Assembly: GCA_025558095.1 (NCBI GenBank)
Contig: JAIVFI010000017.1
Location: 248,001 to 312,000, forward strand
Direction: 5' to 3'
Length of the DNA: 64,000 nt
DNA from: Hyaloraphidium curvatum
Taxonomy: Eukaryota > Monoblepharomycota > Hyaloraphidiomycetes > Hyaloraphidiales > Hyaloraphidiaceae
The position numbers and the translations under genes are program-made. Numbering within the stretch: position 1 is the stretch's first letter; every line of letters begins with the position of its first letter. Below are positions 1 to 64,000 of the stretch, piece by piece. The notes under the pieces are model-generated. The model had not been told where the DNA came from. It searched no databases and saw only the letters and a program-made list of their open reading frames with translations.

Positions 1-960
1 GGATCTATCCGAGGGCCGTCCAGTGAGTTCGACGCGGGAGAGGATGGGCAACGGGCTTTGACCGGGATGGGCAGCCTTTCGTACCAGAACATGTTCCTCT
101 CTTGCGTCATGGCTTTTGCAGTATGCTGCTGGCGAGCATCGTTCGTCACCGACGTGCAGTACATGCTTCCGTTGCTGGAGTTTGGTGCCTACTTTTACAT
201 CGCACTGGGTAGGTCCCGCATGCCGCCCGATCTCGAAGCCACGACGCTCACTCCGTTGCCGCGCACGCCGCTCAGTCGTCACCCTGTGGCTCTACACCTT
301 TGGTTTCGCGAAGACCCTCCCGCCTCCCGACCAGAGCATCTCCCTGGCCCCGTACGACGGCCTCGGCATGGTGTTCTCCTCCCTCTACGTCACCGTCCTC
401 GCCCTCCTTACGACCTTGCTCCGCTTCCCCAACCCCCCTCTCTCCCTCGTCCGCTCCCTCCCCTCGCTCCCCTCCTTCTTCGCAACCTACCCGCGCCGCC
501 TGCTGTCCGGACGCCCCCTCTTCCCGCGGCTCTTCGGCCTCGGCGTCGTGCTGCTCATCTTCGTCCCCGTCGTGGGGTACCTCCTGGGGCCCGCGGCACC
601 GGGCTACCGCTGGTTCCCGTACGGCCACCCGGAGGAGTCGGTGATGGCCGCCTTCTTCGCGAGCTTCTCGGTCGTGGCCGCCAAGGCCGTGCCGGACCTG
701 TACGGCGGGTACGTGCTCTTTGCCGAGTTCTGGGCCGCCATGGTGGGTTCCCCGGCGAAGCCACGCGCCCGATCGTGACCGTCCGCGGCGCCAAGGGGTT
801 CTTGCACGGGTTCGCGATGTCGCTGGACTCGATCAACGCGACGCAGGGCAACTCGGGATGGGAACACGTCATGGTCGGCGACGTCCTGCTCATGTGGGTC
901 GCGCGCCGTACGGTGGACGCCTGCGCGAGAAATAGCATGCTCATCCGCTTCCTGCAGGTG
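1..960 (+). CDS. Multi-pass membrane protein of unknown family (5' truncated, 3' end uncertain)
   Basis: The reading frame is open from the first base, so the gene probably starts before the window. An internal ATG at 67 is the only alternative start. Exon 1 (1-208) encodes a hydrophobic stretch ending near FGAYFYIAL. A 67-nt GT-AG intron (209-275) joins it in frame to 276-742. That exon has several strongly hydrophobic helices, for example around LVTLWLYTFGF, MVFSSLYVTVLALLTTLL and LGVVLLIFVPVVGYLL. A second intron (743-795) is likely, followed by a segment containing GFLHGFAMSLDSINATQG. The frame then stays open into the downstream zinc-finger gene, so I place the end near 960 by loss of protein-like character. 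No family was recognised; a polytopic transporter or receptor is possible. Confidence 0.5.
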
Positions 961-1377
961 GTGCATAGGGCTGGTTCTCTCGGCATACCATCCCGCGATA
1001 GGGAACCTAGCGACGTCGTAAGATGCGGAAGACGATGGGGGTGGGCCCTGGCCAGCGCTTTGGTCTTTGATGCGTATCCCGTTGCTGTATCATCGTTATA
1101 TCCTGGGCTCTGTCTTCTTGAAGAGTTTATTCTCTGCCTTGTTAACTTCCGACCGTTATCACGGCCCGCGCGCGCGGATCCCGGGAGGCAACGCGGCGAC
1201 AGCGGGTCGCCGACATCAGAACGTACTTCAGCAGCCGAATTTGAGCCCCGTTTCGTTCCTTTGCCCTTCGCGAACCCACGAGTCTTCCGGAGCGAGCTGG
1301 ACGGGTCGCGGCAACCAGCGCGCCGGACAAAATCGCGTGCCAAAACCCACTTGTCCGCCGTCCCCCTCCCCGCCGCG
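961..1377. other. Intergenic / 5' region of the zinc-finger gene
   Basis: This stretch stays open in the zinc-finger frame, but the predicted protein is not domain-like and its base composition is more mixed than the flanking coding DNA. It most likely holds the 3' end of the membrane gene plus the promoter and leader of the zinc-finger gene. No terminator or clear core-promoter motif stands out. Confidence 0.35.
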
Positions 1378-2751
1378 ATGCGGTTCATCGACGACGAGGG
1401 CCCGCCCGCGGAGCTCCTTGGGCCGCGGCGCCGCCCCGCCGCGCGCCGGGCGCCGCCGCCGCTGCCGAAGCGCGCGCGGGAAAACGAGCGCGAAGGGGAG
1501 GAAGACGCGGCGCGGGGGGAGAAAAGGGACAATGGCGCGGGCGGTGCGAAGAGGGCGAGGAGGGAGGGCGGCGGCGGGGTGGCGGACGCGCCGCCGGACG
1601 TCGGGGGGATGTCGGACGCGGGGGACGGCGGGCGCGGGTCGGAGCCCTCGTCGGACGCGGCGGACGGCACCGAGGACAGCAGGCCGCCCGACGGCCCCGA
1701 CGGCAACGCCTCGGACGGCTCCGATGCCGGCGGCGGCCGCGTGCGCTGCCAGTGGCCCGGCTGCGTGCAGACGTTCGCGTCGACCAACAAGCGCTCGCGG
1801 CACGCAAAGACCGCGCACGACGCCGAGAGGCCGCACAGGTGCCGCCGCTGCGGCAAGACCTTCGCGCGGACCGGCGCGCTGGCGACCCACGCGGCGGTGC
1901 ACAGGGGCGGCGGCGGCGACCCGCTGGGGTGCCCCGAGGAGGGGTGCGGGAGGCTTTTCCCGGACGCCAACGCGCTGGCGGCGCACGTGCGCGCGCACCG
2001 CGCGGGCATCTCGTTCCCGTGCCCCGTGCCCGGGTGCGGCAAGGTGTTCACGCGCAAGGTGCACCTGGTGCGGCACGAGCGCAACCACGACACCGAGCGG
2101 CCCTTCATGTGCCCGCGCGAGGGCTGCGGCAAGTCGTGGGCCACCGCGGCGGACCTGGCCTCGCACGAGCGCAACCACGGGGAGCGCAGGTTCGCGTGCG
2201 CGTTCGAGGGGTGCGGCAAGGCGTTTCTGGCGCAGTCGCACCTCGCGGCGCACGAGCGGATCCACACGGGCGAGCGGCCCTTCGTCTGCCCCGTCGAGGG
2301 GTGCGGCAAGTCGTTCGTGCAGCAGGGCAACCTCATCACGCACCGGCGGCGGCACACGGGGGAACGGCCCTACGCGTGCCCGATCGAGGGGTGCGGGGAG
2401 GCGTTCGCGGCGTCGAGGGAGCTGGCGCGGCACAAACTCCGGCACGACAACGACCGGCCCTACGTGTGCCCCGAGGAAGGCTGCCCCAAGACCTTCACCA
2501 CGCCCGAGGGCCTGGCGATGCACGCGCGCAAGCACACGGGCGAGCGGCCGTTCGCGTGCGAGCACCCGGGGTGCGGCAAGACGTTCGCGGTCTCGGGGCA
2601 CCTGTCGCGGCACAGGCGCGTGCACACGGGCGAGCGGCCGTACCCGTGCCAGCAGCCGGGGTGCGACAAGTCGTTCTCGCGGGCCGAGAGCCTGGCCGTG
2701 CACATGCGCAGCCACGAGAGGGAGGAGGGGGAGGAGGGGGAGGACGAGTGA
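1378..2751 (+). CDS. C2H2 zinc-finger protein with eleven fingers
   Basis: A 457-aa single-exon protein if it starts at the ATG at 1378. Residues 1-120 are basic then acidic and disordered, with NLS-like Arg/Lys clusters such as GAKRARREGG. From about residue 123 to the end run eleven consecutive C2H2 fingers. Most use the C-x4-C form (CPVEGCGKSF type), separated by TGERP/DTERP-like linkers. The protein ends in a Glu-rich tail. Tandem fingers with these linkers bind DNA or sometimes RNA in the nucleus. The run resembles TFIIIA in finger style, but TFIIIA normally has nine fingers, so I do not assign that name. The same frame continues upstream to the membrane gene. I chose 1378 because the preceding translation does not look like protein. 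Confidence 0.85.
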   Translation: MRFIDDEGPPAELLGPRRRPAARRAPPPLPKRARENEREGEEDAARGEKRDNGAGGAKRARREGGGGVADAPPDVGGMSDAGDGGRGSEPSSDAADGTEDSRPPDGPDGNASDGSDAGGGRVRCQWPGCVQTFASTNKRSRHAKTAHDAERPHRCRRCGKTFARTGALATHAAVHRGGGGDPLGCPEEGCGRLFPDANALAAHVRAHRAGISFPCPVPGCGKVFTRKVHLVRHERNHDTERPFMCPREGCGKSWATAADLASHERNHGERRFACAFEGCGKAFLAQSHLAAHERIHTGERPFVCPVEGCGKSFVQQGNLITHRRRHTGERPYACPIEGCGEAFAASRELARHKLRHDNDRPYVCPEEGCPKTFTTPEGLAMHARKHTGERPFACEHPGCGKTFAVSGHLSRHRRVHTGERPYPCQQPGCDKSFSRAESLAVHMRSHEREEGEEGEDE

Positions 2752-3000
2752 GAACCAGATGAGCGAGGGAGTGCCAACGATCCGACGATACCCGGGGCCG
2801 AGTTCCCTGCCGATCAGATGGATACCCCGTGTACCCTGCGTCTGATGCAATCTTTTGGGCCACCTCATCCGATCGCTCGAGTCCAGGTGCGGGCGGTGAC
2901 GGCGCCGATCACCCGTCGATCGCCAGCCCTCGCCAATCGAGCGATCGCCCAATCTCCGAGGCGGCGCCACACCCACCAGCGGCCCCGCATCTCGTCCTCA

Positions 3001-5428
3001 ATGCCGTCGAGCGACGCGGGCGACCCGTCCGCGGTGTCGTACGGGGAGCGGTTCCGCGTGCGCGGCGGCGGCGCGGTTGTGCTGCCGCTGTCGGCGGGCG
3101 ACCGCATCCGCGTCGTCGACCCCGAGGGGCGCCAGGCCGCCGAGGTCGCCGCGTGGCTGGGCGGCTCCCCTTCGCTGAAGGCGCTGCCGTCGCTGTCGGG
3201 GCTGCCGGCCCGCCCGTCCGCCGCGCTGCCCGCGCTGGCCGCCGACGCCGCCGAGGACGCGCGCGCCGTCGCCGCCGGGCTGAAGCAGAAGGGCATCGAC
3301 GCCGACGCGCCCGCCGACGCATACGCGGCATTCGGCGGCGACTCGCCCGCGGGCGCCGCGGAGCTGTTCGGCCCCGCTGCGGGCGACCTCGTGCTGCTCG
3401 TCGCCGCCCCCGGCACGGACAAAATGGGCCTCGACGACGCGCCCGCGGACAGGTCGCCCGCGACGGAGCTGTACGTGTACGTGCACCGCGCCGCCGGGTC
3501 CGCGGGGAAGCAGCGCGACGCCGCGCCGCCGCCGCCGCTGGCCGAGCCAGTGCTGGACATCCGCGTGGACCGCTCGTCGGCAAAGTCGTACACCGTCAGG
3601 GCCGGCGAGTACATCCAGATCGTCGACATTGCCGGCAGGCAGTGCTCGGACTTTCTGGCGTTCGCGAAGAAGGACCTGGAGGAGGGCAAGGAGCTCGACC
3701 TGGACCCCACCGTGACCCGCACCGTCAACTCGTCGTCCTACCCGGGGCCGGGGCTGTACGCCAAGTACTTTGACAAGAACTTCCGCGCGCTGGTCGAGGT
3801 CGTGCGCGACACGGTCGGGCGGCACGACACGTTCGCGCTGGCCTGCACCCCGAGATGTTCGTCTCCGCCAGCATGCCGTCCTTGCCTCGACGATACTGAT
3901 CTCGTTTTGTCCCACCACGACAGACTACGCCGACATGGGCTACCCCGGCCACCCCAACTGCACCGACAACTTCAACGCCGCGCTGGCCCCCCACGGCATC
4001 GCCCCCCGCAACTCGTGGCAGGCCGTCAACCTCTTCTACAACACCGGCATCGACGCCGCCAACCAGATCTACCTCGATGAGCCGTGGAGCCGCCCGGGGG
4101 ACTACGTCCTCTTCCGCGCCCTCTCGGACCTCGTCTGCGCCTCCTCGGCCTGCCCCGACGACATCGACCCCGCCAACGGGTGGGACCCCTCCGAGATCCA
4201 GGTCCGCGTGTACCCCTCGGCGTGCGACTTCGACCCGGGGGTCGCGCTCCGCGTCACCCCGGACGCGGACCCGGTGCTCACCCGCCGCTCGGGCTTCCAC
4301 CCGCGCACCTCGGCGCTCACGCGGAGCTTCGCAGAGTACCGCGGGTTCTGGCTGCCCACGTGCTTCACCTCGCACGGGCCCGTGGAAGAGTACCACGCGT
4401 GCCGCACGGCCGCGGCCATCATCGACCTCTCGGCCCTGCGCAAGTTCGAGGTGTTCGGTCCCGACGCGCTGCAGCTGATCAACGCGTGCGTCACCCGCGA
4501 CATAAAGAAGCTCGCCATCGGGCAGATCGTGTACACGGCGCTGTGCGTCGAGACGGGGGGGATGCTGGACGACGCGACGGTGTTCCGGCTCGGGGAGGCG
4601 GACTTCCGCGTGGTGTGCGGGGACGAGTACGTGGGCAAGTGGCTGCGCGAAAGGGCGGAGCTGATGGGGCTGCGGGGGGTGTGGGTCAAGAGCTCCACGG
4701 ACAGGGTGCACAACGTGGCGGTGCAGGGACCGAAAAGCAAGCAGATCCTCGCGGCGTGCTTCGAAAAGACCGAGGGCAGGCCCGACGTCTCGGAAATCGG
4801 GTGGTTCAAGTTCACCACCGGCAAGGTCGGCGGCCGCCCCGCCATGGTCAGCCGCACGGGCTACACGGGCGAGTTCGGGTACGAGGTGTGGGCGCACCCG
4901 GCCGACTGCCCCGCGGTGTGGGACGCGCTCTGGGCGGCGGGGCAGCCGCACGGCCTGGTCCCGCTGGGCCTGACGGGCCTGGACGTGCTCCGGATCGAGG
5001 CCGGCCTGGTTTTCTTCGGGTACGAGTTCGACGACCAGGTGGACCCGTACGAGGCCGGCGTGGGGTTCACCGTGCCCCTCGTGAGCAAGGCCGACGACTT
5101 TGTCGGCAAGACCGCGCTGCAGCGGCGCAAGGCCCACCCCAACCGCGTCCTCGTCGGCCTCGAGCTCGAGGGCAATGAGCCCGCGGGCCACGGGGACTGC
5201 GTGCACGCCGCCGGCGCGCGGGCGCAGGTGGGCGTGGTCACGAGCGGGTGCAGGAGCCCCGGGCTGGGGAGGTGCATCGCGCTCGCGAGGGTGGCGGTGG
5301 AGTTTGCGGCGCCGGGGACGAGGCTCGAGGTGGGGAAGCTGGACGGGCACATGAAGAGGATCGGGGCGGCGGTGACCAAGCCCATCTTCTACGATCCGGA
5401 GAAGAAGAAGCCGAGGGGGGTGGAGTGA
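3001..5428 (+). CDS. Fusion protein: DUF1989-type domains plus GcvT-like aminomethyltransferase
   Basis: Two exons (3001-3856, 3924-5428) around a 67-nt intron give 786 aa in one frame. Residues about 10-170 look like a degenerate DUF1989 copy (AGDRIRVVDPEGRQAAEV). Residues about 185-405 are a fuller DUF1989 domain with the conserved Cys segments GRQCSDFLAF and GHPNCTDNF. From about 410 to the end is a folate-binding aminomethyltransferase-type domain (GcvT/YgfZ fold) with RTGYTGEFGYEV and a LGLTGLDVLRIEAG segment near the C-terminus. DUF1989 proteins were once called urea-carboxylase-associated proteins. Bacterial members act as carboxyguanidine deiminase subunits. GcvT domains transfer one-carbon units with tetrahydrofolate. 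The fusion suggests metabolism of a methylated amine or guanidine-like nitrogen compound, which is inference. No targeting peptide is obvious. Confidence 0.85.
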
Positions 5429-6452
5429 TCCGGGGGGGCTCGACGATTTGGATGTGAAGGAGCGATTTGCCAGCGATGCAATAGACCATGCTTTGGAATG
5501 CTGCGCGCGTCAATGCCCTAGGCGATCGGGAGGAGTACCGACGCAACGGGCCCGCTACGTCCCTTGGGAGGAGCTGGACCGTTCCCCTCTGATGCCCTTC
5601 CCGAATCCACGGCTTGCGCGGCCGGCGACGCCGAAGGATGTTTGTCCCTGTGCGAAAAAGGTAATCGCTGGCCCGATCAGATCCGTCGATGGGGTCGAAG
5701 GCGGGGACCGGCGGGGAGTGAGTGGACCCGAAGAACGGGTCCAGGCCGACCCACCGTCCCTGTGCGGTCCTCCCGGACCGGCCGGCGGCGGGGCCCGCTC
5801 CCGGCGGGAAACGAACGGCGTGCATGGAACGCGGAGACCAGCAGCCCGTATGGTAAGAGGGACGGGCCGGCGATGGGTCGGAAGGGCAGCGGGCGGCGGG
5901 AATGGCGGGAGCGGGCTCGGCACGCGGTGGAAGGGCTTCCATTGCCGGAATCCCGGGCAGAACGTCCCGGCAAGGGCCTCGCGGGGCAACGGACGCGTTT
6001 GAGGATCGGCGGATGCGCAGTGGCAGGCAACGAGGGCGTCGGACACGTATCTCGCTCACAGGGACACACATCCGGCGCGGTCTTGGAACCCTTCCTGATG
6101 GCCGCCGGCGCCGGGAGAAGCCGGTCGAGGTGGATGGAGCGCCGCGGGCGCCGGCGGAAGCGACGGCGGGCCGGAATGGCGGTGGGTCGGGGCCGCGAGG
6201 CGGCGGTGGCTGGGGTGGGGAAGGCGTGGGCGGCCGACCTGCCCCGGCGAATCGGGGTCGGCCGGCCCCGGGGCTATCGGCACCGAGCCTGCAGCGTCCT
6301 TGAAGGGGCACGGAGGCCGCCCCGCGGGATCTCTGCCTGGTTCGCAAGTCCCGATCGTCCCCAGCGGGCGTGTGATTGTCCCAGCCCCTCCCCAGCGTCC
6401 CCGTTTTGCCGAAGCCCATCCGCCACCGACGCGTCCCGGGCGCCGACCAGCG
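5429..6452. other. Intergenic region upstream of the glycosyltransferase gene
   Basis: About 1 kb of GC-rich sequence with overlapping ORFs on both strands, whose translations are Arg/Gly/Pro-rich and show no domain. It probably contains the 3' flank of the fusion gene and the promoter and leader of the gene at 6453. I see no repeat, RNA gene or clear small coding gene. Confidence 0.4.
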
Positions 6453-8045
6453 ATGCGGCTCCCGGCGGGACTGCGGTTGCCGCCGTGGACGCGGCGGCCG
6501 CCCGCGTGGGCGGCGCGGCCCGTCATCCGGTGGGCGCTCGTGGCGGCGGCCGGCGCGCTCTTCTTCCTCGCGCACTCGGCGGGGCTGCTGCCGCCGCCGC
6601 CCGCGCTGCTCTCAGCCGGCGGCGCGCCGCCTCTGCTGCACGGCGGCGCGCGCATCGCGTCGGCCGTCGGCCCGCCCGCGCTCGCCGGCGCGCGCTGGAC
6701 AGACCTTTCCCGCACGCTCGCGCCGCCCGGCCGCGGCGAGCAGTTCGAGGCGTTCGACCTCTTTGCCGGCGTGTGCATCGACGTGCCCGACTCGCCCGAG
6801 CCGAAGAACCCCGTGGCCGCGTGGTTCGTCGGCGACGTGCCAAACAGGAGGCGCGCCGAGCGCGCCCTCGCGCGCGCCCTGGGCGGCCCGCGCGAGCCGC
6901 TGCCCGTGCTCCGCGGCGCGGACCCCAGGGCGGCCGGCCGTGCCGCAACGCGCTACCCCGGCCGGACCTACCTCCCAAACTGCCTGTGGTCGACCGTGCC
7001 CGGCGCGGGCCACCTGATGTTCGGCGCCAGCATGGCCATGGAGCTCGGGGAGCGCCCGCCAAAGGGCATGCACGCCCTGGACCGCGTGTCGATGGTCTGG
7101 TGCCCGCTGTGGCGGCGCTGGGAGGGCAAGATCTACTGGGACTTTGCCCGCAACGGCTGGGAGTTTGGCCGCACCGTGCTCGACCTGGTCTTTGCCCGGT
7201 GGCCCGCCGCGGGGCTGATCCCGGACCTGCGCGCCGAGCGCTTCCCCATCATGCGCGGCGTCTCGTGCTTCGACGAGCTCCTCGTCTCCCGGCGCGAGGG
7301 CGTCCTCCTCGCTCGCGCCGACTCGCGGCCCTTCCTGGAACGCCTCGCCGCCGCCGTCCCGGGCCACAACACCACCCTCCTCCCCGACCCCGGCAAGGCC
7401 GCCCGCCGCCTCGACGAGCGCTGCCGCTCGCGGCGCCTCCGCGCGGGCATCTTCCAGCGGCACCAGTTCCACCGCCACGTCAAGCTCAAGGAGCGGCGCT
7501 TCGTCAACCTCGACGACATCATCGGGCTGCTCGCCGACTTCACCTCCTCCCCCGTGGACGTGTTCGACGTGAACCACACCGTCCCCCTCGGGAGCCAGAT
7601 CGACCGCTTCGACGCCTACGACGTCCTCCTGACCCCCGTCGGCAGCCAGATGTCGGGCATGGTGCTGGTCGGCCCGCGCGCGCAGCGCGCGGTGGTCGAG
7701 ATCGGCGCGTGCGTGAGGGACACGTTCTGGAAGGAGAACGGGGACCGCCTGGGGTACCGCGCCTACGTCCTGTCGACGGGCCACGTGCCGGACGTGCCGC
7801 AGCTGGCCGACGCCATGGTCGGCTGCAGGTGGGCCGCGGTGGGGGACAACCCGGGCCCGGCGCTGTTCTGCCCGGCGCGGTGCGAGGTGACGGACGGGGA
7901 CCTGATGGTCAACACGACGCTGCTGCGGGCGCACCTGGAGTGGACGTTCGGGAGGATGTGCGACGAGGGGTGGAGGCCGCCGAGGGCGGCGCCGGACTTT
8001 TCGCGGGTGGGGTGCGCGGCGAACAGGGGGATGTGCGGGTGCTAG
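6453..8045 (+). CDS. Type II membrane glycosyltransferase, GT61/DUF563-like
   Basis: A 530-aa single-exon protein starting at the ATG at 6453. Residues 1-22 are short and basic (cytosolic tail). Residues about 23-45 (VIRWALVAAAGALFFLAHSAG) form a signal anchor, followed by a lumenal stem and catalytic region. Near residues 385-420, DVLLTPVGSQMSGMVLVGP followed by VVEIG matches the 'hydrophobic-G-x-M/L ... vEI' pattern typical of GT61 (DUF563) glycosyltransferases. NHT and NTT give potential N-glycosylation sites. Such enzymes add xylose or GlcNAc to glycans or polysaccharides in the Golgi. The exact donor and acceptor cannot be read from the sequence. The C-terminus is Cys-rich (GCAANRGMCGC). 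No intron is seen. Confidence 0.65.
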   Translation: MRLPAGLRLPPWTRRPPAWAARPVIRWALVAAAGALFFLAHSAGLLPPPPALLSAGGAPPLLHGGARIASAVGPPALAGARWTDLSRTLAPPGRGEQFEAFDLFAGVCIDVPDSPEPKNPVAAWFVGDVPNRRRAERALARALGGPREPLPVLRGADPRAAGRAATRYPGRTYLPNCLWSTVPGAGHLMFGASMAMELGERPPKGMHALDRVSMVWCPLWRRWEGKIYWDFARNGWEFGRTVLDLVFARWPAAGLIPDLRAERFPIMRGVSCFDELLVSRREGVLLARADSRPFLERLAAAVPGHNTTLLPDPGKAARRLDERCRSRRLRAGIFQRHQFHRHVKLKERRFVNLDDIIGLLADFTSSPVDVFDVNHTVPLGSQIDRFDAYDVLLTPVGSQMSGMVLVGPRAQRAVVEIGACVRDTFWKENGDRLGYRAYVLSTGHVPDVPQLADAMVGCRWAAVGDNPGPALFCPARCEVTDGDLMVNTTLLRAHLEWTFGRMCDEGWRPPRAAPDFSRVGCAANRGMCGC

Positions 8046-8423
8046 GCTGCGCCGGGACGGGGACGGGACGGGGGCAACGGGGAGTGAGCGCGGTCGATGG
8101 GGTCGGATGGCTTGTAGGCGGCCGGACCAGCTAGAAAAACGACCGTGCGAAAGCGTGCGTTACACGGCCATGTTCTACTCGGCATTCCACGGCGAACACG
8201 GCGGGGAAGCGGTATCGGCATCAAGCCGTGTAGATAACTGCGCCCGCCCCGACCGGACGACGTGCAGGGCCATCGGATGTTCCGACCGGCCCGATGGTGC
8301 ATCGGATGCGACGGGCTGTCCGTGCCGTGCGCCACTCCGATCAGCAGCGTGCCCTGCGCGGAAGCGTCCAATCCGCCCAAGGCCAGTGCCTCCCGATCGC
8401 TTCCGAATCCGCCCGCCACCGAG
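8046..8423. other. Convergent intergenic region
   Basis: About 380 bp between the stop of the plus-strand glycosyltransferase gene and the stop of the minus-strand membrane gene. It must carry both 3' ends. Nothing else is recognisable in it. Confidence 0.45.
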
Positions 8424-9959
8424 CTACGGCCTCGACGGGCACACGTAATCCATCGTCAGGAACACCCCCAGCCCCCGCAGGATGGACCACAGCGCCACGA
8501 CGAGCGTCAGGATCGTCACCAGCACCGTCCGCACGATGCCGTACGTCACGGGGAACCCGAGCACCTTGGAGCGGTACCGGTCCGTGTCGGTGTAGCTCCG
8601 GAGCACCTCGGCGTCGGCGTCCATCGCGGCCAGCAGCGCGGGGTCCGGTCCCGGGTGGGGGGCGGAGGTGACGAGGCAGCGCCGCAGCTCCCCGAGCTCC
8701 TCCAGGGCGTCGAGGTACAGCTCACGGATGTCGGAGATCTGGGCGTTGGCGGCAGAGACGTTGAGCAGGTCGACGAGGAAGTTGGAAGTCCCAACGTAGA
8801 GCAGGTAGATCGGATACATCGCGGGAAGGCACGAACAGAACACCACGTTGAGCAGGCCCGATACGACCGCCGCCGAGACGCCGATCAGCATCGGAGAGCT
8901 GGCATTGTACTGCGCGGCGGCCTGCCGCCATAGGCACGCGAGGAGCCGGTGCAGCGCCATGTATCCGTCCCGTCCCGGTAGGAACCCTTCCCCGCCTCCA
9001 GATGCGCCTCCAGATGCACATGCAATCCTGTACCGTTCCATGGTGCTTCCTAGAGCGAGCCGCATCGCGCGCCGGTTGACGCGGCGGGAGAGCTGGAGCA
9101 GCGGGATGTTGGTGCTGAAGCGCACGCAGACGATGGGCACGAAGAAAATGAGGTATCCGACAATGAAGAAGACGGTGACGATCGCGGACCACGCGTTGCT
9201 CCACGTGCGGGGCAACGACACCGCGACGATCCAAATCTCCGAGAGAAAAAGCAGTGCCGTCAGCCCGCCCTTCGTGAGCAGTTCCGCGACGCGGGCGAGA
9301 CCTGCTTGCCGGGGCAGCTTCCCGGCGCACCGCGGGCCCGCACAGGAGCAGAGGGGATCCTTGTCCTCGTGTACGAGCAGGACGGGGTCCGTCGGGCCCG
9401 GGAGGGTTCCAACGAGGAGCTGGCTCCAGCGGGCTAGCCTCGCGGCGCCATGGGAGGAAAAATCCCGCGGCGGCGGGGCGGTGACCACCGTTCCGGCCCC
9501 AGCAGCGCGTCGCACGACGCTGAAGGAGCCCTGGTAAGCCGCGAAGAGGGAGGGCACGACGCCCGCCACGGTGCAAAAGAAGACCCAGCCGACCGTGCCA
9601 ACCGCGAGCTGCACGGTCCCGTACGCGTCCCGACCCAGGATCCACGGGACGACGGGCAACGCTGCGGCCGAAAGCCACATCCAGACGTTGCGTAGGATGA
9701 AACTGCGCGCCAACGGCTCGAGGGCGACCTGCAGCCGCACTGTCGCGGCCAGCACGCCCGAGCGGCGCGACAGCGCGCCGACGAAGGCGTCGAAGCCCAG
9801 CGGCGATTCGGCGCGCGCCTCGGCGGCGGGATCGGGCGGCGGCGGGGCGCCGGGCACCCCGGGGGACCACGACACGGGCGCGGGCAGTACCACGAGCCAT
9901 TCCGCGCCGTCGAGCCGAAACGCGGCGGGCGCAGCGTCGATCTTCACGTCGTCCGCCAT
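8424..9959 (-). CDS. Multi-pass membrane protein, orphan family, copy 1
   Basis: An uninterrupted 511-aa reading frame from the ATG at 9959. After a soluble N-terminus of about 85 residues there are several hydrophobic helices (near LSAAALPVVPWIL, GTVGWVFFCTVAGVVPSLFAAY, TALLFLSEIWIVAV, VTVFFIVGYLIFFVPIVCV and a pair before the C-terminus). A cytosolic or lumenal loop carries a Cys cluster (DPLCSCAGPRCAGK). The last helix region YGIVRTVLVTILTLVVALWS is nearly shared with the divergent gene at 10106-11772, as is the end (LGVFLTMDYVCP against LGVFFTMESFCP), so the two are paralogues. The layout loosely recalls 7-8-TM chemoreceptor-like or channel proteins, but I recognise no family. Confidence 0.7.
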   Translation of the reverse strand: MADDVKIDAAPAAFRLDGAEWLVVLPAPVSWSPGVPGAPPPPDPAAEARAESPLGFDAFVGALSRRSGVLAATVRLQVALEPLARSFILRNVWMWLSAAALPVVPWILGRDAYGTVQLAVGTVGWVFFCTVAGVVPSLFAAYQGSFSVVRRAAGAGTVVTAPPPRDFSSHGAARLARWSQLLVGTLPGPTDPVLLVHEDKDPLCSCAGPRCAGKLPRQAGLARVAELLTKGGLTALLFLSEIWIVAVSLPRTWSNAWSAIVTVFFIVGYLIFFVPIVCVRFSTNIPLLQLSRRVNRRAMRLALGSTMERYRIACASGGASGGGEGFLPGRDGYMALHRLLACLWRQAAAQYNASSPMLIGVSAAVVSGLLNVVFCSCLPAMYPIYLLYVGTSNFLVDLLNVSAANAQISDIRELYLDALEELGELRRCLVTSAPHPGPDPALLAAMDADAEVLRSYTDTDRYRSKVLGFPVTYGIVRTVLVTILTLVVALWSILRGLGVFLTMDYVCPSRP

Positions 9960-10105
9960 TGCGGCCAGGTTCTGCGGCGGCGGTGTGGGCGGGCGGGATT
10001 ACGGGATCCGGAGGCAGCCACGCGCCGAGTGCGATCTTCCGCGAGGAAACTTCACTGGCAAGGCGCCTTTGCCGCGATAGGACGAGCTTCTGTCGATCCT
10101 TTACA
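9960..10105. promoter_or_regulatory. Shared divergent promoter region of the membrane paralogues
   Basis: Only 146 bp separate the two start codons of the head-to-head paralogues, so both transcripts must start inside or very near this interval. No TATA element or repeated operator-like motif is evident. Confidence 0.5.
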
Positions 10106-11772
10106 ATGAGCGGAACCGAGAAAACCCACGACGCCACCGCCGGAACCGATGCCGTCGCGCCCGGCGTCCCAGCTTCCTTTGCCTCACAGGCCGACTCGCG
10201 CGTCCCGGACGCCGACTTCACCCCCGAAGAATGGGTGTGCCTATTTCCCGCCGCGGCGCCGCCCTTCCGGCCTCTGCTGCCCGACGAGGAATCCGGGGAG
10301 GCGGGGCGCGATCCCTCCGAAGAGTTCCGAAAAGCGAACCCAGTGACGCTCGAAACCATGCTGGAAGAGTTTGACAACCCAGTGCTTCGCTTCTTTGCTT
10401 GTCTCGGCGCGTCTCGAAGTGCGAGCTTTTTGGGCTGGAGGATGGCTTGCCAGACGGGACTCGGGTTCTGCATGATGCTGGTCTTCCAGGGGCTGGCCTG
10501 GTCTTGGAACGATGGCCTCTTCGGGACGAAGCAGATGATAGCAGGTGTGACTTCCCTGACAGCGTTGGCTTTTGCCGCCGTTGGCACGTTCGTGCTCGTC
10601 GCGGTGAACATGCCCAAAGTGCCGAAGGTACTGGATTTTGCCGCGCCCGCGGTGCTCTGCAGATGGCTGCAGGTGGGCAAAAAGACAGAGCAAGAAGGAC
10701 AGAAGTCTGGCTCGACGCTTGAGGGAACCCAAAGCCTCCTCGCGCACGAAGAGGGCGACCGATTCTGTCCGTGCTCCAGCTGCATCGGCAACGTGCAGCA
10801 GCTTGCGGGTTTCATGACCTTCTTGGACATCACATTGAATTTCGTGCTCAACTTTCTTTTCACCTGGACCGCAGGATGGACCGCGTGGGTCACGTACGGC
10901 TCCAAGCTGTGGTCCACGTGGTGGGGTTGCGTTCTCGCGGCAATCGATGGTCAGGCAACCGCACGTCCTTCGCAGGGAGCATTTACTCTGACATATTTGC
11001 CTTCCTTCCGTTTGCAGTTTGTGCTGCTGTGGCCTACATAATGAACTCTGCCTGTCGCTTCGTTGGCATCGCCAACATTGCATACGCGAGGCTGGAAGCA
11101 AGACTCCACCACCGCGCCGTCGTCCTCTCCATGAGATCTATGCTGGAAACTGTGCTCAGCGGCCGTTCGGCTAGCCAGGCGCCGTGGCTGTACGTTCGAC
11201 AGCACCGCAACTTTGCAGCGTGGTGCAAGATCCGCGAGATTCAGGACCAGACCCTGCTCAGTAACTCCGTGTTTGTCATCCTGTTCCCCTTGGCCATCGT
11301 CGCTATCATAGTCAATGTTGTGAGTGAAAACTGGACGGGTGAGCGTGAAACGGGTGCTGACTCTGGTGCCATCCTGCAGGCCGTCGGGTCCTGCATCCCG
11401 GCGTGGCTTCTCTTTCTCACTTGTACCATCATGCTCTACATGCTGGTCAACGCCGTCAACCTCACCTCGCGCAACAACCTCATCTCCGTGGTCGCATCGG
11501 CGTACCACGACGGCCGCCGCGACCTCCGCACCGCGTGCCTCAAACTCGGCCCGACCCCGCTCGCTGCCTCGCTGGAGCAGCACGACCGGGTCATCGGTTC
11601 GTTCCTCGAGGTGTCGCGATACAGCGCCAAGATCCTGGGGTTCACCGTCTCGTACGGGGGCGTGCGGACGATGCTTGTGACGCTGGTCACCCTCATGGTG
11701 GCCTTGTGGAGCGTGTTCCGGTCGCTGGGGGTGTTCTTCACCATGGAGAGCTTCTGCCCGATTGTATCGTAG
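10106..11772 (+). CDS. Multi-pass membrane protein, orphan family, copy 2
   Basis: Two exons (10106-10925, 10976-11772) around a 50-nt intron give 538 aa. The acidic N-terminus (about residues 1-100) is longer than in copy 1. Hydrophobic segments follow near GLGFCMMLVFQGLAW, LTALAFAAVGTFVLVAV, FLDITLNFVLNFLFTWTAG, IFAFLPFAVCAAVAYI, VFVILFPLAIVAIIVNVV and LLFLTCTIMLYMLV, with a final one at MLVTLVTLMVALWSVFRSLG. The loop Cys cluster (DRFCPCSSCIGN) aligns with that of copy 1, as do the C-terminal helix and the ending FTMESFCP. The donor of the proposed intron (GTTGCG) is weak but restores the frame and the paralogue match. Function is unknown; a sensor, channel or transporter at a membrane are all possible. 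Confidence 0.68.
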
Positions 11773-12028
11773 GGTTCGGGCCTTGGAACGATAGTAGTAG
11801 AGCACGGGCTACCGTCCGATCGTGCGGCTTCCCTAATCGGCGACAAAGGACGCCGCCAACGGAGGAGGACCGCAATATCTACCAGGGCATGCAATTGTTG
11901 TCGCTCTCAAAACAGATCTGGCGTCCTCCGATCAGCGCTTCTGCTGCTAGAGGCGCTTGATTCGCGGCCGGCTCGCAAACAATCGACAACAGATCTGCAA
12001 CGTCAACATCGACTCTAATCGCCTCGCG

Positions 12029-13106
12029 ATGACCAAATCGCTGCTCGTCGTCGGCGGCACGGGCTTCCTCGGCTCGCGCATCTGCCGCGAGGCGGCGCTC
12101 CGCGGCCTGCGCGTCGCGTCGCTGTCGCGGCGCGCTCCGAGTCCCGCGCTGCTCTCGCACGCGTGGGCGCGGTCGGTGGACTGGAGGACGGGCGACGTGC
12201 TGCGCGGGGACGCCGACAGCGCGGCGGCGTTCGACGGGCGCGACGCGGCGGTGCACTGCGTCGGGCAGCTGCTGAGCGACGCGGCGTACAAGGACGCCCT
12301 GCAGGCTGGCGATCCGGCGGCGCTGGCACGTGCCGCGGCGGGCGCAGTGGGGGGCTCGCTCGCGGGCGCGGCAAAGTCGGTCGCGGGACTGGCGATGGCG
12401 GTCGCGGGAGGGCTGGCGGAGGCTGCAAAAGGGAGGCCGGCCTTCGCCGCGGGAGGCTACGGGGCAGGATCGGGGACGGGCTTCGGCAGCGGCTTCGGTG
12501 GAGTTTTCTCCAGCTCCGCATCATCCGCCTCGTCTTCGGCATCGATATACACCGCAAACCGGGACTCTGCTCTGGCGGCCGCGTCGGCAGCCGCAACCGC
12601 CAAAGTGCCGCAGTTCGTGTTTGTGAGCGCTGCGGATCCGCTGCCGTTCCGGACGGACTACGCCGACGCAAAGCGGCAAGCAGAACGGCTGCTGCTGGAT
12701 CCCGCAGCGTTTACGTTCGAGACGGTGGTTCTGCGGCCAGGTGGGGGCTAACTTGGGCCATCATTCCTGGGCTGCAAAGCTGACGTGTCCTGCCGTTCCC
12801 TCACCGCGATCTCCAATTCCGTGTTTGCCTCGCTGTATTCGCTTCTTCTCCCTTCACCTCTATTCTCATCCAGGCCTCATGTACTCGGACTCCCGCCCCC
12901 CGACCCTGCCCATCGCCGCCGCCCTCTCCGTCCTCTCCTCCCTCTCCACCCCGCTCCGCGCGCTGATCCCCCGCGCCGCCGATTTCCCGCTGCCCGCAAA
13001 ACCGCTGCACGTGGACGTGGTCGCGCGGGCGGTGGTGGAGCTCGTCGTGCAGGGCGGCGGGAGCGGGATCAGGAACGCGGACGAGATCGAGGAGCTGGGA
13101 GAGTAG
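12029..13106 (+). CDS. COQ11: COQ11-like NAD(P)-binding mitochondrial protein
   Basis: Exons 12029-12740 and 12874-13106, joined across a 133-nt intron, encode 314 aa. The N-terminus has the Rossmann dinucleotide motif VVGGTGFLGSRICREA directly after the start, then VHCVGQLLSD and later the FVSAAD and YADAKRQAE segments of atypical short-chain dehydrogenase/reductases. This arrangement matches Coq11 (yeast YLR290C), part of the coenzyme Q synthome in the mitochondrial inner membrane. An Ala/Gly-rich insertion (about residues 100-175) is unusual. The C-terminal exon ends in HVDVVARAVVELV, typical of the family's last helix. NDUFA9 is the nearest alternative, but length and motif order favour COQ11. 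The intron is the second longest I placed in the upstream half. Confidence 0.75.
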
Positions 13107-13335
13107 CGGGGTTGCGGACACGGGCGGAGCGGCGGATCGTGCGCATGGAATTCAGCGCTTTCTTTTGCGCTGGCATAGAACGTTGGCTGACCGAGCTATG
13201 TTGCGTTCAAGACTCCGGTGTTGCCATCTCTGTTTGGCCCAAACACAAGCTCGGCCCGACCCCTGTTGACGCTTACAACGTCCCTCCGCCGCCGCATCGC
13301 GCCTTCCCTTCCGTGCAGACCGCGTCCGAATAGCG

Positions 13336-14035
13336 ATGCACTTCAACCCAAACTCGCCCCGGCGCCAACAGCGCCCGCCGGCGGCGCGCGACGCCGGGAA
13401 CCCGCGGCAGCCGGCGAGCGCCGCGGCGCAGTTCAAATCGAAGGTGGGCCCCGTCCCGTCCCCGGAAACCGACCCTTGCCGACCTTTGCCGCCTCCCGGA
13501 ACCCCGATCCCCCGCCTGCCACCCCCCTGGACCCGCGCCGGACCCTCGCCCCGGATCCCTAACGCACCCCTCCGCCGGGCCCCGCAGGTCGTCTGCGACC
13601 TCTCCTGCTCCTCCTGCTCCCTGCACATCTGCCGCCGCGGCATGCGCGCCGTGCTCCTGGGGGACCACCGCGTCGAGCTCTACTCCACGGACCTGCCGCC
13701 TGCGCAGGCGGTGCAGGTCGGCGGGTGCTACCGGACGCGGTCGTGCGAGTGCCGCGTGGGGGACGTGGCGTGCACGAGGTGTGGGGGGGTGATCGGGTAC
13801 CATGTCACGGCGCCGTGCTCGAGGTGCTTGGAGGGAAGCAACAACGGACACTTTTGGTGGGTGCCTCGGCTGCTTGCTGGGGTTCGTTCCTGACGAGCGG
13901 GATAGGATGTTTCTGCCCGATGCCGTGCGGGGAACCGAGCGGCTGGACGCGAGCGGGAGGAGGTTCTTGGTTTGGAGCGAGCTGGGCGATGCCGAGGAGG
14001 ACGAGCCGGCCCAGGCGGAAATCGTGTGCCGGTGA
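13336..14035 (+). CDS. FAM72 family protein
   Basis: Three exons (13336-13443, 13588-13856, 13906-14035) give 168 aa. The middle exon carries the family signature: a Cys cluster in VVCDLSCSSCSLHICRRGM, then ELYSTDLPP, then CYRTRSCECRVGDVACTRCG, then IGYHVTAPCSRCL and NNGHFW. Spaced CxxC pairs suggest structural zinc binding. The last splice restores FWMFLP, as in animal FAM72. Animal FAM72A antagonises the uracil glycosylase UNG2. Whether the fungal form does so is unknown. The size is close to the 149-aa human protein, with a Pro/Arg-rich N-terminal extension. Confidence 0.85.
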
Positions 14036-14405
14036 TCCCTGCGGCCCGGGGATGTTTGGGACAGGACTGCGAACCGACTATTCTCGCGTCTTGAGACGCA
14101 CACGGTGGCGCTTTTGAGCGTCGGGAGTTTTTCGGAGGGGAGGAATCAAGGAGGCGCGAGGGCATGGACATCGCTGGAGGAATCGCAGCGGTGGAGGATG
14201 GTAGGCACTGTCGCGGACCTCCGTGCCGCTATCACCACTGCCTGTACTTGCTAGACGTTGATTGATCTATCGCCTCTGCCGCCATTCCTGCCCCCGTCCA
14301 CGCGCTACACAGCAAAGCCGCATCAGAGGCCGTGGCCCCTGGCCGTGCGCAAGAGTCCACACCCCTCCTCGTCGACCTAACCTCACGAAAGCGCCGCTAT
14401 CTGCA
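14036..14405. other. Convergent intergenic region
   Basis: Holds the 3' ends of the FAM72 gene and of the minus-strand gene at 14406-15008. No other coding or RNA feature is visible in these 370 bp. Confidence 0.45.
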
Positions 14406-15008
14406 CTAGTCCCGCTTGTCCTTGGCCGGCTCAGACGACGCGCCAATAAAGTCTTCGAGCGAGCCCCGGATGGTCTCGGAGGACAATCCAGGGATCAGTG
14501 GCGCCCTTTCCACATCCCCTTCGGCCTGCCCCTCGACATCTTGCGAGTCCCCACCTTGCACTGTGGGAATCCAGCAAACGTCCAGCCCCGGAGGCGCCTC
14601 CACCGTATCCCCGCGCAGGTAGAGCCGCCATCCCTCAGCACTAAGCACGTCCGTGGTGTCCCAAAACCCCAGGTTCCCAAAATTGAGCCTGCCGACGATG
14701 TATGCGCCGGCCGCAAGCTTCTCGGGCAGTGGCTTTTTTCGGTCCCACAGAGGATCCCCTTGAATGGCCGCCCGCACCTCGTCGTCCCCCGGGGCCCGGC
14801 CGGGGTCGGCGCACCACCAAAGGTCGATACACGAGCGTCCGCGCGGAGTCAACTCAAGAGCATCGGCGACTGCTTCGTGGAGGGCGCGGAGGTGCGGCGC
14901 GCGGGCGAGCGGGATGTGAATCCAGAAGGCGCGGGGGAGCAACCGCACAAAGAGGCCAGGGGTCGAGAGCCATTTGGCGGGGGGCTGCGCGGACTTGTAC
15001 ATTGGCAT
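14406..15008 (-). CDS. Unknown 200-aa protein (copy A)
   Basis: A single-exon 200-aa frame with an ATG at 15008. It is soluble, with Trp-rich patches (FWIHIPLARAP, CIDLWWCADP, LGFWDTTDVL) and a segment GWRLYLRGDTVEAPP followed by VCWIP. The C-terminus is acidic. I recognise no family. A diverged, damaged copy of the C-terminal half lies on the same strand near 15986-16270. The gene is divergent from the small membrane protein at 15115, with only 106 bp between starts. Confidence 0.55.
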   Translation of the reverse strand: MPMYKSAQPPAKWLSTPGLFVRLLPRAFWIHIPLARAPHLRALHEAVADALELTPRGRSCIDLWWCADPGRAPGDDEVRAAIQGDPLWDRKKPLPEKLAAGAYIVGRLNFGNLGFWDTTDVLSAEGWRLYLRGDTVEAPPGLDVCWIPTVQGGDSQDVEGQAEGDVERAPLIPGLSSETIRGSLEDFIGASSEPAKDKRD

Positions 15009-15114
15009 GGCGGGGTCCGCAATATGCTGGCGTGCTGCCGTCCGGCGGTTCTGTCTTTTGCTGGTGTTCTCGCGGCCGCTGGGGGAAGAGGGCGACGTGG
15101 CCTTTTCGTCTCCG

Positions 15115-15883
15115 ATGGCTTCCGCTTCCCTGCCCCCAGCTCACGACGAAAATGTTATCTCGCCGACGACGCCGCAGCCGTCCGTGCCATTGCTTGCGCT
15201 TGGCGCCAGCGCGGCAACTGGAGGCGGCGGCACCGCAGCTCAGAGCATTGAGCCCGCTCAAGAAGCGCCAAGAGCGCCCTCTATCGAAGTGCACTGGGTC
15301 AATCTTGGGAAGCTTGTAGATCGGACTATTGCTCTGGGACGCGGACCATCTCATGGAGCGGATTTGTACCGACGCTTCGCTGCTGAGGCAAAAATCTTCT
15401 TCGGTGCTGGGAAAGTCACCCTGTTCGTTCTGCCGGCCAACAGTCTGGAGTTGCCGGAGGGGAAGTTTGCCTATGAGGCAAAGGACGGAGGAAAGCTGCT
15501 AGCTGCCTTCGCCAAGGGCAGAGGAACGCTTCTCTTGTGGTCCGATTACATGGACACCGACCTGATTGCGGACAAGGTCGTCGTGGCCCAAATTGGTCTC
15601 ATATCATATCTTTGGAACTGTTGTGGGCTTTTGCTTACGTTGCTCTGGTCATTTTGTATCTCACTCCGCCCCATGAGACGATGCAGCAACGCTGCACTTC
15701 AAGAGAGATGAAATCCTGAAGATGACGTACAACTTCCTCCTCTTTGCGGGCTTTTTCGGCGCGCTGATCCGGATCATCGTGGTGGGGGACATTGTGGGCT
15801 TGATCGTGTCTGGTTCCATCTTTGCTGGATTCTTCGTCATCCGTGTTCTGTACTCCTTGTGGCAGTACTACCACTTGCCGTAG
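15115..15883 (+). CDS. Small membrane protein of unknown family
   Basis: Exons 15115-15595 and 15687-15883 around a 91-nt intron give 225 aa. After a Ser/Pro/Ala-rich N-terminus there is a folded region (about residues 55-160: HWVNLGKLVDRTIALGRG ... FFGAGKVTLFVLP ... GTLLLWSDYMDTDLIADK). The second exon adds two closely spaced membrane helices (NFLLFAGFFGALIRIIVVG, IVGLIVSGSIFAGFFVIRVL) and a short tail. Splicing at GTCTCA/GATGCAG gives one continuous frame. No family name can be given. An inner-membrane or ER hairpin protein is plausible. Confidence 0.55.
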
Positions 15884-15985
15884 ATCCCTCGTGGGAGATG
15901 ACGATGGTCCCTCTAGTCCTCATGCGGATCGAAAGGCGAGCCAGCAGGCCCAGGAGGTCCTCGAGCAGGCCGCCGTTGCTTTCCC

Positions 15986-16270
15986 AGGACGGTTTCAGGA
16001 AGCAGCCACGCCCTTTCCCCTCATCCCCTCGTCCTCGGCCGGGTCCTCCTCCTCCCACGGATCACCGTCCTCGGCGGGAATCCAGACGTCGTCCAGGTAC
16101 AGTGGGAGCTCTGCCGTGCCCCCGTGAAGGTGCAACTTCCATCCTGCAACCGAGAAAAGAGGTAATTGGACTTCCAGATGCTGTAATAGTCGACCAGGTT
16201 GACCCGGTCAAAACCTTCTGTTTCCTACTCCGCAGATGTGCCACCGCCGTCCATACGGTCGTATAGCACC
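15986..16270 (-). pseudogene. Decayed copy of the 14406-15008 gene (copy A')
   Basis: On the minus strand the translated pieces NLVDYYSIWKSNYLF and SVAGWKLHLHGGTAELPLY, then DDVWIP, line up with LGFWDTTDVLS/AEGWRLYLRGDTVEAPPGLDVCWIP of copy A. They lie in two frames, a one-base shift apart near 16160. An in-frame TAG precedes them near 16225. Either this is a broken duplicate or an unusual intron hides the shift. The strong polypyrimidine-CAG just before the second piece keeps the intron option open. The matching 5' half was not found with confidence. Confidence 0.4.
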
Positions 16271-16363
16271 GCCACGTGCTTCCGCACGGACAAGCTGCTC
16301 CTGCGCCTAAGGATACCAGGCCTGCTTGAGTCTCAAGGACGACTCTCCGAGAGCGATACATCC

Positions 16364-16944
16364 ATGCAGAGCCTCCTCTCTTGGGCTTACGGGCTGAAGG
16401 ACTCTTCGCCGACGAAGTTAGACGACCTCGCGAAAGTGGCGGCCGCGGAAACAAACGATGGGGCGATCGGTTTCAGAGATGATCTCGCAAGCTTCCTGAG
16501 AAGCTCATTGAATCGAGTGACACTTCCGATGGCGATTTCGTGCTGCTTGCCGCCCGCCATGCGGTGCTGCGCGTTGAAATGGCCGAAAAACTCGAGAACC
16601 ACTCGGACTCGGATCGGTTCGAGAAGCTTGCGAGAGACCTCACAGCCTTGGATGGGAACGCTTCTGCCGCCATGCGCACGGCCAGGATCACAGTCATGCC
16701 GCAGCAGAGTGAGTAGATGAAGCGGGACGCTTCCGCAGCTGTGAGGAGAGCTGCTGAGGCGACGCAGGCTCTTCAGCGGGCGCGTAAAGGTGCTCAAGGC
16801 GACATTAAGGCTGAGAAAGGCGACGACCGTTCCACGCGGTTGATGGAGCCGGACCTTCTGAGGCGTCGAAGCGGCAGCGGACGGAGTAGCGCGAGGAGAC
16901 CACGGATCGTTGAAGCTCTGTACGAGCAGCTCGACTTGGAATGA
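16364..16944 (+). CDS. Putative small helical protein, exon structure uncertain
   Basis: Helical, charged sequence runs through this interval in two frames: MQSLLSWAYGLKDSSPTKL... first, then KLIESSDTSDGDFVLLAARH ... RFEKLARDLTALDGNASAA, then a coiled-coil-like AAEATQALQRARKGAQGD to the stop at 16944. At least one and probably two short introns would be needed (around 16470-16485 and 16710-16739). The second interval is only 30 nt, shorter than the other introns here. I do not recognise a family, and the region could also be partly non-coding. Confidence 0.35.
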
Positions 16945-17088
16945 AAACATCTTCTCACAGTCTCGATCTTCCTGTTTTCCGATCTCTCCTTCAGCTTTTC
17001 GTGACACTCGGTTTGGTGTGACGGCAACCGTCCAACTTCGCTGGGGACCACAAAGCACCCAGACTGGAACACAAATCCTACCGCAGAC

Positions 17089-18367
17089 ATGCAAATGAAG
17101 ACCCAAGAGCCCTTTGCGCTGTCGTTAACCAGCCGATCGCGAGGCATGCGGCGCCCCGTGGTTCGCTTCGTTGCCGCGATCATCGCCCTCGCTTTCATTC
17201 CCCTGCTCCTCCGGACACGTGGCCCAACCGATCGGCCCTTTCTCGAGCTCAAGTCCACCACCGGCGTTATCTCGTCGCCCGTCGACGAACACATTAGTTT
17301 TCTTGCCCCGACCCCGCTCGTGGTCTCGATGGCCCGCGAGAGGCTGCTTTTGACCATGAAGGCAGCGCTCGCTGGTGTCAGCAAGGTCGCCCTTGTCGGC
17401 ATTCCACTGCACGGCAACAAAGGAGACTCGGCTATCACAGCGGGGGAGCTGGAAGTGCTGAAGCAGCTTGGGATCAGCGTGGTTTACTTCGGGGTTGAAC
17501 ACGACGAAGCGGAGAAGCAAGCCACCGAGATTGAGGAAGCTCTGCCTCCAGGACCTTCCTCCGGTGAGTCCTGCCATGTTCGCATGACTTGACCGCACTG
17601 ACGACTGTGTGATTGCAGCTGTGCTGTACCACGGAGGCGGAAACTTCGGCTCGATCTGGAAGAACGAGCACGGCTTCCGGCTCTTCCTCGTGCGACGCCT
17701 CCTGCACCGCCGGATTGTGCTGCTCCCCCAAACCATCCTTTTTTCCGGCTCGGATCGCCTGCTGCAGGAGACTGTCGATACCTATGCTCTTGCGAAAGAC
17801 CTCACGATCATGGCACGGGACCCCCGATCTTTCGACATCCTCGCACATCGGTTTGCACAGCACAAGATCTTCCATTGCCCGGACTCGGCTCTCGCTCTCG
17901 GACCCAAGAACTCATCGCTGGTGCTGGAGGCGGCCGGAATGGTCCAGGACATCGACATTCTCTACCTACTGCGTGTCGACCACGAGTCCCGATCGCGCGA
18001 CTGGAGCGCCGATACCCTCCGCGCGAGGCATCCGGGCCTCAAAGTGGAGGTCGCGGACTGGCTTTTCTACGGGGAACCCGTCAAGGACCCGGACCCGATC
18101 GCCGCCAACCTCCGCCGCACGGAGCTCGGCCTACGCTTCCTTGCGCGCGCCAGGGTCGCCGTCCTGGACCGCCTCCACGGGCACATTCTCGCCAGCATCT
18201 TGGACGTGCCACACGCCATCATCGACAACTCTTACGGCAAGCTCACTGGGTTCCACGGGGCGTGGACGTTGGGCGCAGACAATGTTGTGGTGGTGGCGGA
18301 CGTGGACGAGGCGTCCGATGCGGCGGAGCGGCTGCTCGTCGAGGCGCCGGCTGGGAGGGTTCAATAG
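17089..18367 (+). CDS. Type II membrane polysaccharide pyruvyl transferase-like protein
   Basis: Exons 17089-17563 and 17619-18367 around a clean 55-nt GTGAGT...GCAG intron encode 407 aa. A short cytosolic tail precedes a signal anchor (about residues 24-44, VVRFVAAIIALAFIPLLLR). The catalytic region opens with IPLHGNKGDSAITAGE, then YHGGGNFGSIW, VLLPQTILF and a C-terminal RLHGHILASILDVPHAIIDN followed by KLTGF. These are hallmarks of the PS_pyruv_trans (DUF1919-like GT-B) superfamily, which adds pyruvate ketals from phosphoenolpyruvate to galactose or related sugars. Its topology indicates Golgi action on a surface or secreted glycan. In fungi, fission yeast Pvg1 is the known example, though this protein looks nearer bacterial EPS enzymes in its motifs. 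Confidence 0.85.
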
Positions 18368-18408
18368 TGCTCTAGTACGAGTGCCGTGCCCGATAGATTA
18401 CCGCCTGC

Positions 18409-20793
18409 CTACTTCTTCTCCTCGCCCCCTCCGCGCTGCGCCAGCGAGATGAACACCTCGGGCTTGACCGAGATGTTGCCCGCCAGCGCCTTCATCCGCT
18501 TCTTGCCCTCCTTCTGCTTCTCCAGGAGCTTCATCTTGCGCGTCACGTCGCCGCCGTAGAGCTTCGCAAGGACGTTCTTGCGGTACGGCCGAATGCTGGG
18601 CCGGGCAAGGATCAGCGTCGATCGAGGCGGCGACGCGGCGGGGCCCACGTCTCCCTGGCAATGATCTTGCCGCCGACCGCAGCCTGGATCACGATCTCGG
18701 CGAGCTGCCGCTCGATCAGCTTGCCCAGCTTCCTGACCATGTCCTTGGCCACGCGCTCGGAGAAAGACCGGTGCAGGACCACCGAGAGCACGTCGACGGG
18801 GTTGCCGTTCAGGAGGATGTTGATCTGCAATGGGCAGTGGATCAGGAACCGCTCATCGGCGGAGGACGGCAGCCCACCTTGACGAGGTCGGCCGACCGGT
18901 ACCCCATCTGCTCGTAGTCGAACGACGCGTACCCCGACGACAGGCTCTTGAGCCGGTCGAAAAAGTCCGTCATGACCTCGTTCATGGGCAGCACCTGCTT
19001 CATGATGATCCTCCGCTCGTCCAGGTACGAGTAGTCCCGCAGCTCGCCCCTGTGGTCTCCGCACAGGGACATCATCGCGCCGAGCTGCTCGGCGGGGAAC
19101 ACGAGGGTGGCGAGGATCATGGGCTCGCGGATGTCCTCGACCTTGTTCATCTCGCTGGCGTCAGGGAAGCCCAGGGGGGTATCGAGGAGCTTGGTGGTGC
19201 CGTCGCGGTAGATGACTGGGCACGAAGCGTCAGAAGGAAGGCGCGACGCGTGTACGAGGGGGCGGACCTTGGTAGGAGACGGTCGGGGTGGTGAGGATCA
19301 CCTCGGCCGAATACTCGGCCTCCAGCCGCTGCCTGAAGACGTCCATGTGCAAGGTGCCCAAGAACCCGAGTCGGTACCCCTGCCCCAGCGCCACCGACGT
19401 CTCTTTCTTCACCGTCACGCTCGCGTCGGTCAGCATCAGCCTCTCCAGCGACTCGGACAGCTTCGGCAGCTCCGACGGGTCGATCGGGTACAGCCCCGCG
19501 AACAGCATGGGTTTGGCGGGGCGGAAGCCGGGCAGCGGTTCGACGGGCGCGCCAAGGTGGTGGAAAGTGTCGCCAACCTGGGATTCAGCGGTGGACTTCA
19601 TCCCCAGGACGACGTAGCCGATCTGCCCCGCGTACCTGCGGCGCACGTCAGCCCAAATGCAGATAACCAGGCCGCAGAACGAGGAACCCACAGAGCTTCC
19701 GCGGGCACCCGGTCGGGGCTCAGGATCCCGATCTGCAGCACCTCGTACCGCTCCCCCGTCCCCGCGCTCTGCACCCTGTCCCCCTTGCGGAGCACGCCGT
19801 CGACCAAGGCCAGCAGGCACACGACGCCCAGGTACGTGTCGTAGGAGCTGTCGAACAGCAGCGCGCGGAGGGGGCGGTCGCGGCTGCCCGCGGGGCCGGG
19901 CACGTCCCGGATGATCCGGGGGAGAATGGATCCGACGTTCAGGCCGGTCTTGGCCGACACGCGCAGGGATTCGTCCCGCTCGAGGTCGAACAGGTTCTGC
20001 AGCTGCCCCGCGACGGCGTCCGGGTCCGCCGTCGCCACGTCCACCTTGTTAAGCACGGGCACCACCCTGAGCCCCTCGGTGAAAGCCAGCCAAAAGTTGG
20101 CGACCGTCTGGGCTTCCACGCCCTGCGCGGCGTCGACGAGGAGCAGCGCGCCCTGGCACGCGGCAAGGCTGCGGCTGACCTCGTAGGAAAAGTCTACGTG
20201 GCCGGGGCAGTCGACCAGGTTCAGGAGGTAGTCTTCGCCCCCGTGGCGGTAGAACATGGAGACGGTCTGGGCTTTGATCGTGATGCCCCGTTTCCGCTCG
20301 ACCTCGAGCTTATCGAGCACCTGGAAGTTCTTGCCGGTGGCGGGGATCTGGATGGACGCCGGTCAGGGAGGGAACCCGGGGGGATGGGCTAAACCAACGG
20401 TGCCCGTCAATTCAAGCAGCCGATCTGCGTGGGATCCGCGTTAGCTGCAGTACGGTGCGCGAGAAGGATGTGGCGCACCTGCCAGCGTGCTCTTGCCGTG
20501 GTCGATGTGCGCTGGACGGTCCCATTGAGCAAACGGACCTCGACGGCCCCCTCCTTGGCCCTCCTACCGATGATGGAAAAGTTGCGTATCCGCTCCGGGG
20601 GAAAGTCGCCCAGGTTTCGGTCCGCAGCGGCCGTGGCGGCCTTCGATCCGCCGGCGGCGCGCCTGGGCGTCGTCGCGCCAAATGTCCGCAAGGAGCCCCT
20701 GGGGGCGCGAACGAAGTCCGGCCTGGCATTGATCGGCTCGAAACACGAGTGCCAGGCCCTGGAGCGGCGGCTGAAGGTCGAAAAGACCCGCAT
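18409..20793 (-). CDS. GUF1: Mitochondrial translation GTPase GUF1 (LepA / EF4)
   Basis: Six or more exons. The chosen ATG at 20793 starts an Arg/Ser-rich presequence ([20 protein letters not shown]) suited to mitochondrial import. GTPase motifs in order: [17 protein letters not shown] (P-loop), [10 protein letters not shown] (G2), DCPGHVDF (G3), NKVD (G4) and SAKTG (G5). These are followed by EF-G-like domains ([33 protein letters not shown]) and the LepA-specific C-terminus ([32 protein letters not shown]), which contacts the peptidyl-transferase region. The family back-translocates or remodels stalled mitochondrial ribosomes. The P-loop and the adjoining segment sit on exons of 33 nt (20479-20511) and 26 nt (20399-20424). 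Confidence 0.93.
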
Positions 20794-20869
20794 TCGCGGG
20801 CTCCAAGTGGACGGTTCACTGGCGACTGAAACAACAAACACACAAACCACCAACCGGCAGACGGCCAGG
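20794..20869. promoter_or_regulatory. 76-bp divergent spacer between GUF1 and UTP12
   Basis: The start codons of the two head-to-head genes are only 76 bp apart, so their promoters and leaders must overlap each other or the coding regions. The frame of GUF1 stays open into this spacer, which leaves a longer GUF1 N-terminus (from about 20877) possible but less likely. Confidence 0.5.
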
Positions 20870-23800
20870 ATGGTCAAGTCCTACCTGCGGTACGCCGAGC
20901 GGGCGGCGTTCGGCGTCATCGCGTCGCCCGACGGCAACGCGGTCTTCCTCGGGCGCGGCGGGCGGCTGGTGGTCGCGCCGGCGCTCGAGCGGTGCGTCGT
21001 GTGGGACGCAAAGACGGCGGCGCGCGTGGCCGAGTGGGCCGACGCCGACGTGCGGCGCGCGCACGTCACCTTCATTGCCGTGGCGCAAAGGGGCGACGTC
21101 GCCGCCGTCGGCTACTCGGACGGCGCGGTGCGGCTGTGGGACACCGCATCCCATTCCCTGAAGGTCGTGCTCAACGGCCACCGCGCGGCAGTGACCGCGC
21201 TGGCATTCGACGCCTCGGGCGGCCGGCTGGCATCGGGCGCCCGCGACACCGACGTCATCGTGTGGGACACCGTGGCGGAGACCGGCGTGGTGAGGCTGCG
21301 CGGGCACAAGAACCTGGTGTCGGGCCTCGCCTTCGTGCCGCACCGGTCTCAGGATGGCGCCGAACCGCGGCCGGAGGACTTCCTGATCTCGGCTTCGACA
21401 GACTCGCTGCTGAAGCTGTGGGACCTGCGCACGCAGCACTGCGTCGAGACCGCCGTCGCGCACCGCTCCGAGCTGTGGGCCATGGCCTACAACCCGGCGA
21501 CGGGTTTCCTGTATACCGCCGCCGCGGACCCGGAGCTGAAAGTGTGGCGGGTGGACCTGGACCTGGTGGCCGCTGAGGCGCCCGCTGCGCAGCCCGCGGG
21601 CGAGGACGGGGAGTCGGCCGCCGCCCGGCCGTCGCCTTTTGTCCCGCTGGGCTCTATTGCTCGCCGCTCTAAGGAGCGCGCCGCCATGCTCCGCCTCGAC
21701 CCGACCGGCACCGTGCTGGGGGTGCAGGCGGCGGACAAGACGGTCGAGTTCATCCGCCTCCTGGACCTCGACGAGGTCAAGAAGCGGCTCGCGCGCAAAC
21801 GCCGGCGGCAACGCGAAAAGGAAAAGGCGGGCAAGGGCAAACCAGCCGCTCCGGACGCGGACGACGACATGCCCGACCCCGGGGCCGGCGACCCCGAGCT
21901 CAACGCCGGCACGCACTTCCGCCCCGCGCACGTGCTCACCCTCCCCGCCAAGGTCCGCTCCTTCGACTTTGCCCTACCCAAGCAACCCGTCCGCGGCTCC
22001 GAACCGTCACTGCTCCTCGCCGCGACCCTCTCCAACAACACTATCGAGCTCTACAACATCCGCACCGAGCAGGGCGCCGAGGAACCCTCCTCCCTCGCCT
22101 ACTCCATCACCCTCCCGGGGCACCGCTCGGACCTCCGCGCCCTCGCTCTCTCGTCCGACGCCGCCCTCCTCCTCTCCGGCTCCTCGGACGGCGCCAAGGT
22201 TTGGAACCTCGCCACCGGTGCCGCCATCCGCACCCTGGCGTCGGGCTACGTGACCTGCTGCGCCTTCGTGCCGGGGGACAAGCACGTCGTCTTGGGGACC
22301 AAGGAGGGCGCGCTGGAGCTGTGGGAGCTGCCCGGTAGCAGCATGCTGGAAAGCCACGAGGCGCACGAGGGGACGCTGTGGGCGATGCAGGTCCGGCCGG
22401 ATAGGAGGGGGCTGGCGACGGGGGGGCAGGACAAGGCGGTCAAGTTCTGGGATTTCGGGTTCGTCGAGAGCAACGGGGTACGTTTGCTGCTCGGTTTCGT
22501 GGTGTTGCGATCGATGTGCTGACTCCGCGCAGACCAAGAAGCTCACCCTCAACCACGTCCGCACGCTGCTCCTCTCGGACCCCGTGCTCGCGCTGTGCCA
22601 CTCCCCCTCGCAATCCTTCCTCGCCGTCTCCCTGCTCGACAGCACCGTCAAGATCTTCCGGCACGACACGCTCAAGTTCCACCTCTCGCTGTACGGCCAC
22701 AAGCTCCCCGTCCTCTCGCTCGACATCTCCTCGGACAACGCGCTCATCGCGACGGGGGGCAGCGACAAGACCGTCAAGATCTGGGGCATGGACTTCGGCG
22801 ACTGCCACCGCAGCCTGATCGCGCACGAGGGCGGCGTCACCGCCCTCAAGTGGGTCTGGGGCACGCACTACCTCTGGACGGTCGGCCGCGACGGCATGGC
22901 CAAGTACTGGGACATGGACGCCAAGGAGATGGTGCAGCAGATTCCCGCGCACCGCTCCGAGGCGTGGTGTCTTGCCGTGGCGCCGCACGGGCGGTTCGTG
23001 GCGACGGGGTCGCACGACAGGAGCGTGAGGGTGCTGGAGCGGACGGACGTGCAGCTGTTCCTGGAAGAGGAGAGGGAGCGGGAGATGGAGGAGGCCGAGG
23101 AGGCGGAGCTGGCCAAGGAGCCGAGGAACGAGGGGGCGATCGGGAGCGGGGTGCCGGACGAGCTGGGCAACCTGCCCGAGAGGGAGGACGGGCCGGACCG
23201 CGCGGGACGCAAGACGGCCGAGGCGCTCAAGGCCGGCGAGGAGATCATGGAAGCCCTGGACGTGTGGGAGGACGACAAGGGCAAGGAGGAAGAGGCGCGC
23301 CGGACCGGGGGCGTTCGCTCGCGAAACCCGTACATCGCCGAGAGCAGGGACCCGGAGATGGAGGCCGAGAAGTACGTGCTCGGCGTCGTCGAGGGCATCC
23401 GGTCGGCGGAGCTGGAGGACGCGCTGCTGGTGCTGCCGTTCGCGAGGGTGACGATGCTGCTGGCCGTTTTGTGCGTCTGGGTCGAGAGGGTGAGTTGTCC
23501 GAATCGTGCCGTGGGGCGGCAAGCACACAGTGTGTACAACGCGATCCTTGCCCATGGGTCACCGTTGAAGTGGAACTCGTGCGAGATTCTTGGCGGCTCT
23601 GCAATTTTGGGCAGCTTTGCTAACCTGATGGCTTGCAGGGATGGAACGTTCCTTTGACTTCACGGATCCTACTCATCCTGTTGCGGACCCACCACAACCA
23701 GCTGGTCGCAACACGCCTGCTCAGGCCTACCTTGGGCAAGATCCAACGTTGGATGCGGCAGAACCTCGAGAAGCAAAAGGTGAGGGTTTGCTTCGTCCAG

Positions 23801-24009
23801 CGGTCTTGTTCGGCGGAGCTGACGGCGTCGGTCAGTCTATGCTCGGATTCAATCTCGCGGCGCTCAAGTTCATCAAGGGCGATTGGATCGCGGCACATTC
23901 CGGGATCTCGGACCTCGTGGACGGCGAGCAGCCGGAACCGGAGAAGGAGGCGCCGGTCGGGAAGGCTGGCAAGCGGAACAAGCGGAAACGGGTAGTGATC
24001 AAGAGCTGA
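20870..24009 (+). CDS. UTP12: UTP12/DIP2/WDR3, WD40 protein of the small-subunit processome
   Basis: Four exons (20870-22477, 22533-23489, 23639-23779, 23836-24009) give 959 aa, close to yeast Dip2. It starts MVKSYLRYAERAAFGVIASP, the family opening, and carries two seven-bladed WD40 propellers with many GH...WD repeats (for example GHRAAVTALAFDASGGRLASG, then VIVWDT). A basic coiled segment (KKRLARKRRRQREKEK) lies at about residues 304-321. After the second propeller comes the Utp12 domain with NVPLTSRILLILLRTHHNQLVATRLL. A Lys-rich nuclear tail ends the protein. It works in the UTP-B subcomplex binding U3 snoRNP during 18S rRNA processing in the nucleolus. Intron 2 is 149 nt; the others are 55-56 nt. 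Confidence 0.95.
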
Positions 24010-24102
24010 TGAGAAAGGAGTATCTACGGATACTGTGTGACAATGTACAGCATGAGGAGTTGATCTGAGGCATGGTCATCAATCGTCAGAGTTTGTGCGA
24101 AA

Positions 24103-27100
24103 CTAAACCCGAATCCGCTTCTTCCGCTGCTCAGCGAGGAAGTCGAACATGTCCTGCTTCCGTTTCGCGACAACGGGAACGTTCGGAGGCTCCCGGGGCC
24201 CCACACGGCAGGTAGAGTTCAGCGAGTACGTTTTGCCGCCAATGACGGCGTGGAGGAGGTTCTTGCTGAGCCGCGAGCGCACGTCCTTGCCAGGAAGTCC
24301 GCGCTCCTTGAGCAGCAGGCGCAGGTTGATCTCGATGTACTCGAGTCCTGCGCCGGCGATGGTGTAGTGGTCCGTCTCGCCGTGCCGGCAGAGGATGACG
24401 TCCGAGCTCGGTGCCACAACGGGACCTTCATCGCACGGGGTCGGTGCTGCGCTCGCGGACTCGCCGAAAGAGCACGGGACCTGCTCGCTGGCATGCAGCG
24501 AATCCCACGTGCGGCTGATGAGGGCCTTGGGGAAGCGGGGGAACACGCGGTCGACCACGTTGCGGAACGCAGGTCCGTACTCGCGCACGCCCTGGGCAAG
24601 CGGAGCGTCGTCAGGCGGGCTATGCACACGGTTATGGCAGCTCGACGCACAGTAATGAGCAGTTCCTTCTCGATCAGCTTCAGGGGCTGGACTTGGTTCA
24701 AGTGCATGCGCTGCGAGCCTTCGTAAGCAAAGGCAGCTGCAAGACTTCGGCTACAAGGCGCACCTTGACCTCGTTGTCCGGGCCTCGGCGGCAAACCAGA
24801 TTCTTGTGCCGGGCTTTGAGCTGCTTGCTGGTCCTCGTGGGCAAGCAGTAAGCTGCACCGCCGTTCAAAGTCAGCCGATCACAGGACGACCAACGCAGCG
24901 CGTCCAACCTTGTATCTCGTTCCAGTCATCCGATCCGAACTTGAAAATGCCGAGCGCAAGCAGAGAGTCCTCCTCGGGCATCATGATCAGCCGGCCCTTG
25001 CGCATCCTGATGATCTGCGGCACAAGCTCCGGGACGAAAACGCCCTTGCACATGTCTATCGTTTTCTGGACCGACTCGGGGAGGATGAGCTCCTTCCTTC
25101 CGCCCCGTGCCTCCTTGGTCTTGGCCCCCTCCGCCTCCTTCTCCAGCTTGGTCCGGTACTTGGCGATCTCTTTCCGCGTGTACGGGTACGCGAACTTCTG
25201 GATGAAGACCGCCGCCTTCGGGGCCGCCTGGTCCACGGGCATCTGGAGAATCTTGGGCACGAGCGCCAGACCCGGGAGCCAGAAGTGCGAGTTTTCGCGC
25301 TGCTGCGTGCGCGCCAGCTTCTGGGCCCATTCGCCGTCCGTCTTCATCAGTTGCTGCGCGCAAACGACCACGGTCAGCAGGCAAAGGAAGGCAGGCTCAA
25401 CGAGGCTCTTACCAGCTGGTGGCGCCAAATGCCGGCGTCGTTCGACTGCGGTCCATGTAGCGCACTCTGGATCGCGTAAGCCTGCGTGACGATCTGGAAG
25501 TTCTGGGTCATCTGGGTCTTGAGCGTCGCAATCTGCTGCTCCGTGAAGATCCTGGCAACGCATGTGAGGATAAGGCTACAAGCTGGGCGCATCAAGGCTT
25601 ACTTCTGTCCCGTGGAGCCCGCCCAGGCGTTGCTAGGAACATTGTCGACGACGGATTCGAGACCGAGGCTGGCCAAGAAGTCGGCATTCTCGCGCAGAAG
25701 TGCCTCGATTTCATCCCCTGCAATGAGGTGTTCAGCAATGATTCGTGTGGCTGCGATGACACAACTCACGGGGAACGGCAAAGTTCTCCACCTCCGCCTC
25801 CTCTCCCTCGGCAAGGTTCTCGGGGTTGTCAAACTCGGCGTCGTCGTCGTCCATGGGCCACGGCGACGGCGCTCGCTGGCTGGCCGCGTCGGCGGTGGAG
25901 CCGCGGACGGTGTCCTGCAGGGACTTGACGAAGGAGTTGTAGCGAGCCTGGTCGACATCCATGTGCAGGCTGTTGAGCAGGGAGTACGGGAGCAGATCTG
26001 GAGGAGATCGATGAGACGGGTTCCTCGGTCGGGCCAAGGCGACAACCTTCGAGCGTCTGAAGATCGAAGTTCTCCAGGGAAAGCCTCTGCCGGGTGCGCT
26101 TGAAAATGGGGTCGTCCGTGGGCAGCACGGCATCGATGGTAAGCTGGGGCTCGGAGTTGAGGAGCTTGGAATCGTCCTGAAGCATCAACTCGATCTCCTC
26201 GTCCAGAGAAATGTCGCCGCTGCGGGGACACGGGTCAACAAAACGAATCAGCCCAGCGGCGCGGCAGCTCACGGGTTCGGCCCTGCGGAAGAAGGCGGTT
26301 CATCGTGCGCAGTGTCCGTCTGCGGAACAACGTCCTCGGAGAAGAAGGCCAGGCCTTCCGAGCCTTCGAGCAGCGCCGACAGGGCCGCCGTAACATCGTC
26401 GTGCTTCTCCTGCAGGGAGCTCCCCAGCTCGACGTGCGGTTCCGACTCGGCAGTGCTCAACAGGGGGAAAACATAGGGCGAGAGTATGTCATTGTCGAGC
26501 TGCCTCCCGAGGTCCTCGCTGCCGGGGATCAGGATCGGAGGCGGCGCGGCCTTCCTGCGCGACGGCGGTGGCATCGCTGCCGCTTCCCGCAGAATGTCGT
26601 CGAGCTCCAGGATTCCTGGTGTCGAATGATCCATGCCATCCATGTTCAGGGCTTGCGATCCGCCGTCCGCGTGCATCTGGGTGGATTGAAACTCCACACC
26701 GAGGAAGCTCGACAGAAAGTCATTGTCCCACTCCGCAACGGAAGACGGCTCCGCCTGCTGCAAACCCTCCACGCCGAAGAGCTGGTGGTCCATGCCAAAG
26801 TCCGCAAAGTCGGACGGAGTCTCGGCCACAGACATGAGGTCGAACTGGATGTTGCTGTCGACAACTCCAGCCGGCTTATGCTCGTTACCGACGGATGTCG
26901 AAGCTCGCCGCGCTGGCTTCTTGGCCGCCGGTACAGCGGGTGCGCTGGCGCGCTTCGCACGCGACGGGCGCTTCTTGGGAAGGAGACCTGGCTTGGCCGA
27001 CTGCAAGTGCGTGGCGAGGCCGACGCGGGCTGCCGACAGGAGCATGTCGTCTTCGAAAGCCGTCTGGAACGACGGCGTTTCCGATTGCGGCGTCGAAGGC

Positions 27101-27960
27101 GTTACGGAGCGCGGAGATTGGACCGCGTGGCGATCCGTAAGAGATTGCGTAGGCTTGGCCAGCGGTCGAGGCACGTTGGCCGGCATAGGGATGGCCAGAG
27201 GGGTGGGGAGCGAAGCAGGCCTCGAGATCTGAGGCGGGGGCTTGATAAGAGACATGAGAGTCATCCTCGATGCACCCTGCTGGTTGTCCTTGGGGGCAGC
27301 TGGTGCTGGTGCGGCCGGCGGTGGTAGCTGTGCGGCCGAAACCGTCGCAGCCGAGCTCGGCCGATGCGCCGGGACAAAGTGCTGGGAGGCACTTCCGCCG
27401 AGTTGAGCCCCGTTCGGTCTCTCCTGCAGTGCCTCGCGGCTCCCTTGGGCGGGGATGGGCCCCGAAAGCGGCCGTGGGACGGCCGACACAGGCACGTTCG
27501 GAGGCCGAGATCCGTCCTTGCGCGACGAATCCAGGACGACGACCGGCGGGGTGTTCGATCCGGAAGACGAAGATCCGACGGAAGCGGCGGCCGGAGGGCG
27601 CTGCTGCGCGGGCGGCGAGCCCTTCTCCGATGGCACGTTCTCGGCGTCGGCCTTCTTGGCGGCCTTCTTCTTCTTCTTCCGAGCCGGGCCCTGGTTGCCG
27701 AGCGGCGGACCGATGCGCTGCTCGGCGATGATGCGCAGCCGCAGCTCCTCGTGGCGCTGCTTGCACTGGTCCAGCGTGCGGCCCGACAGGCCGTGGGCGA
27801 CGAGGTTCCACTTGTCGCCGTGCTTCTCGACGAGGTCGAGCAGCATGTGGTCCTCGAACGCGCTCCACGGGCCGCTCTTGGCCACCTTCGAGCCGCGGCG
27901 CTCGGCGGTGCCGGCCGCGCGGCCCGCCGGCCCGGCGGACGACGACGCCGGCGAGCCCAT
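24103..27960 (-). CDS. Multi-SANT/Myb chromatin protein, GON4L-like
   Basis: Starts at the ATG at 27960 (an upstream GTG is not used). A large first exon is joined by a 52-nt intron near 26219-26270 to the exons continuing to 24103. That splice turns the apparent stop after AGPNP into a continuous NPGDISLDEEIELML. An N-terminal SANT domain (WSAFEDHMLLDLVEKHGDKW ... GRTLDQCKQRHEELRLRI) lies at about residues 28-80. It is followed by a Lys-rich NLS (ARKKKKKAAKK), a long disordered linker, a helical block (AQKLARTQQRENSHFWLPG) and a second SANT-like motif (EDSLLALGIFKFGSDDWNEI ... RTSKQLKARHKNLV). A third, weaker one is GVREYGPAFRNVVDRVFPRF. Such proteins act as chromatin or transcription cofactors. 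GON4L likeness is inferred from the second motif. Confidence 0.7.
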
Positions 27961-28168
27961 GCCGTCCACGCGAATCTTGGCCCGCGCTCGCCCTGCGCCG
28001 ACGCCTCACTCGCCCCGCAGCGCCGCCGTCACAGTGTCGGCAGCCTGCTGGACGAGGTACAGGTCAGGGGACGTGGTGAATTCGCGGTGTTGAACCGCGG
28101 TTGAATAAAGGCAGCTCTCATCAACCGCACTTCGCCGACCTCGCTCGACCTGCGCCGGGCAGCAATTG
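27961..28168. promoter_or_regulatory. Divergent upstream region of the SANT and clathrin-accessory genes
   Basis: The 208 bp between two divergent ATGs (27960 minus, 28169 plus). It must hold both promoters. No distinct element is recognised. Confidence 0.5.
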
Positions 28169-29678
28169 ATGGCGGAGCAAGCGGACGATGACAATTTCGG
28201 AGATTTCGGCGAGGTCGAACCCGCGGCGGACGAGTTCGACGCGTTTGAAGAGCCCGTCCACGCCGAGTCGCGTGAAGTGCCGGACCGCCCCGAGTCGACG
28301 CAGAAGGACGAGCCCGGAGCTGCGGAACACGCCGAGCCGAAATCTGCCTCGAGCTCTGCCTTCGATGACCTCTTTGATTTCCGGGACTCTTTCTCCGCGG
28401 TGCCCCCGGAGGGCGCGATTGTGAACGCGTCGAAGCAACTCGAAGCAGACGCTGCTCCGAGCCCCGCTGTCTTTTCCGGAGAAGCTCAGGACGCTGGTAG
28501 TCTGCTTCGGACGGACTCTGCTGCCGAGGGCGAGTTTTTCGGTCAAGGGGAGACCGAGGTCGTGGGCTCCAGCGCGGAGGCACCGGCGGAAGACGGGACG
28601 GTCTCGGCACCTCTTGAAGACGGGACCCTTTCCGTTCAGAGGGCACCAGTAGCAGACCTAGCTTCTCCATCCCTTCCAAATAGCTCTCCTGAACTCGGCG
28701 ACGCCGTCGCCGTTGTTGAGGGCGAAGAACAACTTGGGAGCCCTCGGACATTTGCTTCCACGGCATCGCCCGTTATCCCCAATGTGGAAGCGGGATATTC
28801 GTCAGCAGCATCGGCACCCATTGAGGCAACTGATGGCGGCGATGTTGACGACGATTTTGGAGATTTCGGAGAAGTGGACGAAACGGCCTCCGCGGGCCCG
28901 GCGTCTCCGATAACCGCGAGAGCACCGCCTGCCGAAGCCCCCGAAACTCTTGGTGCAGCGCCTGACGCGATTGAAGATCGCCAGCAAGCGAGAACATTCG
29001 GCCGTGTGGACTTTTCGTCTGCGGGGGCCATGGCGACTTCATTGAGTTCCCTTTTCGAGGCACTATTTCCCGTCCAGGACGACACGCCTCCGGCAGCGGG
29101 CGATTCGGAACCGTCGAGGCCGCTCCTTGTGGAACGCATGGACGGCAACGGACGCCTTTACCTGGCACCGAATCCGGAGCGCAAGGACGAGGAGTGGTAC
29201 GCGGATTGGCAGCGCCTGGTGGACGCGCCGACGTACGACGAGGAGACGGGTTTGCCACTGTTCCAGTGGCGAAGGAGCCAGATCCGCAAGACGTGGCTGA
29301 AGGCGCTCCAGGTGCCGGTGAATCTGGACGACGTGGGTTCAAAAATCCGTTGGGCGCGAGCACCAGGACTTACGTCCATTGCTTGTTGCCCCAATGCCGC
29401 AGATCTACGCGCCTCCAAAGTCCGTTCGGTCAAAAGCACCATCCGAAGCGAACGTCGAGCAGCCGAAGGCATCATCGGCAGACCCCCTCGCCGCGCGAGC
29501 CTTGGGCATGGACGAGACCGATCTGCGCCAGCTCAGTGTTCTCCAGCTGCGCGACATGGTGAACGCGTTGACCAAGGCCGTGAAGGAGGAGAGCAACGGC
29601 TACAACAAGCTGTTGGACCGGAAGCAGCGGTTGGCTGACGGTGACAGTCTTCGCGGCTTCCCGTACGCCCACCTCTGA
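28169..29678 (+). CDS. Clathrin/AP-1 accessory-like protein (DUF5102, aftiphilin/Laa2-like)
   Basis: Exons 28169-29332 and 29403-29678, with a 70-nt intron, give 479 aa. Acidic adaptor-binding repeats of the FGDFGE type occur at the N-terminus (DDDNFGDFGEVEPA) and again near residue 229 (DDDFGDFGEVDE). These resemble the DFxDF/FGDFG motifs that bind the AP-1 gamma-ear. The conserved domain is LFEALFP ... EWYADWQRLVD followed by ETGLPLFQWRRSQIRKTWL. A C-terminal helix follows (LRQLSVLQLRDMVNALTKAVKEE). The layout fits fungal DUF5102 proteins, which include yeast Laa2-type factors helping clathrin-coat formation at the trans-Golgi or endosomes. The name is inferred from motif style and is not certain. 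Confidence 0.65.
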
Positions 29679-29956
29679 CGCCGCCTCATTCAGAATCCGA
29701 TCGACACAACAAAATGATCGCAACGCTGGTACAGATCGCTCAGGCTCAGTCTGTAAAGGGCAAAAGATAGATCTGCTTGTGTGGTGATCAATTTCCACCC
29801 CTATGGTGATACTCGCGAGCTCACGCCGCGCAGGGAGCAGAGCGCGTTCCCAGTTCGCCCTTTCCTTGCCGCGGCTCGGCCGCCCGCAGCGAGCTATACG
29901 ACGTGATCTTCATTCTTCAAACGACCCCTTGCCATCTCGTCGCGCCGGCTCCCGTC

Positions 29957-32900
29957 ATGATGGCGAGGGCCATGGAGAACGGCTCGGAGGACGCGCCGCC
30001 GTCGGGCGCTCTCCCGCCGCTCCAGTGGAAGCAGCTCCAGGAAAGCTTTGAGAGAGGGGAAACGGGAGCTTCCGACGCGAATCTGCCCGCTCCCCGGCAC
30101 GGCCACCGCTGTGTGCTCATGAATCTCGACGGCGGCGGAAAGGAGGACGCGGTTGAAAACGGCGAGGGGCCGGCGGAGGGCGGACTCCCGCCAGGCCCGC
30201 AAATGCTCTCCCTTTTCGGAGGTGACAATGGTCTTTTCAACGAGTTTTGGAGCTACGGCCTCGGTGCGGACTCGCGGTGTGGGCGTCGCGACGCTCGAGT
30301 AACGGTTCCCCCCGCAGAAACGGGAAAGTGGCAGAAGCTCGTTGCCCACCCCGAAGACGACGTGAGCCCGACTGCTGCCTTTGCCGTCGCCACGGCGGGC
30401 AGCAAAGTGTACATGTACGGCGGCGTTCAGGAGGGCGAGAAGCACGACTACATGATCAGCTCGGTTCGTGCTGACCGGACGCAACGTACTGCAATGCCTC
30501 TAACCGCGGCCATCACAGCTTTTCGAGCTGGATGTTTCCACCATGGAGTTCCAAATCCTTTACGAAGAAGCCGAAAGCTCCGACGAGGAAAGGAAGCCTC
30601 TGCGCGACGCCCCCGATTCGTGCCTTGGTGCCGCCATGGTCCACGTTCCGCCGCGCGACAGCAAAGTCAAGGACCAACCTGGGAAGCTCTACGTGTTTGG
30701 TGGTCTCAATGCAGACCACGCGCCGTTGGATCAGCTCCTCTCGTTCGATCTCGCGACCAGGAAATGGGCCACCATCGACGCCAAAGGCGCTGAGCCCGGC
30801 CAATTGCCTCAGGCTAGGGAATCGGCTTCAATGGTGCTTTGGGACAATGGCAACAGCAGGAGTCTCATTCTGTACGGAGGCATGGTCCGGGAGGAAGCTC
30901 ACTCACGACAAAGGCGGGCGAATGACGTCTGGGCGCTACACATTGGCACGTATCGCGCCTCTCTCGATGTGCTGGCGGTCTCCTGATCGGCTTCATCCAT
31001 CTTCTAGATGAGAATCCTCCACGCTGGGAGGAGCTGACGCCACGAGGGAAGGTCCTCCCGAATGGTCGATCCCTGCACACAGCGCACATCCAGGAAAACA
31101 AGATGATCGTGTTCGGCGGCTGGACCGAGGTCCTCCTTCAGACGGGCGATTTTCAGTGGGAAGCGGAGGGCTCGACCTGGATCTTGGACCTGGAGACCAT
31201 GGAATGGTCGGAGCGGAAGGCGGTCGATGGACCCAATCCTCGTGCTGGACACGGCTCCGTGCTGGTGAGGCCGCTCCGTGCCGGCAACCTTGTGCGCCTC
31301 ACACGCCTCACATGGTCGCTTTCAGCACGGGTGCGAACTCACCGTCTTCGGCGGCAACATCGTTTGGGAAATCGGCCTACTTGCCGAGTGCGGCAACGAC
31401 CTTTGGCAAGTGCGAGTGGCTCCGCCGCTCCCCGCGGTGGACGTTGCCGTCGATGCCGGCCCGGATTCGGCGCGCATCACGTGGTCGGATCGCTATCCTT
31501 CTCAAACGGACGGGTATCAGGTCCAAGTCACGGACGCTGTCACGGGCGAAAGGTTCAAGGGCTTCACCACCGGGACCGAACTGACGGTCTCTGACTTGAA
31601 TCCCACGACCTCTTATTTCGTCGAGCTTTTCTCTTCGAACGAAGTCGGCAAGAGCGACTGGTGGGGTCCATCGAAACGTGTGGAATTCAAGACGGCCAGA
31701 GGTACGTGCGCCGGCTGCAGCTCCGGTCCTTTGGCTCAAATTCTCACAGCCGAGCAAGCGCGGCCCAAGATCATTGCCGTCGAACCTTCCGGCAAAGCTG
31801 TGCGCATTCAGTGGCAAGTAGTCGGAAAGCAGCAACCCGGCCAAACCAAGAAAGTCAAGGTGTCTGCAGCACTTGCTTCCGTCCGAGGAGCGAGCGCCGA
31901 CGACGATGCGGCGCCAAAGAAGGCACGCAAGTCGGTCGGAGACAGGGTGACTGCGAGTGCGGGCTTTGAGGCCGAAGGCGAGCGCGTCTGGGTCACTGTC
32001 GACGAGGCTTCTGCGCAGGGAGAACTCTCGGTGGATCTGGACAGGCTTTGGGACAAGCTGCTCGTGAAATCGCATTCGTGGCATCTTGCCGAGCGGTATC
32101 TGTCGGACCAGGTCGGTGCGGTTCACGCGAAGCGGACCGCCGAGGCTTCGACAAAGATTGGCCACAAGAGGCCGAGGCCCGACGAGGAGAACGGAGAGGT
32201 TTCGATCGACTTCACGCTCGGCGTCGAATTCCGCATCGAGCTCCTCGACAAGTCGGGAGCCGGCGAGCCTTCGGATACGGCCGCATGCTCCCTCACGCGT
32301 ACACTTTCGAAGGCCATTCCGGAAGTGGACGTTGTCCCTCCCACGGACGAGAGGGAGTTGCTATCTCAGACCGTGCAAAGCGCCGGAGACGCCATGGACA
32401 CCGCAGAAGCTTTGGAAATCGCCGTCGACGAGGTTCCTGCGGAGTCGAAAGGCGCAGAACCTTTGGAAGTTCCTGAAGCTTCGGAAGAGCAAGCAGCCAC
32501 GGCAGGAACTGTCGAGCCGCCAAAGAGGAAAAGAGGCCGCCCGTCCAAGGCCAAGGATGCCGAGGAAGAGCCCCTCGCAGCGGACCAGGCAGCGCCCGAG
32601 CAGAAGCCCGTCGTCGCCGAGCAGCCGGCGGCAGAAGCTGAAGCGACGCCGACGGTCAAGAAAAAGCTCGGGCGGCCTCCGAAGGTCAAGCTCGAAGACG
32701 GCGCTGTGGCGGAACCAACTGCGCGCCAGAGAACCCCGTCGGCCGGTCACCCGAAGCCTCAGATCGACGAACAACCGAAAGATGAATCCGGAACGTTCGA
32801 CCCGCTCGCGCTAAAGTATGGTACCGAGATCCGAATCTTTGCTGAGGAGTTCGACGAGTGGTACCGGTATGCGGCTCTATGGTACGCGAACGCCAATCTC

Positions 32901-33350
32901 ATGGACGGTAAAGGGAACGTTGCCGAGACGGGCCTCGTTCTTTTTGCGCATCCTCTCGGATGGGACGTGAAGGAGGACGTTTACGTGTTTTTGAACGAAG
33001 ACGGCAGGAACATCATCCGGGCGAAGGAGAAGAAACCCGCGCCTTTCACGGACAAGCGGCAGCTTGAGCTGGAGGGAAAGCAAGCGTGCTGGTTCGAGCC
33101 GGATGCAACATTATTCGTGGAGAACGTGAAGCCGTCGGGCTGGGGCATAACGTTGGCGGACGTCGACGCCATTCGCAGCGGACCGTGGATCAGGACCGTC
33201 TGGAAGGTCCCCCCCCTCAAGCCCAAGAACTGCGCATGCGGTGCGCAGAGAGGACTGGTCGAGTTTCTCGTGGAGAAGCCGCCGGCGGGCAAGCGCAAGT
33301 CACGCGGGGGCGCCCGGGCGGATACCCCCGAGAGCATCGAATCAAAATGA
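29957..33350 (+). CDS. HCF-1-like Kelch/fibronectin-III protein with AT-hooks
   Basis: Five exons (29957-30263, 30318-30463, 30519-30945, 31008-31264, 31326-33350) give 1053 aa and a frame that closes exactly. The N-terminal half is a Kelch propeller: RHGHRCVLM ... LFGGDNGLFNEFWSY, KVYMYGGV, KLYVFGGLNADHAPLDQLLSFD, LILYGGM and MIVFGGWTEV. A fibronectin-III module follows (ARITWSDRYPSQTDGYQVQV), then a second diverged one. Further on are AT-hook-like tracts (KRGRPSKAK, KLGRPPKVK) and a C-terminal CxC-containing region (PKNCACGAQRG). This order resembles host-cell-factor-1, a chromatin scaffold for histone methyltransferases and transcription factors. The terminal block is not in animal HCF-1. 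Intron 3 appears to use a GC-AG boundary. Confidence 0.75.
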
Positions 33351-33436
33351 GGAGCCTTGGGACTTTGAGGCCCACCGATCCGCGCAATACCCGGACACAG
33401 GCGTAGGATGGGCAATGTCTTGATGGAAGAGCCGAA

Positions 33437-34557
33437 CTAGTAACTACCCTTTGTTGCAACGCACCGATACACCTTGTACCTATGATTGGTCCCCTTGAGG
33501 CAGTGCACTTTCAGGTCTCTGGTGTACCCGGCCGATCTCCTGCCCTCCTCGGGGAGGTCGTCGAAGGGCTGGATGAAAAACACCCTGCTGACACGCGAAT
33601 GCACGAGCGCCATCGCGCACATTATGCAGGGTTCGCGGAAGGTGAACACGTCGTACGTGGTGCAGAGGTATGGCTGCACGCTCCGGTCCTCATCCAAGCC
33701 GGCCGCCCGGATCTCCGCCCTCCGCTTCCTCTCCGCGGCAGCGACATCCTCAACAGCCTCCATGACGGCATGCCGTAAGGGCCGGCCGCTCGACTTGCTG
33801 CGGTCGATCCCCCAACCCATGAGCCTCCCTCGGCCGTGCTCATAAGGCACGAGGCCCAGTATGCCCTGCGCCGTCGGCTTTGTCCCCACCGGGAACGGAT
33901 CGACGATCAATGTCGCAGATCGGACTCCCTCCAGCTCGCCCTGTTCGGCTCTGGATAGGCATTCGCGGACCCATTCCGAAAGGACCGCGGCTTGGCCCTC
34001 GTCGATCACATCATCCTGCGCTTGCGAGCGATCAGGCTGCAGGTAGTCCGTCGGCCAGTGCGTCCGCCATTCGTCCCTTTCCTCCAAGGATTGCGGGGCC
34101 CACCGCGGCACAGGACAGCGGAGAAGGTCCGTCGCAACCCCGTCGAGCGGCAAACCCAGCAGCTCGGGCAACGAGCTCCTCAAGTCCTCCTCGGTGACCA
34201 GGTCCGACTCCGGGGCGACGAGGATATCCACGGCAGGAGGCGTCACGGCGGGTTTGCGCACCCGTTTCAGGTGGGCAAATTCGTCCAGGGGGTACTGCGC
34301 GTGCAAGTGCCTGCGGAAGCGGGTTTGAGGACATGGCGCCGGAAGAGGCAATCGCACTTGCTTCAGCAATCGGCTGCATTCCTTTGGCGAAACCCTAACT
34401 GCGAAGACGTCGACTAGAAACGTTGGAAGGCGCGATCGACGGGGCAACTCGCGTCAGACGCGGGAACGCCGCAGAAAACGGGCATGCAACACTGACTAAG
34501 CTCAAGGCCCGTCGGACGTTCATCAGCTGGCGCGACGATGGGCTCGAATCGGTACAT
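33437..34557 (-). CDS. TAD3: tRNA-specific adenosine-34 deaminase subunit ADAT3 (Tad3)
   Basis: Two exons: 34557-34497 (61 nt, MYRFEPIVAPADERP...) and 34413-33437, across an 83-nt intron. Without the first exon there is no ATG, and the splice restores LELIDVFAVRV in frame. The C-terminal cytidine/deoxycytidylate deaminase-like fold has PLRHAVMEAVE, where Val replaces the catalytic Glu of HAE. It also has EPCIMCAMALVHSRV with the two zinc Cys. That substitution is the mark of the non-catalytic Tad3 subunit. Tad3 pairs with Tad2 to make inosine at the wobble position of several tRNAs. The N-terminal half is the tRNA-binding extension. The gene is convergent to the HCF-1-like gene with 86 bp between stops. 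Confidence 0.92.
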
Positions 34558-34687
34558 CACGCACGGGCCTCGAGGGTGGAACCCCGAGAACTCGTCTCAA
34601 ACGTCTTGTCGCGCGTCGCAACGGCGCGATCTGCTCCCACGGCGCCGGGCACCGCAGCGTAGCGACCGATTCGCTTTCGTCAACGAA
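34558..34687. promoter_or_regulatory. 130-bp divergent spacer between ADAT3 and sirtuin genes
   Basis: The two ATGs are 130 bp apart. The sirtuin frame is open through the spacer to another ATG at 34538, which would overlap the ADAT3 first exon on the other strand. If used, it would add a basic, possibly mitochondrial, N-terminus. Confidence 0.45.
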
Positions 34688-35717
34688 ATGCCCGCCCCAG
34701 CGGCACTGCGGAAGGCGCTGCCCGACGAACTGTTTGCGCAGGCGGAGAAGATCGCGAGCTTCATCGCCGCCGCTCGCGGCAAGGTCACCGTCCTGAGCGG
34801 AGCGGGCCTGAGCACGGAGAGCTCGATTCCGGATTATCGGGGCGCCAATGGCATCTACAGACAGAATGGTGGGCGGCACGGCGCTCCGGCAGGCCGGCGC
34901 GGGCTAACGTGAGAGGATAGCGACATACAAGCCAATCACATTCCAGGAGTTCTCGTCCAAGCACGCCTTCCGCCAGCGGTACTGGGCGAGATCATACTAC
35001 GGTTTCCCGCGGATCTTGGCTGCGCGCCCGAACGACGCCCACAAGGCGCTCCGCCACCTCCACGCGGCCAACAAGATCCACCCGAAAGGACTGGTCACGC
35101 AGAACGTGGACGGACTGTTGCAGCGGGCTGGCACTCCGCCGGATGCCGTCATCGAACTGCACGGAACGCTTTCCACGGTCGAGTGCCTGTCTTGCCGGCA
35201 CGTCGTCGATCGCCACTGGATGCAGGAGCAGCTCGCGGACATGAACCCAGCCTGGCGGGACGGCGTGCCTCTGCGCAGCTCGACCGAGACCCTGATGGGG
35301 GCCGAGGAAGTCTTGCCAAAGGACCGGCGGGACCAAGGGACGGGCCGAGTGAACCCCGACGGCGACCTAGATCTCGTCCGCGACTTTTCCAGCTATCACT
35401 ATCCGGACTGTCCCAACTGTCGGACAGGCGTCCTTAAGCCGAGCGTCGTCTATTTTGGAGAAAATGTGCCGTTGGAACGCAAGCTCCTCATCGAGGACGT
35501 CGTCTCCGCCTCCGAGGCGCTACTTGTGGTCGGCACTTCCCTGGCAACTTTTTCGTCGCTGAGGATCGCGAAACAGGCCGCGAAGGAGGGCAAGCCGATC
35601 GCGATCGTGAACATGGGGGAGACGCGCGGGGACGAGCTCGCGTCGTTCAAGGTGGAGGCCACCCTCGGGTCGGTCCTGCCTTTGGTGGCCGACATCCTGG
35701 GCGCGGCGAAGACGTAG
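34688..35717 (+). CDS. Class II (SIRT4-like) sirtuin
   Basis: Exons 34688-34868 and 34921-35717, with a 52-nt intron, give 325 aa. NAD-binding motifs are present in order: GAGLSTESSIPDYRGANGIY, the TQNVDGLLQRAG segment, the catalytic His in ELHGTL, zinc ligands CLSCRH and CPNC, then YFGENVP, VVGTSLATFSS and IAIVNMGETRGDE. GLST, YRGANG and the long Rossmann loop suggest the SIRT4 class, whose members are mitochondrial ADP-ribosyl- or deacyl-transferases. An in-frame upstream ATG at 34538 would add a basic leader (RASQRRDLLPRRRAPQRS) fit for mitochondrial import. The family's nuclear members are less likely. Confidence 0.88.
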
Positions 35718-35738
35718 AGGCGGTATGGGGCATAGAAT

Positions 35739-36296
35739 TCACGGATTCGCGTCCGGATAGAACAACGTTGCCAGCCACCGCGCCTCCCGCTCCATCTCCT
35801 CGGCACTCCTTGGCTTCCGGGACTCCTCCGCATCCATCTTTATCGAGCTCCGATGCGTGGTCTCCTTGAAATGCTCGCCAAGCGCCTCGTACAGCTCGTG
35901 CTTATCGAGCTCGTCGTACACCCGATCGTTTGGCTCGAAATCGCCGATCCTCCGCGGCAGGATGTGGCAGTGAACGTGGGATACGGTCTGCCCAGCGGCA
36001 ACTCCGTCCTGGATCGAGACGGTGAGCGCTTCGGCCCCGTAAGCCTTTTCGATGACACGTCCAATTTGCTGGGCCGAAAGGAAGAGGTCCGTCGCTTCCT
36101 CGGCCGACAGGTCCTTCAACCGCGGCACCACCTTGATGGGGCAAACGAGAACGTGGCCCGGCACAATGGGCTTCAGATTGGTGATCGCGAACGTGAGCTT
36201 TGTCCGGTAAAAAGCCTGGCGCGTCACGTCGAACGTGGAAAAGAGCAGCTTCGGGCTCGAAGCGAGCGGGAGGAGCGAAAGGGGTCCGGCGTTCAT
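35739..36296 (-). CDS. HIT-family nucleotide hydrolase, FHIT-like
   Basis: A 185-aa single-exon protein from the ATG at 36296. It has FAITNLKPIVPGHVLVCP (substrate-binding strand), IQDGVAAGQTVSHVHCHILPR (the His triad H-x-H-x-H preceded by the Gln-Thr loop of FHIT) and a lid-like C-terminal helix (EREARWLATLFYP). These enzymes hydrolyse diadenosine tri- and tetraphosphates to AMP and ADP. The gene is convergent with the sirtuin, 21 bp apart at the stops. Confidence 0.9.
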   Translation of the reverse strand: MNAGPLSLLPLASSPKLLFSTFDVTRQAFYRTKLTFAITNLKPIVPGHVLVCPIKVVPRLKDLSAEEATDLFLSAQQIGRVIEKAYGAEALTVSIQDGVAAGQTVSHVHCHILPRRIGDFEPNDRVYDELDKHELYEALGEHFKETTHRSSIKMDAEESRKPRSAEEMEREARWLATLFYPDANP

Positions 36297-36620
36297 CGCG
36301 GGCAGAAACGCGCGGATCGCGAGGGGCGGGACGCGTCGATCGCGAGAAGAAACGCGTGGAGGGGGGAAAAAGGGTTGAAACTCTTTCCACGGCACGAGGA
36401 CGGCGTGAAGTGCTCCTCTGCTTTGGCGAGTCCGGGGCGCTGCGTCAACATGCAGTCAACACCAATGTCCCAAATCAGTTGTGGTTGTTCGACCGTGGAG
36501 CTCGTCTAATCATGCCTAGTCGCGTCGAGACTCCGAGAGCGATACCAATAGAATACATGCGAAAGCCCGCCGGCTTCCCACGCCAATGCCCGACCAATCG
36601 TCACCAAAGAAGTTGCTCGC
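36297..36620. other. Intergenic region
   Basis: Contains the upstream region of the FHIT-like gene and the 3' flank of the Ytp1-like gene, both on the minus strand. No further feature seen in 324 bp. Confidence 0.4.
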
Positions 36621-39134
36621 TCAGTCGTCCCCGAGGAAGTTGTCCATCTCGAGCTCCTCGCGCCTCGACCTGCTCCCGCCCGGTCCGCCCAAGCTCGTCG
36701 CGCCCGTGAATCCCTCCAGGTCGCTGCCCAGGCCCTGGTACTGCGCCGAATAATCTTCCTCGTCCTCCTCCTCCTCGCGTTCCAGCAGCTCTTCGCTCAT
36801 CTGCTTCCGCATGCGCTGCGCGATGGCGCCGACGAGCACCACCCACGCCATGCAGATCATGGCCGCGGCGACGTAGATCTCGGCGTACCCGATCGAGTCC
36901 ACGTCCGCGAGCCAGGCCCAGCGCGGCGGCGCGCCCGACGAGGAGCCGATGAACAGGGTGCCGGCGATGAAGATGAAGAAGAGGGAGAGGAAGGCCGGGA
37001 CGGACTCCCAGCGCACGATCGGCGGGGGCCGGCGGCGGCGCGGGCGGCCGGACGGCTTGACGAGGCGCGACTGCGAGCGCACCGAGCCGGGGCGCGAGTT
37101 GGGCTTGGTGCCGTTGGCGCCGCCGAGCCCGGCGTTGGCCATGGCCGAGGTCGAGGGGTCCATGTCGGCGGTGAAGCCGGGATGGCCGACGTCCTCGTCC
37201 AGGTCCGAGTCCTCATCGTCCTCGTTGATGGTCTGCGACGACGAGGCCCCGATCGCGCCCTCCGAGCCCGTGTTCAGCACGTTGGTCATGGGAGGTGCAG
37301 CTGCCTGCGCCGGGCCGGGGTTGCCGAACTCTTCGTCCTCCTCGGCGTAGATCACCGCCGGGGGTTTGCGCACCGCGACCTCCACGATCCTGAACAAACC
37401 GCCCGCGGCCAGAGCATAACCGACATAGAGGAGGATGACCGCCGAGTAATCATTCTCGGCTGCGCTGAAGGGGTCGACGTTGGTAGAGAAGGCGGCGGCG
37501 AACCCGAGGGTCAGGATGATCAGGCCGGGCACCGGGTTGCGCCCCTTGAAAACCTTGCTCGCCTCCACCGTGATGCCGAGAACACCGCCCGCGACGAACA
37601 GGAGCGAATGGGAGAACGGCGGGTCGCGCGTGAGGATGGAGGAGATGAGGGCGGCGATGCCGGTGCCGAGGATGAACAGGCAGGCGTAGAACTCTTCCGA
37701 GCGCGCATTGGGCGACCGATCGGGCTGAGGATGAAGCAGACGGAGCAGGAAAAAGGCCGAGTACCACACGAGGGCGGATCCTGGGAGTTGTGTGTGAGTT
37801 TCGAACCGGGGGGTGGCGGCGACCGCCAAACCCACCGGCAATAATGTGCCCCAGGCAGCCGCCAACGCCGTCCCAGAGGCAGGTTCCGCTCAAGCTCGTC
37901 ACCCCGACGGCGGATTCGATGTACGCGGCGCCCAGGATGACCCAGGCATTGGCCTTATGCATCTCGCCGACCACCTTCTTGAGCCCGCGGTACCAGCGGA
38001 TGTGCGCGGACCAGCCCGTCTTTTGCCAGCGCACGATGAGCATCTTGAGGGCCCCCAGCACGCCGGATTGGAGCACGACGAGGGTGAGGATGCCCCAGCC
38101 GAGGCCCTTGTGCAGGCGGGTCGACAGGTCGTACTTGGCCGAGATGACGATCTGGATCTTGCCGTCGCGCCAGCTGGTGCCCGTCCAGCCGAGCTTGCCG
38201 AGGAAAACGCCGATGATGCCGATGATGGCGCCCACCACCTGGAAAACGATGTGCGCCACGCGGTAGCGGCGCGCAATCGCCATTCCAAGGGGGAAGATGA
38301 CAAAGAAGGCAACGAGGCTCATGACGGCGTGGGGGATCAGGAAGGGCGAGGCCTTGGGCGTGGGCGTCGGCGTCTGTTCAGAGGGTGATTTCAGCGACCG
38401 TAGCGGTGGCCAGGAGCGGGATCACCCACATCATCATCGTCGTCGTCTCCGTCACTGGCCGACACGGAACCCCCGCCGATCAGCGGCGTGGGCGACGACA
38501 GCACTTGGCTCGTGAGCGAGATTGCGTTTGCCGTGGCGACGGTGAGCACCACCGAGGTGGTGTGGAGGAAGGTGTGCTTCCTGCGCGACGTGCGGTGCGT
38601 GGTCGTGTGCCGCACGTGCGAGGTCGCAAACACGGGGATCGGCGTCGGCGTGGGCGTCTCGGTCGATGCGGCCAGCGTGGCGAGCAGCTCGGCGGTCGAG
38701 GTGGCGAGATCGGAGGTGGGGATCGCGTCGACGGTCGAGGTGGCGAGCCCCTCGACGGACGACGTGGCCAGCTCCTCTGCGGTGGTCGCCAGCTCCGCGC
38801 TCGAGGACTGCAGCGCGGCGGGCGTGGTGCGGTGCGAAGAGGCGCGGTGCGTGGACGTCGCCAGCAGCGCGGTCGCCGAGCTGAAGTCCAGCGTCGTGGC
38901 GGGCGCGGTGGCGAGCGCCGACGACTCCGCTTCGGCCGGTGCCGCGTCGCCCTCCGCGGCGTCGTCCGGCGCTGTTTCTTCGCCCTCGGCCGGTGCGTCC
39001 TGCGGCGTGTCCTCGCCGGGCGTCTCGTCGGCGAGCGTCTCTTCGGCGGGCGTCTCGTCGGGCTGCGCGTCTGCCGGCTGCCCCTCCTGCTGCACGTCGG
39101 CCGCCGCGTCGGCCTCCTCCTGGCGCCGCCCCAT
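36621..39134 (-). CDS. Ytp1-like multi-pass membrane protein (DUF2427 plus Ytp1 domain)
   Basis: Three exons (39134-38430, 38373-37836, 37780-36621) with 56- and 55-nt introns give about 800 aa. The N-terminal ~200 residues are Ala/Ser/Thr-rich with acidic stretches and end in an Asp run. They are probably lumenal or wall-facing and may be O-glycosylated. From about residue 245 follow helices of a DUF2427 cytochrome-b561-like bundle (AVMSLVAFFVIFPLGMAIA; KGLGWGILTLVVLQSGVLGAL; ANAWVILGAAYIESAVG). A second helix set follows (LLRLLHPQP, FILGTGIAALISSIL, LIILTLGFAAAFS), typical of the Ytp1 domain. An Arg-rich linker and two final helices precede an acidic tail. His/Met haem ligands are not evident, so redox activity is uncertain. 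The N-terminus lacks a convincing signal peptide in this model. Confidence 0.72.
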
Positions 39135-39284
39135 CGGATTCGCTAGCGGCGCGACCGCAGGCAGAGGGAAGGCAACTTGCTGGCGGGCTGGACTCACAGG
39201 GCTGGAGCGCGCTCCCTCTTTTCCGGCGGCGACAACGAATCACAGGCACGATCACCTCCTTGCATTGAGATCCACGAACTACAT

Positions 39285-41478
39285 TCATTGCGGGCTCTTT
39301 TGCCGCAGCTCCAGGTCCACTGCCATCAGCGACGCGACAAAAGTGAGGATCAGCTTCGCCCGCACTTCGAAGATGTCCTCGGGCAGTAGGAAGATGGTCG
39401 CGCCGAGCTTGCGCGCGATCGAGATGGCGTACTTGGCGTTGTCCTTGGCGTCCTCGTCCGTACGCCCGGCAGTGACGATCTCGTAGTTGACTGGCAGCCG
39501 GTCAGCCGCAAAGCTCCCGATACGGACGCGGCACACCCACCGATCCCTGGCCGGATCCCGTGCAGCAGGTCCAGGAAGAAGGTGCCCGTCTTGAGCGACG
39601 GATCCCGGAAGCTGTCCATCTTGCTGGATTTCCCGCCCCGCTTCACCGTGTCGTTTGCCCACCGCACCATCTCGGCGTCGTCCGGCGCCCGCCCGTTCTT
39701 GCTCAGCGACTGGATCGTCTGCGTGACGTGGTCCCGCATCATCTGCCACACAAGGCCGAGGGTGAGCATCTTGTTGCCGTCCGTGATGTCTGCGGGGCAC
39801 GATCAGGCGACGTAGACCAAACGTGGGCGGAAGCCACCCACCGAGGCCGGAAATGTTGACGAGCGAGTACTTGTTCTGCTTCCCGAGGTCCACGGCGTAG
39901 TTGGTGTTCTCCACCTTCTTGAACCGCGAGCTCGGGTCCTTGTTGACCCGCTTCCATTGGACCTGGTACAGGGTTGTCAGTCGCACGGGACTTGCCGCTC
40001 GCCCGAAAAGCCCACCTGGCCGGGGTGGATCTTGTCCACCGTCTGCAGCAGCACCAGCCCGTCCTTCAGGTCCTCGTACAGGTCCGACACGAAAGGGTCC
40101 ACGCCCAGGCTGTTCATCCACAGGGAGTAGGCGCGGGCCTCGCGGTCCCCCTGCGAGTTGAAGAGCCACGAGTCGATGTCGGCCTTTTCGGCCTCGGTGA
40201 GGGGTTCCAGGCCGGGCATCTTGTTGAAGAGGTTGGCGACAAAGGCAAAGTTGAGCTTGTTGTTGCCCGACACCATCGCTTTCGGGGTCAGGTACTTGCG
40301 GCACCCGATCTTGTCCGCGTTCTCCAGCACCCTCTCCGCCCGCTCCATCAGGTCCTGCACCTTGAGCGGATCCCGGCTGCAGGACGAGGGGGCCAGCTGG
40401 TTCAGCAGGACGGTGTAGTTCTCGCCGTCCTTGACGTCGCCCGAGAGGTTGGACACCTTGCGGGGCCAGCCCGCCTTGGCGAGGTGGTAGTTGAACCAGC
40501 GGATGAGGATGGCTTCGGGGGGGAGGCGGCGGAGGTCGTCGAGGGTCTCGCCGGGCTGGAGGAGGCGGAAGAGCTCGGGGTGGAACTGGAGGTCGATCTT
40601 GGCGGAGAGGCCTGGGAGCCGTCAGCGGAGCCAAAACACCCGCCATGGCGAGAGACACCGACTTGCTTTGATGATCTGCCACAAAAGACCGAGGACAAGG
40701 TGGGGCCGGCCCTCGATCAGGTCCTGGGCGCCGATGTTGACCACCGAAAGCCCGATGGCCTTGGCCGAGTTGATGCACACGTTCTGGTTCTCCGTCATCT
40801 GGTAGATGGAAAGTTTGGGGCCCACGTTCTGCCGAGGAAGGCCCGTGAGCGGTCATCGGCGCCGCGCGTGGCCGGGATCACGGACCAGCACGCGCTCGTC
40901 GATGGTCCCGTTCACGGCGTCGTTGATGAGCTTGCAGAGCACCAGGCCGTCCTTGACCTCGTCAAAGATCTGCATCGTCGTCGGCTCGATCGGGATCCGC
41001 TTCCCCAGGTCCTTGTCGCCCCCCAGGGCGGCGTTGATGTGCTCCACGAACTGCTCCTTCTCGTCCTCGTTGAAGGTGTGCTGCGACGTTTCGGTGGAGC
41101 CGCCGATGGTGACGACCTTTTTGCTCCCCTCGGGCTCCATCTTCCCCACGCGCTTCTTTTGCCGGAGGCCGTTGACGACCGCCACGACATCCTCCAGCTG
41201 GACCTTGGCTGCTCCCGCGCCGGGCGTCAGCGGGCGCGTCCCACGCGGGGCGGGGCGCGCAACGCACTCGGATCCTTGAGCCTCATCTCGCCCAGCTTCG
41301 CGGTGACCTCGTCGAGCGCGAGCTTCTCGTCCAGGACGTCCAGCACGCCCTTGACCTCGCCGCGCTCGATGTACCCCGACCCGTTGCGGTCCGCGTGCTC
41401 GAACTCGTCTGCGAGCTTCGTGATCTCATCTGCGCGCAGGGTCGTGTACTTGTTGGCGAGGAGGAAGGCGTTCACCAT
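39285..41478 (-). CDS. SAC6: Fimbrin (plastin), actin-bundling protein
   Basis: From the ATG at 41478 through at least six exons. The EF-hand region is at the start ([38 protein letters not shown]; only one intact loop seen). Two tandem actin-binding domains follow, each of two calponin-homology domains. Examples are [77 protein letters not shown] and [16 protein letters not shown]. The C-terminal CH domain ends [27 protein letters not shown] at the TGA 39285-39287. Fimbrin cross-links filaments in actin patches and cables, with bundling modulated by Ca2+. It is divergent from the SF3A1 gene. Confidence 0.93.
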
Positions 41479-42374
41479 CGTTGCGGCCTGCGGGGCGGGC
41501 GGAGGTGAGCGGGTCGGAGCTTCCGCGGCGGGCGGGGCGGCAAGCGGGCCGCCTACGGAGGTGCGCCACGTGTGTCTGGAGCTCCGCAACGCGAGCGCGC
41601 GCGCCGACGGCTTCGCAGCCCCGCGCGGGGCGTGAGACGTCCGCCGCGGGCGACACCCCGGTCTGCGGCGGCCCGCCCTCCGCCCGCACCGCGCGAGACT
41701 CACGGTGCGCTGGGAAGGACAACAGGCACGCTGGAGCGCCGGCCGAATCAAACTCCGGCGCGGGCGATGGGCAGTGGACGGTCCGAGAGCGAATGCTGAT
41801 CCGGCCAGCTCCGCCGCGTTGCGCGTGCTGTGTCTCCGCCCGCGAGTCCGAGGCGCCCCCACCAAGCCAATCCCCGTGTCAGGGGTAAATCTCGCCGGGA
41901 TCGACGCTTCAAATCAAGCTGGCCCACTTGATGGAACTTTGGCATGCCCGGCATCCGACTAGTCGACGATTGGCGGCATGCCCCGTAACTCGTTTGACCC
42001 ACAACCATTTACAAGAGCTCAGGATCATCGGTGATAAATGGAGCCTTTGGACACTCTGAAATGATTTGGATGATGTGCTTGTAGCAGCAATGAGGTTCTA
42101 TATGTGTCTGCGTAGAAGCTAGCGACGATCGATCGTCCGCGAACGGCGTGGTACTCCGGGGTCGGGCTGGCCCGGGTCAAAAAAACAACGGATCTGGATG
42201 CCGGGAAGAGCTTGACTCTAACAGGGCCAGGAATGTCGCGATGCACCCAGATTTGCCCTGGGGCAGCGGGGACCGCGCCTCGCTCGGTCACTCGTCTCCT
42301 TGACGCTCGATCACCTACATTCGCCGAACTCGCAACACGCTCCCTCCGAGCAAAGCCCGCTGCATCTCGCCATC
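41479..42374. promoter_or_regulatory. Divergent intergenic region, fimbrin and SF3A1
   Basis: About 0.9 kb between divergent start codons, the longest such gap in the window after 5429-6452. The half next to fimbrin is very GC-rich; the middle (about 41960-42200) is more AT-rich. It should hold both promoters. No coding or RNA gene is evident. Confidence 0.5.
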
Positions 42375-44205
42375 ATGGCGACGACTATGACGTCGCTCGA
42401 CGACGACGGGGACTTTGAGACCGGCGGCGGCAGCCGGTCGGTGCAGCGGCCCGACGCGAACGGTGCCGCAGAAGACGACGAACGGGCAGCCGCCGAGGCA
42501 TCTGGAGTCATAATTCCACCGCGTGATCTACGTGCAGTGGCTGATAAGACTGCAAGCTTCGTGGCGAGGAACCCGCCGGAGTTCGAGGACCGCATCCGCG
42601 AGAACGAGCGCGCGAACCCGAAGTTCTCGTTCCTTAACCCGCGCGACCCGTACCACGCCTACTACCAAATGAAGCTCAAACGGGCGCGCGAGGGCAAGTT
42701 CGATGCGGCCCCGGACGCGCCCGCTGCCGCCGTCCCGGACGCCCCGGGCGGGGAAAAGGTCAAGGAGCCCCCGAAGGAGCCGGCCCCGTTCGAGTTCGTC
42801 CTGCCGCTTCCCAACATCTCTGCCCAGGATCTGTGGGTCCAACGCGCGTCTCTGCACCTTGTCGGACCCTCTGACCTGCGCCTTTTCCGCCAGGGACGTC
42901 CTACTGCACACTGCGCAGTTCACTGCCCGCAACGGCCGGCAGTTCCTCACCTCCCTCGCCCAGCGCGAGTCTCGCAACTCCCAGTTCGACTTCCTCCGCC
43001 CCAACCACTCCCTCTTTCCCTACTTTACCAAGATGGTCGAGCAGTATACCAAGGTGCTTATACCCGGCAAGGAGCAGACGGCCAAGCTCGAGGACAACTC
43101 GGCCGACGTCTTCAAGGTCGGTCCGACAGGCTGCTGCCCCTTTGTACTTTGCTGAACAGCGGCCGCTGCGCAGATAATGGAGCGCGTCATGACGCGCGTG
43201 GAATGGAAGCTGTATGACGAGGAGCGGAAACGGCAGAAGGAAGAGGAGGAGGACGCTGAGCGACGTGGGTGGCTTCCCAGCTGGTTCCGTCACGTCGTTC
43301 AAGCCTTTCACTCCGCAGTGGCCTTTGCCGAGATCGATTGGCACGACTTTGTCGTCGTGGAGACCGTCGAGTTTACCGAGGCCGACGAGCTCCTGCCCCT
43401 CCCCCCGCCGACCAACAAGGCGGACCTGGAGAGCATGAGTCTGGCGCAAAAGAACGCTGCGCTTGTCGTCAACGTCGGTGGCGCCGATGCCGTCGAGGAG
43501 GATGGCGAGGGCGAAATGGAGATGGATGAGGACGAGGACGACCGGCCGCCGGTGAGGCCGGCCGCCGCGGGCGCCCCGGCGCCGGTTATGCCGCCGCCAC
43601 CGCCGGCCATGGTCCGGCCACCCCCCATGCCGGGCATGATGCCGCCTCCCATGCCTCCCCCCGCCCGGCCGATGATGCCGCCTCCGATGCCCATGCCCGG
43701 CAGGCCCTTCCCCGCACCCCCGCTGATGATGCCGCCCCCGATTCCGGGGGCGTTCCCCCGTCCCGGGATGCCGGGGATGCCGCCGATCCCGCCGCCGCCG
43801 TTCGGGAGGCCGCCGGGCTTCCACCCCAGGGACGAGACGCCGGAGGACGCGGAGGCTGCGAAGCGGAGAAAGTTGTTGGAGGAAGGGGTGGGCTTCCGAT
43901 CTCGCTCTCCCCGCGTTTTACTTTGCTCATCGGATTCGCAGATCACGATCCAGATCGAAACGGCGAAAGTACCGGACAAATCGGCAGAATGGGGCCTGGA
44001 CGGCTCGACCTTCCCGCTCGAGGCTGTCCACCCCAGCATGACCGTCGGCCAGATCAAGGAGAAGATCCAGCAGGCGGTCAAGATGCCCTCGGGCAGGCAG
44101 AAGCTGTCCACCGCGGCGGGCGTGGTGATGAAGAATACCTCCACGCTGGCGTCGTACAACATCAAGGCGGGGGACAAACTGATGTTGGACGTGAGGGCGA
44201 AATAG
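42375..44205 (+). CDS. SF3A1: Splicing factor 3A subunit 1 (SF3A1 / Prp21)
   Basis: Five exons (42375-42832, 42894-43116, 43174-43264, 43319-43887, 43942-44205) give 534 aa. Two SURP modules are seen: about residues 60-105 (VADKTASFVARNPPEFEDRI) and about 150-205 (LDVLLHTAQFTARNGRQFLT). A helical segment follows, with IDWHDFVVVETVEF. A Pro-rich/Gly-Met run lies in the middle. A C-terminal ubiquitin-like domain (ITIQIETAKVPDKSAEWGLD ... MKNTSTLASYNIKAGDKLML) binds U1 or U2 RNA in the human protein. SF3A1 joins SF3A2/3 in the U2 snRNP and recognises the branch-point region. The second SURP is restored only by splicing at 42833-42893. Confidence 0.95.
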
Positions 44206-44255
44206 GGGCGGTTGATAGACAAAGGCGCCCTCGCATCTCACGCCGACCCTACATA

Positions 44256-46545
44256 TCATGCGTCCGTCACGCAGCCCTGCGAAGCTGAGCTCACAAGCTT
44301 GACAAACTTGTAGAGGGTGCCCCCGCTCACGCGCAGCGGAGGCGCTTTCCATGCTTTCCGGCGCTCCGCCCACTCGGCATCCGTCAGGTGCGCCGTGATC
44401 TCCCTCTTCTTCGCGTCCACCGTGATCTTGTCGCCGTCCCGGATGAGGGCGATCGGGCCGCCTTCCTGGGCCTCGGGAGTGATGTGTCCAACAATGAAGC
44501 CCTGCCGCGGAATAGCCAATTAGAACGATTCGAGTCCTTGCGCCGAGGAAGAACCCACGTGGGAGCCGCCAGAGAACCGACCGTCGGTCAGCAGAGCGAC
44601 GTCCTTGCCGAGACCCGCACCCATGATGGCGCTAGTAGGTGCCACTGGCGGAAACGACAAAGTTGACCTAGTCAGAACTCCGCCCGCCGTATCGGATGCC
44701 GACGCGGCACTCACGCATCTCGGGCATGCCCGGGCCTCCCTTGGGACCCTCGTACCGGATGACAATGACCTGGCCCTTCTCGATCTCACCCCGCTGGAAC
44801 GCGTGGAACATGTCGTCCTCGCTGTCGTAGACCTTGGCCGGGCCCGTGAACACGAGCCCTTCCTTGCCCGTGATCTTGGCCACGGCCCCGTCCGGGGCCA
44901 GGTTGCCGCGCATGATGGTGATGTGGCCCGTGGGCTTGATGGGCTTGTCGAACGGCTTGAGCAGGTCCTGCTCCGACGGCAAGTCGGGCAAGGACTCGAG
45001 GTTCTCAGCGAGGGTCTTGCCGGTGCAGGTCATGATATCGCCGTGTATCAAGCCCCGGTTCAGCAGGAGCTTGAGGACGGCGGGCGTGCCTCCGACGCGG
45101 TGCAGGTCCTCCATGACAAATTTGCCACTGCGCCAGATGGTTAGCGGTTGCCTGCAATAGCCCAGGGATTGGCGACTTGCCTGGGTTTGAGGTCCGCAAG
45201 GAACGGGATCCGGTCGCTGATCTTCTGGAAGTCGTCGATTTCCAGCGGCACCTTCATCGTGCGCGCGATGGCCAAGAGGTGCAGCACGGCGTTCGTCGAG
45301 CCGCCGAGGATCATCGTCAGGACCATTGCGTTCTCGAGCGCCTTCCGCGTGATGATGTCGCTGGGCTTGATATCCCTCTCCAGCAGAGTCCGGATCGCGA
45401 AACCGGCGGCGATGCACTCCTCCTCTTTCAGAGGGTCGACCGCGGGCGTCGAAGAGCTGTAGGGAAGCGACATGCCCATGGCCTCGATGGCCGAAGCCAC
45501 TGTACAGCACACGTAAGCATAGGACCTTGCTGCCACCGCGGAAACCCACTGGTGTTGGCAGTGTACATGCCGCCGCAAGCTCCCGGCCCGGGGCACGAAT
45601 TCCGGATCACGTCCATACGTTCCTCCTCGGTGATCTTTCCCGCCATAAACTCCCCGTAGGATTGGAACGCCGAGATGACATCCAGGGACTCTCCCGGCCG
45701 CGACTGGCAGGACCCGGGCTTGATGGTGCCGCCGTACACCATCAACGCGGGCCGGTTCAGCCGGGCCATGGCCATGATACAGCCGGGCATGTTCTTGTCG
45801 CAGCCCGGGAGGGAGATGTTGGCGTCGTACATTTGGGAGCTCATCGTCTGCCGGGACACTTAAGCTAGCGCACGACGTTCGCTTGCCACGCCACTCACAG
45901 TCTCGATCGAGTCGGCAATGATTTCCCTCGACTGGAGCGAGTACCGCATGCCAAAAGTGCCCATGCTGATACCATCGCTCACGCCGATCGTGTTGAACCG
46001 GTACCCGATCAGGCCCGCCTTCTGAACGCCCTCCTTCACCTTGAGCGCCAAGTCGTTCAGGTGCATGTTGCAGGGGTTGCCCTCGTACCAACTGCCGCGT
46101 CACGTCCGCATCAGCGGCGTCACACGGAAGCCCACGCGCTCCACCTACACGCTGGAAATCCCAACCTGGGCCTTGGACAGGTCCTCCGGTTTAAGGCCGG
46201 TCGCAAACACTGTGTAGGCACTCTGTGAGCTAATGTGGCCGGAGAGCGTGGAGGTGACCTACACATAGCCTGGGCCGCACCCGACGCTTTGTTCTCCGTC
46301 AGTATCGAGCTGTACTTGTTGAGCTTGCTAAGCGCAGGCTCGCCGCCTGACGCCGCGGCATAGCTAAAGGGGCAGGGATCTCGCAACCGCGTCCATCACG
46401 GTCTACGACGCAGGGCTCACGTTCTCCGGGCTGCCTCATGGTAAATTGGGGCAGCCGTCGACCTGTTTGCCGCGAGGGACAATGGAGCGTAGAGGGTGTG
46501 GGAGCGAGGCGACGCGGCGGAACGCCGCAACACGGCGGCGAGCAT
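44256..46545 (-). CDS. ILV3: Dihydroxy-acid dehydratase, mitochondrial
   Basis: Multi-exon gene. The ATG at 46545 begins a presequence ([23 protein letters not shown]) that joins across an intron to [24 protein letters not shown]. The three iron-sulfur Cys motifs occur: [21 protein letters not shown] and [17 protein letters not shown]. The conserved [13 protein letters not shown] and GRFSGGSH segments follow, and the C-terminus is [17 protein letters not shown]. The enzyme dehydrates dihydroxyacids in the penultimate step of valine and isoleucine synthesis. At least seven introns of about 50-70 nt are implied. One of them splits the ATG codon of MASAIEAMG (exon ending ...NT-A, next exon starting TG). 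Confidence 0.94.
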
Positions 46546-46886
46546 GGTCATGCACGACTAGTGAGGGGTCAATGCCAACATCTAGTGGCGATACGCGCTC
46601 ACGACCGTGGCGCGCGCTTCCAGGCGGGCTCGGGCGGGGAGACAGCTCGCCAGGAACGATTCTCACCTGCTCAACCGCGGAGGAGCGACAAGACGGTCAA
46701 CGCCGCGGAAAGACAACACGAGCGCTGCAAATGTACCTTGCGGTCACGAGGTCTTCGATGTCCACTCCACGTCCCTCTGCCGACATGCGGGATGACTGGA
46801 TTTGTTTGTGGACCGTGCCACCCACGGACCGACCATTTCAGCGCACTGGGAAGGGTTGGTATGAACGACTGTACATGCTATCCTAG
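46546..46886. other. Intergenic region between ILV3 and the HECT ligase gene
   Basis: Upstream region of ILV3 (minus) together with the 3' end of the HECT gene (minus). No gene or distinct element is seen in 341 bp. Confidence 0.45.
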
Positions 46887-59729
<12,843 letters not shown>

Positions 59730-59890
59730 CGTTTCAGGCGGTCCCTGGTCCTGACATAGCGTCCCAGGAAAGAACTGTTGGTGCGCGCGCAAAGACGCCT
59801 CTCAACCGACCGAGTCCGAGCTAGCGTAGCTACGAACGGCCCAAACGAGAGCCGGCGCCTCGAAGTGTTCGCGAGACCTGGCCTTTGCCT
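59730..59890. promoter_or_regulatory. Divergent spacer between the HECT ligase and PA14 genes
   Basis: 161 bp between divergent start codons (59729 minus, 59891 plus). It presumably serves as promoter for both. No motif is identified. Confidence 0.5.
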
Positions 59891-61525
59891 ATGGCGGAGG
59901 CGGAGCCGTCGCCCGTGACGGGCGGCACGGGCACCGAGGAAAGGACCGCGACGAATCCGTCAATCTCGGGGGGGCAACCGGCGAGCGCAGCGTCTCCGAA
60001 GCTTGCGCGCCATAACGTGAGGCCGGTGATCTATCTTTGGAACTGAATGATAAGTTTCTGTCTTTGGGGGTCGGTCTTGGCCGGCAGACGGAGACGGGCT
60101 GGCGAACAGCACTCGAGGCGACGGGGGAGGAGCTCGAGGCCGAGCTACGACAAGGACTTGTCTACGAGTACATCCAGGGGGAGTTCGAAACGCTGCCGAA
60201 CTTTTCCCAAATCGTTCCGAACGCGACGGGCGTGGTGTCGTCGATCGCGATAGGTAGGAAGCGAGTCCCACGCCCTCCAATCCAGGGGGAGCAGTAACCA
60301 GACGGAAACAGATGGAGAGACAGAGCTCACGCAAATGCAGAGGGAGCCAAACTTTCGGCGTGAGTTCACTTTGACGGGAACTCGCAGTCTGCTCATCGCC
60401 GGCCAGCAAATGAGCTCTTGGCCCTCGGGGATTTCGCAGTCCGCTTCAGCGGCTTTCTGAAGGTTCCGCAGGACGGCACCTGGACCTTCTTCCTCACGAG
60501 CAACGACGGGTCGCGGCTGTACATCTCCGGCAAGGCCGTCGTGGACTTGGACGGTGTCGTGAGTGAAGCCGATCCGGTCTGGGGCAATCGCGCCTGACAT
60601 AAAGTGCCTCAATAAGCATTACTCGACGGAGAAGCAGGGCAGAGTCACGCTGAAGGCTGGAATCCATCCGATCCAGGTGCTTTACTTCCACCGCAATGGC
60701 AAAATGCTCGAAGGGATCCGAGTCGGCCCGCAGCTGAGCGTGGCGTGGTACCTGCCCGGCAGCTACGGCTTCATCGGCTCGGGGAGCAAAGGAGTGCCGA
60801 AGCAGATCATTCCGGAGGAGAGCATTCTCTACAACCCGAACGATGTTCACACGCAGCACCTCCTTGCGACCGGCGGCGATCCTATGCAGTCGCCACCAAT
60901 CCCTCCGTCGGTCGCCAAGAGGATCCAGATCCTGGAGAACGCGCTGGAGGAGCAGGACAACCGATTGGAGGCCATGCGCCTTGCCTTTGAGCGCATCCGC
61001 GCCATTCAGATCTTCGACGATATCCGGAAGGCGTCGCGCATAGCTGAGGATCGCGACGACACCTACACCATCCGGGACACTGTCGGGGGCGATACCGTGG
61101 ACGGGCGGAGAACTGTCGACGGCACAGAACCGGAAGGCGATGCCGCTGCCGCAGTCGGGGGCCCCAGAGAACTGGAAGAAATCATCGACGCGCACATCGA
61201 GGAGATTTCGAAGCTGAAAGAGGCAAGTCAGGCGGCCGCGAGGATGCGTGGCTCTCCCTTACGCGAAGCCCGCCAGCTTTACTTCTTCCACCTCGGATTG
61301 CAGATCAAGCTTCGTGCGCACGCAGTGTATCCTGTCCGCGCTGCAGCCGCTCAGAAGGGGAAGGCAAAGGCGATTCCGCCGAAGCCGCCCGTTGTTTCCC
61401 TTCAGGACACGTGGGAGGAGGTGCAGGAGAAGAAGATCTCGGTCGATCGGTGGCCGTATTTCATAGCTGCAAAGTTTGGTCTGAAGGAGAGGGGCGGTGG
61501 CAGCAGGCCGTCTGGCCCGCTGTGA
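59891..61525 (+). CDS. Intracellular PA14-domain protein with coiled coil
   Basis: Four exons (59891-60016, 60088-60253, 60407-60558, 60605-61525) give 454 aa. After a Ser/Pro/Ala-rich tail lies a split PA14-type beta-barrel (about residues 55-205): LRQGLVYEYIQGEFETLPNF, DFAVRFSGFLKVPQDGTWTF, SNDGSRLYISGKAVVD, and KAGIHPIQVLYFHRNGKMLE. PA14 domains are normally carbohydrate-binding and secreted. Here there is no signal peptide and the frame begins MAEAEPSPVTGG, so it is probably cytosolic. A coiled coil (VAKRIQILENALEEQDNRLEAMR) and a second helical segment end the protein. Ligand and role are unknown. Confidence 0.75.
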
Positions 61526-61608
61526 CACGGTCGTGGTGGAGTAATCGGACTGGGCCTGGGGTACCCGCGCATAGGATCTGTTCATCTGTCAGAGTTTAAT
61601 TTAGCACT

Positions 61609-64000
61609 TCACATGCGACCATTCGCGCCGTTGCCGTCCGTGAGGAAAGTGGAAAAGAGTGAGGCATAGCCGTAATCCGCCGGTCCGTACTGAGAAGGTT
61701 GCCCAACGGCCTGGCCGTTGAGCGCCTGGGCGCCAAGAGCCTGCATGCCAAGTGCCTGCCCGCCCATCGCCTGTCCACCCAAAGCCTGTCCGCCCAAGGT
61801 CTGTCCACCAAGGGTCTGTCCGCCCAAAGCCGCGCCTCCCAGAGCGTGACCGCTCAGCAGCTGGCCCCCGAGGATTTGCCCTCCCAAAGACTGTCCGCCC
61901 AGAGCCTGCGCAGTCAAAGGCGACAGGCGCGTGTCCATGTTTAAGTGCAGGTTGGGATACGAGTAGGTTTGAGGAATGACAACCGTCGGCCGGTCATTGA
62001 ATCGCAGGGCGTTCGGGTCCACCGAAGGCTTCACAAGCCCCAGGTTCGCAAACTTGGCGTTCACCAAGTTTCGAATCGCAACCGCGTCGCTGTACACTTC
62101 GGATCCCTCCTCGTTGTACGTGCACGCGTTTTCGCACATCGTGTCCAAGTCCTTCTTGAACTGGCGAATGTCGGAGTAAAAGGGGTAGCGTACGCGCGTC
62201 CGAATCATCTCCAGCGATATCGGATTCTTGATTTCCCGATAGTAATCTGCCCAATCCTTGCGGGCCGGGAGCGACCAGAAAGCTTCGGCTCGGCGGCGCT
62301 GGGATCCGTCACTGCGGGACCAGGCAATAAGTGGGCGCCAGGACCGGTAGAAACCACAAAAACCACGCACCTTTCGGGCACAGTCAAGTCCTCGATAGCT
62401 CGCAGAACGTCCTCCATGACGGCGTTGAACTTGGCGCGAAGATCGGGCCGCAAGTTGTCAGTCACCGCCATCGGATCTTGCCCGTTGAGGTGGCCGCTGA
62501 GCTGCTTGCGCTGCTTCTTCGTCAGCTTCTCCTCCCCGTCCGTCGACTCCCGCGTCGATCTCGGCCGCTTTCTCCCGCGAGTGCCGACCGACGAGACGTC
62601 GTCCTCCGAAGGCTGCTGGCTCTGGGAGGCGTGGTCGTCCTCGTCGTCGTGGCCCGAGTCCGATCCAGCATCAGCAGGCTTCCCCCCTCGCTTCACTTTC
62701 CGCCGCAACCTGGCCTGCGCCTTTTGCTGCTTCACAGCGAGCTCGCCCTTCTCCACTGCGTTGACGAACTGCTCCTCCGTCATCCCGTCGTCGTACGTGA
62801 CGTCCTTCCGGATCCTCTGTCCCCGTCCCGTGTCGAAAAGCTCGTCAATATCCTCCCTCAAGTGCTCCCGGCGGTAGATGTCGGGCAGCTCGTCGTCCTG
62901 CATCAGCCGTTCCTGCGGCCCGCTGGTCCTCACGTCAACCCCCGCTTCCAGCCAGTCGACCGCATCCTGCTGGATCCGCTCCTGGTCGATCTGCCGGAAA
63001 AGCTCGCGCTCCCAGTCCGAACGGGCGATGACTTCGTTAAGCTCCTCGTCGTTGAGCTCCGGCTCGTCAGCATTCTCCTCGTCCACCTCGTCGTCCGCGC
63101 CTTCGATGAGAGCCCGCAAAAATGCCTCGCGCTCCTCCGCGCTGGACTTGTTGTCGAACTTGCCGGCTTGGATGACCTTGCCGTCCATGTCCAGCTTGAA
63201 CTGCGCGCGCTGCAGAATGTTCTCCTCGATGGAGCGGGAGGTGATGAGCCGCAGGATGCGGACTTCGTTCTTCTGTCCGATGCGATGGGCTCGGTCCTGC
63301 GCCTGCAGGTCCTGGTGCGGGTTCCAGTCGCTGTCGAAGATGATGACCGTGTCGGCGACCTGGAGGTTGAGGCCCAGGCCGCCGGCGCGGGTGCTGAGGA
63401 TGAAGAGGTTGTAAGGAGAATCGGGCGCGTTGAACTTGGTCAGCATGTCCTGGCGGGCGTCGGCCGTGTTGCTGCCATCCAGGCGCAGCCAAGTGTGCTT
63501 TCTCCAGCGGAGATAGTCCTCGAAAAGGTCCATCACAAGCGTCTGCGTTGGGCGTCGGTGAGGCGAAGCACAGCGGGCGCGGCATTCACAGAGACGCACC
63601 ATCTGGAAAAAGATGAGCACCTTGTGGCCTGACCTAAACAGCTTGGGCAGGATCCGATCGAGCAGCTCGAACTTGCCGCTCGCGCGGAAAATGTGAAGGT
63701 TCAGCTTGCTCGCGACGTTGACGTTCTCCTCCACCTCGCCAAAGACGTAGGGGTGGTTGCAGACTTTCCGGAGGTGCATGACGGTGTTGTTCAAGCCCCT
63801 CACGCCGCCCTTGGGACTGCCGAGGCGCTCGATCAGTCGTCTGTCGCCATGCACACCGCCGCAAACCCACCCCTTGTCCTTCTCCGAGACCATGGGCAGG
63901 AAGCCGTGCTTCCGGATCTGGTCGTAGAGCCGCTGCTGGAGCGCCGACATCTTGCACTTGACAACGGTCTCGACCTTGTCGGGCAGCTCCGACTCCACGT
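61609..64000 (-). CDS. SNF2/STH1-type chromatin remodelling ATPase (5' truncated)
   Basis: The C-terminal half is in the window; the N-terminus lies beyond 64000. It has the helicase-C lobe (VMHLRKVCNHPYVFG, HKVLIFFQM ... LVMDLFEDYLRW, STRAGGLGLNLQVADTVIIF, DRAHRIGQKNEVRILRLIT), a SnAC-like region and a bromodomain (KDWADYYREIKNPISLEMI ... FKKDLDTMCENACTYNEEGSEVY). Introns near 63540-63600 (after FFQM) and 63835-63885 (in KDKG) are needed for the expected order. The protein ends with an LGGQ-type five-residue repeat. The order matches the catalytic subunit of SWI/SNF or RSC complexes. I cannot decide between Snf2 and Sth1 without the N-terminus. Confidence 0.93.
61690..61930 (-). repeat. Tandem 15-nt repeat encoding a x-L-G-G-Q pentapeptide array
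   Basis: Roughly 13-15 imperfect 15-nt units on the minus strand, seen on the plus strand as recurring ctgtccgcccaaagc-like units. They encode AL/ML/TL-GGQ pentapeptides (ALGGQSLGGQILGGQ...) near the end of the bromodomain protein. The variable first codon of each unit and the fixed GGQ suggest replication-slippage growth under coding constraint. A low-complexity, perhaps self-associating, tail is the likely effect. Confidence 0.85.

Follow-up and report, generated by a model that had tools for sequence, protein, structure and literature searches.

A head-to-head gene pair of Hyaloraphidium curvatum belongs to a very large family of predicted seven-transmembrane proteins that may resemble insect-type receptor channels

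Two genes of one very large membrane protein family lie head to head in the genome of Hyaloraphidium curvatum. The window, by which we mean the whole stretch of DNA analysed (64,000 nucleotides), is C17:248001-312000 of a genome of 31.9 Mb in 55 contigs. Features of the pair are given below in window positions, and residue numbers throughout are those of gene 1 (M1 = 1).

8424-9959, minus strand: gene 1, an intronless single open reading frame of 511 aa with seven predicted transmembrane (TM) segments
8439-8441, minus strand: gene 1 C507, the C-terminal Cys, found in 120 of the 120 members with a residue there
8475-8549, minus strand: predicted gene 1 TM7, residues ~471-495, the most conserved TM
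8760-8819, minus strand: predicted gene 1 TM6, residues 381-400, from family-averaged hydropathy
8829-8831, minus strand: gene 1 C377, in the predicted TM5-TM6 outside loop (GSC[IL]PA), found in 100% of 128 members
8838-8897, minus strand: predicted gene 1 TM5, residues 355-374, from family-averaged hydropathy
9123-9194, minus strand: predicted gene 1 TM4, residues 256-279, from family-averaged hydropathy
9216-9275, minus strand: predicted gene 1 TM3, residues 229-248, from family-averaged hydropathy
9327-9371, minus strand: gene 1 cluster H197-x3-D201-x2-C204-x-C206-x4-C211, in the predicted first inside loop
9537-9605, minus strand: predicted gene 1 TM2, residues 119-141, from family-averaged hydropathy
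9636-9692, minus strand: predicted gene 1 TM1, residues 90-108, from family-averaged hydropathy
9960-10105, no strand: intergenic space of 146 bp between gene 1 and gene 2, common to both
10106-11772, plus strand: gene 2 as a whole, with one short intron and a predicted product of 532 aa
10106-10949, plus strand: gene 2 exon 1, from the alignment and the family HMM
10745-10783, plus strand: gene 2 cluster H...CPCSSC, with the shorter spacing CxCx2C, equivalent to the gene 1 cluster
10950-11017, plus strand: putative gene 2 intron of 68 nt (GTCAGG...CTGAC...TTTGCAG), placed by alignment and splice signals
11018-11772, plus strand: gene 2 exon 2 with the stop codon, from the alignment and the family HMM

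Strong chitin synthase matches in the genome indicate a fungus; Radial_spoke_3, a marker of motile cilia, had no match in the genome, and its control was likewise silent. The window also carries a TOM1/HUWE1-type ligase, LAA2 and a PRP21-like splicing factor. Several open reading frames at 47578-59240 (minus strand), with HECT, UBM, UBA and DUF908 domains, are pieces of one intron-bearing gene for the TOM1/HUWE1-type E3 ligase. Beside gene 1, an open reading frame at 6300-8045 (plus strand) has a weak, sub-threshold match to glycosyltransferase 61 (PF04577, E 2e-4), and a tRNA-Cys called by ARAGORN within it (7793-7885, plus strand) is probably a false positive.

The original prediction gave the two products as 511 and 538 aa. 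The first length stands, while 532 aa fits gene 2 better. The 538-aa model implies a 50-nt intron at 10926-10975, over which the 68-nt intron is preferred because its 3' end is better (CTGAC, a pyrimidine tract and GCAG), because gene 2 then aligns through TM4 with no insertion, and because gene-2-like paralogues have a frame break at the same residue, ~280. The head-to-head arrangement with 146 bp between the ATGs was confirmed from the positions of the reading frames, and the space at 9960-10105 is a possible bidirectional promoter. The common C-terminus (YGxVRTxLVTxxTLxVALWS ... LGVFxTMxxxCP) and the loop Cys cluster (CSCAGPRC in gene 1, CPCSSC in gene 2), both picked out in the same prediction, are real. 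Family HMM scores are far beyond chance (2.6e-176 for gene 1; 2e-64 and 2e-58 for the gene 2 frames), and across 128 members the cluster residues show 98-100% conservation.

Six genome searches with protein queries (gene 1, gene 2 and four divergent members), together with motif-picked loci, located the family at 243 distinct places on 46 of the 55 contigs, a count that includes six places on small contigs (C46-C55), of which some repeat C17 or C30 stretches, and in which double counting is possible for a few long-intron genes. A copy count had been proposed earlier as a check, and this scale was missed at that first reading. With gene 1 as the query, matches were mostly single long frames at 30-55% identity (84 of 732 candidates scored). 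Loci chosen solely by the motif D-xx-C-x-C-x4-C were true family members in 20 of 20 cases, and the motif DxxCxCx4C occurs 402 times in the genome, some of these sites lying outside the family, versus 51 times for a reversed-pattern control. An apparent repeated sequence with the same Cys spacing, D-x-x-C-T-C-[SA]-A-P-R-C, inflates the motif count; its sites include C1:1506104, C1:1521777 and C9:807937. Rough capture-recapture reasoning puts the family total at about 240-350 copies. Matches at G000:C47:83157-106333 have scores and identities equal to those on C17:637688-661387, and the match at G000:C48:16192-17734 equals that at C30:60643-62185 in both respects; these C47 and C48 copies are probably alternative haplotypes or assembly duplicates.

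Family members are mostly single open reading frames, with lengths of 483, 509 and 535 aa at the 5, 50 and 95% points. Seven close pairs have dN/dS values of 0.20-0.36, so the majority of copies are probably functional genes; stop codons are present in some. A mobile-element origin of the family was set aside, given that few flanking sequences are common to the copies and that these are spread over 46 contigs. One member (L006) has on both flanks an inverted repeat of ~60-240 bp, which occurs in several copies that are ~89-96% identical.

The arrangement had been taken as that expected after an inverted duplication, but the comparison with other members does not support an origin of one gene from the other in this way. 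Gene 1 and gene 2 share 25% identity versus a family median of 28%, and gene 1 is more similar to 114 of 127 members than to gene 2. At 68-77% identity, the paralogue nearest to gene 2 is G000:C17:245435-247071 (minus strand), ~11 kb away and ending ~0.9 kb to the left of the window start; a TAG lies inside its second-exon match. Gene 1 has its closest relative, at 54% identity, on contig C28 (84 of 732 candidates scored). Adjacent family genes show no orientation bias, with 10 head-to-head, 10 tandem and 9 tail-to-tail arrangements. The two genes are paralogues, but they did not arise by a recent inverted duplication, because their identity lies below the family median and each gene has closer relatives elsewhere.

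Hydropathy averaged over 65 members has seven hydrophobic peaks, the last of them at residues 471-493, and the predicted topology is supported by calculation. The predicted inside loops (TM2-3, TM4-5 and TM6-7) are ~87, 75 and 70 aa long and basic, the predicted outside loops are 10, 7 and 6 aa long, and K+R per residue is higher on the inside flanks in 113 of 128 members. From the long basic loops and the inside-favouring basic residues, the N-terminus is predicted to be inside, and the C-terminus would probably be outside if TM7 crosses the membrane. The position of the C-terminus is the softest part of the topology, because the coevolution test is weak (p 0.004-0.065 with random pairs, 0.03-0.28 with circular shift) and the top couplings fit better with TM7 left inside.

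Conservation is distributed unevenly along the protein, with 0.77-1.04 bits in TM1-6 versus 2.08 bits in TM7. TM1-6 rank with the least conserved parts and have no conserved charged or polar residues in the alignment of 128 members, and TM7, the Cys loop and the inside loops rank with the most conserved. Roughly two dozen residues are strictly conserved across the family; conserved residues include H197, D201, C204, C206, C211, C377, R477 and T485 (both in TM7) and C507. In the Cys loop, H197 (98%), C204 (100%), C206 (98%) and C211 (100%) form a plausible metal site of one His and three Cys (H+3C), and C377 and C507 are a plausible disulfide pair. The TM7 polar face T478/T482/T485/S492 is conserved, and TM7 is alone among the TMs in having a conservation moment that reaches significance (p=0.013, not corrected for the seven tests), which points in the same direction as this face; on this pattern, TM7 is proposed as a pore-lining helix. 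Near the N-terminus, a hydrophobic EWLxxhP motif (gene 1 residues 20-28) is also conserved in the family alignment.

Coevolution was analysed with 128 effective sequences over 479 columns, an amount that is informative for the top couplings only. The strong couplings join the pre-TM5 helix with the post-TM6 and pre-TM7 helices (337-415, 333-449, 424-456), as expected of an anchor domain, and two further couplings, 24-294 and 25-331, connect the WLxxhP motif with the loop between TM4 and TM5. Couplings of EWLxxhP with the start of TM2 (21-117, 25-121) are odd for the predicted topology, and the motif could be a re-entrant element. AF2 models of gene 1 alone (pLDDT 44) and of three rows, gene 1 with the two gene 2 exons (pLDDT 49, pTM 0.40), are too poor for fold assignment. 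Locally fair blocks of the three-row model (pLDDT 66-79) include a very long TM4 (254-314) and TM6 (380-431) and a helix at 439-459 ahead of TM7, so that in this low-confidence model TM4 and TM6 would extend far into the cytoplasm. These helix lengths and the couplings would fit an Orco-like fold with a split TM7 and a cytoplasmic anchor. Foldseek and VIA-align searches with the pLDDT-49 model listed generic helical bundles only and no receptor.

No meaningful Pfam match was found for any of 24 members, 7tm_6, 7tm_7 and DUF3537 gave none at E<=10 for the same members, and the family profile matched no PDB sequence. The earlier statement that the proteins match no known transporter, channel or receptor therefore held in the Pfam and PDB searches. 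Profile comparison (hhalign) with Gr43a, BmGr9 and Orco gave E ~0.1 and was out of register; structures of Gr43a (8JM9) and Orco (6C70), both 7TMICs, are known, and 7tm_6 and 7tm_7 are the Pfam families of 7TMICs. A PF08395 search of the genome returned 0 candidates, with the control likewise silent, and a gene 1 search of viral contigs and prokaryotic genomes found no relative. The literature searched has no description of such a family and, for fungi, nothing of comparable size and kind. With no meaningful Pfam or PDB match, a large size and purifying selection, the view that this is an undescribed polytopic family is supported.

In its general plan the family resembles the insect OR/GR/GRL (7TMIC) proteins. 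Its members are ~500 aa long (483-535 aa, the upper edge of the ~350-500 criterion), with seven TM segments by family-averaged hydropathy, an N-terminus predicted inside (in 113 of 128 members by positive-inside statistics), inside loops longer than outside loops, divergent TM1-6 with a conserved TM7, a large multigene repertoire and, in the low-confidence model, possibly the long TM4 and TM6 helices and a pre-TM7 helix. Unlike 7TMICs, it keeps the TM7 motif (T/S)Yhhhhh(Q/K/E)(F/L/M) at the first of four positions only (T485 in 97%; then V/L, S/T/G and V/I/L), its sequence or profile homology to them is undetectable by Pfam or hhalign, and it has an additional H+3C cluster and an extended C-terminus that ends with an invariant Cys. 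We know of no counterpart of the Cys cluster in insect receptors. Plant DUF3537 and PHTF proteins are in general low copy. They follow the same superfamily plan, PHTF also having a long first inside loop (PMC9998090), but the family has no Pfam match of its own.

Benton et al. listed the criteria that were used to find GRLs in unicellular eukaryotes (PMC7746228). The family agrees with criteria ii-v of that list (length, TM number, N-terminus and loops) and departs from both sequence criteria, profile homology and the TM7 motif. The motif is diagnostic but not definitive according to the same authors, and chytrid GRLs keep just one of its four positions (PMC7746228). Some accepted members of the 7TMIC superfamily have little or no primary similarity, and a later structural screen left out chytrids (PMC9998090). 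Compared by description, the Spizellomyces GRLs (SpunGRL1 and SpalGRL1; Benton et al., 2020) are likewise fungal and seven-TM with one TM7 motif position, but they occur as one gene per genome versus at least ~240 here.

The reading that we tentatively favour is that both genes belong to one very large, lineage-specific fungal seven-TM family of 7TMIC-like chemosensory channels, whose members may work like the insect OR/GR or GRL proteins. We write that they work like 7TMICs rather than that they are 7TMICs because both sequence criteria fail and the models are too poor for a fold; homology to 7TMICs is unproven. A new seven-TM receptor or sensor class unrelated to 7TMICs, which would signal via the conserved cytoplasmic loops and the H+3C site with no channel, would agree with the empty Pfam, PDB and hhalign comparisons, with the high conservation, relative to most other regions, of the inside loops and the inside Cys cluster, and with the coupling of WLxxhP to the TM4-5 loop. 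We consider such a class rather unlikely, as the 7TMIC plan already explains the N-in layout, the conserved TM7 and the long TM4 and TM6 helices.

Polytopic proteins in many copies, with purifying selection in close pairs, might also be transporters or scramblase-like proteins whose family expanded to handle nutrients or toxins. Transporters normally conserve a substrate or ion site within their TMs, and TM1-6, the most variable segments here, have no conserved charged or polar residues, which makes this explanation improbable. Less probable still is a multi-TM family that serves self/non-self recognition or is selfish (wtf-like): the high copy number, the divergence and the stop codons in some copies would suit it, but the low dN/dS (0.20-0.36), the two dozen strictly conserved residues, the spread over 46 contigs and the scarcity of common flanks argue against it. 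It is very improbable that the profile searches overlooked an ordinary, already described GPCR or PAQR (IZH) family of fungi, since neither appeared in the Pfam results for 24 members at E<=10. Seven TM segments and a possible receptor-like expansion are shared with fungal GPCRs (STE2/STE3, Pth11 and others), but the predicted N-in and loop topology is opposite to theirs, the side of the C-terminus being less certain. PAQRs are N-in, but the His/Asp metal-site residues are not conserved in TM1-7.

Chemosensation is the typical role of large, divergent 7TM families. Under the favoured 7TMIC-like reading, we infer channel function, ligand sensing, a bound metal and a disulfide. The proposed mechanism draws on the predicted anatomy and on known 7TMIC structures. 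The ligand pocket, divergent among members, would be built from TM1-6, and a common cytoplasmic anchor would consist of the pre-TM7 helix and the parts of TM4, TM5 and TM6 that extend into the cell. The conserved polar TM7 would line the pore of a cation channel, either homomeric or heteromeric. The disulfide would link the loop between TM5 and TM6 with the C-terminus, a metal in the H+3C site may stabilise the first inside loop, and the genome repertoire would amount to ~240-350 such sensors. In evolutionary terms this would be an independent fungal expansion of a diverged insect-type receptor-channel branch, with ~240-350 chemosensory channels that each carry a cytoplasmic metal site, a scenario that we regard as rather unlikely.

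Large divergent membrane receptor repertoires are a signature of chemical sensing in animals. In Fungi, to our knowledge, only the single-copy chytrid GRLs are known from the insect-type receptor superfamily. If the proteins are not 7TMIC-like, they remain a gene family of very large size in this genome, without a Pfam or PDB match. If the resemblance to insect receptors is real, the fungus would have a candidate chemosensor repertoire as large as an animal's. Should they be 7TMIC-like channels, a fungus would have built a big sensory repertoire on the insect-receptor plan, and the family would offer hundreds of natural variants for reading the evolution of ligand pockets and of the pore.
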